Source of the DNA: Treponemataceae bacterium
GTDB lineage: Bacteria; Spirochaetota; Spirochaetia; Treponematales; Treponemataceae
NCBI GenBank assembly: GCA_024402435.1
Contig: JAKSTU010000002.1
Span: forward strand, 1-64,000
DNA: 64,000 nucleotides
Direction: 5' to 3'
Each line of letters opens with the position of its first letter. Position 1 is the first letter of the stretch. The notes beneath the pieces were generated by a model. It was given only the letters and a program-made list of their open reading frames with translations, made no database searches and was not told where the DNA came from. Both the position numbers and the translations under genes were made by a program. Of this stretch, positions 1 to 64,000 are shown piece by piece.

Positions 1-1
1 C

Positions 2-589
2 ACAGGTTCACCTGATGACAACAACATCAACTTCTTCTTCGGTGGTGCTATGGACGTTCTTACTCCTTACCTGGAAAGCGGCGTTCTGGTTTGTCTCTCA
101 GGACAGACAGCAAAAGCACAGTGTGCAACACTCAACTGGTCAACAGAAGAAGCACAGAAACGCATGGAAAACCTGATCACATCAAACAACTATGGTCCCC
201 GTGCAACAAAACTTGATGCTGTATATTCTTCAAACGACTCATGCGCATTGGGTATTACAAACGCTCTGGTTGCTGCAGGTTACACAAAAGCAGACTTCCC
301 GATCATCACAGGTCAGGACTGCGATATCGCTTCTGTAAAGAACATGATTGCCGGAACACAGGCTATGTCAGTATTCAAAGATACACGTACACTGGCTGCA
401 AAAGTTGTTGGAATGGTTGACGCAATCCTTACAGGAACAACACCTGACATCAACGACACAAAAACATACGACAACGGAACAGGAATCATTCCTTCATACC
501 TTTGTGACCCCGTATTCGGTGACATCAACAACTACAAAGAACTGCTGATTGATACCGGATATTACACAACAAAACAGCTTGGAGATTAA
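2..589 (+). CDS. chvE: Sugar-binding protein of a ChvE-type monosaccharide ABC transporter (C-terminal part)
   Basis: The reading frame is open from base 2, so the gene starts outside the window; about 195 C-terminal residues are visible. The frame opens with GSPDDNN followed by FFxGAMDVL, a pattern typical of the ChvE/XylF-like periplasmic-binding family, and a later GQDCDIASVKNMIAG segment matches the sugar-binding cleft region of that family. The protein should capture aldoses such as xylose, glucose or galactose outside the cytoplasmic membrane and pass them to the GguA/GguB transporter encoded directly downstream. The exact sugar cannot be read from sequence. A terminator-like hairpin follows the stop, as is common where the binding protein is made in excess over its membrane partners. 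Confidence 0.9.
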   Translation, partial: TGSPDDNNINFFFGGAMDVLTPYLESGVLVCLSGQTAKAQCATLNWSTEEAQKRMENLITSNNYGPRATKLDAVYSSNDSCALGITNALVAAGYTKADFPIITGQDCDIASVKNMIAGTQAMSVFKDTRTLAAKVVGMVDAILTGTTPDINDTKTYDNGTGIIPSYLCDPVFGDINNYKELLIDTGYYTTKQLGD

Positions 590-610
590 AAGCTGATTAA
601 GCAATGATTA

Positions 611-645
611 AAGGCGGGACTCTAAGCCGGTCCTGCCTTTTTTTT
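611..645 (+). terminator. Terminator or attenuator between binding protein and ATPase genes
   Basis: A 10-bp stem (AAGGCGGGAC with GTCCTGCCTT, one G-T pair) is followed by eight T residues. It lies inside what looks like a single transport operon, so partial read-through probably sets a high ratio of binding protein to membrane components. Confidence 0.8.
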
Positions 646-722
646 AAGTTTTTTGTTTTGCAATGATTTGTTCAGAACAAAAAAAGAGACTGTTCAAAAC
701 AGAAAAAAAATAGGAGATTCCA

Positions 723-2252
723 GTGGCAAAAGCGTTATTGGAAATGAAAAATATCACCAAAGAGTTTCCCGGTGTACGCGCTCTGAGCAATGTAAACCTT
801 ACTGTTGAAGAAGGTGAAATCCACGCTCTTTGCGGTGAAAACGGTGCCGGAAAATCTACGTTGATGAATGTTCTTTCCGGAATTTACGGCTACGGCACCT
901 ATGACGGCGACATCATCTATGACGGTGAGATTTGTAAATTTCAGAAAATCAAAGACAGTGAAAAACTGGGTATTGTAATTATTCACCAGGAACTGGCACT
1001 GGTTCCGCTGCTTTCCATCGCAGAAAACATGTTCCTGGGAAACGAACGGGGAAAAGCATCGCGTATCAATTGGGCAGAAACCTATGATCAGGCTGACAAA
1101 CTGCTTGCTCAGGTCGGTTTGAAAGAATCTTCCCACACTCTTATCAAAGATATCGGTGTCGGAAAACAGCAGCTGGTAGAAATTGCAAAAGCTCTGGGAA
1201 AAAAGGTACGCCTTCTGATTCTTGATGAACCTACTGCTTCCCTAAACGAAACAGAATCAAAACATTTGTTGGACCTTATGCTTGAATTCAAAAAACAGGG
1301 CATGACTTCCATCATTATTTCACATAAACTGAACGAAATTTCCTACGTTGCAGACAAAATCACTGTTATCCGTGACGGTGCGGTAATCAAAACTTTGGAC
1401 AAAAAAGTTGATGCTTTCTCTGAAGATATCATTATTTCTGCAATGGTCGGACGTGACATTACTGACCGGTTCCCAAAACGTACTTCCAATGTGGGAGAAG
1501 TTTGTCTTGAAGTCAAAAACTGGAATGTTGATCATCCCGTTTTTGACGGAATCAAAGTTTGTGATGATGTCAACTTCAACTTGAGGAAAGGTGAAGTTCT
1601 GGGTATTTCAGGGCTTATGGGTGCAGGACGCACAGAATTGGCAATGAGTCTTTTCGGAAAATCCTACGGTTCAAACATTTCCGGTGAAATCATTCTGAAC
1701 GGAAAAAAGATTGAACTTCCCAATGTTAAAGAAGCAATCAAAAACGGAATTGCATACGTTACTGAAGACCGCAAGGGAAATGGTCTTATTCTGACTGAAT
1801 CAATCACAAAGAATACAACTGCTGCAAAACCTGAAAAAATTTCAAAGCATTACATCATCAACTTTGACAAAGAAAAACAGGTTGCAGAAGAAACCGCCAA
1901 GTCAATGCATACAAAGTGTGCATCTGTTCTTGATGACGTAGGTACTCTTTCCGGTGGAAACATGCAGAAAGTTCTTCTTGGTAAGTGGCTGTTCGCAGAT
2001 CCTGACATTCTGATTCTTGACGAACCTACACGCGGTATTGACGTTGGTGCAAAGTACGAAATCTACTGTATCATCAACAAAATGGTTGCTGAAGGAAAAT
2101 CCGTAATCCTGATTTCGTCAGAAATGCCTGAAGTTCTCGGAATGAGTGACCGCATTTATGTCATGAATGAAGGCCGTATGATTGCGGAAATGGACGCAAA
2201 AGAAGCAGATCAGGAAAAAATCATGACCTGTATCATCAATTCTTGCAGGTAA
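723..2252 (+). CDS. gguA: Monosaccharide ABC transporter ATPase (GguA/XylG type)
   Basis: A 509-residue sugar-transport ATPase with two fused nucleotide-binding domains, the normal form for the ribose/xylose/ChvE class. Domain 1 has Walker [10 protein letters not shown] (38-46) and Walker B LLILDEPT (164-171). Its signature region reads VGKQQ, the usual degenerate form. Domain 2 has GLMGAGRTE near residue 300 in place of a canonical Walker A, as is normal in this family, then LSGGNMQK and [11 protein letters not shown]. It powers uptake through the GguB permease encoded 25 bases downstream. The start is GTG, chosen because AGGAG at 712-716 sits six bases upstream and the protein then begins like its relatives. 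Confidence 0.95.
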
Positions 2253-2277
2253 TATACCTAAAACAGAGGAAACAATA

Positions 2278-3516
2278 ATGAATGCATTAAAATCTGTAAA
2301 AAAAGCCGTAAAAGGCAACACAATGATTCTTGTCCTTCTGGCAGTAATCATTCTTTTTCAGGTATTGATTTCAGTGGCGGGCAAAGGTTCTCTTTTTGCT
2401 CCCTCAAACATTACCAACATCATCAATCAGAACGCATATGTTGTTATTTTGGCAACCGGTATGCTTCTCTGTATTCTTACCGGTGGTAACATCGATCTTT
2501 CTGTCGGTTCAATCGTCTGTCTCGTAGGTGCAGTTGCAGGTACTCTGATCATCAATATGCACTGGCCTGTAGTTCCCACAATCATTCTTTGTCTTGTTAT
2601 CGGTACTTTGGTCGGTGCTTGGCACGGTCTGTGGATTGCTTATGTCCATATTCCGCCGTTCATCTGTACTTTGTCAGGTATGCTTCTGTGGCGCGGTGTT
2701 TCATTGCTGGTTCTGAACGGAATGACAATTTCTCCGTTCCCTTCTCAGTACATGAACATTTTTTCAAGCTATCTGCCCAATCTGTTCCTGAAACAGACAA
2801 CAGATTCCATGAGTGATGCAGAATTCTATGCATTGGTTGACCACAACGCAATGGTTACCTTCATCGTTACAATGGTTGTTGCTGTTGTAATCTGTGCAGT
2901 GATTCTGGTTATGGGCTTTGCCGGACGTGCAAGTAAAAAGAACAAAGGTTATGCAGTTCCGTCTTTGGGTTCTTTCATTGCAAAACAGGTAATTCTTTGT
3001 GCTGTTATTCTTGCACTGAGTGTTCTTCTCGGTAGAGACAAAGGTATTCCGATTGTTCTGGTTCTGGTTGCAATCATCGTTCTTTGCTACGGATATTTTA
3101 CACAGAATACAATTCCCGGACGCTACCTTTATGCTATCGGTGGTAACGAGAAAGCAGCCCGCCTGTCTGGTGTAAATACAGACAATGTTATGTTCTTTGC
3201 ATACACAAACATGGGTTTCCTTTCCGGTGTTGCAGCTCTTGTTGTAGCAGCCCGTCTTAACTCTGCCGCTCCTACAGCCGGTCAGAACTACGAAATGGAC
3301 GCCATTGCTTCCTGCTTTATCGGTGGTGCTTCAGCATACGGTGGAACAGGTACTGTTGGTGGTGCTGTTATCGGTGCTATCTTTATGGGTATTCTGAACA
3401 ACGGTATGTCAATTCTCGGTGTTGATATGAACTGGCAGCGTGCTGTAAAAGGTCTTGTTCTTCTTTTGGCAGTAATTTTCGATGTTACTTCAAAGAAACG
3501 CGGAAAAGCCCGCTGA
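2278..3516 (+). CDS. gguB: Monosaccharide ABC transporter permease (GguB/XylH type)
   Basis: A 412-residue, very hydrophobic protein with about ten membrane segments. It carries the family hallmark GGNIDLSVGS near residue 75 and a later GxNExAARLSGVN-type loop (residues about 288-300), both characteristic of BPD_transp_2 sugar permeases. It forms the membrane channel with the upstream ATPase and takes sugar from the ChvE-like protein. AGAGGA at 2265-2270 is the ribosome-binding site. The stretch around 185-235 between membrane segments is long, with a charged KKNKG loop, as in the GguB subgroup. It is the last gene of the operon, followed by a strong terminator. Confidence 0.94.
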   Translation: MNALKSVKKAVKGNTMILVLLAVIILFQVLISVAGKGSLFAPSNITNIINQNAYVVILATGMLLCILTGGNIDLSVGSIVCLVGAVAGTLIINMHWPVVPTIILCLVIGTLVGAWHGLWIAYVHIPPFICTLSGMLLWRGVSLLVLNGMTISPFPSQYMNIFSSYLPNLFLKQTTDSMSDAEFYALVDHNAMVTFIVTMVVAVVICAVILVMGFAGRASKKNKGYAVPSLGSFIAKQVILCAVILALSVLLGRDKGIPIVLVLVAIIVLCYGYFTQNTIPGRYLYAIGGNEKAARLSGVNTDNVMFFAYTNMGFLSGVAALVVAARLNSAAPTAGQNYEMDAIASCFIGGASAYGGTGTVGGAVIGAIFMGILNNGMSILGVDMNWQRAVKGLVLLLAVIFDVTSKKRGKAR

Positions 3517-3543
3517 TCGAAAGAATCTGATCTGAAAAAAAAG

Positions 3544-3598
3544 AAGCCGTTCCTTGAGTGAAGACTGATTGAGTCCACTTTTGGAACGGCTTTTTTTT
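3544..3598. terminator. Bidirectional terminator between gguB and the acetyltransferase gene
   Basis: A perfect 10-bp stem, AAGCCGTTCC (3544-3553) with GGAACGGCTT (3583-3592), is followed by a T run on the plus strand and preceded by an A run, so it can also end the converging minus-strand gene. Confidence 0.9.
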
Positions 3599-3619
3599 GT
3601 GCAAACTGTGCCAAAAACA

Positions 3620-4144
3620 TTAGGGAATGATTTTCTCCCATTCATCCCTTGTTATTGAATAAACAAATGAAATCTCATTTTTCGGATCGGGGTATTCTTT
3701 AACTTTTTTCATTCCGTTGGCAATTGCTGTGGAATAAGAACCGATGTTCGTATACTTCATGAAGGAATAAATCTCGTTATAGTCCGTATTTGCGAAAAAC
3801 CAGTCCCGGACTTTTCGGGCAGCCTCTTTTGCAAATCCCCTGCGCCAATATTTTTTGTTGATGTGATATCCGATTTCCGGCAGAAATTCTCCGTCAATAT
3901 TTTGAATTGTGATTCCGCAGTCTCCGATCAATCCGCCTGTTTCTTTAAGCACAACAGCCCACAAACCGTATCCGTATTCCCTGTAATTGTCCAGATTCCA
4001 TAAAATCCAGTTTTTCGTACGTGTTTCATCAAAAGGAGCCGGATAATGCTGCATTGTCTCCGCATCAGAAAGAATTTCATACAACGAATCAAAATCTTCC
4101 ATACTATATTCACGAAGAATAAGTCGTTCTGTTTCCATTTTCAT
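3620..4144 (-). CDS. GNAT-family acetyltransferase (RimJ/RimL-like)
   Basis: A 174-residue protein opening with METERLILRE, the standard start of Acetyltransf_3 (RimJ/RimL-like) GNAT enzymes. It has the acetyl-CoA loop RRGFAKEA near residue 113 and the usual alternation of helices and strands. Such enzymes move an acetyl group from acetyl-CoA to an amine; the substrate here is unknown. I place the start at the ATG at 4144 because GGAG lies nine bases upstream. A longer version would need a TTG codon at 4159 that overlaps this ribosome-binding site. It stands alone and converges on the gguB operon. Confidence 0.85.
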   Translation of the reverse strand: MKMETERLILREYSMEDFDSLYEILSDAETMQHYPAPFDETRTKNWILWNLDNYREYGYGLWAVVLKETGGLIGDCGITIQNIDGEFLPEIGYHINKKYWRRGFAKEAARKVRDWFFANTDYNEIYSFMKYTNIGSYSTAIANGMKKVKEYPDPKNEISFVYSITRDEWEKIIP

Positions 4145-4321
4145 GACAAAAGTCTCCAAATCAAAAATTTGTATTGAAATGACAGAAATTCAGAAAAAAA
4201 AGAAGAAGGGATCAAAAGTTTTTTCAAGATTTTATGCACAATTTATGCACAATCGTGTTTTTTTGGATTTTAACAAGCGTAAGAAAAATTCGTAAAGTCT
4301 TATTTTATAAGGATTTACAAG

Positions 4322-4394
4322 TCGGGCAAGCGGGATTTGAACCCGCGACCTCCAAGTCCCGAACCTGGCGCGCTACCAGCTGCGCTATTGCCCG
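4322..4394 (-). tRNA. tRNA-Pro (anticodon CGG)
   Basis: On the minus strand the sequence folds as a full cloverleaf: acceptor CGGGCAA with TTGCCCG, a GCGC/GCGC D stem, anticodon stem CCAGG/CTTGG with loop TTCGGGA (anticodon CGG), and a T arm with TTCAAAT loop. The discriminator is A and no CCA is encoded. It reads the proline codon CCG. I see no promoter of its own; a terminator hairpin sits immediately upstream. Confidence 0.95.
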
Positions 4395-4423
4395 ATAAAA
4401 AAACCCATCACTAGGATGGGTTT
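4395..4423 (-). terminator. Terminator between tRNA-Asp and tRNA-Pro
   Basis: A perfect 9-bp stem, AAACCCATC with GATGGGTTT, is followed on the minus strand by a run of T residues that ends one base before the tRNA-Pro 5' end. It begins three bases after the mature 3' end of tRNA-Asp, so it should stop tRNA-Asp transcripts before they reach tRNA-Pro. Confidence 0.8.
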
Positions 4424-4425
4424 AG

Positions 4426-4499
4426 CGGGAGCGACGGGGCTCGAACCCGCGATCTTCGGCTTGACAGGCCGACGCGATAACCAGCTTCGCTACGCCCCC
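4426..4499 (-). tRNA. tRNA-Asp (anticodon GTC)
   Basis: On the minus strand: acceptor GGGGGCG with CGCTCCC, anticodon stem TCGGC/GCCGA with loop CTGTCAA (anticodon GTC), T arm with TTCGAGC loop, discriminator G. No CCA is encoded. A near-consensus promoter lies 12 bases upstream. Confidence 0.95.
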
Positions 4500-4511
4500 G
4501 TGATGTTTAGT

Positions 4512-4540
4512 ATCATATATAAACGGAGATTTTTAGTCAA
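4512..4540 (-). promoter_or_regulatory. Promoter of tRNA-Asp
   Basis: On the minus strand a TTGACT -35 box (4535-4540) and a TATGAT -10 box (4512-4517) are separated by exactly 17 bases, and the tRNA begins 12 bases after the -10 box. This is one of the strongest sigma-70-type promoters in the window. Confidence 0.85.
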
Positions 4541-4681
4541 TAGATTTTGCAAATCTTTGTAATTTTTTTTTCAAAGTGACATTCTGGTGATTCAGGAGTG
4601 TTCAAATAACCGAGGCTGCGAAACAAAATCAGCCGTCTTGCAGGGGTATTAAAAGAATTACGTCCTTGCAACTTTTAGCAC

Positions 4682-4716
4682 TTCAGTTTGCTCGCGCGTT
4701 GCGCTCTCAAACTGAA
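4682..4716. repeat. Composite palindrome upstream of the lipoprotein gene
   Basis: Perfect 9-bp arms TTCAGTTTG (4682-4690) and CAAACTGAA (4708-4716) enclose a second inner pair GCGC-GTT-GCGC. No T run follows, so it is not an ordinary terminator. A further CCGC-TAAC-GCGG hairpin lies just before the ribosome-binding site of the next gene. The 4541-4757 stretch otherwise holds nothing I can name. Confidence 0.5.
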
Positions 4717-4770
4717 TATTCTCGCCTTCCATGGCTCGCCGCTAACGCGGTGTTTTTAAAGGAGTATGAT

Positions 4771-5445
4771 ATGAAAAACAAATTTACTTTATTTGCATGC
4801 AGTTTCTGCATAGCAGCTATGCTTGTCACAGGATGTGCAAGTACACGTGACCCGGAACCCCGTGACCTGGAAAGTTCGGCCAAATCCAAAATTCTCGATC
4901 ACAAAGGGACAGAATTGGGCATTTCAACACTTCCCGTCTGGGTCGACACATACATTCAGTCCGGAATAACAGGTCTTGAAAAACTGTCTGACTATCATGA
5001 CGATTACTGCTTTGTTGCAGAAGAACATGTTTCAAATCTGAACGCAGGCCTTGTCTGGGCAAAGAATTTCGACATTCCGCAGGACATTGCCAGAAATGTT
5101 TCCAGCAGAGTTTCCGCTTTGTTTACAGGTGCGTCTTCCGGCTCTCCTGACGAAACATACGGCACTTACTTTGAATCAGTAGTAAAAACAATTTGCGATA
5201 CAAGTTTTTCAGGTGCACGGGAAGTTGCAAACTGGTGGGTTCAGGTCAGACGCTACGATCCTGACGTAAAAAAACAATACAACGACAGTTATTCAATTTA
5301 TGTTCTTTACACTATTCCGCGGGAACTTCTTGACCGTCAGGTATTGGATGTAATAGAAGCACAGGAACTTCAGTCAAAAGTAAACGAAGAACAGACCGTC
5401 GCAATTTCACAGGTTAAAGCGATAATGCAGAGTCAGGGTCTGTAA
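4771..5445 (+). CDS. Lipoprotein of unknown function, LPP20-like in outline
   Basis: A 224-residue protein with a lipoprotein signal peptide (KNK, then a hydrophobic stretch, then LVTGC with the lipid-bearing Cys at 22). The start at 4771 is fixed by AAAGGAG six bases upstream; the frame runs further 5' but without a signal sequence there. The mature part contains LPVWVDTYI near residue 54 and a C-terminal amphipathic helix rich in Gln and Val. PxWV followed by alternating strands and helices recalls LPP20-family envelope lipoproteins, but that is only a resemblance. It should be anchored in a membrane facing the periplasm. It stands alone, converging on the antiporter gene. Confidence 0.8.
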   Translation: MKNKFTLFACSFCIAAMLVTGCASTRDPEPRDLESSAKSKILDHKGTELGISTLPVWVDTYIQSGITGLEKLSDYHDDYCFVAEEHVSNLNAGLVWAKNFDIPQDIARNVSSRVSALFTGASSGSPDETYGTYFESVVKTICDTSFSGAREVANWWVQVRRYDPDVKKQYNDSYSIYVLYTIPRELLDRQVLDVIEAQELQSKVNEEQTVAISQVKAIMQSQGL

Positions 5446-5481
5446 AACATCAGTCCCTAAGCACAGTTTGCAGAAAAAAAA

Positions 5482-6681
5482 TCATTCATCTTTCGTAAGA
5501 AAGTGTTTGTAACTTGCATCAATGCCGATTGCGCCGAGAGGGGCGGTAATCAGAATGCCCAGAACAGCGACTGCAAGAACCAGTTTTCCGCAGGGAAGGC
5601 CCATGGCAAGAGGAACAGACCCGATTGCCGCCTGAACTGTGGCTTTCGGCAAATATGCAATTACGCAGAAAAGACGTTCTTTTGCCGAAAGGGGAGTGCC
5701 GAGAAGACACAGAAAAACTCCCAGTGCACGGATTGCAAGGGCTACAAAAATCATTGCTGCGGCGGCAAGGCCTGCATCCAATGTGAAGCGGATATCCACT
5801 GCAGCACCGACAAGTACGAAAAGAATAACTTCTGCGGCAATCCAAAGTTTTCCGAATTTCTGGGAAAGTCTTGCAGAAACTTCCTTAGCACTTCTGATTT
5901 TTACGGTGCATGCCATGGCAACGACTGCAAGCAGGCCTGAAAGAGCTACAGTTTCTGACAGCCAGTTTTCTATTGCAATCAAAAGGAAAGAAACTCCAAG
6001 AATCAGGACGACTTTTGTGCTGTTTCTGATTTTCCGGCCCGAATCAAAGGATTTTTCAAAAAGAAACGATAGGCAGAATCCTGCAAGAATTCCGGCAAGG
6101 ATTCCCAGAATGATTGAAACGGGAATGTTGACAAAATCCATTACGCTTACGTTTCCGCCCTGTGCAATTGACAGGAACGCAGTAAAAAGCACTATGACGA
6201 AAATGTCATCACAGGAAGCACCGGCCATGATCATTTGGGGAATGCCTTTTTTTGTTCCCCATTTGTTTTCCATAAGACTGACCATGCGGGGAATTACGAC
6301 GGCCGGAGAAACTGCGCCAAGAACGGCTCCCATGACTGCGGCTTCAGTTCTTGAAATGCCGAGAATTGACGGTGCAAAAAGGTAAAAAGCAAGAATCTCA
6401 AAAGTGGCAGGAAGAAAGGACATGAGTACTGCAGGACGGCCGACTTTTTTCAGGTCAGAAATGTCAAGCGAAAGACCTGCTTTAATCAGTATGATGATCA
6501 GAGCCATTTTCCGAAGATCTCCGGAAATGTTCAGAATGGTAGGATCAAGAAGATCCAGTACGAAAGGACCGATCAGAATGCCGGTAAATAGCATGCCGAT
6601 GATTCTGGGCAGTTTGATCAGACTGAAAAGCCCTGCACCGAAAAATCCCAGCAGAAAGACAAGTGCCAATGATGTAAGCAT
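5482..6681 (-). CDS. Cation/proton antiporter, CPA2 family (NHA/SLC9B-like)
   Basis: A 399-residue integral membrane protein with about twelve hydrophobic segments. Three features point to the NHA branch of CPA2 rather than to Kef channels: LIKAGLSLD near residue 66, SPAVVIPRMVSL near 125, and ASCDDIFVI near 155 with the paired aspartates D158-D159 that carry cations and protons in this family. There is no C-terminal RCK/TrkA domain. It likely exchanges Na+ or another monovalent cation for H+ across the inner membrane. The ATG at 6681 lacks a Shine-Dalgarno sequence, and a good promoter ends nine bases upstream. Confidence 0.88.
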   Translation of the reverse strand: MLTSLALVFLLGFFGAGLFSLIKLPRIIGMLFTGILIGPFVLDLLDPTILNISGDLRKMALIIILIKAGLSLDISDLKKVGRPAVLMSFLPATFEILAFYLFAPSILGISRTEAAVMGAVLGAVSPAVVIPRMVSLMENKWGTKKGIPQMIMAGASCDDIFVIVLFTAFLSIAQGGNVSVMDFVNIPVSIILGILAGILAGFCLSFLFEKSFDSGRKIRNSTKVVLILGVSFLLIAIENWLSETVALSGLLAVVAMACTVKIRSAKEVSARLSQKFGKLWIAAEVILFVLVGAAVDIRFTLDAGLAAAAMIFVALAIRALGVFLCLLGTPLSAKERLFCVIAYLPKATVQAAIGSVPLAMGLPCGKLVLAVAVLGILITAPLGAIGIDASYKHFLTKDE

Positions 6682-6690
6682 AACGGGTGG

Positions 6691-6719
6691 AGTTTAAACG
6701 AATAAAATGACTGTTTCAA
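6691..6719 (-). promoter_or_regulatory. Promoter of the antiporter gene, near-leaderless
   Basis: On the minus strand TTGAAA (6714-6719), a 17-base spacer and TAAACT (6691-6696) are followed nine bases later by the ATG. The predicted transcript would carry only two or three bases before the start codon. The -35 box lies in a palindrome GTTTCA-AG-TGAAAC (6713-6726) that could be an operator. Confidence 0.65.
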
Positions 6720-6809
6720 GTGAAACCCTTCCTGAGTGGATAACCCTAGACTAAAAAAGACTATCATGATAATTTATTCTGCAAAGTTTTTAAAAAGGAT
6801 GGATTCATT

Positions 6810-7235
6810 ATGCAATTCAATTATTTGTTGCAGTCTGATCCGGGTGGAAGTCTTGGTTCTACTCTGATTATGATGGCTTTGATTTTCGTCATTTTCTATT
6901 TTTTCCTGATTCGCCCGCAGCGCAAGAAAGAAAAAGAAACACAGAAAATGATTGCCGCTCTTAAAAAAGGTGACAAAGTCGTTACTATCGGTGGTATTCA
7001 CGGAACTGTAAGTTCAACAAAAGAACACACTGTTTTGGTTAAAGTCGATGACGGCTGTAAAATCGAGTTCAGTCGCTCTGCAATTGCAAATGTAATTGTA
7101 GACAAAACTGCCGAAGCAAAGGCAGAGAAAAAAGCTGCAAAAGAGAAGAAAGAATCAGAAGAAAAAACTGCTGAAACAATCGAAGCTCCTGCAGAAGAAA
7201 AATCAGAAACAACTTCAACAGAAGAAAAAAAATAA
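6810..7235 (+). CDS. yajC: Preprotein translocase subunit YajC
   Basis: A 141-residue protein with one N-terminal membrane segment (about 18-34) followed by FFLIRPQRKKEKE, the classic YajC signature, and then KKGDKVVTIGGIHGTV. The C-terminal 45 residues are an extra Lys/Glu-rich tail, longer than the roughly 110-residue E. coli protein. YajC sits in the inner membrane with SecD and SecF as an accessory part of the Sec translocon. AAGGATGG at 6795-6802 is the ribosome-binding site. It leads the yajC-secD-secF operon. Confidence 0.96.
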   Translation: MQFNYLLQSDPGGSLGSTLIMMALIFVIFYFFLIRPQRKKEKETQKMIAALKKGDKVVTIGGIHGTVSSTKEHTVLVKVDDGCKIEFSRSAIANVIVDKTAEAKAEKKAAKEKKESEEKTAETIEAPAEEKSETTSTEEKK

Positions 7236-7253
7236 AACCGGAGAAATTGATTT

Positions 7254-8990
7254 ATGAGTAAACGCAACCGTTTATTGATTATTCTGGTGGTTATTGCTCT
7301 TTGTTTTGCCTTCTTGTGGCCGTCAATCAGCTGGTACGCTCTGACAACAAAAGAAGACCAGGCACTGGCACTCAGCTCACTGGAAAAAATCAAGGACTAC
7401 TCAAGTCTCAAGGCATCCGCCGATGTAGAGGCTCTTATGGACCTCTATACTTCAACACCGAATGCCACACTTGATTCAAGCTATGCTTACCTTGTTTCCG
7501 AAGCCAAGAAAAACTACAAGGCTCTGGGAAAGAAAGCACCTTCAAACATGACTGTAAGTGACGTACTTCGGTCATTCGCAAACAAAGCCGATCTGCTTTC
7601 CGTTATCGAAGGCAAATACCGCGACAAGATTCTTGCAGACAAAGGCCGTTATACGAACTCTGTAAAGCTTGGTCTTGACCTTTCAGGCGGTATGAGCATC
7701 ATCGTAAAAGCAGACCTGGATGCAGCTCTTGCATCTCTTGACAGCGGCGATGTTGATATCGAAGCTTTCAAAGCAAGTGCAATGGAACAGGCAATCGAAA
7801 CCCTGACAAGCCGCATTGACCGTTTCGGACTTTCTGATCCGGTAATCCGCAAACAGGGTGAAGACCGCATCTACATTGAAATGCCCGGTGCTGCAGACGC
7901 AAGCCGCATCAACTCAATCATCATGGGTAAAGGTATTCTTAACTTCCGCCTTGTTGATGACAGCGCAACTTCTGCTTTCAATGAATATTATGCTGCAAAT
8001 CCTACCCGCACATTTACTGCAAACGGCGAACTGCTTGACCTCTCAATCATTCCTTCAGACTGTGAAGTTATGGGACTGTACCAGAAAGATGACTATGGTC
8101 TTGATGAACGCACAGGATATCTTGTTGTAAAGAAAGAAATCGTTCTTGACGGACAGCACATCAAAAATGCAGCTGTCGGTACAGACGGAATCACAAGTTC
8201 ACCTCAGGTCAACCTGACTTTGGACAGCGAAGGTGCAGAAATCTTCGGTGACTTTACAGCAGCTCATGTAGGCGAAAACCTTGCCATCGTTTCTGATGAC
8301 AAAGTCAAGTCTTATGCACGCATCCGTGAAGCCATTCCCGGCGGACAGGTTGCAATCAGCGGATTCGGTCTTGAAGAAGCTCAGAACCTGCAGAAAGTTC
8401 TGCAGACAGCATGGCTCTCTGTTCCGCTCAGCGTAGAAAGCCAGCAGGTTATCGGTGCATCTCTCGGTGAAAAAGCAATCAAAGAAGGTCTGATGGCTCT
8501 GATCATCGGTTTGGTTGCAGTCATGATCTTCATGCTGATTTATTACAAAGGTGCAGGTATCAACGCTGTTGTTGCTCAGATTCTGAACCTTTACATGATG
8601 TTCAGTATTCTTTCTGCCTTCAACCTGACTGTATCCCTTTCAAGTATTGCCGGTATGATTCTTACGATCGGTATGGCAGTTGACGCCAACGTTATTATTT
8701 TTGAGCGCATCAAAGAAGAACTGCGCAACGGAAAAGGCCGTGCTGCTGCAGTACGTGCCGGTTTTGACCGCGCATTCTGGGCAATCATGGACTCAAACAT
8801 CACTACATTCATTGCCGCTATCTTCCTTTCTCAGCTGGGAACAGGAACAATTCAGGGATTTGCCGTAAGCTTGGCAATCGGTGTTGTATCTTCAGTATTC
8901 ACCGCTCTGGTTGTTTCACGCCTCATCTTTGACTTTGGAACTGACGTAGGCAAAAAAGAAAAAGTCAGCATCAGCTGGAGGATCAAATAA
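7254..8990 (+). CDS. secD: Protein translocase subunit SecD
   Basis: A 578-residue RND-family membrane protein that uses the proton-motive force to finish export of proteins through SecYEG. It has an N-terminal membrane segment (about 8-25), a large periplasmic P1 domain containing the LGLDLSGGMSI motif near residue 140 and DRFGLSDPVI near 190, then five C-terminal membrane segments. GMAVDANVIIFERIKEE near residue 475 holds the conserved proton-relay aspartate. An extra segment of about 90 residues precedes the conserved LGLDLSGG motif. It starts 18 bases after yajC and its stop codon shares one base with the secF start. Confidence 0.97.
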   Translation: MSKRNRLLIILVVIALCFAFLWPSISWYALTTKEDQALALSSLEKIKDYSSLKASADVEALMDLYTSTPNATLDSSYAYLVSEAKKNYKALGKKAPSNMTVSDVLRSFANKADLLSVIEGKYRDKILADKGRYTNSVKLGLDLSGGMSIIVKADLDAALASLDSGDVDIEAFKASAMEQAIETLTSRIDRFGLSDPVIRKQGEDRIYIEMPGAADASRINSIIMGKGILNFRLVDDSATSAFNEYYAANPTRTFTANGELLDLSIIPSDCEVMGLYQKDDYGLDERTGYLVVKKEIVLDGQHIKNAAVGTDGITSSPQVNLTLDSEGAEIFGDFTAAHVGENLAIVSDDKVKSYARIREAIPGGQVAISGFGLEEAQNLQKVLQTAWLSVPLSVESQQVIGASLGEKAIKEGLMALIIGLVAVMIFMLIYYKGAGINAVVAQILNLYMMFSILSAFNLTVSLSSIAGMILTIGMAVDANVIIFERIKEELRNGKGRAAAVRAGFDRAFWAIMDSNITTFIAAIFLSQLGTGTIQGFAVSLAIGVVSSVFTALVVSRLIFDFGTDVGKKEKVSISWRIK

Positions 8991-10240
8991 TGAAGAAACT
9001 TATTCAATTCAGTAAATTTTTTGTTCCGGCTGTCATCATCAGCGTTGTTCTGATTCTTGGTGGTATTGTTTCTTTCTGCATTCAGGGAATCAACTTCGGT
9101 ATTGATTTCAAACCCGGTATGATTGAATCCGTGCAGATTGCACCTACAGCCATTGAACTGTCATATGTTGGCTCTTCTACTGTTTCCGTGGAAACTGATG
9201 CACAGGGAATCGACCTGATTATTACAGGTGTCGGTTCTGCAAACGAAACACGTTCATTCGGTTATATCGACTACGCAACTGTAGGCGACATGGTAAAAGC
9301 AATGAATACTGTTGAAGGTGTTACAGCAAAAGCAAAAGCAGATTCAAGTGTTGCAGCACAGGGCTTCTTCGGAAGTTCTGCAGAATCAGCCACACTGACT
9401 TCTGCTGCTTACCGTCTGCACTACATTCCTGAAAATCCTAAAGCCGTAAGCGTTGATGAAGTTCGCGGTCTTTTCGCAGGAATGAACGATTATTCAGTAA
9501 AGCAGACAGGTACTGAATCTGAAAACACATTCCAGATTCGTGCCGGTGATGACGGATCTGACGAAGCTGCAAGCAAAAACATTCAGGACACAATTCTTGC
9601 TGCATTTACAGCAAAATATGGTGCTGACAATGTTGTTGTTTCACAGACAGACTTTGTAGGTTCTCAGTTCTCAAAATCTCTGGCTTCCAAGTCAATCTGG
9701 CTGGCAGTCATTACACTTGCTCTGATTTGGGTATACGCAGCAATCCGCTTCAAATGGGACTTTGCTCTCGGTGCAATTATTGCTCTTATCCACGACAGTT
9801 TGATCATGATTGCTTTTATTTCTGTTACACAGATGGAATTCACTTCCACCACATTGGCAGCAATTCTTACAATCATCGGTTATTCAATCAACGCAACTGT
9901 TGTTATTCTTGACCGCGTACGTGAAAACATCCGCATCATCAAATTCAAGAAATTCACAGAAGTTCTGAACATTTCTCTGTCTGAGACACTGAGCCGTTCA
10001 ATCATTACAACTGTAACAACAATGCTTGCTGTCGGTGCTCTGTACATCTTCACATCCGGAAGCATGAAAGACTTTGCTCTTGCTCTGCTGATCGGTATGC
10101 TGAGCGGTGCTTATTCTTCAATCTTCATTTCAAGTTCTTTCATTGCGCTTACACGCAAAAACTGGAAGCCTTCTGATGAAGAAAAAAGCACACAGACAGT
10201 TAAAGCTGAAGATTACACAGCTGATCTGGTTACAGACTGA
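8990..10240 (+). CDS. secF: Protein translocase subunit SecF
   Basis: A 416-residue partner of SecD, with an N-terminal membrane segment, the INFGIDFKPG motif near residue 32 and five C-terminal membrane segments containing GYSINATVVILDRVRENI (about 300-317). It is roughly 90 residues longer than the E. coli protein; the extra length lies in the periplasmic domain (about 60-180), which is Ala/Ser/Thr-rich. The stop/start overlap TAATG with secD implies translational coupling. A long bidirectional terminator follows. Confidence 0.96.
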   Translation: MKKLIQFSKFFVPAVIISVVLILGGIVSFCIQGINFGIDFKPGMIESVQIAPTAIELSYVGSSTVSVETDAQGIDLIITGVGSANETRSFGYIDYATVGDMVKAMNTVEGVTAKAKADSSVAAQGFFGSSAESATLTSAAYRLHYIPENPKAVSVDEVRGLFAGMNDYSVKQTGTESENTFQIRAGDDGSDEAASKNIQDTILAAFTAKYGADNVVVSQTDFVGSQFSKSLASKSIWLAVITLALIWVYAAIRFKWDFALGAIIALIHDSLIMIAFISVTQMEFTSTTLAAILTIIGYSINATVVILDRVRENIRIIKFKKFTEVLNISLSETLSRSIITTVTTMLAVGALYIFTSGSMKDFALALLIGMLSGAYSSIFISSSFIALTRKNWKPSDEEKSTQTVKAEDYTADLVTD

Positions 10241-10285
10241 AATAATGTGATGTAATTGCAACTCCTTCCGTGATTCGGGGGGAGC

Positions 10286-10340
10286 AAACAAAAAAGCTGC
10301 TTACTCTGCGCCATTAAACGCAGGGAAGCAGCTTTTTTGT
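10286..10340. terminator. Bidirectional terminator between secF and the desulfurase gene
   Basis: AAAAAGCTGCTT (10291-10302) pairs with AAGCAGCTTTTT (10326-10337), and the inner CTCTGCG pairs with CGCAGGG. T runs flank it on both strands, so it can serve both converging operons. Confidence 0.9.
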
Positions 10341-10367
10341 TTAAGAATTCCAGAAAAAATAAAGCAA

Positions 10368-11516
10368 TCAGTTGAACATTTCTGCTGTTTGGCGCACCAC
10401 TTGAAGGAGTTCTTCTGCAGCGGCCGGGGAAGTATGGCTTCCGAAGGAAAAACGCACTGCGTTCTGTGCCACATCTTCTGAAACTCCCATAGCCGCAAGG
10501 ATAGGACGGCTGAGTTTGCGCGTCGAACAGGCTGAACCGGTTGAAATGTAGAAGCCTTTTTCGCTTAATGCGCGGACCATGACTTCTCCGGGAATGTTGT
10601 CAAAGCTTGCCTGAACTACACCTGGTGAAAAAAGTTCCGGGTGTTCAAGACGGCCCGCAGGCAGAATGTGACAATAAGACATTTCTGCCAGTTTTTTTAC
10701 AAAATGTTCTGCAATTTCTGACTGTTCCGGATTCGGCACTGCATACTTTTCAAGACATGATGCCAGAGCAAGCGCCCCGAAAAGATTTTCTGTTCCGCTT
10801 CTGATGCCGCTTTCCTGACCGCCGCCGCGCAAAAAGGGTTCTATCCGGTCTTTCAGATAAAGGAGTCCGATTCCCCGGGGCCCGCGAATTTTGTGTGCGC
10901 TTAAAGAAAAACTGTCAATCCCCGGATGTTTCAGGTTGACGGGAATTTTTCCAACTGCCTGAACACCGTCAACATGAAATTTTGGCTTTTTGCGTCCTTT
11001 TCCCCATTCGGTAATGACTTCTGCAATCTCTTCTACCGGCTGGATTGCACCGGTTTCGTTGTTTACAGCCATGATGCATACAAGTGCCGTGTCATCACGA
11101 AGTTTTGCACGGACTGCATCTGCAGTTATAATTCCAAGTTCATTGCTTGGGGCGTTTATAACCTGCCATCCGCAGTTTTTCATTGTCTGTGCCTGTTCCC
11201 GGACTGCCGGATGCTCAATATTGCTGATGATGATGCTGCCTTTGACAGGGCGCTGCAGAAGTGCGAGCAAAGGAATCTGGTCGCTTTCAGTGCCGCCTGA
11301 CGTAAAGAAAATCTGAGTTTCTTTGACACCCAGGAGTTTTGCACAGCGTTTTCTTGCGTCTTCAAGTGCGTGTCGGGCTGCAATTCCTGCAGCGTGTGCA
11401 CTGGAGGGATTTGCAGTGAGTTCCAGAGACTGTTCCAGGGCGGAACGGAGTATTTCTCCGTCGGCAGGGGCGGTTGCAGCCCAGTCAAAATAATGGTCGT
11501 AATTGATTGAAGTCAT
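10368..11516 (-). CDS. Cysteine desulfurase (NifS/IscS family)
   Basis: A 382-residue aminotransferase class V enzyme that draws sulfur from cysteine for Fe-S clusters or thiolated tRNA, using pyridoxal phosphate. It opens with YFDWAATAP, has the cofactor lysine in SLSAHKIRGPRG, and the catalytic cysteine in STGSACSTRK near residue 325. The start at 11516 is chosen because AAGGA lies six bases upstream; the frame continues 16 codons further without a recognisable start. No IscU, IscR or MnmA gene is adjacent, so the sulfur acceptor cannot be told from context. Confidence 0.93.
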   Translation of the reverse strand: MTSINYDHYFDWAATAPADGEILRSALEQSLELTANPSSAHAAGIAARHALEDARKRCAKLLGVKETQIFFTSGGTESDQIPLLALLQRPVKGSIIISNIEHPAVREQAQTMKNCGWQVINAPSNELGIITADAVRAKLRDDTALVCIMAVNNETGAIQPVEEIAEVITEWGKGRKKPKFHVDGVQAVGKIPVNLKHPGIDSFSLSAHKIRGPRGIGLLYLKDRIEPFLRGGGQESGIRSGTENLFGALALASCLEKYAVPNPEQSEIAEHFVKKLAEMSYCHILPAGRLEHPELFSPGVVQASFDNIPGEVMVRALSEKGFYISTGSACSTRKLSRPILAAMGVSEDVAQNAVRFSFGSHTSPAAAEELLQVVRQTAEMFN

Positions 11517-11565
11517 GAATAATCCTTGAATCCTGATTTTAGCAAGTATGAATGCTTGTTTCAAC

Positions 11566-11594
11566 TTGCCGTTATTCTGTAAAAAGACTATATT
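11566..11594 (+). promoter_or_regulatory. Promoter of the COG0523 GTPase gene, leaderless
   Basis: TTGCCG (11566-11571), a 17-base spacer and TATATT (11589-11594) end six bases before the ATG at 11601, so the predicted first base is the start codon itself. No Shine-Dalgarno sequence is present. No clear Zur-like palindrome was seen. Confidence 0.65.
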
Positions 11595-11600
11595 TTCATC

Positions 11601-12929
11601 ATGAAGAAGAATCTTATTCCTGTAACATTGCTCACCGGTTACTTGGGAGCCGGAAAAACTACTCTTTTGAATTACATTCTTAACAATCAGAAGGGTTACA
11701 AAGTTGCCGTTATCGTAAATGATATCGGAGAAGTTAATATCGATGCAGATTTGATTGCCAAAGGCGCAAGTATTGTAGAAGAAGACAAGGATTCTCTCGT
11801 ACCTCTGCAGAACGGTTGTATCTGCTGTACTTTGAAGACAGATCTTATGAATCAGATTGTAACTCTGTGCAAAGACGGCCGTTTTGACTACATTCTGATT
11901 GAAGCAAGCGGAATCTGCGAACCCATGCCTATTGCTCAGACAATCATGGCACTTTCCGGAGAAACCGGAGACCGCTCAATTCCTACAGTCTGCAAACTGG
12001 ACAACATCATTACAGTTGTTGATGCAGCACGTCTTGTTTCCGAATTCGGAAGCGGAAATTCGCTTCTCAAAAAAGATCTTGATGAAGAAGATATTGAAGC
12101 ACTGCTGATTCAGCAGATTGAATTCTGCAATACAATTCTCATCAACAAAACCGACCTTGTTTCCAAGGAACAGCTGGATGAAGTCAAGGCTGTTGTAAAA
12201 ACTCTGCAGCCAGGTGCAAAAATGATTGAGACCCAGAAAGGCGTTGTTGAAATGTCTGATGTTCTGGGAACAAACAGTTTTGATTTTGAAAAAGTTTATT
12301 CTACTGCCGGATGGATCAAAAAACTGGAAGAACACGATGCCGGTCATGACGATGACGACGATGATGATGACCACGACGAACATGAACACGAGCATCACCA
12401 CCACGAGCATGATCATGAACATGAACATGAGCACGAACATCACCACCACGATGATGATGACGATGACGACGGACTTGATCATTCACACTGCGACCATGAA
12501 CACGGTCACTGCTGCCACCATCATCACCATCACGGAGAAGGTGAGGCCGAAGAATACGGAATCGGAACATTCGTGTACTATTCACGCCGTCCCTTTGACC
12601 GGGAAAAACTGGAAGCCTTTGCCGAAGACTGGCCGAATACTGTTATCCGTGCAAAAGGAATCGTGTGGTTTGCCGATGACAATGATGCTGCCTACATTCT
12701 GGAACAGGCCGGCCGTCAGATTACAGCAGGTTATTCCGGAGACTGGATGGCAACTGCACCCAAAAGCCAGATTAAAAAAGCTTTGGCATCAGACCCTGAG
12801 TTTGCAAAAAACTGGGACGAAAAACTGGGTGACCGCATGGTAAAAATGGTATTCATCGGACGCAAAATGGACAAAAAACAGATTTGTGCCGATCTGGACG
12901 CCTGTACAGTTGAACCGACAATCAAATAA
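11601..12929 (+). CDS. COG0523 (CobW/ZNG1-type) metallochaperone GTPase with His/Asp-rich insert
   Basis: A 442-residue G3E GTPase. It has Walker A GYLGAGKT (13-20), the metal-site motif CICC (73-76) expected of this family, EASG near 101 and the guanine-specificity motif NKTD (182-185). The CobW C-terminal domain follows from about 320 to 442. Between them, residues about 245-313 form an extreme low-complexity segment with about 29 histidines plus runs of Asp and Glu and three cysteines, clearly a metal-loading arm. Family members deliver zinc, cobalt or nickel to client enzymes. The client here is unknown, and no transporter or B12 gene adjoins it. The gene appears to be translated from a leaderless mRNA. 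Confidence 0.92.
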   Translation: MKKNLIPVTLLTGYLGAGKTTLLNYILNNQKGYKVAVIVNDIGEVNIDADLIAKGASIVEEDKDSLVPLQNGCICCTLKTDLMNQIVTLCKDGRFDYILIEASGICEPMPIAQTIMALSGETGDRSIPTVCKLDNIITVVDAARLVSEFGSGNSLLKKDLDEEDIEALLIQQIEFCNTILINKTDLVSKEQLDEVKAVVKTLQPGAKMIETQKGVVEMSDVLGTNSFDFEKVYSTAGWIKKLEEHDAGHDDDDDDDDHDEHEHEHHHHEHDHEHEHEHEHHHHDDDDDDDGLDHSHCDHEHGHCCHHHHHHGEGEAEEYGIGTFVYYSRRPFDREKLEAFAEDWPNTVIRAKGIVWFADDNDAAYILEQAGRQITAGYSGDWMATAPKSQIKKALASDPEFAKNWDEKLGDRMVKMVFIGRKMDKKQICADLDACTVEPTIK

Positions 12930-12954
12930 AAATTTTCAATTCATACCGCATCAT

Positions 12955-13002
12955 ACCGCAAAACTGTCTTGCAATCGGACGGCTTTTGCGGTAAAAATTT
13001 TT
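12955..13002 (+). terminator. Possible terminator after the COG0523 gene
   Basis: A perfect 9-bp stem, ACCGCAAAA (12955-12963) with TTTTGCGGT (12984-12992), is followed by five A and then T residues. The A run between stem and T tract makes it weaker than the other terminators here. Confidence 0.45.
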
Positions 13003-13049
13003 CGGCAGAAAATGCCGTGAGTCTATTTTTTTGTGGAGATATTTTTGTC

Positions 13050-14723
13050 ATGAAAAATTATCGTATTTGTGCTTCACTTTTGTGCGTGCTGTTCTGCGCC
13101 GGTCTTGCTTTTGCTCAGCCCAAAAGAATGAACCGTGACAGTGCCGCATCTTTTGGAATTTATTACGAACTGAACGGTGGCGTTCAGAATTCAGCAAATC
13201 CCGAGTCTTATGAACAGGGAAAAGTTGTAAAGCTTGGTGAACCTTCACGTGAAGGTTATGTTTTCAAAGGCTGGTTCAAGGATAAGAAATTCACCGGAAC
13301 ACCTGTATCAGAAATTTCTGCTGATTCAGCCGGAGCCGTCAGTCTTTATGCTGCATGGCAGATTGCACTGGATGCAGCAACTTTCTGCGCTGATGAAGTT
13401 GTAGTAATCCCTGCTGACGAAAAATGTGTTCTGGAAGATTTTGCCGGAAAAGAGGGTGTTACGGAACTTTACGGCTATGCAATCTATCCTACTGAAGTAA
13501 CACAGAGACTGTACCGCGACGTAATGCTGAAAAACCCCAGTTATTTTGATGCAAATCCCAGCAATAACGAAATTCAGGACCTTCGTCCTGTAGAGCAGGT
13601 TACCTGGTATGATGCAGTTTATTTCTGTAATGAACTTACCAAACTGATTTTCGGGGAAAGTGAATGTGTTTATGAAATCTCTGAGATTGAGAGAGACAGA
13701 TGGGGTATAGATGAAATTGAATCCGCTGTTGTAAATACTGATTTTTCCAAAAAAGGATTCCGTCTTCCTACACGTGCCGAATGGGAAATGGCAGCACGCG
13801 GCGGTTATGAAGGCGGTTGGGAATATCAATACGTAGGAACTGATGACAGAAATGATTTGGATTATCTTGCCTGGTATGACGGTTACTCATCTGTAGGAAC
13901 CCATCAGGTTGCAACAAAACTTCCCAATGCTCTGGGTCTTTATGACATGAACGGTAATGTTGCAGAATGGGTATCTGATGACTATGGATATTACAGCAAA
14001 TATGTTTTGGGTGGAAACTATTATGGTTCTGCATATTCCTGCCTTCTTGAGGAATGGGATTGTGATAGTCCCGATTATTATTCTGATACTGTCGGATTCC
14101 GTCTTGCACGTACTTTGGACGAAACAGGTGCTTATGCAAACGCACAGAAAGCATCAGCAAAAGCTGCTTCTTCAAGCGGAAATGACTATTCTTATGATTA
14201 CTGGTCCGACTATTCTGACACACTGAATGATTATTACGGTGCCTACAACGACCTGTACAATGATTATTTCGGCGCTTACAACGATCTGTACAATGACTAC
14301 TACGATGCATACAGCAATGCCTACAACGACCTGTACGATGACTATTACGGCGCTTACAACGACCTGTACAATGATTATTATGATGCATACAGCGACGTTT
14401 ATAATGCATATGGCAACGCTTACAATGATCTGTACAATGATTATTATGATGCATACAGCGACATTTACGATGCTTATGGTGACATCTACGATGCATACAG
14501 TGACGTTTACGGAAGCATGTACGGAAATTCAGCAAAAGATGCTCTGGACGCTTCAAAAAAACTGATGGATGCTTATGGTGACATCTACGATGCATACGGA
14601 GACGTTTACGGAAGCACATACGGAAACTCAGCAAAAGATGCTCTGGACGCTTCAAAAAAACTGATGGACGCATATGGTGACATTTACGGAGCATACGGAG
14701 ATCTGTACAATTCCTATTGGTAA
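13050..14723 (+). CDS. Secreted protein with InlB-type repeat, formylglycine-enzyme-like domain and Tyr/Asp repeat tail
   Basis: 557 residues in four parts. Residues 1-22 are a signal peptide ending AFA. Residues about 36-103 resemble a Listeria-Bacteroides (InlB B) repeat, with YYELNGG and GYVFKGWFKD. Residues about 140-355 are an FGE-sulfatase/SUMF1-like fold: YPTEVTQRLYRDVM, VTWYDAVYFCNEL, GFRLPTRAEWEMAARGG, NGNVAEW and a closing VGFRLAR. I do not see the paired active-site cysteines of true formylglycine enzymes, so it is probably a binding or structural version. Residues about 380-557 are tandem short repeats of Tyr, Asp, Asn and Ala, ending with a 33-residue unit repeated almost exactly. 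The start at 13050 is supported by GGAG at 13035-13038 and the signal peptide. Confidence 0.85.
   Translation: MKNYRICASLLCVLFCAGLAFAQPKRMNRDSAASFGIYYELNGGVQNSANPESYEQGKVVKLGEPSREGYVFKGWFKDKKFTGTPVSEISADSAGAVSLYAAWQIALDAATFCADEVVVIPADEKCVLEDFAGKEGVTELYGYAIYPTEVTQRLYRDVMLKNPSYFDANPSNNEIQDLRPVEQVTWYDAVYFCNELTKLIFGESECVYEISEIERDRWGIDEIESAVVNTDFSKKGFRLPTRAEWEMAARGGYEGGWEYQYVGTDDRNDLDYLAWYDGYSSVGTHQVATKLPNALGLYDMNGNVAEWVSDDYGYYSKYVLGGNYYGSAYSCLLEEWDCDSPDYYSDTVGFRLARTLDETGAYANAQKASAKAASSSGNDYSYDYWSDYSDTLNDYYGAYNDLYNDYFGAYNDLYNDYYDAYSNAYNDLYDDYYGAYNDLYNDYYDAYSDVYNAYGNAYNDLYNDYYDAYSDIYDAYGDIYDAYSDVYGSMYGNSAKDALDASKKLMDAYGDIYDAYGDVYGSTYGNSAKDALDASKKLMDAYGDIYGAYGDLYNSYW
14221..14720 (+). repeat. Coding tandem repeat region (Tyr/Asp/Asn/Ala-rich)
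   Basis: In-frame repeats built on units such as AYNDLYNDYY and AYSDVYDAYGD. At the end a 99-base period is clear: the block starting at 14522 recurs at 14621, encoding YGNSAKDALDASKKLMDAYG twice. The near identity of the copies suggests recent slippage or unequal crossing-over. Confidence 0.85.
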
Positions 14724-14758
14724 TCACCACTCTGGAATAAACTGATTTTTCAGTAATG

Positions 14759-14819
14759 AAGCTGTCTTGTCAAAGTGGCCTGCAATCGGTGCACTTTGTT
14801 ACAAGACAGCTTTTTTTTT
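14759..14819 (+). terminator. Terminator after the repeat-tailed secreted protein gene
   Basis: AAGCTGTCTTGT (14759-14770) pairs perfectly with ACAAGACAGCTT (14801-14812), the inner CAAAGTG pairs with CACTTTG, and nine T residues follow. Confidence 0.92.
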
Positions 14820-14839
14820 GTTGAAAGGAGTCAGGGGAC

Positions 14840-15943
14840 TCAGGGGCGGGCGTTTTTCTGACGGAGAGCCATGTCTGCAAGGACAATGGCAGTCATTGCT
14901 TCAATAACCGGAACGATGCGGGGACAAAGGCACACGTCATGGCGGCCTTTTATCTGAAGATCAACATTGTTGCCTTCTTTGTCTACTGTCTGCTGAACTT
15001 TGAAAATGCTGGGCACAGGTTTTACCGCCACACGGAAAACAATGCTGTTGCCGTTGGAAATACCGCCCAGAATGCCGCCTGCATGGTTTGTCAGAAACTG
15101 CGGCTTTGAACCGTCGGGATTGCAGCGCATGACATCGTTCCATGTGCTGCCGTTCATGCGGGCGCTTTCAAAGCCGGCTCCGAACTCTATGCCTTTTACC
15201 GCACCGATTGAAAGCATTGCTTTTGCAAGTTCCGCGTCCAGTTTGTCAAAAACAGGTTCGCCAAGTCCGGCCGGAATGCCGGTAACAACGCATTCAATGA
15301 TTCCGCCTGCACTGTCACCGTCTTTTGCCAATGCTGCAACGGCTTCCTGCATTTTTTCGGCGGCTTCGTTGTCAGGGGCGCGCATCATGTTCTGCTCAAT
15401 TGCAGACAAATCACGTTTTTTGGCTTTGATGCCGCAAGCTTCTGCTGTGTAAGCTGTAACAACCGGTTTTTCTGCGGGGAAAACTGCTTCCAGAACCATA
15501 CGAGCAACTTCACCTGCGGCAACGCGGGCAGCTGTTTCCCGACCGCTGGAACGTCCGCCGCCTCTGTAATCACGGATTCCGTATTTCTGATCATAAGTAT
15601 AGTCAGCGTGTCCAGGCCGGAATGTGGTTGCAAGGTTCCCGTAGTCAGATGAGTGCTGGCTTGTATTGGGAATGTTCATTGCAATGGGGGTTCCTGTTGA
15701 AAGTCCTTCAAAAACGCCGGACAGAATTGTCATGGCGTCACTTTCCTGACGGGCAGTTACCGCATGATTTGTGCCTGAATCAGTTTTTTTTCCCGGTTTT
15801 CTCCGGTCCAGAGCTTTCTGAATCCGTTCCGGGCTGATTGGAATGCCTGCGGGCACTCCGTCTATAACAACACCTAAAGAAACGCCGTGGCTTTCTCCGT
15901 AAGTAGTGACTTTAAAAATTGTTCCGAATGTATTTCCTGACAT
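14840..15943 (-). CDS. aroC: Chorismate synthase
   Basis: A 367-residue enzyme that makes chorismate from EPSP at the end of the shikimate pathway, with reduced FMN as cofactor. Full-length for the family. The three classic signatures are present: YGESHG near residue 15, RPGHADYTYDQKYGIRDYRG (about 108-127) followed by GGRSSGRETAARVAAG, and GRHDVCLCPRIVPVIEAM near the C-terminus. It is a single gene with no other aro genes nearby. The ATG has no Shine-Dalgarno sequence; a weak TATTGT lies six bases upstream, so a leaderless message is possible. Confidence 0.97.
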   Translation of the reverse strand: MSGNTFGTIFKVTTYGESHGVSLGVVIDGVPAGIPISPERIQKALDRRKPGKKTDSGTNHAVTARQESDAMTILSGVFEGLSTGTPIAMNIPNTSQHSSDYGNLATTFRPGHADYTYDQKYGIRDYRGGGRSSGRETAARVAAGEVARMVLEAVFPAEKPVVTAYTAEACGIKAKKRDLSAIEQNMMRAPDNEAAEKMQEAVAALAKDGDSAGGIIECVVTGIPAGLGEPVFDKLDAELAKAMLSIGAVKGIEFGAGFESARMNGSTWNDVMRCNPDGSKPQFLTNHAGGILGGISNGNSIVFRVAVKPVPSIFKVQQTVDKEGNNVDLQIKGRHDVCLCPRIVPVIEAMTAIVLADMALRQKNARP

Positions 15944-16000
15944 GATTCAACAATAACATATAAAACTTCTTGTAGGAAGTCCGAGCCGAAAAAATCAGAT

Positions 16001-16029
16001 TTGAATAAAAATGCTATAAATAGTATGAT
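16001..16029 (+). promoter_or_regulatory. Promoter of the TetR-family gene
   Basis: TTGAAT (16001-16006), a 17-base spacer and TATGAT (16024-16029). This gene also has a normal ribosome-binding site, GGAGAG, downstream, so here the leader is conventional. Confidence 0.75.
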
Positions 16030-16061
16030 ATAAAAACAAAAAAGAATAATCGGAGAGAAAG

Positions 16062-16667
16062 ATGCCTTCATCACCAAAAATTCCAAAAGAAAAAATCCTT
16101 GCAGCTGCTTTGGACATGCTTAAGTCTGAAGGTTACGAAGCAATTACGATTAGTACCCTTGCAAAAAAATTGGAATGCTCGACACAACCTATTTCATGGC
16201 ATTTCGGCAACATGGAAAACTTTCGACGGGAACTGACAGAAGCAGCATGGGCTTCTGTTCATGACAAAATGAATTTTGATGATGCGGATGCGATTCAGTC
16301 ATACGAAAAAGTCGGTCTTGCTTATGTTGAACTGGCGATTGAAAACCCGAACCTTTTCAAATTCCTGAGAATGAGCGGTGAAGGGGAGAAGAAACATGCC
16401 GGTTTTGCAACCATGCTGAATTCTGACAGAAACCGTCATATCTGCGAACAGTTGAGCGTTTATCTTTCTTTGTCCTTTGAAGACACACTTTTCTTCATGC
16501 AGACAGTCGTTCTGTTTACTCACGGAATGGCTTCGCTTATTGCTAGCGGTGATCTTGAGATTACCAAAGACGAAGCTTTGGACCGTATCCGCCGTGCCGG
16601 TGTTGCAATACTTCGTGGTATGGGTGTTACAAAAATCAACGACGACGGATCTTTAAAAAACGAATGA
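16062..16667 (+). CDS. TetR-family transcriptional regulator
   Basis: A 201-residue protein. Residues about 8-55 form the TetR helix-turn-helix: IPKEKILAAALDML, then ITISTLAKKLECSTQPISWHF, close to the family pattern although the usual SxGxxYxHF is altered to STQPISWHF. The C-terminal part (about 75-185) is helical, with a THGMASLIASG segment typical of one group of TetR ligand-binding domains. It would bind DNA as a dimer and release it on binding an unknown ligand. Its stop codon is one base from the stop of the convergent phosphatase gene. The target gene is not evident. Confidence 0.9.
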   Translation: MPSSPKIPKEKILAAALDMLKSEGYEAITISTLAKKLECSTQPISWHFGNMENFRRELTEAAWASVHDKMNFDDADAIQSYEKVGLAYVELAIENPNLFKFLRMSGEGEKKHAGFATMLNSDRNRHICEQLSVYLSLSFEDTLFFMQTVVLFTHGMASLIASGDLEITKDEALDRIRRAGVAILRGMGVTKINDDGSLKNE

Positions 16668-16668
16668 A

Positions 16669-17925
16669 TCAGAAACGGATGTCAAGAACGGTTACGTCAT
16701 CCGGAAGCATTGCGTTCTGAATCCACCGGGTGACACAGTCGTTTACGGAATCTTTTATTTCTGACGCCGGTTTTCTGTAAAGTTTCATGAAGAAATCCTT
16801 TGCCCTGTCATCGTCAAAGCGGGTTCCGTCATCGTTCTGCATGTCCGTAAAGCCGTCTGAATAAAGCGAAAGATGCATGTCTGCTTTTATGGGCAGTGCG
16901 ACGTATGGCTTTTGTGAAGGATCAAGACCTTTGTCAGCAGCAAGGTTTTCTGCAACAGCGCCCATTCCCAGCGGCGGCAGGCCCGGTTTGACTGAAGCAA
17001 CTTTTACATTGCTGTCTTCTGCAGAATCCCTGAACATTATGTACACAGTCGTGTGTCCGCAGTTGTAAAGATAAAGCTGTCCGCGCTCCAAATCAGCGTA
17101 GCAGATGGCGGCCGTAATGAAATTTCCCACCGGAACAGTGTTGTTAAGGTATTTGTCCAGCAAGGAAATAATCTGTACAGGATCTTTAAGTGATTTGTCC
17201 AGCAGTTTGAGAGTGCGGAAAAAAGAGCCGACAGCAATTGTAAGAAGTGATGCGGCAACGTTTTTTCCGGAAACATCGTAACAGCCAACAAGATATTTCT
17301 TTTCATCAAGCTTCTCCACCTGATAGAAATCTCCGCCCAAAGCATTGGCCATCTTGTTCCATGCAGTAATTTTGAAAGGCAGCTGTGCAAAATCATCATC
17401 ATGGGGCAGTAGATTCTGCTGGATTACGCTGGCTTTCTGCAGGTCCTGTTCGCGGATGTCTGCAATCCTTTCAAGAAAGTCGTCCAGAGAAACGATTCCC
17501 AAAAAGCTGCGGCTGTTGAAAACAGGAAAAAATACGACGCCATGTTCTCTGTTGATTGCAGAAACTTTCTGAAGGACTTTTTCAATGAAATCCTGAGCAT
17601 AAAGAACTGTGTTCACACGCTGGACGTATTCACCCACATTTTTTGCAGTAAGCCGCTTCCATGCTGAATTGGTGGCGGCTGCAAGAGTTTTGCGGTCAAT
17701 AACGCCGATAACGTGATCAAATTCTTCTACAGGGACTGCCTGAAGTTCCGGCTGCTCCTGAAACATTTCTGCTACCATGTCCAGTGTGCTTTCGCCTGAA
17801 ACCGGTTCTGTGAAGCGGGCAAGAGAGCCGACCTGCTTGAATGAATAAGTGTTTGAAAGCTGGTTTTCAACAGATGCGGCCACAGAGGAATCTGCCACAA
17901 AAAAACTTGAATCGATGTTTTCCAT
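16669..17925 (-). CDS. CBS-domain SpoIIE/PP2C-type serine phosphatase
   Basis: 418 residues without signal or membrane segments, hence cytoplasmic. Residues about 36-155 look like a pair of CBS domains (ending IGVIDRKTLAAA and LGIVSLDDFLERI), which usually sense adenine nucleotides. Residues about 160-418 are a SpoIIE/RsbU-like PP2C phosphatase: a linker beginning LQKASVIQQNLLP, then GGDF (197-200), DVSG (217-220), YNCGHTTVY, LSLYSDGFTD and a closing DDVTVLDI, which supply the metal-binding aspartates. Such enzymes dephosphorylate anti-sigma-factor antagonists. No antagonist or anti-sigma gene is adjacent. The start has GGAG upstream. Confidence 0.92.
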   Translation of the reverse strand: MENIDSSFFVADSSVAASVENQLSNTYSFKQVGSLARFTEPVSGESTLDMVAEMFQEQPELQAVPVEEFDHVIGVIDRKTLAAATNSAWKRLTAKNVGEYVQRVNTVLYAQDFIEKVLQKVSAINREHGVVFFPVFNSRSFLGIVSLDDFLERIADIREQDLQKASVIQQNLLPHDDDFAQLPFKITAWNKMANALGGDFYQVEKLDEKKYLVGCYDVSGKNVAASLLTIAVGSFFRTLKLLDKSLKDPVQIISLLDKYLNNTVPVGNFITAAICYADLERGQLYLYNCGHTTVYIMFRDSAEDSNVKVASVKPGLPPLGMGAVAENLAADKGLDPSQKPYVALPIKADMHLSLYSDGFTDMQNDDGTRFDDDRAKDFFMKLYRKPASEIKDSVNDCVTRWIQNAMLPDDVTVLDIRF

Positions 17926-17953
17926 ATTTTAACTCCAAAAACTTTCTTTACAT

Positions 17954-17983
17954 ATTATACTGCGGTTTTTTAAAAAGTGTAAA
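17954..17983 (-). promoter_or_regulatory. Promoter of the CBS-SpoIIE phosphatase gene
   Basis: On the minus strand TTTACA (17978-17983), an 18-base spacer and a consensus TATAAT (17954-17959). Confidence 0.75.
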
Positions 17984-18019
17984 AAAATCCGTCCGATAGT
18001 GCGGAATTTTGAAATCATA

Positions 18020-18048
18020 TTGCCAAATTTTGATATGTGGAGTATAAT
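18020..18048 (+). promoter_or_regulatory. Promoter of the 18098/18484 gene pair
   Basis: TTGCCA (18020-18025), a 17-base spacer and consensus TATAAT (18043-18048), about 50 bases before the first start codon. It is divergent from the phosphatase promoter 40 bases away. Confidence 0.8.
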
Positions 18049-18097
18049 CTGAAAAAATATTAAAGAAATTTAATATTTTTTAAGTTCAGAGAAAATC

Positions 18098-18487
18098 ATG
18101 AAATTTTATCCGATCGAAGAATCAGTTGAAGAAACAAAGGTGTTGTCTCAGGATTACAAATCCGGTCACGAGATTGGTGTAATCAGATTGGGTGAAAAAT
18201 GTCTTTTTTTCAAACGTTTTTTCAAAACATATTACATCAAATATACTGATTTATTCAGAGCATATCGCAGGGTTCTGCTTGTTCCGGCAAAAATGTGCTG
18301 CGCATCAGGTGATCTTCCCGTTGAAAATCTTGTAATCCATAATTCAAAAGACCAGGAAGTGGCAGTTGTAAGTGTTCCCGGTGCAAAAGCCGGCATTCTG
18401 CTGCTGGAAGAACTGAAGCAGAAATCACCTGCAACAATTCTTGTCTGTCCCGAGAAGAAGAAAAATGGAAAGGATTCTGACAAATGA
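18098..18487 (+). CDS. Conserved-looking small protein of unknown function
   Basis: 129 residues, no signal peptide or membrane helix, so probably cytoplasmic. The central part (about 28-85) alternates strand-like hydrophobic stretches with CLFFKRFFKTYYIKYTDLFR, a pattern that could fit a PH-like or split-barrel fold; this is only an impression. The tail is Lys-rich. It shares a strong promoter with, and overlaps by four bases (ATGA), the 168-residue gene downstream, so the two products probably act together. I do not recognise either. Confidence 0.7.
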   Translation: MKFYPIEESVEETKVLSQDYKSGHEIGVIRLGEKCLFFKRFFKTYYIKYTDLFRAYRRVLLVPAKMCCASGDLPVENLVIHNSKDQEVAVVSVPGAKAGILLLEELKQKSPATILVCPEKKKNGKDSDK

Positions 18488-18990
18488 CATCATCTGAGTT
18501 TTTGGACAAATTGCTTCCTTCATATAAAGAATATTACGATCTGATTTCAGAAAATATTCTTCCGCCGTTCAAAGCCGAGGCAAAATTTGTTTCTCATGTT
18601 GAACAGTATTTTCTTGTTCATTCCGCAAAACTTTCAGACATTGATTCTACCGAACACTTGTACTTTGCAGCTGAAGAAAACCTGTCGCTGGAAAAGCTTT
18701 CTGACATGGCAAAGCTTGCCTGGGAAGATGGGCTGAAAGATGTTGTACCTTATTACGGACACAGGAATTCTGATGTTACGGTTATAGTTGTCTGTGACAG
18801 TGCTGATGAAGACGTTGCTGCAAACGTCAAAAAAATCCGCTACTCAAAGACATATAAATTCATGATTTACGGCTGGAGCAACTTCAAGCTGGTTGTTGTT
18901 GATTTAAAATCCGGAAAGGTTTTTTCCAATGGACAGGGGGCCGAGACAAAGGGTTTTATCAGAAAATTCATGAAAAAATGCAGTCTGTAA
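18484..18990 (+). CDS. Small protein of unknown function, partner of the gene before it
   Basis: 168 residues, acidic in the first half and basic at the end, with no signal peptide. The first 90 residues look helical. From about 98 there are repeated strand motifs, SDVTVIVVCDSADEDV, then TYKFMIYGWSNFKLVVVDL, and a basic C-terminus FIRKFMKKCS. It overlaps the previous gene by ATGA, indicating translational coupling. No enzyme motif was found. The gene is followed by a weak -10-like TATAAT (19020-19025) that may serve cstA. Confidence 0.7.
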   Translation: MTSSEFLDKLLPSYKEYYDLISENILPPFKAEAKFVSHVEQYFLVHSAKLSDIDSTEHLYFAAEENLSLEKLSDMAKLAWEDGLKDVVPYYGHRNSDVTVIVVCDSADEDVAANVKKIRYSKTYKFMIYGWSNFKLVVVDLKSGKVFSNGQGAETKGFIRKFMKKCSL

Positions 18991-19060
18991 GGAATTGTTT
19001 TTCTTGCTGACTGTTTTTTTATAATTTTTGTTTCATTTCCTAAAAGGAGGAAAAAAAAAG

Positions 19061-20764
19061 ATGGCATTAATTATTATTCTTGCCGCTATCGCTTTGCTGG
19101 TCGTAGGATACATTTTCTACGGATCATGGCTTGCAAAGCAGTGGGGAATTGACCCCACAAAAAAGACACCTGCCCTTACAATGGAAGACGGTGTTGACTA
19201 TGTAGCTGCCAAACCGGCAGTTCTTATGGGACACCACTTCTCATCTATCGCCGGAGCCGGTCCTATCAACGGTCCTATTCAGGCTGCAATCTTCGGATGG
19301 GTTCCTGTATTCCTGTGGTGTATTATCGGTGGTATTTTCTTCGGTGGACTTCAGGACTTCGGTTCATTGTTTGCTTCTATCCGCCACGACGGAAAATCTG
19401 TTGGTGAAATCATCAAATCATCAATGGGTTCAAAAGCAAAGAAATTGTTCATCATTTTCGCACTGCTGGTATTGATTCTGGTTATCGCTTCTTTCGTAAA
19501 CGTTGTTGCAGGTACATTCCTCACAGCTGACGATGCTCCCATGGGATTTGTTTCAAACCCCACAGGAAATCAGACAACAGCTATGATTTCTTTCCTCTTC
19601 ATCGTTCTCGCAATCATTTACGGTATTCTTACAAACAAATGCGGAGTTAAAACTCTTCCTGCTACAATCATCGGTATTGTTGCAATCATTGCAATCGTTA
19701 TTCTCGGTTTGAACTGTGGTCTGGCTCTCAACCGCAACACATGGATCGTTCTTATCGGTCTTTACATTGCAATTGCATCTCTGATTCCTGTTTGGATTAT
19801 GCTCCAGCCCCGCGACTACCTTTCTTCATACCTTCTGTATGCAATGATGGCAATCGCTATTGTAGGTATCGTAATTTCTTCTTTCACAGGAACAGCTTCT
19901 TTCACACTGCCTGCTTTCAACGGTCTGGTAGTAAACGGAAGCTTCATTTTCCCCACACTGTTCATTACAGTTGCTTGTGGTGCTTGTTCCGGTTTCCATT
20001 CTCTTATTGCATCCGGTACATCATCAAAACAGCTTGACAACGAAAAGAATGCCAAAGCTATCGGTTACGGTTCAATGCTGATTGAATCAGCTCTGGGTAT
20101 CATTTCTATGATCGCTGTCGGTATGGTATGGTCAAAATACTCAGCAAACGGATTCGGATCTCCTTCTGCTGCATTCGGTGCCGGTATTGCAACAATGTTC
20201 GGTGCTGAAGGAACATCAATCTACAACACAATCAACGCTCTGCTGACACTGGCTGTATCTGTATTCGCACTTACATCTCTTGACTCAGCTACACGTTTGA
20301 GCCGTTTTATGTTCGGTGAATTGTTCCTGAAAGATGACGAAGCAACATGGAAAGATGCAAAGAATCCTGTACGCAAAGTTCTTGCAAACCCCTTGGTAGG
20401 TACAGCATTCATGGTTATCGTAGGATGTATCCTCGGTGGTCTTAAACTGTCTGCAATCTGGGCTCTCTTCGGATCAGCAAACCAGTTGTTGGCAGGTATT
20501 GCTCTTATGGCAGTTGCTGCATGGCTCGGCCAGGTTGGAAAGAACAACAAAATGTTCTACATTCCTATGGTATTCATGCTTGCAGCTACACTGACACAGC
20601 TTGTAATCACTGTTATCAAACAGGGACAGATTATTGCAAGCGGTACTGCTGTTTGGGGTAACTGGTTCCAGATTCTCTTTGCAGCTGCAATGGCAATCCT
20701 CGCTGTAATCCTCGTTATCGAAGGTATTCAGACATTTGCCAAACAGGCAAAAAAAAGCAAGTAA
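19061..20764 (+). CDS. cstA: CstA-family peptide/pyruvate transporter
   Basis: A 567-residue protein with about sixteen membrane segments. The family core is plain: MGHHFSSIAGAGPINGPIQA near residue 55, then FFGGLQDFGSLFASIRHDGKSVGE, and later ACGACSGFHSLIASGTSSKQ. CstA (BtsT) proteins import pyruvate and, by older evidence, peptides during carbon starvation. This is the shorter form rather than the roughly 700-residue E. coli protein. ATG 19061 is chosen for AAGGAGG ten bases upstream; the frame extends 11 codons further with no support. It ends at its own terminator. Confidence 0.93.
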   Translation: MALIIILAAIALLVVGYIFYGSWLAKQWGIDPTKKTPALTMEDGVDYVAAKPAVLMGHHFSSIAGAGPINGPIQAAIFGWVPVFLWCIIGGIFFGGLQDFGSLFASIRHDGKSVGEIIKSSMGSKAKKLFIIFALLVLILVIASFVNVVAGTFLTADDAPMGFVSNPTGNQTTAMISFLFIVLAIIYGILTNKCGVKTLPATIIGIVAIIAIVILGLNCGLALNRNTWIVLIGLYIAIASLIPVWIMLQPRDYLSSYLLYAMMAIAIVGIVISSFTGTASFTLPAFNGLVVNGSFIFPTLFITVACGACSGFHSLIASGTSSKQLDNEKNAKAIGYGSMLIESALGIISMIAVGMVWSKYSANGFGSPSAAFGAGIATMFGAEGTSIYNTINALLTLAVSVFALTSLDSATRLSRFMFGELFLKDDEATWKDAKNPVRKVLANPLVGTAFMVIVGCILGGLKLSAIWALFGSANQLLAGIALMAVAAWLGQVGKNNKMFYIPMVFMLAATLTQLVITVIKQGQIIASGTAVWGNWFQILFAAAMAILAVILVIEGIQTFAKQAKKSK

Positions 20765-20821
20765 TCAGTTTTGAGTTTTAGGACTGGCTTTTCGGTCGGT
20801 CCGCTTGAACATTGATTCATG

Positions 20822-20862
20822 AAGCCCGCATTCGGATTTTTTCCGGGTGCAGGCTTTTTTTT
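20822..20862 (+). terminator. Terminator after cstA
   Basis: AAGCCCGCA pairs with TGCAGGCTT (one mismatch) around an inner TCGG/CCGG stem, followed by eight or more T residues. Confidence 0.85.
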
Positions 20863-20911
20863 CATTTTTTTTATTGATTTCAAAAGGGCTTTTGAATAAA
20901 GTCAGATTATT

Positions 20912-21619
20912 ATGTTAGCGGTATTTGTTAATTGTATTGCGGTTATTGCAGGCTCAATTGTGGGCTGTCTATTTACACGCAAAATTACTGAAGAATTTTC
21001 CAATACGGTGCAGAATGCGGCCGGTATTGTGACAATGGTTCTGGGAATTGAGATGGCACTTAAGTACAACAGCATTATCTGCATTGTACTTTCACTGATT
21101 TTGGGCGGTATTCTCGGAACATGGATTGATATTGACGGAGCAATTCTTAAGCTTGGCGGCAAAATCGAGAAAATGGTGCAGAAAAAACCGGCTGAATCCC
21201 AGGGAAACAACAAGAATTTTGCCTATGCTTTTTTGAACGCATCCGTACTTTTTTGCGTTGGTGCCATGGCAATTCTCGGGTCTTTTGAAGCGGGCATCAA
21301 ACACGATTACACAATCATCTTTACAAAATCTGTGCTGGACGGATTCATGGCAATTGTATTTGCCGCTTCAATGGGAATCGGTACCATTTTTTCCGCACTG
21401 AGCATTTTTGTGTATCAGGGCCTGCTTACTCTGCTTTCGTCCTTCATTGCTCCGTACATCAACGATTTGATGCTTGCAGAGCTTTCTGCATGCGGTGGCG
21501 TGATGATCATAATGATCGGTCTGAATCTGCTGCGGCTTTGCAAAATCAAGACTGCAAACTATCTGCCGGCGCTGCTGGTTGTGGTTGCTTATCAGCTGAT
21601 TGTTCCGCTCTTCGGTTGA
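20912..21619 (+). CDS. DUF554 family membrane protein (YqgA/YdfK-like)
   Basis: A 235-residue protein with six or seven membrane segments. It begins with VFVNCIAVIAGSIVGCLF, and has LGIEMALKY and LGGILGTWIDIDGAI, followed by a cytoplasmic Lys-rich loop (about 88-105) and GAMAILGSFEAGI. This sequence of motifs identifies DUF554 (YqgA). The function of the family is not established, though some members are called possible transporters. No convincing Shine-Dalgarno precedes the ATG. Confidence 0.88.
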   Translation: MLAVFVNCIAVIAGSIVGCLFTRKITEEFSNTVQNAAGIVTMVLGIEMALKYNSIICIVLSLILGGILGTWIDIDGAILKLGGKIEKMVQKKPAESQGNNKNFAYAFLNASVLFCVGAMAILGSFEAGIKHDYTIIFTKSVLDGFMAIVFAASMGIGTIFSALSIFVYQGLLTLLSSFIAPYINDLMLAELSACGGVMIIMIGLNLLRLCKIKTANYLPALLVVVAYQLIVPLFG

Positions 21620-21632
21620 TTTTTTTGTCATC

Positions 21633-21688
21633 CTGGGTTCGTTCCGGGCGGCATGACAAAGCGGGCGTTCGCTGGGTTCGTTCCGGGC
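21633..21688. repeat. Short intergenic direct repeat
   Basis: The 17-mer CTGGGTTCGTTCCGGGC occurs at 21633-21649 and 21672-21688, a 39-base period. The first copy lies inside arms TGTCAT/ATGACA and so could fold as a hairpin. The GC-rich sequence contrasts with the flanks and looks like a dispersed intergenic element; a related CGGCATGACA core recurs at 27833-27842. Confidence 0.6.
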
Positions 21689-21692
21689 TGCA

Positions 21693-23210
21693 TTACTCTG
21701 TCTGCCGTTCTGTATTTGCGGCAGGTAATTTTTTGAGCGCGGTTTTTACTGCTTCTTCATACTCAGCTTCCTGTTCTTTTGTGAGCAGTTCTTTTGCGTA
21801 AAGGGACTGTTCAAAAAGAGTTCCGGCTTTAAGAAGTTCTTCTTCTGCATTGCAGAAATCTGCAGTTTTTTCCGCCAGTATCTGAAGATATTCTTTTGGC
21901 GCAAGATTTTTTGTGTAGACAGTCCCGGATTCTGCGCCCCGTTCCGTAAGCTGCACAAAAAGCCGGGTCAAGCGGCTGATCTCTTTCCGTTTTTCTGCCG
22001 ATTTCTTCGCAAGTTTTGCCAATTCCTCAAAATGCCGCGAAATAGCTTTCTGATTTTCTGTCATGCGGCTGTAATCTTTTTTCTCATTTTTACCAAGACC
22101 TGCAAAAAATTCCCTGACAGAAGCAAAAAAACTGCTGATTGTCATGAACAGTTTTCTTTCTTTGAGAAAAGCCCTCACTTTTTTGCTGAACAAGGGTGAA
22201 ACAAGAAAAACAACAAGAGCCGTTATTGCAAGAACAATGAAAACTTTTCTGACGATTTGGGCAAGTGCTTCGTTTGACGGAGCGGACTGCGCTTCCTGCT
22301 GCACAATATCCGGAAAACTCTGCCGGCTTTGCTGCAGAAGGAATTCGTTTATGCGGCGGGTTTCTTCTTCGTCAAGCTGGAATAATTCAGAAAGCCCGAG
22401 AAGCAGTTTCCAGAACCAGGAAAAATCCAGACGAAGGGGAATAAGTGCAATAAGCCCGGCCGGAATCAGTGCGATCAAAGGCGCAAAAAAGCGGTTCCGG
22501 AACTGTGGCTTTGTGTATTCACGGATTTGGGGCAGAGAAAGTGAGAAAAAAGTGTGTTCTTTGTACAAAAAGGATGTGTACCAGTAGCCTGCCAGATTCA
22601 GAAGATCTGAAATTCCAACCAGAAGCCATGGAACAAAACCCGGTTTGATGCCGGAAATTTCGAGAATGCAGGCAAAAAGTGTTTCAATCACCATAACGAA
22701 AAGGAAGGAATTCATTACAGACTTGAGGGAGCGGCCGCTTTTTGCAAGAAGGTCGTTGTTGTCATGGAGGAATTCAATGAAAGACATTGTGTTCTGGTTT
22801 TCTGCACTTTTGTCTGCTGCAAGTTTTTCGTCAATTTTTTCCATAAGGGTAAAATTGTGGAGAAAGCCGAATGTCACGTTTATGGTCATGGTGAATTGAA
22901 GAAAAACTGAAATAATCCCGATTACAATGTTCTGATCAGGAAAAAAGAATTTGAAAATCAGTCCTGTAGCGATGCAGAAAATAATCAGCAGACGGAAAAA
23001 TGCTGCAAATGACAAAGTTCGGTTTGTGCTTTGAAGAATAAAATTCAGAAGTTCAATGGAAAATCCTGCAAGAATCAGAAAAATCGGAAGAATCACAGGA
23101 GAAAAAAGATAAACTTCCGGCAGAAAACGCTGAATCAGAAAAAGAAATGCCAGAATCGTAAAAAATGATGAGAAAATTCCAAGAAGAGAAGCAGTTATTC
23201 GTTTTTCCAT
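21693..23210 (-). CDS. Membrane protein with DUF4129-like C-terminus, last gene of a moxR-DUF58 operon
   Basis: A 505-residue protein. Residues 1-270 hold about seven or eight membrane segments in pairs, and another lies near 330 (IVLAITALVVFLVSPLF). The rest is cytoplasmic, Lys/Glu-rich and helical. The last 90 residues (APKEYLQILAEK, then LFEQSLYAKELLT) resemble the DUF4129 domain that ends many transglutaminase-like membrane proteins, but no transglutaminase Cys-His-Asp core is present. The start at 23210 is chosen for AAGGAG seven bases upstream; it overlaps the DUF58 gene end by 16 bases. Function unknown, presumably linked to the MoxR chaperone. Confidence 0.75.
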   Translation of the reverse strand: MEKRITASLLGIFSSFFTILAFLFLIQRFLPEVYLFSPVILPIFLILAGFSIELLNFILQSTNRTLSFAAFFRLLIIFCIATGLIFKFFFPDQNIVIGIISVFLQFTMTINVTFGFLHNFTLMEKIDEKLAADKSAENQNTMSFIEFLHDNNDLLAKSGRSLKSVMNSFLFVMVIETLFACILEISGIKPGFVPWLLVGISDLLNLAGYWYTSFLYKEHTFFSLSLPQIREYTKPQFRNRFFAPLIALIPAGLIALIPLRLDFSWFWKLLLGLSELFQLDEEETRRINEFLLQQSRQSFPDIVQQEAQSAPSNEALAQIVRKVFIVLAITALVVFLVSPLFSKKVRAFLKERKLFMTISSFFASVREFFAGLGKNEKKDYSRMTENQKAISRHFEELAKLAKKSAEKRKEISRLTRLFVQLTERGAESGTVYTKNLAPKEYLQILAEKTADFCNAEEELLKAGTLFEQSLYAKELLTKEQEAEYEEAVKTALKKLPAANTERQTE

Positions 23211-24298
23211 GGCAATTCTCCTTGAAGTTGCTGAAGTTCGCCTTCTGTGCATACACTTTCGGGTCCGAGTACGATGAATTTGGTTCCTGAAGGCAGCATG
23301 AAACGGATTCTGTTCTTGAATTCTTCGGGATTTTCACTTTCCGGGGAATAATCCTTACGCTGAACCAGAGAAAGCATGTCCAGAATGCTGTTGGTTTTTT
23401 CCAGAGACGAGTCTCCTGTCGGAACAAATGGATTTCCTTCAATTCCTTCCACATTGCCGTAACATGCAAAACCGCAGTTCTGTCTGAAAATTGAAGTCTG
23501 CTCTATGACTGCCGCGGCCTGTTCAACGGCCTTTTCAGAATATTCGTAGCGTTTTTCAAGAGGATAGCTTTGGGCACACAGATTCAGCAATACGAAAACC
23601 GGGCAGTTGAATGTGTGCAGGAATTCGTTTGTGTAAAAACTTCCCATGCGGGCACTGGTTGTCCAGTTTATGCGGCGCATTTCGTCTCCGTTCTGGTATG
23701 GGCGCACGGAGCGGCGCATGGTAACGTCTTCAAAAGCCGGATTCTGTGTGTAAAGGGAACCCTGAACCTGAAGCGGAGAAAGTTCCAGAAGGTAGTCTGA
23801 GCGGGCAGGCCGGACAATCACGTTGACAGTGTCTTCAAAAAAGGTTGTAAGTGTAAAGATTCCGGACCAGTCCGTGCATTCCATTGCAATCGGTCCGACA
23901 GTGAATGCTCCGCGGCTGCCTGCATGTATGCTGTAGGAAAATGTGCGGACTTCGTAAGGACGGAGTGAAAAAACTGTGCGTCCCTCGTCTGCTGCTACGG
24001 AAAGGCTTCCGGTGTTGTCAAAAAGGTAGCACAGGGACAAAGGAAGAAAACTGCGGTTTTCAATGAATACCGTGACCGTGACACGTTCGCCTTTTGCAAG
24101 ACGCAGGGTTTTTACGGAATGCCGGGCAAAAAGTGATTTTTTTGCGGTTCTGATCTGCCAATAACTGAAAATGTAGACAAGAATGTAGAGTCCGCAGAAA
24201 AAGCGTACGGAAATTACCGGCAGCACCAGGAAAATGATTGCTGACAGTACGAGGAGAATTTTAAAAAGCGGATTGGCCCGGATTTTCTGGTTCATCAC
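23195..24298 (-). CDS. DUF58 domain protein
   Basis: A 367-residue protein with two close N-terminal membrane segments (about 12-45) and a long following domain. The DUF58 hallmark is present as SVRPYQNGDEMRRINWTTSA (about 192-211), followed by a vWA-like region beginning VFVLLNL. DUF58 proteins are regularly encoded beside MoxR ATPases and probably act with them in envelope assembly, although their biochemistry is poorly known. The start overlaps the end of moxR by four bases (ATGA) and its own end overlaps the next gene, so the three are one translationally coupled unit. Confidence 0.92.
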   Translation of the reverse strand: MMNQKIRANPLFKILLVLSAIIFLVLPVISVRFFCGLYILVYIFSYWQIRTAKKSLFARHSVKTLRLAKGERVTVTVFIENRSFLPLSLCYLFDNTGSLSVAADEGRTVFSLRPYEVRTFSYSIHAGSRGAFTVGPIAMECTDWSGIFTLTTFFEDTVNVIVRPARSDYLLELSPLQVQGSLYTQNPAFEDVTMRRSVRPYQNGDEMRRINWTTSARMGSFYTNEFLHTFNCPVFVLLNLCAQSYPLEKRYEYSEKAVEQAAAVIEQTSIFRQNCGFACYGNVEGIEGNPFVPTGDSSLEKTNSILDMLSLVQRKDYSPESENPEEFKNRIRFMLPSGTKFIVLGPESVCTEGELQQLQGELPWKNE

Positions 24299-25263
24299 TT
24301 GTGGGGTTTGAAAGCGGGAACCGGAATCATTGCGAGCAATTCCTGTGTGACTGAATCAGCAGTGTGACCGCGGAGGAGGGCTTCTCCGGAAAGGATGAGG
24401 CGCTTTCTGAACACAGGGAGACAAAGTGTCTTTACGTCTTCCGGAGTGATGTAACTGCGTCCGCTGATTGCCGCAAAAGCCTGGCTTGCTTTGAACAATG
24501 CGATGGAACCCCGTGGCGAAATGCCGGTTTTGATGCGGGTGTCGTTTCTTGTTGCGGAAACAATTGCCAGAAGATAATCAAGAACACTTTCGTCAGCGTG
24601 GATGTTTGCACAATATCTGCGGCATTCCATGATGGATTCTGCATTCAGGACAGGGGAGAGCCCGGTGAATGTGGCATGGGAACTGCGGTCGGCAAGAATG
24701 ATAGCTTTTTCCGTCTGAAGTTCCGGATAGCCGATGCTCAGTGAAAGCATGAACCTGTCCTTCTGTGCTTCCGGCAGAGGAAAGGTTCCTTCTGATTCAA
24801 CCGGGTTTTCTGTGGCGATTACAAAAAATGGTTCTGAAATAGGATGATTTTCGCCGTCAACACTCACGTTTGATTCGGCCATTGCTTCAAGAAGTGCTGA
24901 TTGTGTACGCGGTGTGGCACGGTTAAGTTCGTCAACCAGAAGCAGATTCGTTAGGACAGGTCCGGCGCGGAAAGAAAATTCGCCGGTTTTGGGTGACCAT
25001 ACGGAACTTCCGGTAATGTCAGAAGGCATAAGGTCCGGAGTGCACTGAATGCGGGCAAAGGGCAGATCCAGTGATTTTGCAAGGGTTTTTGCCAGAACGG
25101 TTTTGCCTGTTCCGGGAACGTCTTCAAGAAGAACATGTCCGCCTGCAAAAACAGCAGTCAGAAGCATTTTGATCACATCATCTTTGCCGAGAAAAACATT
25201 TTGAACTGCCTGCACAACTTGCGCGGCTGTTTTTTCAATTGTCTGGGAATCTGAAATTGTCAT
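24295..25263 (-). CDS. MoxR-family AAA ATPase
   Basis: A 322-residue AAA+ ATPase. Walker A is DVPGTGKT (48-55), Walker B lies in LLLVDELNRATPRTQSALLE, and FFVIATENPVESEGTFPLPEAQ carries the sensor 1 region; SPRGSIALFKASQAFA is the sensor 2 helix. MoxR proteins act as chaperones that mature or load metal and vWA-domain partners, here probably the DUF58 product. The start at 25263 is preferred over upstream ATGs because a promoter ends six bases before it; the frame itself is open to 25341. Confidence 0.93.
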   Translation of the reverse strand: MTISDSQTIEKTAAQVVQAVQNVFLGKDDVIKMLLTAVFAGGHVLLEDVPGTGKTVLAKTLAKSLDLPFARIQCTPDLMPSDITGSSVWSPKTGEFSFRAGPVLTNLLLVDELNRATPRTQSALLEAMAESNVSVDGENHPISEPFFVIATENPVESEGTFPLPEAQKDRFMLSLSIGYPELQTEKAIILADRSSHATFTGLSPVLNAESIMECRRYCANIHADESVLDYLLAIVSATRNDTRIKTGISPRGSIALFKASQAFAAISGRSYITPEDVKTLCLPVFRKRLILSGEALLRGHTADSVTQELLAMIPVPAFKPHK

Positions 25264-25269
25264 GGAATC

Positions 25270-25298
25270 AGTATAATCCATAGTCCTTACTATGAAAA
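25270..25298 (-). promoter_or_regulatory. Promoter of the moxR operon, leaderless
   Basis: On the minus strand TTTTCA (25293-25298), a 17-base spacer and TATACT (25270-25275), with the ATG six bases later. The same TTTTCA-17-TATACT pair precedes fliF. Confidence 0.6.
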
Positions 25299-25423
25299 GA
25301 AACATTTCCGGCCGAATCTGAAAAATAATTGACGGTGGCAAGGGTCTTGAATTATTTTCTGATTGATGACGATGGATAATTCAATCCTTTTGTGACTTTT
25401 TATGTTTTTTTGCAAAAAATCAT

Positions 25424-25452
25424 TTGACAGAATTGAGCAACCGGTTTACCAT
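25424..25452 (+). promoter_or_regulatory. Promoter of the lacI-type regulator, leaderless
   Basis: A perfect TTGACA (25424-25429), a 17-base spacer and TACCAT (25447-25452), with the chosen ATG six bases downstream and no Shine-Dalgarno. Operator O1 fills the spacer. Confidence 0.75.
25437..25450. promoter_or_regulatory. LacI-type operator O1 in the regulator promoter
   Basis: GCAACCGGTTTACC, with a perfect 8-bp palindrome AACCGGTT (25439-25446) having the central CG typical of LacI-family operators. It lies between the -35 and -10 boxes, so a bound repressor would block RNA polymerase. Confidence 0.7.
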
Positions 25453-25458
25453 ACTTTT

Positions 25459-26514
25459 ATGAGCAATCGGTTGCGCAATTCATCAGGGGATAATTTCCTC
25501 AAAACAATTACATTGAAAGACATTGCTGATGAACTTGGAATATCCAAATCAACAGTGTCACGGGTTCTTTCCGGAACAGGAAGAATCAGCGAAGAAACGA
25601 GAAAAAAAGTCCTGGATTACGCCGCCGATCATGATTACAGACCGAACCTTGTTGCAAAAGGTCTTGCAACTTCACGGTCTTATAACATCGGGGTGATTCT
25701 TCCGGATGAAAATGTGTATTCCGACATACCGTTTTTTCACCGGTGTCTTGCAGGAATTACAAGAGAAGCGGCATCAAAGGGATACGATCCTCTGATTCTG
25801 GTTTCTGAAGACAATTCTACTGATCATCTGGAACGGGTGCTCATGCAGAACAAGGCAGACGGTGTGATAATCACACGGCTTATGGAAGATGACAGCAGAA
25901 TCAGGCTGCTTAAAGAAACTTCGGTGCCTTTTATCGTAATCGGTTCCGGAACTGAAGACGGAGTCTGTCAGGTTGATACGGACAATGAGGAAGCAAGTTT
26001 TTCCTTTACGGAACAGCTGATTGAAAGAGGCTGCCGACGGCTTCTTCTGCTGTGCGGGCCCCTTGACATTACCGTAAACAGGCTCAGGAAGGCGGGATTT
26101 GAAAAAGCTGTTGCAAAATACGGCGAAAAAGGGGTTTCCTGCAAAATCTGTGCAGAAAACAATGTGGCGGAAGACGTGATACGGAATCTGACGGAAAATG
26201 CTTCTTTCGGGGCTGACTGCATGATTTTCGGGGATGACGTTCTTTGTTCCCATGCCATGGAATGGATTGAAAAAAATAATTTGACTTTGCCGGAAAACGT
26301 TCAGATTGCTTCCCTTTATAACAGCAGTCTTCTTGAACGTTACGGATGCGTTCATGCAGTGGATGCGGATGCTTCTGCTGCAGGAAAGGCTGCGGCTGAA
26401 CTGCTGCTTAAGAAACTTGCCGGAGAAAATGTTTCTGACAGGAATGTAATCAGGTACAGCCTTGTTTTCAGGGATTCTTCTGCTGCCCGTTGCGGCATGG
26501 CAGATGAAATATAA
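25459..26514 (+). CDS. LacI-family regulator of the galactan locus
   Basis: 351 residues. Residues about 16-62 form the LacI helix-turn-helix and hinge: ITLKDIADELGISKSTVSRV, LSGTGRISEETRKKV and DYRPNLVAKGLATS. The remainder is a periplasmic-binding-like sugar-sensing domain starting YNIGVILP. The start at 25459 is inferred from the promoter; an ATG at 25402 in frame would place the promoter inside the gene. One operator lies in the promoter and another in the first codons, so the protein should repress itself; a third stands before the GH53 gene. The inducer is probably galactose, galactobiose or a related oligosaccharide, inferred from neighbours only. Confidence 0.92.
   Translation: MSNRLRNSSGDNFLKTITLKDIADELGISKSTVSRVLSGTGRISEETRKKVLDYAADHDYRPNLVAKGLATSRSYNIGVILPDENVYSDIPFFHRCLAGITREAASKGYDPLILVSEDNSTDHLERVLMQNKADGVIITRLMEDDSRIRLLKETSVPFIVIGSGTEDGVCQVDTDNEEASFSFTEQLIERGCRRLLLLCGPLDITVNRLRKAGFEKAVAKYGEKGVSCKICAENNVAEDVIRNLTENASFGADCMIFGDDVLCSHAMEWIEKNNLTLPENVQIASLYNSSLLERYGCVHAVDADASAAGKAAAELLLKKLAGENVSDRNVIRYSLVFRDSSAARCGMADEI
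25463..25474. promoter_or_regulatory. LacI-type operator O2 at the start of the regulator gene
   Basis: GCAATCGGTTGC. In the reverse direction with flanks it reads GCGCAACCGATTGCTC, which differs from O3 at only two of 16 positions. It covers codons 2-6 of the proposed start. Confidence 0.7.
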
Positions 26515-26545
26515 TCGGAAAGTTCTGTTTCTACAGGAGGAAATA

Positions 26546-27745
26546 ATGAACAGAAAGTTATTGGCAGTGCTGCTGCTCGTTGCAGCATGTATGACAGTGT
26601 TTGCAGGTGGAAAAAAAGAACCTGCAAAAGCAGATGAAGTAGTTCTCACAGTATGGGAATCAACAAACGGACCTGATGAATTCATCAGACAGGCTGGAGC
26701 AGCTTTTACAGCAACTCACCCTAACGTAAAAATCAACTACGTAAACGTAGAACTTGGTGATGCTTGCGGACAGATCGCTCTTGACGGTCCTGCAGGTGTA
26801 GGTGCTGACGTTTTTGCTGCTCCCCATGACAAACTGGGTGAACTGGTTTCAGCAGGAAGCGTTCTTCCTACAGCAAATGCAGCAGCTGTAAAAAATGCAG
26901 TTCTCGGTGCATGTTCAACAGCTCTTACATATGACGGTGTAATGTACGGATATCCTGTTTCAGCAGAAACATATGCCCTGTTCTACAACAAGGCAATGAT
27001 CAAAGAAAACGAACTCCCCAAAACATGGGATGATCTTGCAGCATGGTCAAAAGCATTCAATGCAGCAAATCCCGGAAAATACGGATTCATCATGGACGTA
27101 GGTAACGCTTACTACACAATCGTATTCTCTTCTGCAAACGGAAACCGTCTTTTCGGTGAATCAGGAACTGATACTTCTACAACATACCTGAACTCAGCAG
27201 ATTCAGTAAAAGGTATGACATTCTTCCAGTCACTCAGAAGCGCTCTCGACGTTCCTGCTGCTGACCTTACAACTTCATTCGCTGATGCAGCTTTCGCAGC
27301 CGGTTCTGCAGCAATGCACATTACAGGTCTGTGGAACGTTGTTCCTTTTGAAAACGCAGGCATCGATTTCGGTGTAGCAGCTCTTCCTGCTCTCCCCGGT
27401 GACACAAAACCCGCTTCTTCATTCTCAGGAACACGCGCAATGTTCGTTTCTGCTTACACAGATCATCCTGCAGAAGCCAACGAATTTGCAGAATTCCTCA
27501 TTTCTGAAGAAATGCAGAAACTCCGCTTCGACCTGACAGGTGCAATGCCTTCAATCAACGTAGAAGTAAGCAGCAAATATATGCCCGGCTTCCTTGCACA
27601 GCTTGACTATGCTTTCCCCATGCCTTCAATTCCTGAAATGGGAACATTCTGGGAAGCAATGAACAACGCAAGCAAGAATATCTGGGACGGTGTTGATGTC
27701 AAGGCAGAACTTGATGCCTGTGACGCAACAATCCTCGGAAAATAA
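26546..27745 (+). CDS. Oligosaccharide-binding protein (extracellular solute-binding family 1, MalE-like)
   Basis: A 399-residue precursor with a secretion signal. The hydrophobic region contains VAAC (Cys 17), which could be a lipobox, and ends VFAGGKKE, which could instead be a signal peptidase I site. The mature part follows MalE-like proteins: LTVWESTNGPDEFI, NVKINYVNV, GADVFAAPHDKLGELVSAG, GYPVSAETYALFYNK, then LPKTWDDLAAWSKAF. It should bind galacto-oligosaccharides released by GH53 outside the cell. AGGAGG lies six bases before the ATG. It begins 31 bases after lacI and is probably cotranscribed with it. Confidence 0.93.
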   Translation: MNRKLLAVLLLVAACMTVFAGGKKEPAKADEVVLTVWESTNGPDEFIRQAGAAFTATHPNVKINYVNVELGDACGQIALDGPAGVGADVFAAPHDKLGELVSAGSVLPTANAAAVKNAVLGACSTALTYDGVMYGYPVSAETYALFYNKAMIKENELPKTWDDLAAWSKAFNAANPGKYGFIMDVGNAYYTIVFSSANGNRLFGESGTDTSTTYLNSADSVKGMTFFQSLRSALDVPAADLTTSFADAAFAAGSAAMHITGLWNVVPFENAGIDFGVAALPALPGDTKPASSFSGTRAMFVSAYTDHPAEANEFAEFLISEEMQKLRFDLTGAMPSINVEVSSKYMPGFLAQLDYAFPMPSIPEMGTFWEAMNNASKNIWDGVDVKAELDACDATILGK

Positions 27746-27757
27746 GTTCTTGGACGG

Positions 27758-27787
27758 TGACGCAGCGGAATCTGATTTCCTGCGTCA
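27758..27787 (+). other. Hairpin after the binding-protein gene
   Basis: TGACGCAG (27758-27765) pairs with CTGCGTCA (27780-27787). No clean T run follows, so it may stabilise the upstream mRNA or attenuate rather than fully terminate before the permease genes. Confidence 0.5.
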
Positions 27788-27877
27788 TTAACAATTGTTT
27801 TCTAATCCCGGTGCCTGTCGGATTCACTCCATTCGGCATGACATCATGGGGGCATCGGGTTTTCTTCAGGGGGCATT

Positions 27878-29200
27878 ATGGCTGGTAACCTGCCGGTAGA
27901 CGGAAGCGCTGGAAAAAAAATCAAGATTACAGCTTCCTGCTTTATGGGATTGTCCCATATCGTATATTTGAAAAATTACATCAAAGGGCTTTTGTTTGCC
28001 CTCATTGAATTTGTTTTCATCGGGTTTCTTCCTACAATCGTCGGAAAGCTCATAAACCTGATAACACTCGGTGATCCGCAGCCGAACATTCCGATCAAAC
28101 AGCGTGACAATTCAATGTACATGCTTATTGACGGCGTACTTGTTCTGGCAGTCATTGCCATATTTGCCGTTGCATATGTGCTTTCTGTAAAAAGTGCGGA
28201 AAAAGATTATAAGGAATATTGCCGCAAAAAAGCATATTCATCACAAAGTGATAATCTGAAAAAAACACTCGGAAATTCATTTCCTATTGTGGGATTGGCT
28301 CCGAGTTTCATATTGATACTTGTATTTGTTGTAGTTCCGCTGGTTTTCTCAATATGTGTTGCATTCACAAACTACTCTTCTCCACATCATCTTCCGCCGA
28401 ACAACACGGTTGACTGGGTGGGACTGGACAACTTCAAGGAACTTCTTGCAGGAAACAACTCCTGGTCACAGGGATTTTCCCGTGTTGCCGTGTGGACCCT
28501 TGTGTGGGCAATTGCCGCAACTGTAACATGCTACTTCGGCGGCCTTATCGTTGCCGTACAGCTTAAGGAACTTCACATAAAGGTTTCTGCCTTCTTCCGC
28601 TTCATATTCATTCTGCCTTATGCGGTTCCGTCTGTTGTAAGCATGCTTGTTTGGAAGAACCTGCTGAACGGAACTTTCGGTACGATCAACAGAACACTCA
28701 TGGCAATGGGACTCATTACAGATCCTATTCCGTGGCTCGGTTCTTCAACACTGGCACAGTTTACCTGTATCCTGATCAATCTTTGGGCCGGTTTCGGTTA
28801 CTTCATGCTTCTTGCAATCGGTACCATGACCGCAATTCCCCAGGACATGTACGAAGCTGCCCGCATTGACGGTGCAAACCGCTTCCAGATTCTGCGCAGA
28901 ATCACCCTTCCTCTGGTTCTTTATCAGACAATGCCGCTTATAATCATGTCTTTTGCACACAACATCAACAACTTCGGTGCAATTTTCTTCCTTACCGGCG
29001 GAAACCCTACAGTTGCAGACAGTACTACAACATTGGCCGGCGGAACGGATCTTCTGGTTACATGGATTTACAAACTGACCATTACACTCATGAAATACAA
29101 TTATGCTTCTGTAATTGCAGTTCTCATCTTTATTGTTCTGGCTCCTTTTGCAATCTTCAATTTCAGACAGACAAAAGCTTACAAGGAGGGTGAAGTATGA
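27878..29200 (+). CDS. Oligosaccharide ABC transporter permease (MalF-like)
   Basis: A 440-residue permease. An N-terminal region of about 130 residues with two hydrophobic stretches (about 33-58 and 85-106) precedes the conserved core, as in longer MalF proteins. The core starts IVGLAPSFILILVFVVVPLV, and the ATPase-contact loop EAARIDGANRFQILRRITLP (residues 326-345) is a textbook EAA motif. It pairs with the MalG-like protein encoded next, with which it overlaps by four bases. No ATPase is encoded in the locus, so an unlinked MsmK-type ATPase must be shared. The start ATG has a GGGGGC stretch upstream, a modest ribosome-binding site. Confidence 0.93.
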   Translation: MAGNLPVDGSAGKKIKITASCFMGLSHIVYLKNYIKGLLFALIEFVFIGFLPTIVGKLINLITLGDPQPNIPIKQRDNSMYMLIDGVLVLAVIAIFAVAYVLSVKSAEKDYKEYCRKKAYSSQSDNLKKTLGNSFPIVGLAPSFILILVFVVVPLVFSICVAFTNYSSPHHLPPNNTVDWVGLDNFKELLAGNNSWSQGFSRVAVWTLVWAIAATVTCYFGGLIVAVQLKELHIKVSAFFRFIFILPYAVPSVVSMLVWKNLLNGTFGTINRTLMAMGLITDPIPWLGSSTLAQFTCILINLWAGFGYFMLLAIGTMTAIPQDMYEAARIDGANRFQILRRITLPLVLYQTMPLIIMSFAHNINNFGAIFFLTGGNPTVADSTTTLAGGTDLLVTWIYKLTITLMKYNYASVIAVLIFIVLAPFAIFNFRQTKAYKEGEV

Positions 29201-30042
29201 AAAGCAACGGCTATACTTTGGACCTGATCAACAAAATAGTCATTTATGTGATTTTCATAATCATTTCTTTTCTGGTTCTGTATCCCCTGGTTTATGTAGT
29301 AAGTGCTGCATTCTCTCCTGGAAACGGAATTGCTTCCATAAACATTGTTCCTTTCGGAGACGGATTTACTGCAGAGCATTTTGTCCATCTTTTCAAGAAC
29401 ACTGATTATGTGAACTGGTTTCTGAACACTCTCAAAGTTTCTTTGGCAACTTCTCTTGCAACGATTTTTGTAGCTTCGATGGGCGCCTATGTTTTTTCAC
29501 GGTTCCATTTTACTCTCAAAAAGCCTTTTCTCATGTCTCTGCTCGTTCTTCAGATTTTCCCCTCATTCGTAGGCATGGTTGCAATTTATGTAATCCTTAT
29601 GCGCATCGGCGGTCTGAATACTTTGTGGGGACTGGTTCTGGTTTATGTTGCCGGAAACACTCCGTACAATACATGGCTTGTAAAAAACTATATGGATACC
29701 GTTTCAAAAAACCTGGACGAAGCTGCACGCATTGACGGTGCAGGACACTTCCGCATTTTTGCAACGATTATTCTTCCGATTGCAAGACCGATCATCACCT
29801 TTTTGGGAATTACAAGTTTTACCGGTCCCTGGATGGACTTTATTTTCCCGAAAATGGTTCTGCGCTCACCGGAAAAGCAGACACTTGCACTGGGACTTTT
29901 CAGTTTTGTGACAGACAAGAAGAATGAATTTACAACTTTTGCAGCAGGTTCGCTGATTGTTGCAATTCCTTTTGTAATCTTCTTCATGATGACACAGAAA
30001 ACCCTTATTACAAGTTTTGGCGGTGCGGCCGTAAAAGAATAA
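29197..30042 (+). CDS. Oligosaccharide ABC transporter permease (MalG-like)
   Basis: A 281-residue permease with six membrane segments. The EAA motif is LDEAARIDGAGHFRIFATII near residue 174, and the C-terminus FGGAAVKE is typical of MalG proteins, whose tail reaches the ATPase. The ATGA overlap with the MalF-like gene implies coupled translation, with AAGGAGG seven bases before the start. It closes the transporter unit, followed by a strong terminator. Confidence 0.94.
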   Translation: MKSNGYTLDLINKIVIYVIFIIISFLVLYPLVYVVSAAFSPGNGIASINIVPFGDGFTAEHFVHLFKNTDYVNWFLNTLKVSLATSLATIFVASMGAYVFSRFHFTLKKPFLMSLLVLQIFPSFVGMVAIYVILMRIGGLNTLWGLVLVYVAGNTPYNTWLVKNYMDTVSKNLDEAARIDGAGHFRIFATIILPIARPIITFLGITSFTGPWMDFIFPKMVLRSPEKQTLALGLFSFVTDKKNEFTTFAAGSLIVAIPFVIFFMMTQKTLITSFGGAAVKE

Positions 30043-30051
30043 GCTTCAAGT

Positions 30052-30089
30052 ACATGGCATTCCTTAAAAAAGGGTGCCATGTTTTTTTT
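30052..30089 (+). terminator. Terminator between permease and GH53 genes
   Basis: ACATGGCA (30052-30059) pairs with TGCCATGT (30075-30082), followed by seven T residues. It separates the transporter unit from the enzyme unit, which has its own promoter. Confidence 0.9.
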
Positions 30090-30092
30090 ACT

Positions 30093-30123
30093 TTGTGCGC
30101 AAACGGTTGCTCTTTTGTATCAT
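30093..30123 (+). promoter_or_regulatory. Promoter of the GH53-GH35 unit
   Basis: TTGTGC (30093-30098), a long 19-base spacer and TATCAT (30118-30123). Operator O3 lies in the spacer, in the same arrangement as O1 in the lacI promoter. The non-ideal spacing lowers confidence. Confidence 0.5.
30097..30112. promoter_or_regulatory. LacI-type operator O3 before the GH53 gene
   Basis: GCGCAAACGGTTGCTC with the near-palindromic core GCAAACGGTTGC (30099-30110). It matches the reverse complement of O2 at 14 of 16 positions, which links the enzyme unit to the regulator at 25459. Confidence 0.75.
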
Positions 30124-30146
30124 GAAGCAATTTGATTGCGCTGGGA

Positions 30147-30180
30147 CCGTGGTGCGCCATCACCGCGGTTTTCAATTTTT
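30147..30180 (+). promoter_or_regulatory. Terminator-like hairpin in the GH53 leader
   Basis: CCGTGGTG (30147-30154) pairs with CACCGCGG (30161-30168, one G-T pair) and is followed by TTTTCAATTTTT. It lies between the promoter and the ribosome-binding site AAGGA (30192-30196), so it could act as an attenuator. Confidence 0.45.
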
Positions 30181-30203
30181 ATTGATTCGTTAAGGATTTT
30201 TTT

Positions 30204-32162
30204 ATGAAAAAAGCATTCTGTGTGCTGGCGGTTCTGTCCGCAATAATGGTTTTTCTGTTTTCTTCCTGTGCTTCTGCCCCGGCTGCAGAAACTGAAGATT
30301 ACGGAGTATTTGTAAAAAAAGTAGAAGGACTGCCCAAAAATTTTTATTACGGTGCAGATGTGTCCTCCGTAATCGCTTTGGAAAACAGCGGCGTAATATT
30401 CCGGAACAAAGCGGGCGAAGAACAGGACATATTCCGTACACTCAAAGAAAACGGCATCAACTGTGTAAGAATCCGTGTGTGGAACAATCCCTATGATGAC
30501 AACGGCAACGGTTTCGGCGGCGGCAACAATGATCTTGCCACTGCAATCACCATTGCGCAAAGAGCAAAGGCTGCCGGCATTGCTTCGTATTTTGACTTCC
30601 ATTATTCAGATTTCTGGGCTGATCCCAACAAGCAGATGGTTCCAAGAGCATGGGCCGGCATGAACATTGAAGAAAAAGAAGCCGCCTTGTACCAGTGGAC
30701 AAAAGAAAGCCTGCTTGCCGTGAAAAAAGCCGGCATTTCACCTGCCATACTGCAGATAGGTAATGAGACAACCGGAAAATTCTGCGGTGAAAACAACTGG
30801 ATAAAAATAACAGCTCTGTTCAATGCAGCATCCCGTGCAATGCGTGAAGTTTTCCCCAAAGCAAAAATTGCCGTTCATTTTACAAATCCTGAGAAAGAAG
30901 GTGAGTATGCAAGATATGCAACAATTCTCAACCGCTACAAAGTGGATTATGACATTTTTGCATCTTCATATTATCCCTACTGGCACGGTTCCCTTGAAAA
31001 CCTTACAGCAGTGCTTTCTGAAATCAGCGAAAAATTCGGAAAAGAAGTGATGTGTGCAGAAACTTCATACATGTACACATATGAAAATGCAGATTTAAAC
31101 GGTAACTCGGTTTCAGAAGAAACAGTTTGTGACAAACCTTACCCGGCGACAGTGCAGGGGCAGGCAGATGAAGTCCGTGACGTGATTGCAGCAGTTGCAG
31201 CCGCCGGAGGAACCGGTGTCTTCTATTGGGAACCGGCATGGATCGGTGTTCCCGGAAGCACATGGGAAGCACAGCTTGCACTTTGGGAAAAATACGGTTC
31301 CGGTTGGGCTTCAAGCTTTGCCGGTGCTTATGACCCGGATGATGCGGGAATATATTACGGCGGCTCTTCCTGGGACAATCAGGCCATGTTCGGTTTTGAC
31401 GGCCGCCCCCTTGATTCTCTTGCTGTCTTCAAGCTGGTAAAGACTGGCGCAGAAACTTCTGTCCGCGCTGACAGTGCAGAACTTTCAGTACTGAAAGTCC
31501 GCCTCAAAGATTCATTCTCCTTGCCGGAAACTGTTGCAGTCCTTTTCAACGACGGTACAAAATCAGAAGTGCCGGTTGTCTGGAACAGCTGCACACGCAC
31601 CGGCGAAAAACTGGAAGACCTGCCTTTTATGGGGCCTGCAGTGTATTTTGCAGACGGCAAACTGGAAGGATCTGATGTGGTTCCGGTTCTTCAGATTCAG
31701 ATTGTGGAAAAAAACTACATGGACAATCCGTCTTTTGAAGAAAAAGATCTTTCCATGTGGAAAATCAGCAACATCGGCAACGTTACCACAGAACTTTATG
31801 TGCAGGAAAAAGTCTCCGACGCATATTCCGGTTCAAAAGCGCTGCATTTCTGGTCTTCTGACGCAGTAAACTTTACAGTTGAACAGACGGTACGCAATCT
31901 GGAGCCGGGCAGATACAAGTTTTCCATTGCAATTCACGGAGGCGACGCCGCAAATCAGGTTATGAAAATCTTTGTGATAGCAGACGGCGTACGTTACGAA
32001 GTTCCCGCAAAGGTTGACGGTTGGCGAAATTTCTTTTTCCCCTGCTTAAATGACATTGTTCTTGAAGGGTCTGAAATCACGGCCGGTGCAGAAATAAAAT
32101 GCGACAAAAACGGATGGGGCAGTCTTGATGACTTTATCCTTGCTCCGATAGAAGAGGAATAA
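30204..32162 (+). CDS. GH53 arabinogalactan endo-beta-1,4-galactanase with Ig-like and CBM61-like domains, lipoprotein
   Basis: 652 residues. A lipoprotein signal ends FLFSSC with Cys 22, so the enzyme should be membrane-anchored outside the cytoplasm. Residues about 45-415 are the GH53 barrel: FYYGADVSSV, CVRIRVWNNPYDDNGNGFGG, acid/base E188 in QIGNET and nucleophile E286 in CAETSY. Residues about 425-490 match a Big_4 Ig-like domain (LPETVAVLFNDGTKSEVPVVW). The final 150 residues (NPSFEEKDLSMW to GWGSLDDF) resemble galactan-binding CBM61. It would cut beta-1,4-galactan into short oligosaccharides for the transporter. It begins a two-gene unit under operator O3. Confidence 0.93.
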   Translation: MKKAFCVLAVLSAIMVFLFSSCASAPAAETEDYGVFVKKVEGLPKNFYYGADVSSVIALENSGVIFRNKAGEEQDIFRTLKENGINCVRIRVWNNPYDDNGNGFGGGNNDLATAITIAQRAKAAGIASYFDFHYSDFWADPNKQMVPRAWAGMNIEEKEAALYQWTKESLLAVKKAGISPAILQIGNETTGKFCGENNWIKITALFNAASRAMREVFPKAKIAVHFTNPEKEGEYARYATILNRYKVDYDIFASSYYPYWHGSLENLTAVLSEISEKFGKEVMCAETSYMYTYENADLNGNSVSEETVCDKPYPATVQGQADEVRDVIAAVAAAGGTGVFYWEPAWIGVPGSTWEAQLALWEKYGSGWASSFAGAYDPDDAGIYYGGSSWDNQAMFGFDGRPLDSLAVFKLVKTGAETSVRADSAELSVLKVRLKDSFSLPETVAVLFNDGTKSEVPVVWNSCTRTGEKLEDLPFMGPAVYFADGKLEGSDVVPVLQIQIVEKNYMDNPSFEEKDLSMWKISNIGNVTTELYVQEKVSDAYSGSKALHFWSSDAVNFTVEQTVRNLEPGRYKFSIAIHGGDAANQVMKIFVIADGVRYEVPAKVDGWRNFFFPCLNDIVLEGSEITAGAEIKCDKNGWGSLDDFILAPIEEE

Positions 32163-32168
32163 ACTGAA

Positions 32169-34373
32169 ATGAAAGGATATGATTTTACTCCGGAATATCT
32201 GACAAAAGACGGAAAACCTTGGTTCCCGGTTATGGGAGAAATTCACTATTCAAGGTATCCTGCAGAATACTGGAAAGAATCCCTCTGCAAGATGAAGGCT
32301 GGCGGCGTAGATGTTGTTTCAGCTTACGTAATCTGGATTCATCATGAAGAAATTGAAGGGGAATATGATTTTTCCGGCAGCAGGAATCTGAAGGATTTTG
32401 TTCAGGCTGTAAAAGACTGCGGACTTAAAATGATTTTGAGAATCGGTCCCTGGTGCCATGGCGAAGTTCGTAACGGAGGTTTTCCGGACTGGCTTCTGCA
32501 TAAGGATTTTGAGTCCCGTACCAATGACGAAGCGTACTTCAGCTGCGTGGAAAAATGGTATTCCAAAATTCAGGAACAGGTTGCAGATTTTCTGTGTACA
32601 GAAGATGACAGCAGCAATGTCATAATCGGTGTGCAGATTGAAAATGAATACGGACACTGCGGCGGACTTTGGGGTGAAGAAGGTGAACTCCACATGAGAC
32701 GACTGACGGAAATTGCCCGAAAATGCGGATTCAATGTACCTCTCTTTACGGCAACTGGTTGGGGCGGTGCTGTTACCGGCGGACTTCTTCCTGTTATGGG
32801 CGGTTATTGTGATGCTCCCTGGGATCCAAGGACTGTGGAAATTGAACCCAGCGGCAACTACATTTTTACCCACGAACGCAATGATCACAATATCGGAAGC
32901 GATCATGGCTTCGGTGCAGGCATTACCTTTGACATGAGCCTTTTCCCATACTTGACTGCTGAACTTGGCGGCGGCCTTCAGATGACGGAACACAGAAGAA
33001 CTGTGGCATCTGCCTCTGACATCGGTGCCATGTCCCTGGTAAAGCTTGGTTCCGGTGTGAACCTGCTGGGCTACTACATGTATCACGGCGGAACCAATCC
33101 GGAGGGAAAACTTACCACATTGCAGGAAAGCAAAGCTACCGGTTCACCCAATGACCTGCCTGAAAAATCATACGATTTCAGGGCTCCTGTAAGGGAATAC
33201 GGTCAGATTTCCGACACTTTGCGGGAACTTAAGCTTCTTACATATTTTGTTCATGACTACAATGACGAAATCTGTGCTTCCAAAGCATTCATTCCCGAAG
33301 ACAATCCTTTGAAGCCCGCTGATCTTTCTGGAATGCGCTATTCATTCAGAAGCAACGGAAAAAGCGGATGGCTTTTTGTGAACAACTATGTGCGGCGTCA
33401 TTCCATGGCACCACATGCCGATGTAACTGTTGCGGTTCCTGAAAATCTCTGCGGCGGAAAAATCACTTTTGAAAAACTTGATATAAAGGACCGCGATTAT
33501 TTCTTTTTGCCTTTCAACATGAAATGCGGGGCCGATCTGATAAAAACTGCAAAAGTAAGTCCTTTCTGCAAAATTGCTGATGGGGCGGTTTTTTACGCAA
33601 GAGACGGTGAAACTGATTTTTCTGATTTGTTCGACTTTGCAGATGCTGGCGGAAAAAATGAAGAAACCGGGCGAAACATTCTGGTTCTTTCAAGAAAAGA
33701 TGCTCTCAATGCATGGAAAACTGCATCGGGCGGTCTTCTGATTACAGAAGGTGCTCTGATTCAGGATGCATCCGGCAAAGACGTTCTTATCAGCCGGTCA
33801 AGTGAAAATTCAAGTTTTCAGGTTTGGCCGCCTCTTTCTGAAGTTCCTGCGGGTTTTGTCTTCAAAGGCACTGTTTCAAAAAATCTTTATCCTCAAGGAA
33901 GGGATTTTCAGTTTGCAGTTTACGAACCGAAGGAAGATTCATGCAGTTGTCAGAAAGAATGCAGCGTAAATGTGTCTGAACTTTCTGAAAAAGACGGATG
34001 CCGCATGTACAGAATTGATGCGGAAAGCGCAATGGCTCTGCTCAAAGGAAAAAAATCCGGTAGTCTTCTTTCTGACTGTTTCCTCCGTTTCTTCTATGAA
34101 GGCAATCATGCAAGACTTTATGCAGCGGTTGACGGAGAACGCCGTCTTATTGCAGACAATTTCTTCTCCGGAATTGAGTACCCCTGGGAAATAGGGCTCA
34201 AGCGTTTTGCAGGTCTGGATGCGGATTTTTCAGCGCTGGAACTTGAAATAGACGCTCTTTCGGAAAAGGACAGAATCTACTTTGAGAAGACACCGCCTTT
34301 TGTTCAGGGAAAATGCTGCCAACTGAAATCTTTTGACTTGGAATACGAGTTCATAAGGGTTTTGAACCCGTAA
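32169..34373 (+). CDS. GH35 beta-galactosidase, cytoplasmic
   Basis: 734 residues without a signal peptide, so it acts inside the cell. The N-terminal barrel shows GH35 features: GEIHYSRYPAEYWKESLCKM, VSAYVIWIHHEEIEGEYDF, a probable acid/base E160 in QIENEYG and a probable nucleophile E265 in AELGGG. Beta-rich accessory domains fill residues about 370-734. It should release galactose from beta-linked galacto-oligosaccharides imported by the upstream transporter. It starts six bases after the GH53 stop; the separation of a secreted endo-enzyme and a cytoplasmic exo-enzyme is the usual selfish uptake arrangement. Confidence 0.92.
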   Translation: MKGYDFTPEYLTKDGKPWFPVMGEIHYSRYPAEYWKESLCKMKAGGVDVVSAYVIWIHHEEIEGEYDFSGSRNLKDFVQAVKDCGLKMILRIGPWCHGEVRNGGFPDWLLHKDFESRTNDEAYFSCVEKWYSKIQEQVADFLCTEDDSSNVIIGVQIENEYGHCGGLWGEEGELHMRRLTEIARKCGFNVPLFTATGWGGAVTGGLLPVMGGYCDAPWDPRTVEIEPSGNYIFTHERNDHNIGSDHGFGAGITFDMSLFPYLTAELGGGLQMTEHRRTVASASDIGAMSLVKLGSGVNLLGYYMYHGGTNPEGKLTTLQESKATGSPNDLPEKSYDFRAPVREYGQISDTLRELKLLTYFVHDYNDEICASKAFIPEDNPLKPADLSGMRYSFRSNGKSGWLFVNNYVRRHSMAPHADVTVAVPENLCGGKITFEKLDIKDRDYFFLPFNMKCGADLIKTAKVSPFCKIADGAVFYARDGETDFSDLFDFADAGGKNEETGRNILVLSRKDALNAWKTASGGLLITEGALIQDASGKDVLISRSSENSSFQVWPPLSEVPAGFVFKGTVSKNLYPQGRDFQFAVYEPKEDSCSCQKECSVNVSELSEKDGCRMYRIDAESAMALLKGKKSGSLLSDCFLRFFYEGNHARLYAAVDGERRLIADNFFSGIEYPWEIGLKRFAGLDADFSALELEIDALSEKDRIYFEKTPPFVQGKCCQLKSFDLEYEFIRVLNP

Positions 34374-34418
34374 CAGTTGACTCAGTGCCTCAGAGTCGGA
34401 TTGAGCAGATTTTGCCCG

Positions 34419-34469
34419 GTCCGACGGTTACCAGGCCTGACTGGTACCAGACAATGTCCGACGGTTACC
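34419..34469. repeat. Direct repeat after the GH35 gene
   Basis: The 14-mer GTCCGACGGTTACC occurs at 34419-34432 and 34456-34469 (37-base period), with ACCAG/CTGGT inverted arms between the copies. No terminator T run follows. The 34374-34559 stretch holds nothing else I can name. Confidence 0.5.
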
Positions 34470-34572
34470 TGATTCTACGGGCACAAGATTCTGCAGGAGC
34501 CTTCGCTTTGTCTGTTTTGTTCCGCTGAATATTCTGCTGAATTTTTTTCTCACATGTTGTAGAATACATGGC

Positions 34573-36069
34573 ATGGACATTACAAAAAGAGAAAAAGCAA
34601 AATTCAGTTTGTGTTACGGCATAATAATCGCTCTCATAAATTATCTGGGTTTCCTTCTTCCCGGTACAGGAAATGTTCCCATTGACACAACAGATGACTG
34701 GAATGTTTGGCTCTCCTTTATGGACGAGAATACGCTTCTTATCAACAGTCTTACGGCAGTTGTATTTTTTGTTCCGGCGTTGATCTGCGTTCTTTACATA
34801 AAATGCGATGAAAAAAAACTTGCACGGCGGATGATCAATCTTCCGCTGGCTTATTCAATTTTCGGCTCTTTAGGTTGGATACTCAGTTTTTTTCTTGAAG
34901 CAGGAACTCTTCTGGTTGTAAGAATCAGATTTTCTGTCAATGTTTTTTCCATTGCATTCACATCATTCATGTATATTTTTCAGGAAGGACTTTTCATCTT
35001 CGCTCTTGCATTCCTTGTTCTTGATTCAATTCACAGAAGATTTTTTCTGCCGAAATATTTTCCTGAAGGAAAACTTGGAAAAATCAGCGGAACCAAAAAT
35101 CCTTCAATCAATTTTCTGTCAGTAATCTTCTATATTTCCATTGGTTTTTTTCCCGTCTTTTTTCTTACGTCAACACTTGTCAACGTTATCAGTGCTTATG
35201 GTGTAACTGTGGACAATGCGGTTTTCATACTGATCGGCTTTATTGTGGTGTTCGGAATCATTCTTCTTGTCATTTTTACGGGAACCATTTCTGCTCCGCT
35301 CAGAAAACTCAAGGCTGCTGCAATGGAAGTTGAAAAAGGAAATTATGAGGCCCACTGCAATGTTGTAAGCAACGATACTTTCGGGGACTTGGCAGATACT
35401 TTCAACGACATGATTGTGTCACTGAACCAGAAGTCACAGAAAATCGTGGCAATTCAGGATTCCGTAATCCGGGGCATGGCTGTTATGGTTGAAAGCCGTG
35501 ACAACAGTACGGGCGGTCACATCAACCGGACCAGTGACTGTGTAAAGGTTTTTGTGGAAAAACTGCGCCGGACAGAAGCCTACAGCGGACTTTCAGAATC
35601 TTTCTGCAGAAATGTGATTAAGGCAGCGCCTATGCATGACCTTGGAAAAATTGCAGTTGATGATGCAGTGCTGCGAAAACCGGGCAAATTTACGGATGAA
35701 GAATATGCAATAATGAAGTGCCATTCCTCAGAAGGTGCCAGAATTGTTGAAAACGTGCTCAATGAAGTTGATGACGAAGAGTTCAAGAAAATTGCCATAA
35801 ATGTTGCGCATTACCATCACGAAAAATGGAACGGCAGCGGTTATCCTGCAGGACTTTCCGGAGAATCAATTCCTCTTGAAGCGCGGATCATGGCCTTTGC
35901 TGACGTATTTGACGCACTGGTGAGCAAACGCTGTTACAAAGACAGTTTTACTTTTGACAAAGCTTTTTCTATCATGGAAGAATCCTTCGGTTCCCATTTT
36001 GATCCGGAACTTGGAAAAATTTTTCTTGAATGCAGGGCTGATCTTCAGGAACTGTACAGCAAATATTGA
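34573..36069 (+). CDS. Membrane HD-GYP protein, probable cyclic-di-GMP phosphodiesterase
   Basis: 498 residues. Residues 1-240 contain about six membrane segments (near 12-30, 58-76, 92-112, 125-150, 180-205 and 217-238). Residues about 240-290 are a HAMP linker, APLRKLKAAAMEVEKGNY. Residues about 298-498 are HD-GYP: STGGHINRTS, catalytic MHDLGKIAV with H355-D356, then HYHHEKWNGSGYPAGLSG with the GYP triplet at 423-425. HD-GYP enzymes degrade cyclic-di-GMP and would set motility or attachment here. The ATG has no Shine-Dalgarno; TAGAAT lies seven bases upstream, so the message may be leaderless although no good -35 box is seen. Confidence 0.93.
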   Translation: MDITKREKAKFSLCYGIIIALINYLGFLLPGTGNVPIDTTDDWNVWLSFMDENTLLINSLTAVVFFVPALICVLYIKCDEKKLARRMINLPLAYSIFGSLGWILSFFLEAGTLLVVRIRFSVNVFSIAFTSFMYIFQEGLFIFALAFLVLDSIHRRFFLPKYFPEGKLGKISGTKNPSINFLSVIFYISIGFFPVFFLTSTLVNVISAYGVTVDNAVFILIGFIVVFGIILLVIFTGTISAPLRKLKAAAMEVEKGNYEAHCNVVSNDTFGDLADTFNDMIVSLNQKSQKIVAIQDSVIRGMAVMVESRDNSTGGHINRTSDCVKVFVEKLRRTEAYSGLSESFCRNVIKAAPMHDLGKIAVDDAVLRKPGKFTDEEYAIMKCHSSEGARIVENVLNEVDDEEFKKIAINVAHYHHEKWNGSGYPAGLSGESIPLEARIMAFADVFDALVSKRCYKDSFTFDKAFSIMEESFGSHFDPELGKIFLECRADLQELYSKY

Positions 36070-36183
36070 AGCCCTTTGTCATAGCTTTCTCCGTATACTA
36101 GAACAAAAGAGCCTTTTGTGGCATAATTGCTAAGATTGCAGCCATTTACGCACACACGAATCTGGGCTGCTCGGAGGAATATT

Positions 36184-39100
36184 TTGTACAAACCGGTTGA
36201 TCCAAAAGTAAGTTTTCCCGAACAGGAAGAAGAAGTACTGGCTTTTTGGGAAAAAAATGATGTTTTCAAGAAATCTGTAAGTCAGAGAGAGTCCGCACCT
36301 GAGTATGTTTTTTACGATGGACCTCCTTTTGCCACAGGACTGCCGCATTTCGGCCATTTTTTACCGAGTACAATTAAAGACATTATTCCCCGTTACCAGA
36401 CAATGAAAGGCAAGAAAGTGGAGCGCCGTTTCGGTTGGGACTGCCACGGTCTGCCTGTAGAAAACCTTATTGAAAAAGAACTTGGACTCAATTCCAAGAC
36501 AGACATTGAAGCCTACGGAATCGACAAATTCAACGAAGCCTGCCGTGCAAGCGTTCTTCGCTACACAAAAGAATGGCGTCAGACAATTACTCGTCTGGGA
36601 CGTTGGGTTGATTTTGACAACGACTACAAAACCATGAACCCTGACTACATGGAATCCATCTGGTGGGTATTCAAGAGTTTGTGGGACAAAGGCCTTGTTT
36701 ATGAAGGTCATTACATTCTGCCTACTTGTCCTCGCTGTGCAACACCTCTTTCAAACCACGAGCTTGCACAGGGCGGTTACAAAGACGTTCACGATCCTGC
36801 CATCACAATCCGCTTCAAAGTTCGCGAAGCCGGCTCCAAGACAAATGATCCTGACATGGCCAACGGATGCACATATCTTCTGGCTTGGACAACAACTCCC
36901 TGGACTTTGCCTTCAAACCTTGGTCTTACTGCCGGCCCGGATATTGATTATGTAAAAGTCAAAGACGGTGATGAATACTACATTTTGGCAGAAAGCAGAC
37001 TTTCTTCCTATTATAAAGATGTTTCCAAATGCGAAATCGTATGGAAGAAAAAAGGTTCAGAACTGATTGATACCCGCTATGAACCCTTGTTCCCTTATTT
37101 TGCAGACCTGTACAATGCAAAACCTGTTGAAGACGAAGACGGCCCTGCTCATCCCGGTGCATTCCGTGTGTTCAATGCGGACTTTGTTTCTACAGAAGAC
37201 GGTACCGGTATTGTTCATACTGCACCCGGTTTCGGTGAAGACGACAACGCTGTTTTCAAAGGAACAGGAATTCCTACGATCTGCCCTGTAGACAATGAAT
37301 GCAAATTCACTTCCGAAGTGCCGGATTACAAAGGACGCTTCGTTAAAGACTGTGACAAAGATGTTATGGACCGCCTCAAAGCAGAAGGCAAACTGGTAAA
37401 ACGTGACCAGATTCTGCACGCTTATCCTTTCTGCTGGCGCTGTTCAAGCCCGCTGATTTACCGCGCTGTAGGAAGCTGGTTCGTTCGCGTTACAAAAGTC
37501 CGCGACACAATGGTTGCCAACAATCAGAAAATTTACTGGCAGCCTGAGCACATCAAGAACGGACGTTTCGGAAAATGGCTTGAAAACGCACGTGACTGGG
37601 CAATCAGCCGCAACCGTTACTGGGGTAACCCGATTCCTGTATGGAAGTGTCCGGACTGCGGTGAAACAGTCTGTGTAGGAAGCCGTCAGGAACTTAAAGA
37701 TCTGAGCGGAACTTATCCTGAAGATCTGCACAAGCATTTTGTTGACAATATTACTATTCCCTGTAAATGCGGCGGAACAATGCACCGCATTCCGGAAGTT
37801 CTGGACTGCTGGTTTGAATCCGGTTCAATGCCTTATGCTCAGAATCACTATCCCTTTGAAAACAAGGAATATTTTGAAAAACACTTCCCGGCAAACTTCA
37901 TTTCTGAAGGTCTGGATCAGACCCGCGGATGGTTCTATACACTTACAGTTCTTGCAAGCGCACTCTTTGACAGACCCGCTTTTGAAAACTGTATCGTAAA
38001 CGGACTGATTCTGGCTTCTGACGGCAAAAAGATGTCAAAGAGCCTCCGCAACTATACTGACCCCAACGAAGTAATCAAGCAGTTCGGTGCTGATGCAATG
38101 CGCCTTTTCCTGATGCACAGTGCCGCAGTAAAAGCTGATGATCTTAAATACAGTGACGAAGCCGTACGTGACATTCTGAAAGGAATCCTTATTCCTCTTT
38201 GGAACAGTTACAGTTTCTATGTAACTTATGCAAACATTGACGGCATTACTGCAACAGGTCACGCTTTTGACAATGCAAGCCCTGTAAATCCTTTGGACCG
38301 TTGGCTGCTTTCCATCACGGAAAAACTTGTCAAAGATGTTACCGATGCTCTTGATGCCTACGACTTGAGCCGTGCAATTGATCCCATTGTTGCTTACATT
38401 GACATGCTCAACAACTGGTACATCCGCAGAAGCCGCCGCCGTTTCTGGAAAAGCGAAAACGACGGAGACAAGAACGAAGCTTACGAGGCACTGTATTACG
38501 CACTCAAAACTTTGTGCAAAGTTGCAGCACCTGTAATTCCCTTCATCACTGAAGCAATGTGGCAGAATCTGCGCAACGCTGACGACAAGGAATCTGTACA
38601 TCTGTGCGATTATCCTGTTTATGCAGAGTGCAAGCGTGATCTGAACCTGGAATTCAAGATGGACACAGTTCAGAAAGCTGTTTCCATGGGTCGCAGTCTC
38701 CGCAGCCAGTACAACCTGAAAAACCGTCAGCCCCTCAAATCAGTAGAGTTTGTTACACGCAACCCTGATGAAAAAGCTGTTCTGATGGAAATGGATGATT
38801 CAATCCGCGAAGAACTCAACGTTAAGAAAGTTGTGTTCCACGAACGTGAAGACGAACTGGTTGAATACAGTGCAAAGGCAAACTTCAGAACTTTGGGCAA
38901 AGAGCTTGGTCCTCTCATGAAAGAAGCCGGTGCAATCATTGCAGGACTTGATCAGAATTCAATCCAGTCAATTCTGGACGGTTCTACTCTGAGCATTGAA
39001 GTCGGCGGCAAAACTGTCGAACTTGATGAATCAAAAATCATTGTAACGCGCCTGGAAAAAGCAACTCTCAAAGTTGTAAATGACGGAACGCTTACTGTTG

Positions 39101-39387
39101 CCCTTGATTCTGAAATTACAGAAGAACTGCAGCTGGAAGGTTATGTCCGTGACCTGGTCCGCGGTATTCAGAACCAGCGCAAGGAAAACGGCTACGAAGT
39201 TACAGACCGCATCAAAATTGTTGCCGGCGGTTCTGCAACTCTCAAGAAAGCCTATGAAATGTTCGCCGAATACATTGCCAACGAGACTTTGGCAGTTTCT
39301 GCAGAATGGGCCGACGGTGCAATTGACGGTGCTGTTTCTGTAGAAGCCGGCGAAGAAGTCTGGAGTGTTTCTGTTGCCCGCCCGTAA
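36184..39387 (+). CDS. ileS: Isoleucyl-tRNA synthetase, eukaryote-like type 2
   Basis: 1067 residues. It charges tRNA-Ile and edits valine. The ATP site motif is PHFGH within DGPPFATGLPHFGHFLPSTI, the second is KKMSKSLRNY, and GWDCHGLPVE is present. This wording and the length match the eukaryotic-like IleS2 class rather than the roughly 940-residue E. coli type; IleS2 enzymes are usually tolerant to mupirocin. The start is TTG at 36184, placed by GGAGGA at 36173-36178 five bases upstream and because the protein then begins YKPVDPKVSFPEQEE like its relatives. The frame extends upstream without support. The next gene overlaps its end. Confidence 0.95.
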   Translation: MYKPVDPKVSFPEQEEEVLAFWEKNDVFKKSVSQRESAPEYVFYDGPPFATGLPHFGHFLPSTIKDIIPRYQTMKGKKVERRFGWDCHGLPVENLIEKELGLNSKTDIEAYGIDKFNEACRASVLRYTKEWRQTITRLGRWVDFDNDYKTMNPDYMESIWWVFKSLWDKGLVYEGHYILPTCPRCATPLSNHELAQGGYKDVHDPAITIRFKVREAGSKTNDPDMANGCTYLLAWTTTPWTLPSNLGLTAGPDIDYVKVKDGDEYYILAESRLSSYYKDVSKCEIVWKKKGSELIDTRYEPLFPYFADLYNAKPVEDEDGPAHPGAFRVFNADFVSTEDGTGIVHTAPGFGEDDNAVFKGTGIPTICPVDNECKFTSEVPDYKGRFVKDCDKDVMDRLKAEGKLVKRDQILHAYPFCWRCSSPLIYRAVGSWFVRVTKVRDTMVANNQKIYWQPEHIKNGRFGKWLENARDWAISRNRYWGNPIPVWKCPDCGETVCVGSRQELKDLSGTYPEDLHKHFVDNITIPCKCGGTMHRIPEVLDCWFESGSMPYAQNHYPFENKEYFEKHFPANFISEGLDQTRGWFYTLTVLASALFDRPAFENCIVNGLILASDGKKMSKSLRNYTDPNEVIKQFGADAMRLFLMHSAAVKADDLKYSDEAVRDILKGILIPLWNSYSFYVTYANIDGITATGHAFDNASPVNPLDRWLLSITEKLVKDVTDALDAYDLSRAIDPIVAYIDMLNNWYIRRSRRRFWKSENDGDKNEAYEALYYALKTLCKVAAPVIPFITEAMWQNLRNADDKESVHLCDYPVYAECKRDLNLEFKMDTVQKAVSMGRSLRSQYNLKNRQPLKSVEFVTRNPDEKAVLMEMDDSIREELNVKKVVFHEREDELVEYSAKANFRTLGKELGPLMKEAGAIIAGLDQNSIQSILDGSTLSIEVGGKTVELDESKIIVTRLEKATLKVVNDGTLTVALDSEITEELQLEGYVRDLVRGIQNQRKENGYEVTDRIKIVAGGSATLKKAYEMFAEYIANETLAVSAEWADGAIDGAVSVEAGEEVWSVSVARP

Positions 39388-40345
39388 TTTTTCAAGAAGC
39401 AAGGTTCTGCATCTTTTATGTGGCCTTGCTTTTGTTCTGCTTTTGGCCGCATGTTCTTCTGTGCCTAAAACTGCACATCTTGCAGATCCTTATGTTCTGC
39501 TTGATTCTGATGCAGATCTTTATATCAGAATTGATGCGGCCCAAAACAGACAGTTTCTTGATACTCTGGTGACTTTTTTCGTACCGGAAGCTTCTCAAAA
39601 AGACAAAGACAGACTGCTTTCCTGTATGGAAACGATTTTTCTTTCCTACAACCGGAATACAGGTAATGTTCAGGTTGTTTCGCAGGGACAATTTCCTGTT
39701 CAGTATGCCGGTTTGATTTTTACAGGCAAGAACGGCTGGCACAAAGAAAAATCATGTTATATTCATCAGAGCGGACTGCAGGTGGCATTTGTGGCTAAAG
39801 ACCTTGCATTGTTCGGTTTGAATCTGAGCAATGCCGGTGCAAGCATTGTTCCTGAAATGGTGGCTGATTATTCAAGGCGTATTTTTATGCCGGCTGAAGC
39901 GGATCTTCTTCTGACACAGAAGAGCGAATCTTCGGAAAATGCGGTTCCTGTTCCTTCTGCTGCTGAATGGTTTGCGGAAAAAACGACTTCTGACGGAAAC
40001 ATTTGTTCTGTAAACGTTTTTATCAGAAATTACGAAGCCTTTGCTTTTGAAATTCTGGATTCTGCAATCACTTTTGGAATTGATGCTGTCGCTGCAGATC
40101 TGATCATGCAGGAAAACTCTGATTTTGAGACATCTGTCTGTGTTTTTCTCAAAGACAAACGGGTGGCAAAAGCGGCTGCAATGATTTTCAAAATTATCTG
40201 TGCCGGTTTGGGTATTAATGCGGATATTTCGGCTTCCGGAAATCAGATTTTCCTGAGAAACTTTGATCTGAAACAAGAAGAAGTAATTCAGATGATCGGT
40301 TCGACAATCGGTGGTGCAAGTATTCAGATTGCGGACGTAAACTGA
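39374..40345 (+). CDS. Lipoprotein of unknown function
   Basis: 323 residues from a TTG start at 39374, chosen because GGAG (39362-39365) lies eight bases upstream and a classic signal then follows: ARNFSRSK, a hydrophobic stretch, and LLAACSS with the lipid-bearing Cys. An alternative GTG at 39365 overlaps that ribosome-binding site. The mature part contains ADLYIRIDAAQNRQFLD and repeated strand-helix units but no motif I recognise. The gene overlaps the end of ileS by 14 bases, so it is probably translated by re-initiation. Confidence 0.78.
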   Translation: MPARNFSRSKVLHLLCGLAFVLLLAACSSVPKTAHLADPYVLLDSDADLYIRIDAAQNRQFLDTLVTFFVPEASQKDKDRLLSCMETIFLSYNRNTGNVQVVSQGQFPVQYAGLIFTGKNGWHKEKSCYIHQSGLQVAFVAKDLALFGLNLSNAGASIVPEMVADYSRRIFMPAEADLLLTQKSESSENAVPVPSAAEWFAEKTTSDGNICSVNVFIRNYEAFAFEILDSAITFGIDAVAADLIMQENSDFETSVCVFLKDKRVAKAAAMIFKIICAGLGINADISASGNQIFLRNFDLKQEEVIQMIGSTIGGASIQIADVN

Positions 40346-40393
40346 TAATCAAAAAATCGGATAAAAATTGCAAGTTTGCAAATAGGAGAGGTT

Positions 40394-41461
40394 ATGAATT
40401 CAAAGATTGTATTGCGTGCAGAAGATCTTGACGGTTATTTGACCGAGCAGGACAACAAGTATTTGGCAGAAATGGACAAAATGTATGAACGTGCCCTCAA
40501 TTCCTTTAAGGTTATTGCCGGCGGCGGATTCAGTTCAACATTGGCAAACGAAGAAAAAAAAGTAATCGACGTTTTCAATGAAATGGGCAACCTTATGCAG
40601 CAGATTTGCCGTGAAGTTCCGGGACTCAATGTTTTTTCTTTTGCAACAGAAGAAGAAAGTCATGCAGAAGCTTCCAGAGTAATTGCAAAACTCCGCGACA
40701 TCCGCACCGGACATGATGAATTCGTTTACTACACACAGCGTGCTTATGAAATGCTGTTCCGTCTTGCATACACCGGAAAACACAGTGACAACAAGAATTA
40801 TCTGGTTGTAAAAACTCCGGTAACTGTTCCTGTTCAGAACTATTCAGTTCATAAAATCCCTGACATTGACTACAAACTTGAAAACACTGTCATGTGCGTA
40901 ATGCTCCGCGGTGCTCTGCTTCCTTCAATGATCATGTCAAAAGAAATCGAAGAATATTCTTCCCACGGATACGTTACTCCTTTTGCACTTTTCAAAATCA
41001 AACGTGATGAATCCAAGAAAGAAAACAACATGGAATATATTCTTGATTTGGACAAATCCTTCTTCAATCTTGAAGAACTTGACGGAAAAGATCTGATTTT
41101 TGCTGATCCTATGAACGCAACGGGCGGTTCTTTGGTAACTGTCGTGAAATATCTGCTTGATCAGGGCGTCAAACCCAAATCAATCAAATTTTTCAATGTT
41201 ATTGCTGCTCTCAAAGGAAGTCTGCGTGTTGTACGCGCTCTTGAAAACTGTTCCTGCTACACATTGTGGATGGACCCTGTTCTGAATGCTTCCGCTTACA
41301 TCATGCCCGGTCTTGGTGATGCAGGTGACCGTCTTAACGGACGCGACACGGAAGAAACACCCCGCAACATTATCCAGCTGATTGCGGATTACGGTTCAAA
41401 TGTTGCCGGTCTTTACCGTTCACAGCTCCGCAAAATCGAGCAGACTGTTCTGAGGAGATAA
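40394..41461 (+). CDS. Uracil-phosphoribosyltransferase-like protein with N-terminal extension
   Basis: 355 residues. Residues about 140-318 resemble uracil phosphoribosyltransferase: the PRPP loop is DPMNATGGS (238-246), and [14 protein letters not shown] (303-316) is the uracil-binding signature. Standard Upp is about 210 residues, so the first 140 residues, helical and charged, and a 37-residue tail are additions. UPRT converts uracil and PRPP to UMP; whether this one does, or is a regulatory relative, cannot be told. AGGAG five bases before ATG 40394 sets the start. The TPR lipoprotein gene starts two bases after its stop. Confidence 0.82.
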
Positions 41462-41462
41462 T

Positions 41463-42098
41463 ATGGGTGGAAAGGCGCTTTTGTCTCAAAAAAAAATGAT
41501 CAGTCGGGCATTTTTTGTCCTTCTGTGCTTTTTTTGCGGAATTGCGCCTTTTTCATGCAAAAGTCTTGATTCTGTGGTGATTGTTCCCAATGAAGGCAAT
41601 GTAATGATGGATAACATTGCCACAGAATATTGCACTCTGGCAGAGTCTTTCATGACTTCAAAAAAGTATGATTCTGCCGTGGAATATTACAAAAAAACTG
41701 AATCAATCAGAGGCGAAAGTGCCCTACTGTCTTACAAAATTGCACGTGCCTATGCAATGAACAATAAATTTTCTGCTGCGGAACCGATTTTTGAAGAACT
41801 TTATCAGAAAGACAGCCGCAATACGAATATCATGCTTTGTCTTGCCTATGTGTACATAAAAAACGAAAAGCCGAACAAAGCGCTTCCTTTGTATTCAAAG
41901 CTTTACAACAGCAATCCATATGATGCGCAGGTTTTGACCAACTATGCGCTGGTTCTTATCGGGCAGAATGATCTTATCAATGCAGAACGGATGCTCAATG
42001 AACTTAAAGCCGTTCAGCCGGAAAGCGCAGAAATCGGGAAAATTGAAAAACTGCTGAAAAAGTCAGAACCTTCTGATTCCGCTGATTCAGAAGAATAA
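41463..42098 (+). CDS. TPR-repeat lipoprotein
   Basis: 211 residues with a signal peptide ending PFSC (Cys 32), so probably lipid-anchored. Residues about 55-190 form four tetratricopeptide repeats (for instance YDSAVEYYKKTESI, and PNKALPLYSKLYNSNPYD), which usually hold protein partners. The tail is Ser/Glu/Asp-rich. The ATG has AGGAG six bases upstream and lies two bases after the UPRT-like gene, so the two are cotranscribed. Its end converges on fliJ. Confidence 0.85.
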   Translation: MGGKALLSQKKMISRAFFVLLCFFCGIAPFSCKSLDSVVIVPNEGNVMMDNIATEYCTLAESFMTSKKYDSAVEYYKKTESIRGESALLSYKIARAYAMNNKFSAAEPIFEELYQKDSRNTNIMLCLAYVYIKNEKPNKALPLYSKLYNSNPYDAQVLTNYALVLIGQNDLINAERMLNELKAVQPESAEIGKIEKLLKKSEPSDSADSEE

Positions 42099-42115
42099 GC
42101 ACCTGAATTCAGTTT

Positions 42116-42553
42116 CTACTGTTCATCGTTTTCGTAATAACTGTGAGAAGCAATGTCATCAGCGGCGTTTTCTTCAGCTTTATAAAAATCCTTTTTGTAT
42201 TGTGCAAACTGTTTTTCTTTCAGGTTGTCCAGAACTTTGCGGTTTTTTATTGCTTCTGCAAAGTCTTTGCGCTTTTCTTCGATTACCAGTTCTGCCTGTG
42301 CCAGTTCGTTCAGAAGCCGTTCTTTTTCATTGTCAAGCCACAGAACATAATGCTCCACTGCAATCATCTGATTTGGATCAACAATTTCACGGCGGGAAAG
42401 ATTTGTCTGTGAGCGTTTCTGTGCAACGGATTCCAGCTGACTCCGGAGAAGATCCGCCTGAGAAATTGCGGCAGCCAGCTGAGTCTTTGCCTGATTTTCC
42501 TGAAACTCCCGCAGATCAAGAACTTTCTGCAGTGTAAAGCTGAATTTCTTCAT
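42116..42553 (-). CDS. fliJ: Flagellar export chaperone FliJ
   Basis: 145 residues, almost wholly coiled coil, beginning MKKFSFTLQKVLDLRE, the usual FliJ opening. FliJ couples the export ATPase FliI to the FlhA gate of the flagellar export apparatus. Its ATG directly follows the fliI stop with no gap, and it is the last gene of the fliF-J operon. Confidence 0.93.
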   Translation of the reverse strand: MKKFSFTLQKVLDLREFQENQAKTQLAAAISQADLLRSQLESVAQKRSQTNLSRREIVDPNQMIAVEHYVLWLDNEKERLLNELAQAELVIEEKRKDFAEAIKNRKVLDNLKEKQFAQYKKDFYKAEENAADDIASHSYYENDEQ

Positions 42554-43984
42554 TTATTGCTTATCGCTGTTTTCAGTATTTGCGGTAGATGCGGAAACCG
42601 GTGCAGTTTTGGATGCCCCGGAACGGTTACCTTTTGTTCCGCCTGCTTGTTCCATTTCTGCCTGAGGAATTTCATTGCGGCCCAAAGCTGCCAGTCCCAG
42701 CAATGTTTTGTCGATGGGGGAGGGCTCGTATTCACCTTGAATCAGGTATTCTTCTATTGCAGGATGTGCATCGATTGCGGCATCTACCAAAGGATTGGAA
42801 CCTTTCTGGTATGCGCCTACAGTAATCATGTCTTCGTTTTCGGCATAAAGAGCCATTTGCCGCCGCAAGTTTGCAACTGCCTTGTTTGTTTCCGGGCCTG
42901 ACACACGGTTTGCAAGACGGCTTACAGATGCAAGCACGTCGATTGCGGGAAAATGGTATGCCTGTGCCAGTTTTCTGTTCAGAACAATGTGTCCGTCAAG
43001 AATACCGCGGACTGTGTCTGCAATAGGTTCGTCCATGTCATCGCCGTCTACAAGAACTGTGTAGAAAGCAGTTATGCTTCCTGTTCTGCCGGTTCCGCTC
43101 CGTTCCAAAAGCTTGGGCATTGTCTCAAAAACGCTTGGCGGGTAACCTCTTTGGGCAGGCGGTTCTCCGATTGCAAGACCGATTTCCCTTTGGGCGCGGG
43201 CAAAACGGGTAACGCTGTCAAACATGAGCATTACATCTTTTCCCTGATCCCGAAAGTACTCTGCAACTGCCGTAGCAACGTAAGCACCGCGCAGTCTGCA
43301 AAGCGGTGACTGGTCACTGGTGGCCGCAATTACAACAGAGCGTTTGAGTCCTTCTTCACCCAAATCCCGCTCAATAAAATCAATAACTTCGCGCCCGCGT
43401 TCACCGATCAGTGCAATAACGTTTATGTCAGCGTTGGTATTGCGGGCAATCATGCTTAGAAGTGTGGATTTGCCAACTCCCGATCCGGCAAAAATTCCAA
43501 GACGCTGGCCGCGTCCCACTGCCATAAGTGAGTCAATTGCACGAACACCGGTAACAATGCGTTCTTTTATGGGCTGTCTGTCCATGGGATTCGGCGGAGA
43601 AGCAACAGCAGGGTAATAAAGTTCGGGAACAATATCGCCTTTGTTGTCATAAGCTTTTCCGGTGGCATCAAGAACGCGGCCCAAAAGCGCTTTTCCGACG
43701 CCAACCTGTAGAATGTTCCCGGTTGCCACAACCTGACATCCTACTTCAATGCCTTTGGTTTCACCGTATGACATAAGTTTTACGGTAGTTTCTTCCAAAC
43801 CTACAACTTCTGCCATTACCGTCTGGTTCTGATAGGGAATTTTAATGCAGCAGATTTCACCGATTACTGACTGAGGTCCTCTGCTTTCTATGAGCATGCC
43901 GTTTACTGCGGTTACATGACCTGTAAAACGGATTGTTTCTGTTCTTTCCACGCTCTGAAAGTATTTGTCAAACATGGAGTCCAT
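42554..43984 (-). CDS. fliI: Flagellar export ATPase FliI
   Basis: A 476-residue F1-beta-like ATPase that energises flagellar protein export at the basal body. Walker A is GSGVGKST near residue 169, followed by ALIGERGREVIDFIE and the Walker B region VMLMFDSVTRFARAQREIGL. The last 40 residues after the normal core are an extra Ser/Thr/Gly-rich tail. It starts eight bases after the fliH stop. Confidence 0.96.
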   Translation of the reverse strand: MDSMFDKYFQSVERTETIRFTGHVTAVNGMLIESRGPQSVIGEICCIKIPYQNQTVMAEVVGLEETTVKLMSYGETKGIEVGCQVVATGNILQVGVGKALLGRVLDATGKAYDNKGDIVPELYYPAVASPPNPMDRQPIKERIVTGVRAIDSLMAVGRGQRLGIFAGSGVGKSTLLSMIARNTNADINVIALIGERGREVIDFIERDLGEEGLKRSVVIAATSDQSPLCRLRGAYVATAVAEYFRDQGKDVMLMFDSVTRFARAQREIGLAIGEPPAQRGYPPSVFETMPKLLERSGTGRTGSITAFYTVLVDGDDMDEPIADTVRGILDGHIVLNRKLAQAYHFPAIDVLASVSRLANRVSGPETNKAVANLRRQMALYAENEDMITVGAYQKGSNPLVDAAIDAHPAIEEYLIQGEYEPSPIDKTLLGLAALGRNEIPQAEMEQAGGTKGNRSGASKTAPVSASTANTENSDKQ

Positions 43985-43992
43985 GGCAAATC

Positions 43993-44910
43993 CTACTGAA
44001 TTTTGGAAACTGTCTTGATTGGTGCAACTTCAAGAATCTTCTGTTCAAGTTCGTTCAACTGGCTTGAAATGCGTGCATCAATAGCACCGAAGTCTGTCTC
44101 AATGATACAGCCGCCTTTTTCAACGGTTGAATCTTCTGCAATGGTAATGCTTTTGATGCTTTCAACAGACTGCATGAATTCTTTTGTATGCTCGCTTGTA
44201 AGCTGAACGTCGCCCATGTTCACGCGGATTGTAACATCTCCGCGGCCTTTTACACGGCGGAGAGCCTGAAGAACGTTCTGCATTACAACCTGACGCTGGT
44301 TCTCTGAAATGACTTTTACGACTTTGCGGGAAATAAGCAGAACCAGTTCAACAATCTGCTGTTCCGTTTCATCAAGAATCTGCTGGCGTTTGTCCAATGT
44401 TTTTTCAAGAATCAGATGCAGACGGTCTATAAGGCGCTCAACTTCGTGTTTTCCTTCGTTGTATCCGTCTTCACTGCCTTTGTCGAATCCGTCTTTGTAA
44501 GCATCGCCCATTGTCTGCTCGCGTTTCCGTTCCCCGTCCTGAATGATTTCCAGTGACCGGGCTTCAGCAGCTTTTATAATTTCCTGAGCTTCGTTTTCTG
44601 CCTGCTGTTTGATGACTGCGGCTTCGTCAGATTTGCGTTTGATTTCGTCAAAAGCAGCCTGTTCCGCACTTTTTATGATCTGTTCAGCTTCCTGCTGGGC
44701 TTCAAAAAGCATTTTCTGCTTTTCGTCTTCAAAGTTTTTCTTGAAAAGTTCAGCTTCTCTGCGCAAATCATCTGCTGTAGGCCCTGTGTATTCCGGAATG
44801 ATTTCCTCCGGCACTTCTTCTTCTATCGGGTCAAAAGTCCTGGTCAGCTTCAGCATGACTTTGTCATCAATTTTTTTGATTTCGCCGGGTGAAAAAACAT
44901 TTTTTGCCAT
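43993..44910 (-). CDS. fliH: Flagellar export regulator FliH
   Basis: A 305-residue, strongly helical protein, longer than the 228-residue Salmonella FliH. The centre (about 55-190) is a Glu/Gln/Ala coiled coil, and the C-terminal domain (about 190-300) contains the VLLISRKVVKVI and FGAIDARISSQLNELE segments typical of FliH/V-ATPase E relatives. It binds and restrains FliI. Position between fliG and fliI supports the call. Confidence 0.92.
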   Translation of the reverse strand: MAKNVFSPGEIKKIDDKVMLKLTRTFDPIEEEVPEEIIPEYTGPTADDLRREAELFKKNFEDEKQKMLFEAQQEAEQIIKSAEQAAFDEIKRKSDEAAVIKQQAENEAQEIIKAAEARSLEIIQDGERKREQTMGDAYKDGFDKGSEDGYNEGKHEVERLIDRLHLILEKTLDKRQQILDETEQQIVELVLLISRKVVKVISENQRQVVMQNVLQALRRVKGRGDVTIRVNMGDVQLTSEHTKEFMQSVESIKSITIAEDSTVEKGGCIIETDFGAIDARISSQLNELEQKILEVAPIKTVSKIQ

Positions 44911-44922
44911 GAATCAACCGCC

Positions 44923-46008
44923 TTATACAACAAGTTCGTCTTCGCCGCTGCGTGCAATGACGATTTCGCCGGAATCTTCCAGACGACGGATAGTAGATAC
45001 GATTTTCTGCTGGGCTTCTTCAACATCCTTCAAGCGGACAGGCCCCATGAATTCCATGTCTTCCTTAAGCATTGCAGCTGCACGCTTTGACATGTTGCGG
45101 AAAATCTTGTCCTGAACTTCTGTATCAACTGATTTGAGGGCTTTTGCCAGTTCTTGAGTATCAACTTCACGCATAACTTTCTGAATAGCGCGGTCGTCCA
45201 GCATGACAATATCTTCGAATACGAACATTCGTTTCTTGATTTCCTCTGCCAAATCCGGGTCTTCTTCTTCCAAAGATTCGATGATGGACTTTTCAGAAGA
45301 ACGGTCAACAAGGTTGAGGATTTCAACAATGGATTCAACACCACCGGCAGCTGTATAGTCTTCGCTGGACAGTGTGGAAAGTTTTTTCTCAAGAACGCGT
45401 TCAACTTCGCGGAGAACGTCAGGAGATGTCCGGTCCATCAATGCGATGCGGCGGGCAACCTCACTCTGAATGTCGCCCTGCAGGTTCTGAAGAATTACAG
45501 AAGCTTTGTTCGGTTCCAGATAAGACAGAATCAACGCGATTGTCTGCGGATGTTCCTGTTGGATAAAGTTGAGTAGGTGTGCCGGGTCAGTACGTCTGAT
45601 AAAGTCAAAAGGACGAACCTGAAGACTTGACGTAAGCCTGTTGATGATGTCGATAGCTTTCTGGCTTCCCACTGATTTTTCAAGAAGTTCGCGGGCAAAG
45701 TCGATACCACCGGAAGTGATGAAGTTCTGTGCTTTCATCAGATCCTGGAATTCCCGGAGAACCTGTTCCTTAAAATCAGAATCTACTGTCTGAAGACGGG
45801 CAATTTCAAAAGTAAGGGTTTCTACTTCGTCATCCCGCAAATGCTTGAAAATCTCTGAGGAAATTTCTGAACCCAAAGAAACAAGAAAAATTGCGGCTTT
45901 CTGACGACCGTTCAAGCTGCGGTAATCTTTCGGTTTTTTTGAACCGCCTGCACCAGCCGGTTTCGGAACTGGTTTTGCTGCGGGTTTAGCTTTTGCTGCG
46001 TCTCCCAT
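44923..46008 (-). CDS. fliG: Flagellar motor switch protein FliG
   Basis: 361 residues. After an Ala/Lys/Pro-rich leader of about 30 residues comes the FliG core: LNGRQKAAIFLVSLG, then DFIRRTDPAHLLNFIQQEHPQ with the EHPQ motif, and FVFEDIVMLDDRAIQKVMRE in the torque-generating C-terminal domain. FliG joins the rotor ring FliF to the switch and interacts with the stator. Spirochaetes often carry two FliG proteins; this one, sited between fliF and fliH, corresponds to the operonic copy. It ends 12 bases before fliH. Confidence 0.96.
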   Translation of the reverse strand: MGDAAKAKPAAKPVPKPAGAGGSKKPKDYRSLNGRQKAAIFLVSLGSEISSEIFKHLRDDEVETLTFEIARLQTVDSDFKEQVLREFQDLMKAQNFITSGGIDFARELLEKSVGSQKAIDIINRLTSSLQVRPFDFIRRTDPAHLLNFIQQEHPQTIALILSYLEPNKASVILQNLQGDIQSEVARRIALMDRTSPDVLREVERVLEKKLSTLSSEDYTAAGGVESIVEILNLVDRSSEKSIIESLEEEDPDLAEEIKKRMFVFEDIVMLDDRAIQKVMREVDTQELAKALKSVDTEVQDKIFRNMSKRAAAMLKEDMEFMGPVRLKDVEEAQQKIVSTIRRLEDSGEIVIARSGEDELVV

Positions 46009-46009
46009 T

Positions 46010-47713
46010 CTATTCCTCCATCAACCAAGTGCGGATAAGCATTGCCACGTCTTCCGGATGTTCTTTTGCCAGACCGATTGCATTTTCCTGCAGTTCCGCC
46101 CGTTCCCGTTCTTCCACGGACATGGTAACCTCCATGCCTGCCTGTTCTGCTTCCCACAAAGTTTTTTCCCGGTCCATACGGGCCTTGCGCAATGTTTCTT
46201 CTTCTTTGAGGCGGCGTTTGCGTTCAAGTTCGCGGCTGATAATGCGGAAGATGATGAATGCAAGCAGAACTGTGGCCACACCGATACAAACATAAATAAC
46301 TGTAAGGCGTGCATTACGTTCCCGTTCGTCTTCTGCGTAGGATGCCTGCCATTCGGAAATGCGGTCAATGCGCAAAGATGTGGGATAAATCCTGTCTCCG
46401 CGGGATTCGTCGTATCCGATTTTTCCTGCAATAAGGTCCCGCACACCGGCAAGATCTTCGGCTGAAAGAGGTTCGTAATCGTACTGGTAATAGGAACCGC
46501 GGGGATCTTTGATGACCACGAAGTTTCCGTTTTCATCGACATGAGGTGTAAAACTTCCGTCAACGTTGACAGAAACTGTGATTCTTTTTGTTGTACCGAG
46601 ACTTTTCTGCTCTGAAATCTGGCTTGAGTTGATTACATTGTTTACTTTTTCGCCTTTTTCCGTTGTAACCGTGTACATGTTGTTCATGTCAGAGTAGACA
46701 GGAGAATTCTGTCCTTCTACACCGGAAGGACCTTCAGGATTATACACGGTGCCTTTGGATTCTTTGTAAACAGTTTCAGAAGAAAGGGGCAGTGTCTCTA
46801 CATATTTGAATTCACTGAAGGGAGTGTTCGGATTGTCTTCTTCAAGGATAACAGGTGAATAAACTGTTGATTCTGAAGAACGCTGGTCAAAGTCCAGTTC
46901 CACGTTTACAGAAAGATTGCGGACTCTGTCTTCTCCGTATACATCCTGCAGCTGTGAAAGAAGCTGTGCCTGAAGAGCGGCTTCACGTTCACGTTCCTGT
47001 TTATGCTGCTTTTCTGCAATGTCAAGTTCGTCAAAAGCGGTCATTCCTTCAAAGTCATTGAGAATGATACCTTTTTTGTCAGTAATCGTCAGGTTTTCAG
47101 CAGTTACACCTACCGAATTGATGATCAGACTCTGGATTCCTTCAAGCCGTTTACGGTTTGTAGTGATGTCGCTGTTTGGTTTGGGAGAAAGAATTACACT
47201 TACTCTTGTAGGTTCGGAGTTAAAAAGAGAATCTCTGCCCATTTCAATATTTACACTTACGTCGTCAATGTCATTGAGGGCTTTGATATGCAGTTCCAGC
47301 TGGTCAGTAATTGCACGCTGAAGGTTGACGTTCCGCTCAAAATCCGTAGTTGTCCAACGCTCCACGTCAAAAATATCCCAGGGATCAATATTGTTCAGAA
47401 GCCCTGATTCATTGAGTATGATACGGGCTCTCTGTGCGGTTGTCTTGTCTGCAACGGAAATGATGCCACCGTTCTGAGTGTATTCAATGTTGTTGTTGTC
47501 CAAAGCAATGCAGATGTTTGCAAGCTGTGTCTCATCTGTGATGGCTGTACCGAAAAGGGCTGTCGTTGAAGGTGTTGAAGAAACGCGGGCAATGAGAATC
47601 AGTGCCACAATTACAACAACAACAATGCCTATGAGAATGATTTTTTGGACAAGAGACCACTTGCCCCATAAATTTTTGAGCTGCTCTAGCAGTTTTTTAA
47701 TCCATTCGTTCAT
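46010..47713 (-). CDS. fliF: Flagellar MS-ring protein FliF
   Basis: 567 residues with two membrane segments (about 23-45 and 447-467) and a large periplasmic part between them containing a PWDIFD motif near 123, the RQ-like region LQRAITDQLELHIKAL and later VSVNIEMGRDSLF. The cytoplasmic C-terminus, ending PEDVAMLIRTWLMEE, is the FliG-binding tail. The start at 47713 has GGGAGGG upstream; the open frame runs 40 codons further into promoter sequence. In treponemes flgB, flgC and fliE usually precede fliF; here they do not. Confidence 0.96.
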   Translation of the reverse strand: MNEWIKKLLEQLKNLWGKWSLVQKIILIGIVVVVIVALILIARVSSTPSTTALFGTAITDETQLANICIALDNNNIEYTQNGGIISVADKTTAQRARIILNESGLLNNIDPWDIFDVERWTTTDFERNVNLQRAITDQLELHIKALNDIDDVSVNIEMGRDSLFNSEPTRVSVILSPKPNSDITTNRKRLEGIQSLIINSVGVTAENLTITDKKGIILNDFEGMTAFDELDIAEKQHKQEREREAALQAQLLSQLQDVYGEDRVRNLSVNVELDFDQRSSESTVYSPVILEEDNPNTPFSEFKYVETLPLSSETVYKESKGTVYNPEGPSGVEGQNSPVYSDMNNMYTVTTEKGEKVNNVINSSQISEQKSLGTTKRITVSVNVDGSFTPHVDENGNFVVIKDPRGSYYQYDYEPLSAEDLAGVRDLIAGKIGYDESRGDRIYPTSLRIDRISEWQASYAEDERERNARLTVIYVCIGVATVLLAFIIFRIISRELERKRRLKEEETLRKARMDREKTLWEAEQAGMEVTMSVEERERAELQENAIGLAKEHPEDVAMLIRTWLMEE

Positions 47714-47750
47714 TAATCCCTCCCGTGAACGAATCTGAAAACAGTAATTC

Positions 47751-47779
47751 AGTATAACACATAAATCTTTATATGAAAA
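47751..47779 (-). promoter_or_regulatory. Promoter of the fliF-J operon
   Basis: On the minus strand TTTTCA (47774-47779), a 17-base spacer and TATACT (47751-47756), about 37 bases before the fliF ATG. It is of sigma-70 type; no sigma-28-like motif was seen. Confidence 0.6.
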
Positions 47780-47896
47780 CATGATAGTCGTAAAAACTGT
47801 AAATTTTCTGCGGTTCTGCTTTTTTTTCGGCACATGAAAAAGCGTGGCTGAAACTTCGGTCTTGTCAAAAACTACGATACTGTTGTAAAGTAAGAT

Positions 47897-48853
47897 ATGT
47901 TTTATACCCTTACATTGAATCCGTCTTTGGATTACGTCATGAATGCGGAGAATTTTGCCGCCGGAAAGATAAACCGCAGTTCTTCAGAATCTTTTTCTGC
48001 CGGCGGAAAAGGGATAAATGTTTCAAAAGTCCTGGAAAGTCTTGGTGAAAAAACTGTTGCAACCGGATTCTGTGCAGGATTTTCCGGAAGACAGATTGAA
48101 AAGGAGCTGGAATCTGCAGCGATTGAAACTGATTTTGTTCACCTTGAGAGCGGAAATTCCCGTGTGAATGTGAAGATTCCCGCCTGCAGAGGGACTGCTG
48201 AAACTGCTGTAAACGGTGCAGGACCTGATGTGGATTCGCAGCATGTGGAAAAGCTTATGACACTTTTGGACAAACGTCTTGCAGCCGGTGATTTTCTTGT
48301 GCTTTCCGGAAATGTGGTCAAGAACGGAAGTCCTGACTTTTACAGAAAAATCATGGAAGTTTTCGGAAGCAGGGGAGTGCGTTTTGTTCTTGACGCTTCC
48401 GGCCCGGCTCTTAAGTGCGGTCTTGAAACGGATCCTGATATTCCCGGTGCGGTACCTTTTGTCGTAAAGCCAAATGCGGATGAATTGGGCGAACTTTGCG
48501 GAAAAATCCCGGAATCAGCGGAAGAAGCGGCTGCAGAAGCAAAAAAACTTGTTGATGCAGGCCGGGCTGAAAACATTTTTGTTTCATTGGGAGAAAAAGG
48601 CGCAGTGCTTGCAAACAAAGCGGGTGTTTTTTTTGCCCGGGTACCTGCTGCACCGGAGGATTTGGGCCCTGACAAAGTTGTAAACACTGTGGGCGCCGGT
48701 GACTCTTCTCTTGCCGGTTTTCTCTACGGATGTACAAAAGGCTGGGACTGGCAGAAATCCCTTGATTTTGCAATGGCTGCCGGTGCTGCAACTGTTTACT
48801 CCGGCAGACTGGCCACAAAAGAAACAATTGCCCCTTTATGCGATTGCCTGTAA
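47897..48853 (+). CDS. fruK: 1-phosphofructokinase family sugar kinase (PfkB superfamily)
   Basis: 318 residues beginning FYTLTLNPSLDYVM, the standard opening of FruK/LacC-type kinases, with SAGGKGINVSKVLESLG near residue 35, FVVKPNADELGEL near 193 and the PfkB signature TVGAGDSSLAGFLYG near 260 carrying the catalytic Asp. FruK phosphorylates fructose 1-phosphate; tagatose-6-phosphate kinase is an alternative within the same family. No fructose PTS gene adjoins it. The ATG lacks a clear Shine-Dalgarno; a TTGTCA-18-TAAAGT pair ends five bases upstream. Confidence 0.85.
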   Translation: MFYTLTLNPSLDYVMNAENFAAGKINRSSSESFSAGGKGINVSKVLESLGEKTVATGFCAGFSGRQIEKELESAAIETDFVHLESGNSRVNVKIPACRGTAETAVNGAGPDVDSQHVEKLMTLLDKRLAAGDFLVLSGNVVKNGSPDFYRKIMEVFGSRGVRFVLDASGPALKCGLETDPDIPGAVPFVVKPNADELGELCGKIPESAEEAAAEAKKLVDAGRAENIFVSLGEKGAVLANKAGVFFARVPAAPEDLGPDKVVNTVGAGDSSLAGFLYGCTKGWDWQKSLDFAMAAGAATVYSGRLATKETIAPLCDCL

Positions 48854-48891
48854 AATCAACGGTAAAGAAATCATCCCGAAAAGGAATGCAG

Positions 48892-49254
48892 ATGTCTGAG
48901 ATTTTTGAAGAAAAATGTGATTGCCTGGAAATACACGCCGGGCGGATTGATGAGACTGCAAAAAAAATGCCTTCTGATGATACATTGAATGACATGGCCG
49001 AACTGTTCAAGACTTTCGGGGATCAGACCAGAATCCGCATTCTTTACATGCTTTTTGAAACCGAGCTTTGTGTCTGCGATCTTGCTGCTTCACTCAATAT
49101 GACCCAGTCTGCCATTTCTCACCAGCTTAAAGTTCTCCGGCAGAGCAAACTTGTAAAAAGCCGGCGGGAAGGAAAATCGATTTTTTACAGTCTGGCAGAC
49201 GATCACGTTTACACAATGATTGCACAAGGCTTTGAGCACGTGACCGAAGACTGA
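48892..49254 (+). CDS. ArsR/SmtB-family metal sensor, CadC-like
   Basis: 120 residues. The winged helix-turn-helix spans about 30-100 (FKTFGDQTRIRILYML, MTQSAISHQLKVLRQSKLV). Two metal sites appear complete: ELCVCDL with C60 and C62 plus the N-terminal C9 and C11, as in CadC alpha-3N sites; and an alpha-5 site with D103, H105, H116 and E119 in exact DxH-x10-HxxE spacing, as in zinc sensors. It should leave DNA when Cd, Pb or Zn binds. The start at 48892 has AAGGA six bases upstream. No metal transporter adjoins it. Confidence 0.92.
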   Translation: MSEIFEEKCDCLEIHAGRIDETAKKMPSDDTLNDMAELFKTFGDQTRIRILYMLFETELCVCDLAASLNMTQSAISHQLKVLRQSKLVKSRREGKSIFYSLADDHVYTMIAQGFEHVTED

Positions 49255-49294
49255 ATCTTCGATCACGCGTTTTATGTAGCCTGCTTTTTCCTGA

Positions 49295-51529
49295 TCAGTC
49301 TGCTTCTTCCAGATAAATCAGTTTGCTTCTGAAGTCACCGCCCATGTTGTGAACGGGAATTCCTGCGTTCATGAGCAGACTTCCGCTCAGTACGTTTCCG
49401 AATTCTGCAGAAGTTTTAACGTCGTTTTCCGTGTCCTGCCCGATGAACTCGATTCTGTAGTTTGAATCAGCCTTAAGTCCCTGCAGCCTGATGATGCGGC
49501 TGTGACTGAAAGCTATTGCGTTTACCTGTACAATGGTGACAAAACTCTGCTTCATGTCCTTTGAGACAATCTGCCATGCGTCAAAACCGCGGGTCTGTGA
49601 GTCTGATTCAATGCGGTAATAATCTCCGGAGCGTACCATGGGACTGAATCTTTTGTAGCGTGCAATCTGTTCAGGAATGGCAGCTTTGTCTTCTTCCGAA
49701 AGTTTAGTAATGTCCAGTTCGTAGCCGAAAGTGCCTGAAAGGGCAACATTTCCGCGGGTTTCAAAAGGCAGATGCCGGTGGGTAGTGTGATTGGGCGATA
49801 CACAGACGTGGCTTCCCATTGTGCTGAGCGGATATACGATGGAAGTGCCTTCCTGGATTGAAAGCCGTTCAACCGGATCCATGTCGTCTGAGCACCAGAT
49901 CTGAGGGCCGTAATAAAGCATTCCTGCGTCATAACGTGCTCCGCCGCCGGAACAGTTTTCAAGCAGCAGATTCGGGAAATCCGAAATCAGTTTTTCCTGC
50001 ATTGCGTAAAGTGCAAGGACATAGCGGTGGAAAAATTCGCCCTGTCTGTCTGCGGGAAGATATGCGCTTGCAATGTCACAGAGGGAACGGTTCATGTCCC
50101 ACTTTACGTATTCAATGTTTGCGCTTTTGAGCACGCTTTTTATCTGGTTGTAAACATGGTCAGCAACTTCAGGCCGGGTTATGTCCAGAACAAGCTGATT
50201 CCTTGCAAGCGCGGGCGTTCTGCCGGGAATCTGTACAGCCCAGTCAGGATGAGCGCGGAAAAGGTCGGAGTCAGGAGAAATCATTTCAGGCTCGAACCAG
50301 ATTCCGAATTTAAGGCCCAGTTTGTTCACTTCCGAAACAAGGAACTCAAGTCCGCCGGGCAGTTTTTCTGTGTTTACCGTCCAGTCTCCCAAAGCCATGT
50401 TGTCAGAAGAGCGGCCTCCGAACCAGCCGTCATCCATGACCAGCATTTCTATTCCGCATTCTGCGGCTTCTTTTGCAATGTCAATCAGTTTCTGTGTGTT
50501 GAAGTCAAAATACGTGGCTTCCCAGTTGTTTACAAGAACCGGTCTGTTCTTGAACTGCCAGGGACTTCTGATAAGGTGACCGCGGTAAAGGTCGTGGAAA
50601 CTCCGGCTCATTCCGCCGATTCCCTTTGACGAATAGACCATTGCAACTTCAGGAGAAAGGAATTCCTGTCCGGGTTCAAGCTTCCATGAAAAACCTTCGG
50701 GATTGATTCCCATGAGGAGACGGAGAGAATCGAATTCGCTTACGCTTGCCTGTGCAAGAAAGTTTCCGGAATAGACAAAGTTGAAGCCGTAGCAGTCACC
50801 TTGTGTCTGATCCGCATTGTGCTCCAGAATAGCAAAAAAGGGATTGTCCTGATGACTTGATTTGCCTTGAATCGATTCTGCACCCTGAAAACCGTAGCCT
50901 ACAGGACGCCGCTGAATGTGGCGTTCCCGAGCCCATGAACCGTGGAGTGTGATTATTTCAAAGTTCCGGTTGTCCATGTCAAGGCAGAGAGGCATTACCC
51001 GTTCCAGAAAAACCGGATTTCCGCCTTTATCAAGGTTTTTGACCCGGACTGTGCGTGTAATTGCATTGCTTTCTTCAAAAACTGAATAAATCAGTGTGAC
51101 TTGAAGCGCGATGGATTCGTCAGAAAGAGTGATTTCAAGACTCTGGTCCCCGTTGAAACAGTGCGGAAGTCCTTCAAGAGGTTTTGTTCCCTCATAGATT
51201 GTGTGGCTCCGGTAAAGAGGCTCTGCTGCCCAGGAACCTTGTGCCGTACGGACTGAAAGCGGGGAAGTTCTGAAATCTCCTGTTCCGTTGGTAGCAAATT
51301 CAAAGGGAAAAAATGCTTTGAATCCAAGTTCATCCCGTTTGTTGCGGCTTGGAAGCCATGGATATTCTTCCGTGCGGAGAAGGGCTCCGATTCCTTTGTA
51401 GTCCGCAAGTTTTTTTCCGTAGTAAACGTGGCCCAAAAAGCCTTTTTCGTCAGTAATGCTGATTACATACGCCGTGTCTTTTGTTTCAAGTACGAACATT
51501 TTCTGTTCTGATTCAAATCTTATTGCCAT
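49295..51529 (-). CDS. GH36 alpha-galactosidase
   Basis: 744 residues, no signal peptide, so cytoplasmic. An N-terminal beta-sandwich (about 1-330) precedes the barrel, where NRPVLVNNWEATYFDF, MLVMDDGWFGGRSSDN and FGIWFEPEMISPDSDL are typical of bacterial GH36. The nucleophile is D478 in YVKWDMNRS, and the acid/base lies in SDDMDPVERLS. It removes alpha-1,6-galactose from raffinose-type sugars or galactomannan fragments. It stands alone, converging on the ArsR gene, with a promoter nine bases before its ATG and no Shine-Dalgarno. Confidence 0.95.
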   Translation of the reverse strand: MAIRFESEQKMFVLETKDTAYVISITDEKGFLGHVYYGKKLADYKGIGALLRTEEYPWLPSRNKRDELGFKAFFPFEFATNGTGDFRTSPLSVRTAQGSWAAEPLYRSHTIYEGTKPLEGLPHCFNGDQSLEITLSDESIALQVTLIYSVFEESNAITRTVRVKNLDKGGNPVFLERVMPLCLDMDNRNFEIITLHGSWARERHIQRRPVGYGFQGAESIQGKSSHQDNPFFAILEHNADQTQGDCYGFNFVYSGNFLAQASVSEFDSLRLLMGINPEGFSWKLEPGQEFLSPEVAMVYSSKGIGGMSRSFHDLYRGHLIRSPWQFKNRPVLVNNWEATYFDFNTQKLIDIAKEAAECGIEMLVMDDGWFGGRSSDNMALGDWTVNTEKLPGGLEFLVSEVNKLGLKFGIWFEPEMISPDSDLFRAHPDWAVQIPGRTPALARNQLVLDITRPEVADHVYNQIKSVLKSANIEYVKWDMNRSLCDIASAYLPADRQGEFFHRYVLALYAMQEKLISDFPNLLLENCSGGGARYDAGMLYYGPQIWCSDDMDPVERLSIQEGTSIVYPLSTMGSHVCVSPNHTTHRHLPFETRGNVALSGTFGYELDITKLSEEDKAAIPEQIARYKRFSPMVRSGDYYRIESDSQTRGFDAWQIVSKDMKQSFVTIVQVNAIAFSHSRIIRLQGLKADSNYRIEFIGQDTENDVKTSAEFGNVLSGSLLMNAGIPVHNMGGDFRSKLIYLEEAD

Positions 51530-51538
51530 AGTGGTATT

Positions 51539-51568
51539 ATTCTAACGCACACAGAAGGAATTTGTCAG
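51539..51568 (-). promoter_or_regulatory. Promoter of the GH36 gene, near-leaderless
   Basis: On the minus strand CTGACA (51563-51568), an 18-base spacer and TAGAAT (51539-51544), nine bases before the ATG. Confidence 0.6.
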
Positions 51569-51639
51569 CCGAAAACCAAGAAAACAGTGAAGAATCAGTG
51601 TTTTTCTGCCGATATTGAAGAGATTTGGTTTAAACTGAT

Positions 51640-54600
51640 ATGAAACGTTTATTCAGGCTTATTTTGTTCTTCTCTCTGTTTCTGACAATTGGTGCAGGTT
51701 CACTCTGCGCTTTCGGTCAGCGTGAGGACAAATATGCCGAAATAGACAGACTGATAGAAGAAAGAAATTACAATCTGGCTCTTTCAAAGCTCAAGAATGT
51801 TCTCAAGGCGAATCCTGATGACTTTGACAATGTTCAGCAGCGCATCGACAAAATAATGCTGGCTCAGGAAAACTACAGCAAACTGACGATGAAACTTGTT
51901 CAGGCTCTGAATGATCCCTATTCTGATGACGAAGAGATTCTTGAACTTTTTGATGCGGTTGCCGGTTTTGAGCAGAATCCCAACAAAGCAATACAGAGTT
52001 TCCTTGACAAAACGGAAGGCGTTCATGAATTCTTTGCAGTCAAAAATTCATTTTCAAAAATTGTTACGGAAGCCCGTGAACTTTTTGATCAGAAGCTTTA
52101 TGCCGAGTCCATGGACAAATACTGTGAAGCCTTGGACATTTATTACGACGAATTTCTTGAAGAATCATCCTACAACCTGATCCGCGATGACATTGTAGAC
52201 GTTATGACAACTCTGCGTGGCTGGTTTGATGAATCTTATGACATGTTCACTCAGCTCTGTGCATTGGATTACACGGAACTGAATTCCGGAACCGTTGCCG
52301 AAAAAAATGCATTGGCCGCAGACTATCTGGACTTGATTCTGCAGACTGCTGAACAGACAGAACAGACCGGTCTCTGGCTTGAAAAAACTTTCCAGACTCT
52401 GAACGATGCAGGCAGAATTTCCAACATTTCCTGGCTGTCCTTTGCATACAGAACTTTGTTGGGTTCAAAGGATTTCGGAGACTTCGGAATTGTTGACATT
52501 CTTATTGACGAATATGAAGTGGCAAGAAACAGCGTCTTTGATGCTGCTGTTGAAGGTGCGGAGACATTTCTTGCCCGTGCAGGAGAATTCAGGTCTGATT
52601 ACCTGAATGATCTGATGAACGCTGCTGAATGTTTTGACGGCACTTCATATTTTTCTGCCAATGACGAATATTCCCTGCAGGGCGGTTACCTGTGTCTTGA
52701 CATGAACAATCTTGCACAGGCGGTTCTTGCAATTGATGACAATGCCCGTGTTTATGCAGGTCTTCCTCTGTCACCGGTTCTGGAATTTGATGACACCGGC
52801 TGTCTTTTGGGCAAAGACGGTGCTGACTGTGCCGCATGGTTCGCCGACAGAGTTGCTTTCATAGAAAACACCCGCAAGCTTGTTGAAAAAGGGGAATCTG
52901 TTCTGGCGGCCGGTTCTGTCACAGATCTTCGCCGTCTTGAAAAATCCCGGACTGTGGTGGGCAAAGCCTGTGCCGTGCTCAAGACACGCTGTGACGATGC
53001 TGAAAAACTCATAGGAAATGCTGAAAGAGCATTGGTTGATTCTGTTGATGCTTTGGGCAGCAGTGCAGAAACTTTCTATGCTCAGCTTCTTGATGATTAT
53101 GACGGGATTTCCAAACTTTTTGCCTCCGATACCAATTGGAACCGCTTTGCCGCAGGAACTCTCATGGCTGACAGGACACGGGAAAAAATCCGCGAAAATG
53201 TGGACGGACTCAAGACTGTTAAAGCGGATCTGCTGAGTTACGGCGAACAGTATGCTCCTGCTGCCGAAAAAACTGATGAAGTTGCAGAACTTCTGCTTGA
53301 TCTTGATGAAAAAATCCTTGCAACCCGCGAAAAACTGTTTGCCAAGGCAGAATCTTCCAACAGGCTGATTGTTGAGATGAGCATTGCAAGTTTCAGACGC
53401 ATGGCTGAAGATTGGCGAATTTATCTTGATTCCTCTTTCTCTGAACAGGAACAGGCTTTCAACGGACTGCTTCAGAAAGCAGATCTTCTCTGGAAGCAGA
53501 AAAACTTTGCAGATGCAAGTCTCTGTCTTGAAGATGCGCTTGCTTTGTTCCAATGCCCGCCGGGTGCAGTTGCCCTGAAGATGCAGGCTGTCCTGGAAGC
53601 GGTTGAATCCTTCGGAATGCTTGATTATCAGCTGGCATATCAGGAATCCTTGTGGAAAGAACTTGCGGACTGCGGGGCAGAAAATCTGCTTTCTGCTGTC
53701 AGCGGAGAAATGGCCTTTGAAAGGGCAGTGTCTCTGACGCAGGAAATAAAAGAAATAAATGAAAAAACACGTTCTCTGCAAAGGGATTTGGATTCTTTAT
53801 ACAGATTCTGTGATGACAGCTCTGAAAGAATCAGTGTTGCCCACTTGAGTCGAATCCTGAACACAGGCTTGTCCGTGTCATCCGGTTTCGGTTTTGCAGA
53901 AAGAGTCGCACAATATGAAGAAAAAATCTTTGCAGATGCGGCTTCCTATGCGGAACTTTATTCAGAAATCTTTATCAGAAAAGGAATTGCACTTTTGGAA
54001 GAAAAGGCAGATTCTCCTCTGATTCTGACACAGGTGGAAAATGCTGAAAAACTTTTTGCTGTTGCCGCTGATTTTGACAATCCCTGTCTTGAAGGAAAAC
54101 TTGTTGCCTCAGAATTGAAAGAATTGGCTTTTGAAACAGAAGCGGCAGAAAAACTTTTCTCTGAATATGACAGTCTTCCTGTTTCTGACGGAACTGTATC
54201 AACAAAGAGCGCTTTCTACGGCGGAACATTGGATCTGCTTTCACGGCAAAGTGCAGAACTGCTTGCTTTCTCAAACCGGAACAAAGATTTTGCTGACGGA
54301 ATGCTCGGGCTGACGGACTTTGAAAATGAAGACACTCTGAATCATCCGGTTTTCGGAAGGGATGCGCAGACACTTCTTGCAGTTTACGACAAACTTTACA
54401 ATGACTCTCTTGAAAAACAGAACCGGATCAACGGGAGAATTGCAGTTCTTGTAAAAGACTTCAGCAGCAGTGTTACAGGTGTTTATTCTCCTTCGGCAAA
54501 TGCTGCGGAAGAAACTGCAGAACTTGTGCCCTCTGTAGAAAACTGGGACATTTTTGCAGTACGTGCAACAGAAAGTTCATTTGCTGTTGAAAAAGCACTT

Positions 54601-57249
54601 GAAGACAAAGAACTTCTTTTACAATGGCGGAAAACTTTTGCAGAAAAACCTGATTATTATTCTGATTTGAACACAGCTGCCTCTTACGCACTTTATTCTT
54701 TGGAATACGATTTGGAACGGCTTCTGGCTGCACAGGAACCAATTGCTGACAAAGCTTATTCATCTGCACGGCTGATTGCAGAGCGTTCCGTGGAGGAATC
54801 AAAAACTTTGGCAATCGCCTATCTTGCCAGTGTGGAAGCAGAGTTTGCCCAGCGGGAAGCAACTTACACAGCTTACATGGATGAAGGAAAAAAACTGTGG
54901 CAGAAGGGATTCTGGCCCGAAGCAACTGAAAGCATGATTCTTGCCATGCATGTTTACACTGTCGAGTCAGAAAAAATCAACGAAGTTTCAGAACAGTTCG
55001 AAAACAGGATTCGTGAATGGTGCCTTACAGAGGAAGATTTCCTGTCTTTGACCGGTTCTCTTGCTGCATATTCGGAAAATCCCGTAACAGAAAATCTCAT
55101 GGCTTTGGAAACTTTGTCAAAGGCTTATGATTACTGCCATAGTTCAGATGTTTTTGTTGAATCTCTCGCTGAATACACTGATTTCTTTGCTGCTGCTGAA
55201 TCGGACGAAACCCGTGTATTCGTGCGACATGTTCTGCGTACTGCAGAAAATTTTGCGGAACTGCTTGAAGACGGAAAATCAGATCTGGCACAGAAGAGCA
55301 TTTCTGCTTCAGAAATCAGTGCATCTCTTTGCATGAGAAGAAGTTTTGAATCTTTGGACAGCGAAGAATTTGAGAATGCAGAAGAATATCTGACTTTTGC
55401 ACAGAACTTCGGATCTTCTGCTGAAGAAGGACTTTATGTTCTTGGAAAAGCCCGCGCAATTGTTGCGGAAAGAATTTCCTATATCAGAAGAACTTGGGAA
55501 TATGAAGGACTTGTCAGAGAAGGAGAAAACTTTTCTGCTGACAATCCGGAAGTTGTCGGCTTTGTAACCAGTTTGACGGACAGTTATCATGCAAATGAAG
55601 AATTCAACACTTTCGGGCTGGAAATTCTTGCTGAATCTGAATATATGCTTTCTGATTCGGAAAATCATTTTGCAAAGGTTGTGGAAGCAGGCGATGTTTA
55701 TGCTGCAGAAATGACAGGAACATATCTGGAACGGAAGGATAAACTTTACGGACTTATTGAAAGTTCAACCGTAAATTATTGTTCCGAAATGCAGAATCAT
55801 TTTGACGGAACTGTCAGAACCGGTTATCAGCTTGCAAACTTTGAACTGGATGCTGACTTTGTTTCCAATCCTCAGGGCACGCTTGATCTGATCGGAGAGG
55901 ATTCTGTTCTCCTTGCCCAGGTTGAAAAGAACGTTATTGAACTTGAATCTGTTGTGGCCGATTATTCTGACCTGACATCCGTGTGCAGAAATCTGCTTGA
56001 GTCTGCAAAAGGCTGGAAAGCGGAATTCGCTTTGATGACGGATAAAGCTTCCAACCAGCTGCTGCTTGCAGGAAAAGCACTTAAAGAAGGAAATCTGCGT
56101 TATCAGGAAGCAAAGTCTGCTTATGACAGACAGAATTATTCCTCTGCTTTGTCGCTGATTCAGAAAGCCCGCGCAAAATACACGGAATCTCTCCTTTACA
56201 GCAATTCTGAAGCACTGCGCATTGAAACTGATGAAAAACTGAGCAGTCTTGGTGTACTTATTGCCCGCGCTGAAAACCAGAAAGTGGTCGGTGAAGTACG
56301 TACAATGAAGACAAATGCCAAAAATGAATATTACGCCGGAAACTTTGAAAATGCAGAGCGTATTCTGCTTCAGGCAAAGAACAGATGGGCTGCGACAAAT
56401 GCAGAAGAAGATGCGGAAATCACGTCTCTTCTGGGAATGGTCGGTACTGCTCTTGCAATGAAGACAGGCCGCACTTTGTCCGTAACTTCTCCGTTGTATT
56501 CCGAAGTCAGCCAGATGCTGAGCATTGCAAACCAGTTCTTCCTCCGCGGCAAGAAAATGTCCGGCGGCACTTTGACCGATGATGCAAGAGACGCGCTGAT
56601 GGCAGCAAAAGAGAAGATTCAGGCCGTACAGGTCGTATTCCCGTTGAATCAGGAAGCAAGCCTTATGTCCTTGCGCATTGAGCAGCTGCTGAACCCTGAA
56701 AACTTTGCCGTGTATTTTGCAAAGCGGGCCGAAGAAGCAATGTCCGCATGGCCCGAAGCCGTTGTTAAGCAGACTGTTTATGTTGATCTGATTGACCTTT
56801 ATGAAATCAACCCCGATTATCCCGGATTGGGCAAATTCATAGAAAATGCTGAAATTGAACTGGGCATTCGTGTTGTGCCGCCTGATACTACAGCAATTGA
56901 AGAATCCAAAACTCTTTACAGACAGGCACTTGCACTGTTCAATGCAAACAGCCGGGATGAAATTGCCCTCAGAAACGCTCTTGCAAGAACTGACGAAGCT
57001 TTGACCAAAAACCCGGACAACGAAGATGCACAGATTCTGAAAGACAGAATCAACATTGCAATGGGCGGAACGGGAACAATTGTCCTGCCGACTGAAGCAG
57101 AAATGCAGTATCAGAAAGCTCTTCAGGAACTGCAGAAAGGAAACATCGTTCAGGCGGCGGCAATCGTAACAAAACTGATGCAGAACGAAACTTACCGCAA
57201 ATCGGTAAAACTTATTGACTTGAAGAAGAAGGTGGACGCGCTGTTATGA
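51640..57249 (+). CDS. Giant secreted helical/TPR-like protein of unknown function
   Basis: 1869 residues after a signal peptide ending SLCAFG (about residue 26). The whole mature protein appears alpha-helical and acidic, rich in Glu, Leu, Ala and Ser. TPR-like pairs stand out near the N-terminus (EERNYNLALSKLKNVLKANP, about 40-59), and again near 1477-1520 (YDRQNYSSALSLIQKARAKY) and 1557-1580 (YYAGNFENAERILLQAKNRW). No catalytic motif or membrane helix after the signal was seen. It overlaps the sensor-phosphatase gene by four bases (ATGA), so the two are translated together, suggesting a periplasmic scaffold or ligand for that sensor. I do not recognise a named family. Confidence 0.85.
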   Translation: MKRLFRLILFFSLFLTIGAGSLCAFGQREDKYAEIDRLIEERNYNLALSKLKNVLKANPDDFDNVQQRIDKIMLAQENYSKLTMKLVQALNDPYSDDEEILELFDAVAGFEQNPNKAIQSFLDKTEGVHEFFAVKNSFSKIVTEARELFDQKLYAESMDKYCEALDIYYDEFLEESSYNLIRDDIVDVMTTLRGWFDESYDMFTQLCALDYTELNSGTVAEKNALAADYLDLILQTAEQTEQTGLWLEKTFQTLNDAGRISNISWLSFAYRTLLGSKDFGDFGIVDILIDEYEVARNSVFDAAVEGAETFLARAGEFRSDYLNDLMNAAECFDGTSYFSANDEYSLQGGYLCLDMNNLAQAVLAIDDNARVYAGLPLSPVLEFDDTGCLLGKDGADCAAWFADRVAFIENTRKLVEKGESVLAAGSVTDLRRLEKSRTVVGKACAVLKTRCDDAEKLIGNAERALVDSVDALGSSAETFYAQLLDDYDGISKLFASDTNWNRFAAGTLMADRTREKIRENVDGLKTVKADLLSYGEQYAPAAEKTDEVAELLLDLDEKILATREKLFAKAESSNRLIVEMSIASFRRMAEDWRIYLDSSFSEQEQAFNGLLQKADLLWKQKNFADASLCLEDALALFQCPPGAVALKMQAVLEAVESFGMLDYQLAYQESLWKELADCGAENLLSAVSGEMAFERAVSLTQEIKEINEKTRSLQRDLDSLYRFCDDSSERISVAHLSRILNTGLSVSSGFGFAERVAQYEEKIFADAASYAELYSEIFIRKGIALLEEKADSPLILTQVENAEKLFAVAADFDNPCLEGKLVASELKELAFETEAAEKLFSEYDSLPVSDGTVSTKSAFYGGTLDLLSRQSAELLAFSNRNKDFADGMLGLTDFENEDTLNHPVFGRDAQTLLAVYDKLYNDSLEKQNRINGRIAVLVKDFSSSVTGVYSPSANAAEETAELVPSVENWDIFAVRATESSFAVEKALEDKELLLQWRKTFAEKPDYYSDLNTAASYALYSLEYDLERLLAAQEPIADKAYSSARLIAERSVEESKTLAIAYLASVEAEFAQREATYTAYMDEGKKLWQKGFWPEATESMILAMHVYTVESEKINEVSEQFENRIREWCLTEEDFLSLTGSLAAYSENPVTENLMALETLSKAYDYCHSSDVFVESLAEYTDFFAAAESDETRVFVRHVLRTAENFAELLEDGKSDLAQKSISASEISASLCMRRSFESLDSEEFENAEEYLTFAQNFGSSAEEGLYVLGKARAIVAERISYIRRTWEYEGLVREGENFSADNPEVVGFVTSLTDSYHANEEFNTFGLEILAESEYMLSDSENHFAKVVEAGDVYAAEMTGTYLERKDKLYGLIESSTVNYCSEMQNHFDGTVRTGYQLANFELDADFVSNPQGTLDLIGEDSVLLAQVEKNVIELESVVADYSDLTSVCRNLLESAKGWKAEFALMTDKASNQLLLAGKALKEGNLRYQEAKSAYDRQNYSSALSLIQKARAKYTESLLYSNSEALRIETDEKLSSLGVLIARAENQKVVGEVRTMKTNAKNEYYAGNFENAERILLQAKNRWAATNAEEDAEITSLLGMVGTALAMKTGRTLSVTSPLYSEVSQMLSIANQFFLRGKKMSGGTLTDDARDALMAAKEKIQAVQVVFPLNQEASLMSLRIEQLLNPENFAVYFAKRAEEAMSAWPEAVVKQTVYVDLIDLYEINPDYPGLGKFIENAEIELGIRVVPPDTTAIEESKTLYRQALALFNANSRDEIALRNALARTDEALTKNPDNEDAQILKDRINIAMGGTGTIVLPTEAEMQYQKALQELQKGNIVQAAAIVTKLMQNETYRKSVKLIDLKKKVDALL

Positions 57250-60200
57250 CAAAGAAACGCCTTTTTGCATTTGCATTCGCATTGATTTGCGCAACAGCGC
57301 TGCTTTCTGCACAAAGCGGGCTGAGTTTTGATGAAATGTATTGGGAACATCCTTCTGTTGTTTCCACGGGAGACGGACGTTTCCCGCAGACTGCAACAAA
57401 ACCGGCCACCACTTATGTGCCGCCGCCGGAAGAAATTGTGCTTCCTGATGAAAACCTGCTTCTTGAAGGCATTGAAGCTCCGTTGGATCATTCCGATTGC
57501 TCCGGAAGTGTAACCGACCGACTTGCTTCTGATTATGCAGCTTTTCTCGGTTCTGACTTTCCCGATTTTTTCATTGAAAGCCTTGAACTGTGGGAAGCAG
57601 AAAACCCGCTTGCTGCGGAAGAAAGCCCGATAATTGCGGACAAAGAAAAAGAAATCATTCCGGTTTGCAAAGATGCTGTAATTTGGGAAGAAATTGAAGT
57701 CAAAGAAGGGGGAGGCCAGGTCTGGCTTTCCGGTATTCTTTACAGCGATGAATCCGGCGTGGAAAGAAAACTTGATCGTTTTGCGGGGCCTTTTCCCTAT
57801 GCCGGCGAAGTTCCGCGGCTTTTTTCCTGTGCTTTGAGCCATGAAGGAATTCTGGCTGTTGCCGCACTCACTGACGTAAGACAGATGGAAGTCTTCACCA
57901 TTACTGACTTCGGTGGAAACATTACAAGAACCCCGTTGAACCAGAACGGCTATTCCCTTGTTGCCCCGCGAATTTTCCCTGCTTCTGACGGATCATTCAT
58001 GCTTTTTGCAACTCAGGGACAGAACGAAACATTTTCGATTTACTGTTCCCAGTCGGACAATGGCTTTGAATGGACTGATTTTTCTGAATTCTCCGCATCT
58101 GTCGGACTCCAGAATCCTTTTGTGCCGACTCTTCTTGCAACTGACTGGGGCGATTACGTTGTGTTCCAAAGTTCATTCCTGTCCGGCGACCGTTATTCTT
58201 TCCAGCTGTACGGAACCCTCAAGGACAAAGAAACAGGTGAGTGGTCTGAGCCTTTGCTTCTTACTGCCAACTCTGCGGACTTTACGGATTATGACAACCA
58301 GAATGCAGTTGCCGGTGTCTGTGACGGACTGATTTATCTTGCCTGGGAACGGAGCGATCTGTCTTCCCGGCCCCAGATTTACGCCTGCGCAATTGATCCG
58401 GAAACTGCGGGAATTGTGACAGGTCCAAGCCGTGTTTCTGTCGGCGACGGCGCAGAAAACTCGCCTTTTTTCGTCAATCTTATGGGAACGCCTACGGTTT
58501 TCTGGTCAGACAACCGAAGCGGAATCAGTTCTCTATATTTCGCAGGCTTCAACGGCTTTTTCTGGGATGAAAACTCCTGGGATTATGAAAGCGATAATCT
58601 GCTTTTTCCGAAACTTTCAGCTGTCTCGGAAGATTCATTCTCCCTTGTGTGGCAGGAGCCTGCAGGAAAGCAGTATGCAATCAAGCGGATTACACCGGAC
58701 AGGACAGTGGCAGCTCCTTCTGTCAAAGCATATTCCTTCAGAGTGGGACGGCGTTATGCAACTGCAAAAGCCCAGTTCTCAGTTTCTCTGCCGGAAGACT
58801 CGTCTTTTGTAATGGGATACTCATACTCCTGGTCAAAAGATCCTGAAGTTGAACCAAGTTATTCAGAATTGGACATTGTTACAGATTCCCTGTGCACAGT
58901 TTATCCTACGTCAGACGGAACCTGGTACTTCAAGGCCCGCGCATTGGATTATGCCGGCAACTGGTCTTTGTGTGAAAGCGTACCTTATGTTTATGACATA
59001 ACGCCTCCTCCGGCCCCTGTCATTACATTGCCGCCTTTTGACGATTACGGATTCCTTACATCCAATACCTTTGACATGTCATGGTATGTGCCTGTCAGAA
59101 ACGGTGACGTCAATGACGTAGTGGGATACACGTACAATTTGGAATACATGGGCGTAACAGCCCGGTCTGTGGTGGACAGGGAATATCTTGATTCCCAGCG
59201 GTGGGGACTTCCTGAAAAACTGCCTGCTTTTGTTGTAAGCGGATCCAGAATGATTAATTACGAAAACCGGGATGACGGTGTTTATGCTTTCTCCGTGTCT
59301 GCAATTGACAGTGCCGGAAACATCGGACCCCGTTCCATAAAATACTTTGCACTAAACAAATACATTCCTTATACATCGATTTATGCACTTTCTGTGGACA
59401 TAGACCAGTTCGGAATAATCAGCATAGGCATAAGCGGACGCGGATTCACCACGGACGGAAACGTAGAAGCCGTATACGTTCATCCTGCAGGACAGCCTTA
59501 TGAAAGCGGCGTTCCTGTAGAATTCACCATTGAATCGGACAAGATTATTTCCGGAATTACTGTTGCCGGCCTGTTCCGCGGTGATTATGCGGTTACTCTT
59601 GTTCATCCTGCACGCGGTCCTTATGAATCGGTACAGACTTTCTACACCGATGAATACGGAACAGTCAAAATGGGAGATTATACACAGGTCTATGAACCCA
59701 AATCCCTTGAACTGGTTTCGAACGAAGACTTTATTATCCAGCTTTACAAGATTCTTATTTCTCTTGCCGTTCTGTGCGTGGTTATCGGGGTGTTCTCGGT
59801 CATCAAAGCCACGGTCAATTCTGCAAGAGATGTCCGTTCAGTAAACAAACAGGTAAAAGCACTTATCCAAGGAGAGACTATGCCTTCAATCATAAGAGAA
59901 AACAAACGGGATTCAAGACAGAAAGGATTGAGCTTCAAATACAGGCTCGCATTCTTTACCTCAATTCTGGTTCTTGGCGTTGTACTTTCAGTTTCTTTGA
60001 CACTGGGATTCGTTTCCTTCAGAAACCAGCAGCAGATGCTGACTCAGGCTCTTAAAGAACGTGTTGATGTAATGCTTGAAAGCCTTGCTTCCGGTGCAAA
60101 AGCTTACCTTCCCACTCACAACACTCTTGAACTGAGTCTTCTGCCGAATCAGACGGAGAACCAGTCAGACATTGAATTCGCTTCAATCATCGCTTTGAGC

Positions 60201-62081
60201 GAAGATGCTTCAAATACAGGAATCAACTGTGTCTGGGCCAGCAACGACCCTGAAATCATGGACATAATCGATACGCCGGAACTGGCTTACGGAACTTCCC
60301 GCGCTGTTTCAGACCGGTATCTTGAAGTTGCTGAAAGATGCGTTGCCCTTAACAACAGCGGTACGGAAGAAATCCGTGAACTTGCCCGTAATATTTCAGA
60401 ACTGAACTTGGAAGGTGTTTCTCTTGCCCTCAGTGATGATGAAGAATCTCAGGCCAGATTTGAAGAAATACAGATTATTACTACAGCACTTCAGAGCAGG
60501 CTGAATACTGAACTTTCTGATCTTGCCAACAGCGGTACAGGTTCAATTCCTGAGTTCCCCCTGGATTCAATTGACGAAGAAAACAGTCACTATCTTTTCT
60601 ATAAACCTGTAGTTTTCAGACAGGGTTCTGATCAGATTTTTGTTCGCGGTGCAGTTCTGCTTCAGGTTTCTACGGAACAGATGCAGATTGTGGTAAACGA
60701 AACACGCAATCAGGTAATTCAGACAGCAGTTCTTATTTCTCTTATTTCAATGATCATCGGAATTTTCGGTTCTCTTGCAATGGCTTCATACATTATTGTT
60801 CCTGTGCGCAAACTTGCAAAACATGTGGAAATGATCCGTGATACGGAAGACAAGGAAAAACTAGCCGGACGCAATATTGAGATCAAATCACGCGACGAAA
60901 TCGGTATGCTGGGTGACTCTGTGAATGAAATGACCAGCGGACTTGTAAAGGCTGCCGCTGCTGCAAAGGATCTTACAGTCGGAAAGGAACTGCAGAAAAT
61001 GTTCATTCCTCTTGAAACAGACCGTTCCGGCCGCAAACTTACTACAGGTTCAATGGATGACAAAAAGGCGCAGGTTTTCGGTTATTACGAAGGTGCAAAA
61101 GGTGTTTCCGGTGACTATTTTGACTGTCTTAAACTTGATGACAAGCATTACGCACTGATCAAGTGCGACGTTTCCGGTAAAGGTGTGCCTGCTGCCCTTA
61201 TCATGGTTGAAGTTGCAACACTGTTCCTGAATTACTTCAAAGACTGGAGCTACAGCAAGGACGGCTACAATCTCGGCCCTGTGGTGTCTCAGATCAATGA
61301 TCTGATAGAAAGCCGCGGTTTCAAAGGGCGTTTTGCAGCGTTTACTCTCTGCATTTACAATTCTGACAACGGTGATCTTTATTTCTGTAATGCAGGTGAC
61401 AAGCTTATACACATTTATGATGCGGCTGAAGGCAAAAAGAAAACCATAACATTGCAGGAAACCGCCGCCGCCGGTGTATTCCCTTCATTCATTGTGGATT
61501 CAAAGGGCGGCTTCCAGGTGACAAAGCTTCATCTTAATCCGGGGGACGTGCTTTTCCTTTACACTGACGGTATTGAAGAAGCAAAGCGCATGTTCCGTGA
61601 CAAGCATTTCAACGTGATTTCATGCCAGGAACCGGGTCTTGCAGAAGGCGAAGTTCACGGAATGCATCTTGTGGGCCAGGACAACGAAGAAATGTCTCCT
61701 GAACGCGTTGATGCAATCATCGAAGCTGTGTTCAGCCGCGGTGTCTACAAACTTGAAAAATACCACAACCCGATTGACGGTGAAACTCTGGAATTTGATT
61801 TCTCACGCTGTTCCGGCACTGCAGAAGATGCTGTCATGGCACTGGTTTCCGTAGAAAAGGTTTTCCGTATGTACAAGACTCCTGATGTTCAGCCCAAGGA
61901 CAAAATCCTTGTTGATTCAAAAATCGACGCATTCCTGAACAGATGCTTTGTCCAGTACAACGACTATTGTGCTTATCGTGAAGATCATCCTGATTATCCT
62001 GAATACAAGTATTACACACGTGTAAAAGAGGATTCTCAGTACGACGACCTTACGCTGGTTGCCCTCAAGCGGAAGGTCTGA
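57246..62081 (+). CDS. Giant transmembrane sensor with SpoIIE/PP2C phosphatase domain
   Basis: 1611 residues. A signal peptide (1-22) leads to a large exported region: about 150-510 reads like a beta-propeller with repeated strand units and exposed Asp/Trp motifs, then about 515-830 like fibronectin-III modules (SYSWSKDPE, YFKARALDYAGNWS). Membrane segments follow near 838-857, 900-922 and 1157-1180, with a second exported sensor region (924-1155) between the last two. After a HAMP linker (about 1183-1240) comes the SpoIIE phosphatase with D1290 in SGDYFDC, D1308 in CDVSGKG and a closing DDLTLVALK near 1600. It probably dephosphorylates a cytoplasmic protein in response to an envelope signal. 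No antagonist is encoded nearby. Confidence 0.9.
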   Translation: MTKKRLFAFAFALICATALLSAQSGLSFDEMYWEHPSVVSTGDGRFPQTATKPATTYVPPPEEIVLPDENLLLEGIEAPLDHSDCSGSVTDRLASDYAAFLGSDFPDFFIESLELWEAENPLAAEESPIIADKEKEIIPVCKDAVIWEEIEVKEGGGQVWLSGILYSDESGVERKLDRFAGPFPYAGEVPRLFSCALSHEGILAVAALTDVRQMEVFTITDFGGNITRTPLNQNGYSLVAPRIFPASDGSFMLFATQGQNETFSIYCSQSDNGFEWTDFSEFSASVGLQNPFVPTLLATDWGDYVVFQSSFLSGDRYSFQLYGTLKDKETGEWSEPLLLTANSADFTDYDNQNAVAGVCDGLIYLAWERSDLSSRPQIYACAIDPETAGIVTGPSRVSVGDGAENSPFFVNLMGTPTVFWSDNRSGISSLYFAGFNGFFWDENSWDYESDNLLFPKLSAVSEDSFSLVWQEPAGKQYAIKRITPDRTVAAPSVKAYSFRVGRRYATAKAQFSVSLPEDSSFVMGYSYSWSKDPEVEPSYSELDIVTDSLCTVYPTSDGTWYFKARALDYAGNWSLCESVPYVYDITPPPAPVITLPPFDDYGFLTSNTFDMSWYVPVRNGDVNDVVGYTYNLEYMGVTARSVVDREYLDSQRWGLPEKLPAFVVSGSRMINYENRDDGVYAFSVSAIDSAGNIGPRSIKYFALNKYIPYTSIYALSVDIDQFGIISIGISGRGFTTDGNVEAVYVHPAGQPYESGVPVEFTIESDKIISGITVAGLFRGDYAVTLVHPARGPYESVQTFYTDEYGTVKMGDYTQVYEPKSLELVSNEDFIIQLYKILISLAVLCVVIGVFSVIKATVNSARDVRSVNKQVKALIQGETMPSIIRENKRDSRQKGLSFKYRLAFFTSILVLGVVLSVSLTLGFVSFRNQQQMLTQALKERVDVMLESLASGAKAYLPTHNTLELSLLPNQTENQSDIEFASIIALSEDASNTGINCVWASNDPEIMDIIDTPELAYGTSRAVSDRYLEVAERCVALNNSGTEEIRELARNISELNLEGVSLALSDDEESQARFEEIQIITTALQSRLNTELSDLANSGTGSIPEFPLDSIDEENSHYLFYKPVVFRQGSDQIFVRGAVLLQVSTEQMQIVVNETRNQVIQTAVLISLISMIIGIFGSLAMASYIIVPVRKLAKHVEMIRDTEDKEKLAGRNIEIKSRDEIGMLGDSVNEMTSGLVKAAAAAKDLTVGKELQKMFIPLETDRSGRKLTTGSMDDKKAQVFGYYEGAKGVSGDYFDCLKLDDKHYALIKCDVSGKGVPAALIMVEVATLFLNYFKDWSYSKDGYNLGPVVSQINDLIESRGFKGRFAAFTLCIYNSDNGDLYFCNAGDKLIHIYDAAEGKKKTITLQETAAAGVFPSFIVDSKGGFQVTKLHLNPGDVLFLYTDGIEEAKRMFRDKHFNVISCQEPGLAEGEVHGMHLVGQDNEEMSPERVDAIIEAVFSRGVYKLEKYHNPIDGETLEFDFSRCSGTAEDAVMALVSVEKVFRMYKTPDVQPKDKILVDSKIDAFLNRCFVQYNDYCAYREDHPDYPEYKYYTRVKEDSQYDDLTLVALKRKV

Positions 62082-62134
62082 CGGTCATTGCGGCATTATC
62101 CATGAAAGGATTCTGTGCAATTCAGTTCATAGGA

Positions 62135-62163
62135 TTGAGAAAAAATCCATAAAAGGATATATT
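62135..62163 (+). promoter_or_regulatory. Promoter of gltX
   Basis: TTGAGA (62135-62140), a 17-base spacer and TATATT (62158-62163), about 33 bases before the start codon; GAGGT at 62186-62190 is the ribosome-binding site. Confidence 0.75.
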
Positions 62164-62195
62164 CATTTAACTAATTGTTTTTTTTGAGGTAACTT

Positions 62196-63779
62196 ATGGA
62201 AGTTCGTGTTCGTTATGCTCCGTCTCCTACGGGAATGCAGCACATCGGCGGTGTACGTACCGCTTTGTTCAATTATCTTTACGCAAAAAGTCAGGGCGGA
62301 AAATTCATTCTGCGCCTTGAAGATACTGACCGCACCCGCTACGGCGAAGAATATGTGCAGAACCTTTATGACACACTGGCATGGCTCGGTGTGGAATGGG
62401 ACGAAGGCGGTGTCAAAGGCGGTGAATACGGTCCTTATGTTCAGTCAGAACGCTTTGAACTGTACAAAAAATATGCAATGGAACTGGTAGAAAAAGGTCA
62501 GGCATATTACTGCTTCTGTGACGAGGAACGCCTTGAAAGAATCCGCATTCTGCAGACAAAGAACAAGATGGCTCCCGGTTATGACAGAAACTGCCGTCAC
62601 CTTACAGAAGAAGAAATCAAGGCAAATCTTGATGCCGGCAAACCTTATGTTATCCGCCTCAAAGTGCCTTTGGAAGGAGAAACACGATTCCACGACGCCA
62701 TTCTCGGTGACATTGAATGGAAGAACGAAGACGTAAGCCCGGATCCCGTACTCCTCAAAAGTGACGGATTCCCTACATATCACCTGGCAAACATTGTTGA
62801 TGACCATTTCATGAAGATTTCTCACGTAATGCGCGCTCAGGAATGGATTCCTTCAACTCCTATGCATGTAATCATGTACAAGGCTTTCGGTTGGGATCAT
62901 CCTGAATTCTGCCACCTGCCCATGGTTATGGGTAAAGACGGTCAGAAACTTTCCAAACGCCACGGTGCAACAAGTGTGAATGAATTCCGTGCCCGCGGTT
63001 ACTGTGCAAAAGCACTCATCAACTATGTGGCGATGCTGGGATGTTCATACGAAGACGGCCGTGACATTTACGATCTTAAGGATTTTGAACGCCTTTTCAA
63101 ACTGGAGCACCTGAACAAGGCTCCCGCAGTTTTTGATTACAAGAAACTTGAATGGTACAACGGTCAGTATATCCGTGCAATGACTGATCAGGAACTGTTT
63201 GACGCAGTTCTGCCTTTCATCACAGGAACCGGCGATGCTGCCATTCCGATCAATGCAAGCGAAGAATTCCCTGCACCTCATGTTGGTCCTGAGTATTCCG
63301 GAATTGCTTACGACGGTGACAAACTGGTAATTGCTCCTGAAGCATTGGCTGCCGGTGCAGAAGCTTTGGAAGACGCAGTTATCCGCGAAAAACTGATGGC
63401 CCTTATGCCGCTTATCAAAGAGCGTCTCCACTTCCTGACAGATGCTGCCGAAATGGTAGGATTCCTGTTCAAGAACGTGGCCGTACCGCCTGTTGAACAG
63501 ATTGTTCCCAAAAAACTGGATGCTGCAAAGACAAAGGAAGTGCTTGAAAAATCACTGGAATTCATTGCGGCTCTTCCCGGACTTCCTGATCACGAAGCAC
63601 AGGAAGAATTGGCCCGCTCAATGGCAGAGTCAATGGGAATCAAACTTGGTGACTTTATGATGCCGATTCGCATGGCAGTTACAGGAAGCAAGGTTTCTCC
63701 GCCTCTCATGGGTTCAATCCTTGCTTTGGGCGTAGAAAAAGCCATTGCCCGCACAAAGGCTGCAATCGCTACATTCTGA
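62196..63779 (+). CDS. gltX: Glutamyl-tRNA synthetase
   Basis: 527 residues, a class I synthetase that charges tRNA-Glu. The opening RVRYAPSPTGMQHIGGVRTA contains the HIGH-type motif, and MGKDGQKLSKRHGATSVNEF the KMSKS-type motif. The zinc site CFC near residue 107, followed by CRH, is kept. It is somewhat longer than E. coli GltX (471 residues), with the extra part in the anticodon-binding half. Whether it also charges tRNA-Gln cannot be read from this sequence. It has its own promoter and terminator. Confidence 0.97.
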   Translation: MEVRVRYAPSPTGMQHIGGVRTALFNYLYAKSQGGKFILRLEDTDRTRYGEEYVQNLYDTLAWLGVEWDEGGVKGGEYGPYVQSERFELYKKYAMELVEKGQAYYCFCDEERLERIRILQTKNKMAPGYDRNCRHLTEEEIKANLDAGKPYVIRLKVPLEGETRFHDAILGDIEWKNEDVSPDPVLLKSDGFPTYHLANIVDDHFMKISHVMRAQEWIPSTPMHVIMYKAFGWDHPEFCHLPMVMGKDGQKLSKRHGATSVNEFRARGYCAKALINYVAMLGCSYEDGRDIYDLKDFERLFKLEHLNKAPAVFDYKKLEWYNGQYIRAMTDQELFDAVLPFITGTGDAAIPINASEEFPAPHVGPEYSGIAYDGDKLVIAPEALAAGAEALEDAVIREKLMALMPLIKERLHFLTDAAEMVGFLFKNVAVPPVEQIVPKKLDAAKTKEVLEKSLEFIAALPGLPDHEAQEELARSMAESMGIKLGDFMMPIRMAVTGSKVSPPLMGSILALGVEKAIARTKAAIATF

Positions 63780-63800
63780 TTCTGTATCAGCTGAAAAGCA

Positions 63801-63838
63801 AAAGCCTGCACTTTTTATGAAGCGCAGGCTTTTTTTTG
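63801..63838. terminator. Terminator after gltX
   Basis: AAAGCCTGC (63801-63809) pairs with GCAGGCTTT (63824-63832), followed by T residues. T-rich sequence on the other strand suggests it also ends the converging minus-strand gene. Confidence 0.88.
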
Positions 63839-63881
63839 TCTTTTTGTCTTTGTCGTGGAATCTGAAGCTGTTTGACAGGTG

Positions 63882-64000
63882 TTACCGGCAGTCTACAGTA
63901 AAAGTAGCAGTTTTTTCGTTGCCCAAAAGGTCTGTCACTGTTATGGAAATCAGATTCTGTCCGCCGTTCAGAATGATTTCGCCTATGAACTGACGGGTAC
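63882..64000 (-). CDS. C-terminal end of a secreted Ig-like-domain protein (partial)
   Basis: On the minus strand the frame is open from the window edge to a TAA at 63882-63884. The 39 visible residues include GEIILNGGQNLISITVTD, LGNEK and ATFTVDC, the pattern of the last strands of a bacterial Ig-like or fibronectin-like module. Only the end of the gene is in the window, so nothing more can be said of its role. Confidence 0.6.
   Translation of the reverse strand, partial: TRQFIGEIILNGGQNLISITVTDLLGNEKTATFTVDCR

Follow-up and report, generated by a model that had tools for sequence, protein, structure and literature searches.

Little is known about how spirochetes, which have an unusual envelope, relay information from their outer membrane into the cytoplasm. 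The locus described here raises the question of what a secreted helical protein and a large transmembrane phosphatase encoded side by side might do together, and with which partners. Within the 64,000-nucleotide stretch of Treponemataceae DNA that we analyzed (the window), a gene for a secreted, all-helical, TPR-like periplasmic protein of 1869 aa, which we call the scaffold (51640..57249), precedes a gene for a propeller sensor-phosphatase of 1611 aa (57246..62081); both lie on the + strand, as do all window features given below. An earlier interpretation (the sequence-only reading) had placed two ORFs of exactly these lengths here, joined by an ATGA overlap (57246..57249), and had proposed that they form one unit, in which a giant scaffold might measure the periplasm or peptidoglycan and the phosphatase might signal by dephosphorylation. 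We found both ORFs as described and intact.

The scaffold and phosphatase genes are inherited as a pair

We surveyed a sample of 59 genomes of relatives, along with samples of the class and the phylum. The long, propeller-bearing form of the phosphatase is present in 35 of the 59 relatives and the scaffold in the same 35, directly upstream of the phosphatase wherever both are on one intact contig; in G028, the two genes sit at the ends of two contigs. The 4-bp overlap seen in the window is common (19 loci) and the flanking genes are variable. Six genomes (G007, G011, G017, G019, G030 and G048) have a short phosphatase of 734-900 residues without the propeller, and our search of these six for a scaffold gene found none (0/6). 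Even in distantly related families of the phylum, the long phosphatase gene follows a recognizable scaffold gene (L183-L187, L199-L201). The gene pair is real and old: the sequence-only reading had named independent occurrence of the two genes as the observation that would speak against a single unit, and our synteny survey of relatives and remote families shows the opposite. Further, a gene for a TPR-like protein lies directly upstream of phosphatases of ~515 or ~1180 residues in distant families (L188, L189, L202, L203), which suggests that the cassette is older than its propeller form. The genes flanking the pair in the window (gltX, GH36, pfkB and ArsR) were looked for at the other loci and recur at none, which sets them apart from the system.

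A propeller ectodomain on a conserved PP2C phosphatase

The phosphatase combines a signal, three TM segments, a HAMP domain (E 2e-7) and a SpoIIE domain (E 1.4e-25). Its extracytoplasmic part begins with a sialidase-like beta-propeller (residues ~25-480; 57318..58685), which is indicated by BNR_2 repeats (Pfam; 14/23 family members), by matches of the family profile to sialidase propellers and by an AF2 model compared using Foldseek. Residues ~55-136 of the window copy (57408..57653) are a low-confidence insertion in this propeller, absent from most homologs, which align from residue ~144, and modeled at pLDDT <50. Ig-like or Y_Y_Y-like beta domains follow (residues ~490-800; 58713..59645), with Big_13 matches in 11 and Y_Y_Y matches in 2 of the 23 members and strands in the AF2 model. 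TM1 (residues 835-853; 59748..59804), TM2 (residues 907-925; 59964..60020) and TM3 (residues 1161-1179; 60726..60782) are membrane-segment predictions. Between TM2 and TM3, the AF2 model has a mixed alpha/beta domain (residues ~930-1155; 60033..60710), which by topology would be a second extracytoplasmic, sensor-like domain. The model, covering residues 24-1223 with a mean pLDDT of 74.5, resembles sialidases and the periplasmic propeller/Y_Y_Y sensor of BT4663 (Foldseek).

On the cytoplasmic side, HAMP (Pfam; residues 1179-1233; 60780..60944) is followed by the SpoIIE/PP2C phosphatase (Pfam; residues ~1278-1611; 61077..62078), which matches at 90.8 bits against a cutoff of 25 in the window copy and is found in 23/23 members. 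Its metal-binding aspartates are kept across the family, D1290, D1308 and D1441 in 39/39 sequences and D1600/D1601 in all 38 that have residues there; because of this conservation, the enzyme is probably active. In the family alignment, a conserved insertion of ~130 residues (residues 1457-1590; 61614..62015) sits within the PP2C fold between the TDG and DD motifs, and the Pfam match stops at 1450. Envelope sensing with dephosphorylation as the output is the best reading.

This architecture can be compared with two known types. Like the SpoIIE/RsbU-type sensor phosphatases of partner-switching systems, it joins a HAMP domain to a SpoIIE/PP2C domain whose metal-binding aspartates are intact, but it differs from them in its ~850-residue periplasmic propeller/Ig ectodomain, in the PP2C insertion, and in having an obligate scaffold neighbor and no adjacent STAS or kinase gene. 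The Bacteroidetes hybrid two-component systems (e.g. BT4663, PDB 4a2m; Foldseek E 6e-11) likewise place a periplasmic propeller and a Y_Y_Y/Ig-like sensor on a membrane signaling protein. In contrast to these, the propeller here is of the sialidase type, additional scaffold and outer-membrane partners are present, and the output is a phosphatase rather than a kinase; domain searches of the window phosphatase found no histidine kinase or receiver domain.

A helical scaffold with conserved ends

The scaffold has a single hydrophobic segment (residues 7-25) and no other membrane segment; together with the signal-like N-termini of homologs, this indicates a signal peptide at approximately residues 1-24 (51640..51711). 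An N-terminal domain (residues 26-131; 51715..52032; profile NT, 91 bits) and a second N-terminal helical domain (residues 135-314; 52042..52581; profile N2, 52 bits) are followed by an expanded, lineage-specific middle (residues 315-1445; 52582..55974) and by the C-terminal domain (residues 1446-1869; 55975..57246; profile CT, 498 bits), which is the most conserved part and is kept in all members. Domain searches found no curated family for the scaffold. Its TPR-like character, proposed in the sequence-only reading, is supported by several weak TPR matches in homologs and by the AF2 model of a relative (L102, 986 residues), which is all helix at a mean pLDDT of 78; in the window copy itself, TPR_16 stays below threshold (E 0.003, 18.5 bits against a curated cutoff of 32.7), and the structure matches of the L102 model are weak and of a generic solenoid/TPR kind.

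The sequence-only reading had treated giant size as a feature of the system, which our survey does not support: complete scaffold homologs elsewhere have 881-1304 aa, and the "giant" scaffold of 1869 aa is peculiar to the window organism. Its two ends (residues 1-314 and 1446-1869) are conserved and enclose ~850 residues more than relatives have. If the window scaffold bridges the same gap as its relatives, it must be folded or looped. Two weak N2-like segments occur in the middle (residues 605-687 and 1074-1257). We rejected the idea that the expansion arose by recent duplication within the gene, since no exact 25-mer is repeated and strong DNA repeats are lacking. Base composition does not point to a foreign insert either, with a GC of 0.44 that is within the 0.43-0.47 of the flanks, although third-position GC is lower (0.36). 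We also observed that at L077:5673-8677 and L193:6193-9134 a frameshift or sequencing error divides the scaffold between two ORFs.

An outer-membrane protein is inherited and lost with the pair

The pair co-evolves with a third component, located in the outer membrane, which the sequence-only reading had overlooked. Clustering of neighboring genes revealed that a divergently transcribed gene of ~430 residues adjoins the scaffold gene in most loci, and that it encodes a UPF0164/FadL-like outer-membrane protein (OMP) with a C-terminal TPR tail (PF03687 in 20/20 sequences of family alignment A5; E 1.3e-58 for the OMP of the window genome). A 2018 paper described UPF0164 as specific to T. pallidum (PMC6197692); we find PF03687 across Spirochaetota. 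Of the 35 genomes with the pair, 33 also have an ortholog of the OMP, and the remaining 24 relatives have none (Fisher p 1.5e-14, with no correction for phylogeny); the two exceptions among the 35 are assemblies that are 70-81% complete, with a contig end at the locus. The OMP is kept even where it is unlinked to the pair, as in G004 and in the window genome, where a 460 aa ORF at G000:C60:18531-19787 encodes one of the more divergent copies (4th of 42).

Losses are shared as well. Both states occur within each of the genera g1, g2, g5 and g12, where some genomes have all three genes and others, with a completeness of at least 93%, lack scaffold and OMP; this points to repeated joint loss. At L094 and L097, the neighboring genes c3 (GH57) and c4 (DUF4912) are kept, and OMP, scaffold and phosphatase ectodomain have been lost as a block. 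A GH57/branching-enzyme-like gene and a DUF4912 gene adjoin the three at about 20 loci (e.g. L061:1840-4091) and stay behind after such losses.

The reverse case, a scaffold without an OMP, occurs in 2 of the 36 scaffold genomes of the class sample (G262, G278) and in the genomes of L101 and L111. The N-terminal ~105-residue domain of the scaffold is absent in exactly these four (<=3.4 bits), which retain the C-terminal domain; among complete scaffolds of OMP-bearing genomes, it never scores below 47 bits. This pattern suggests that the N-terminal domain may be there for the OMP, with the C-terminal domain serving the phosphatase. These four form a small clade, so the domain loss may be a single event; the clade also indicates that the pair can work without the OMP. 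A distance-matrix correlation, run without a control gene, was strongest between the scaffold C-terminus and the ectodomain and between the ectodomain and the OMP, and showed no specific link of the N-terminal domain to the OMP. This result agrees with the C-terminal half of the domain assignment and is neutral on the N-terminal half.

A putative trans-envelope signaling module

Given that the three genes are inherited together and lost together, they probably form one signaling chain across the envelope. We consider it probable, judging from genomic patterns, that scaffold, propeller phosphatase and FadL-like OMP are the three components of a trans-envelope signaling module of spirochetes; the divergent transcription of the OMP gene, its separation from the pair in some genomes, the clade that keeps the pair without it, and the lengthened scaffold of the window count against this reading. 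That this is an undescribed class of trans-envelope machine, ancestral in Spirochaetota and present also in Treponema pallidum, in which a physically wired barrel, scaffold and phosphatase let events at the outer membrane control phosphorylation in the cytoplasm, is a possibility that we advance tentatively.

In the proposed module, the UPF0164/FadL-like barrel with its periplasmic TPR tail would sense or import a hydrophobic or other external cue. The scaffold would span the periplasm, its N-terminal domain binding the periplasmic side of the barrel and its C-terminal TPR-like domain docking on the propeller/Ig ectodomain of the inner-membrane phosphatase. The TM helices and the HAMP domain would then pass the signal on and switch the PP2C domain in the cytoplasm, which would dephosphorylate a Ser/Thr-phosphorylated partner; the likeliest candidate is a STAS protein of the anti-anti-sigma type whose gene lies elsewhere. 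Contacts, direction of signaling, STAS-type substrate and ligand are all steps that we infer, and the output is the least certain of them. We looked for STAS or RsbW-like genes beside the pair and found none, both families being encoded elsewhere in most genomes; in the T. pallidum-like genome, STAS proteins are present along with one marginal RsbW-like ATPase match. Classical sigma partner-switching is therefore uncertain.

Relay from an outer-membrane component through the periplasm to an inner-membrane regulator is established for FecA-FecR and RcsF-IgaA. The module has no protein families in common with these and differs in bridging the periplasm by a large helical protein and in having a PP2C phosphatase as output. 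The phosphatase and the OMP come from known domain families and trans-envelope signaling is a known class; the embodiment here is not. In the literature on SpoIIE, partner-switching or propeller phosphatases in spirochetes, we found the pair in proteome lists alone, with no description of the pair or of the triad as a system.

Alternative explanations

The OMP might instead be co-regulated with, or supply a co-imported nutrient to, a two-component envelope sensor without touching it, the scaffold being an obligate periplasmic subunit of the phosphatase that binds ligand or activates. The pair is indeed tighter than its link to the OMP, always occurring together with translational coupling by the ATGA overlap in many loci; one clade retains it without the OMP, and the distance correlation is strongest for the scaffold C-terminus with the ectodomain. 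However, the absence of the OMP from 24/24 pair-less genomes, its retention when unlinked, and the finding that scaffolds in OMP-free genomes have lost precisely their N-terminal domain make this explanation unlikely.

It is still less probable that barrel and scaffold are a periplasmic conduit for hydrophobic nutrients with the phosphatase as feedback regulator. The OMP does belong to a family with TPR tails, and a role in the uptake of fatty acids or other hydrophobic nutrients has been proposed for its T. pallidum members (PMC8407342), but we saw no lipid-binding fold in the helical scaffold (AF2 model of a homolog and structure comparison), and the sole co-varying inner-membrane partner is a signaling protein and not a permease.

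A ruler or sensor of envelope architecture tied to periplasmic flagella or peptidoglycan, close to what the sequence-only reading had envisaged, appears very improbable. Flagellin is encoded in all genomes with the module, which is absent from 5 aflagellate relatives and from 7 aflagellate genomes of the phylum sample. Yet these belong to few families, and hence represent few independent events, and many flagellated genomes (including those of family f7) lack the module. The scaffold differs about two-fold in length between relatives, which argues against a fixed-length ruler of the periplasm, and we found nothing pointing to peptidoglycan binding. Finally, that the propeller would be an active sialidase-type virulence enzyme is hardly credible: the fold is sialidase-like with several conserved Arg columns, and TPANIC_0854, annotated as a SpoIIE phosphatase, has been listed as sialidase-like by structural similarity (PMC10600179), but the propeller forms one protein with a HAMP-phosphatase, is on the periplasmic side judging by topology, and has Asn in the window copy at the conserved Arg column 353.

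The probable counterpart in Treponema pallidum

In the T. pallidum-like genome G025, the pair lies at 926.6-934.6 kb and is followed by three divergent UPF0164 genes at 934.9-938.8 kb. Published Nichols coordinates place tp0856, tp0858 and tp0859 at 932,966-937,198 (PMC8407342), and on this basis the G025 pair is very probably TP0855/TP0854. The T. pallidum counterpart of the three-component module would then consist of the FadL proteins (TP0548 family), TP0855 as scaffold and TP0854 as phosphatase. TP0855, an abundant "hypothetical protein", has been placed among the putative OMPs (PMC11668736) and is IgG-reactive (PMC13343974). The T. pallidum FadL-like OMPs (TP0548, TP0856, TP0858, TP0859 and TP0865) are UPF0164 proteins with C-terminal TPR tails, as is the co-evolving OMP, and have been studied as transporters and as leading vaccine candidates; we found no published link from them to TP0855/TP0854. 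Their tails have been noted as protein-interaction domains, and the partner suggested for them is speculative (PMC8407342). Our data offer candidates, the N-terminal domain of TP0855 as partner of the FadL TPR tail and TP0854 as inner-membrane receiver, and give a context both to the abundant TP0855 and to TP0854 with its sialidase-like listing.

Among minor features of the loci, a small helical protein of 102-156 aa with no Pfam match, absent in the window, is encoded just downstream of the phosphatase at L069:14190-14498 and at 12 other loci. In the T. pallidum-like genome, three UPF0164 genes stand in a row (L074:14726-18804), where other treponemes have one.
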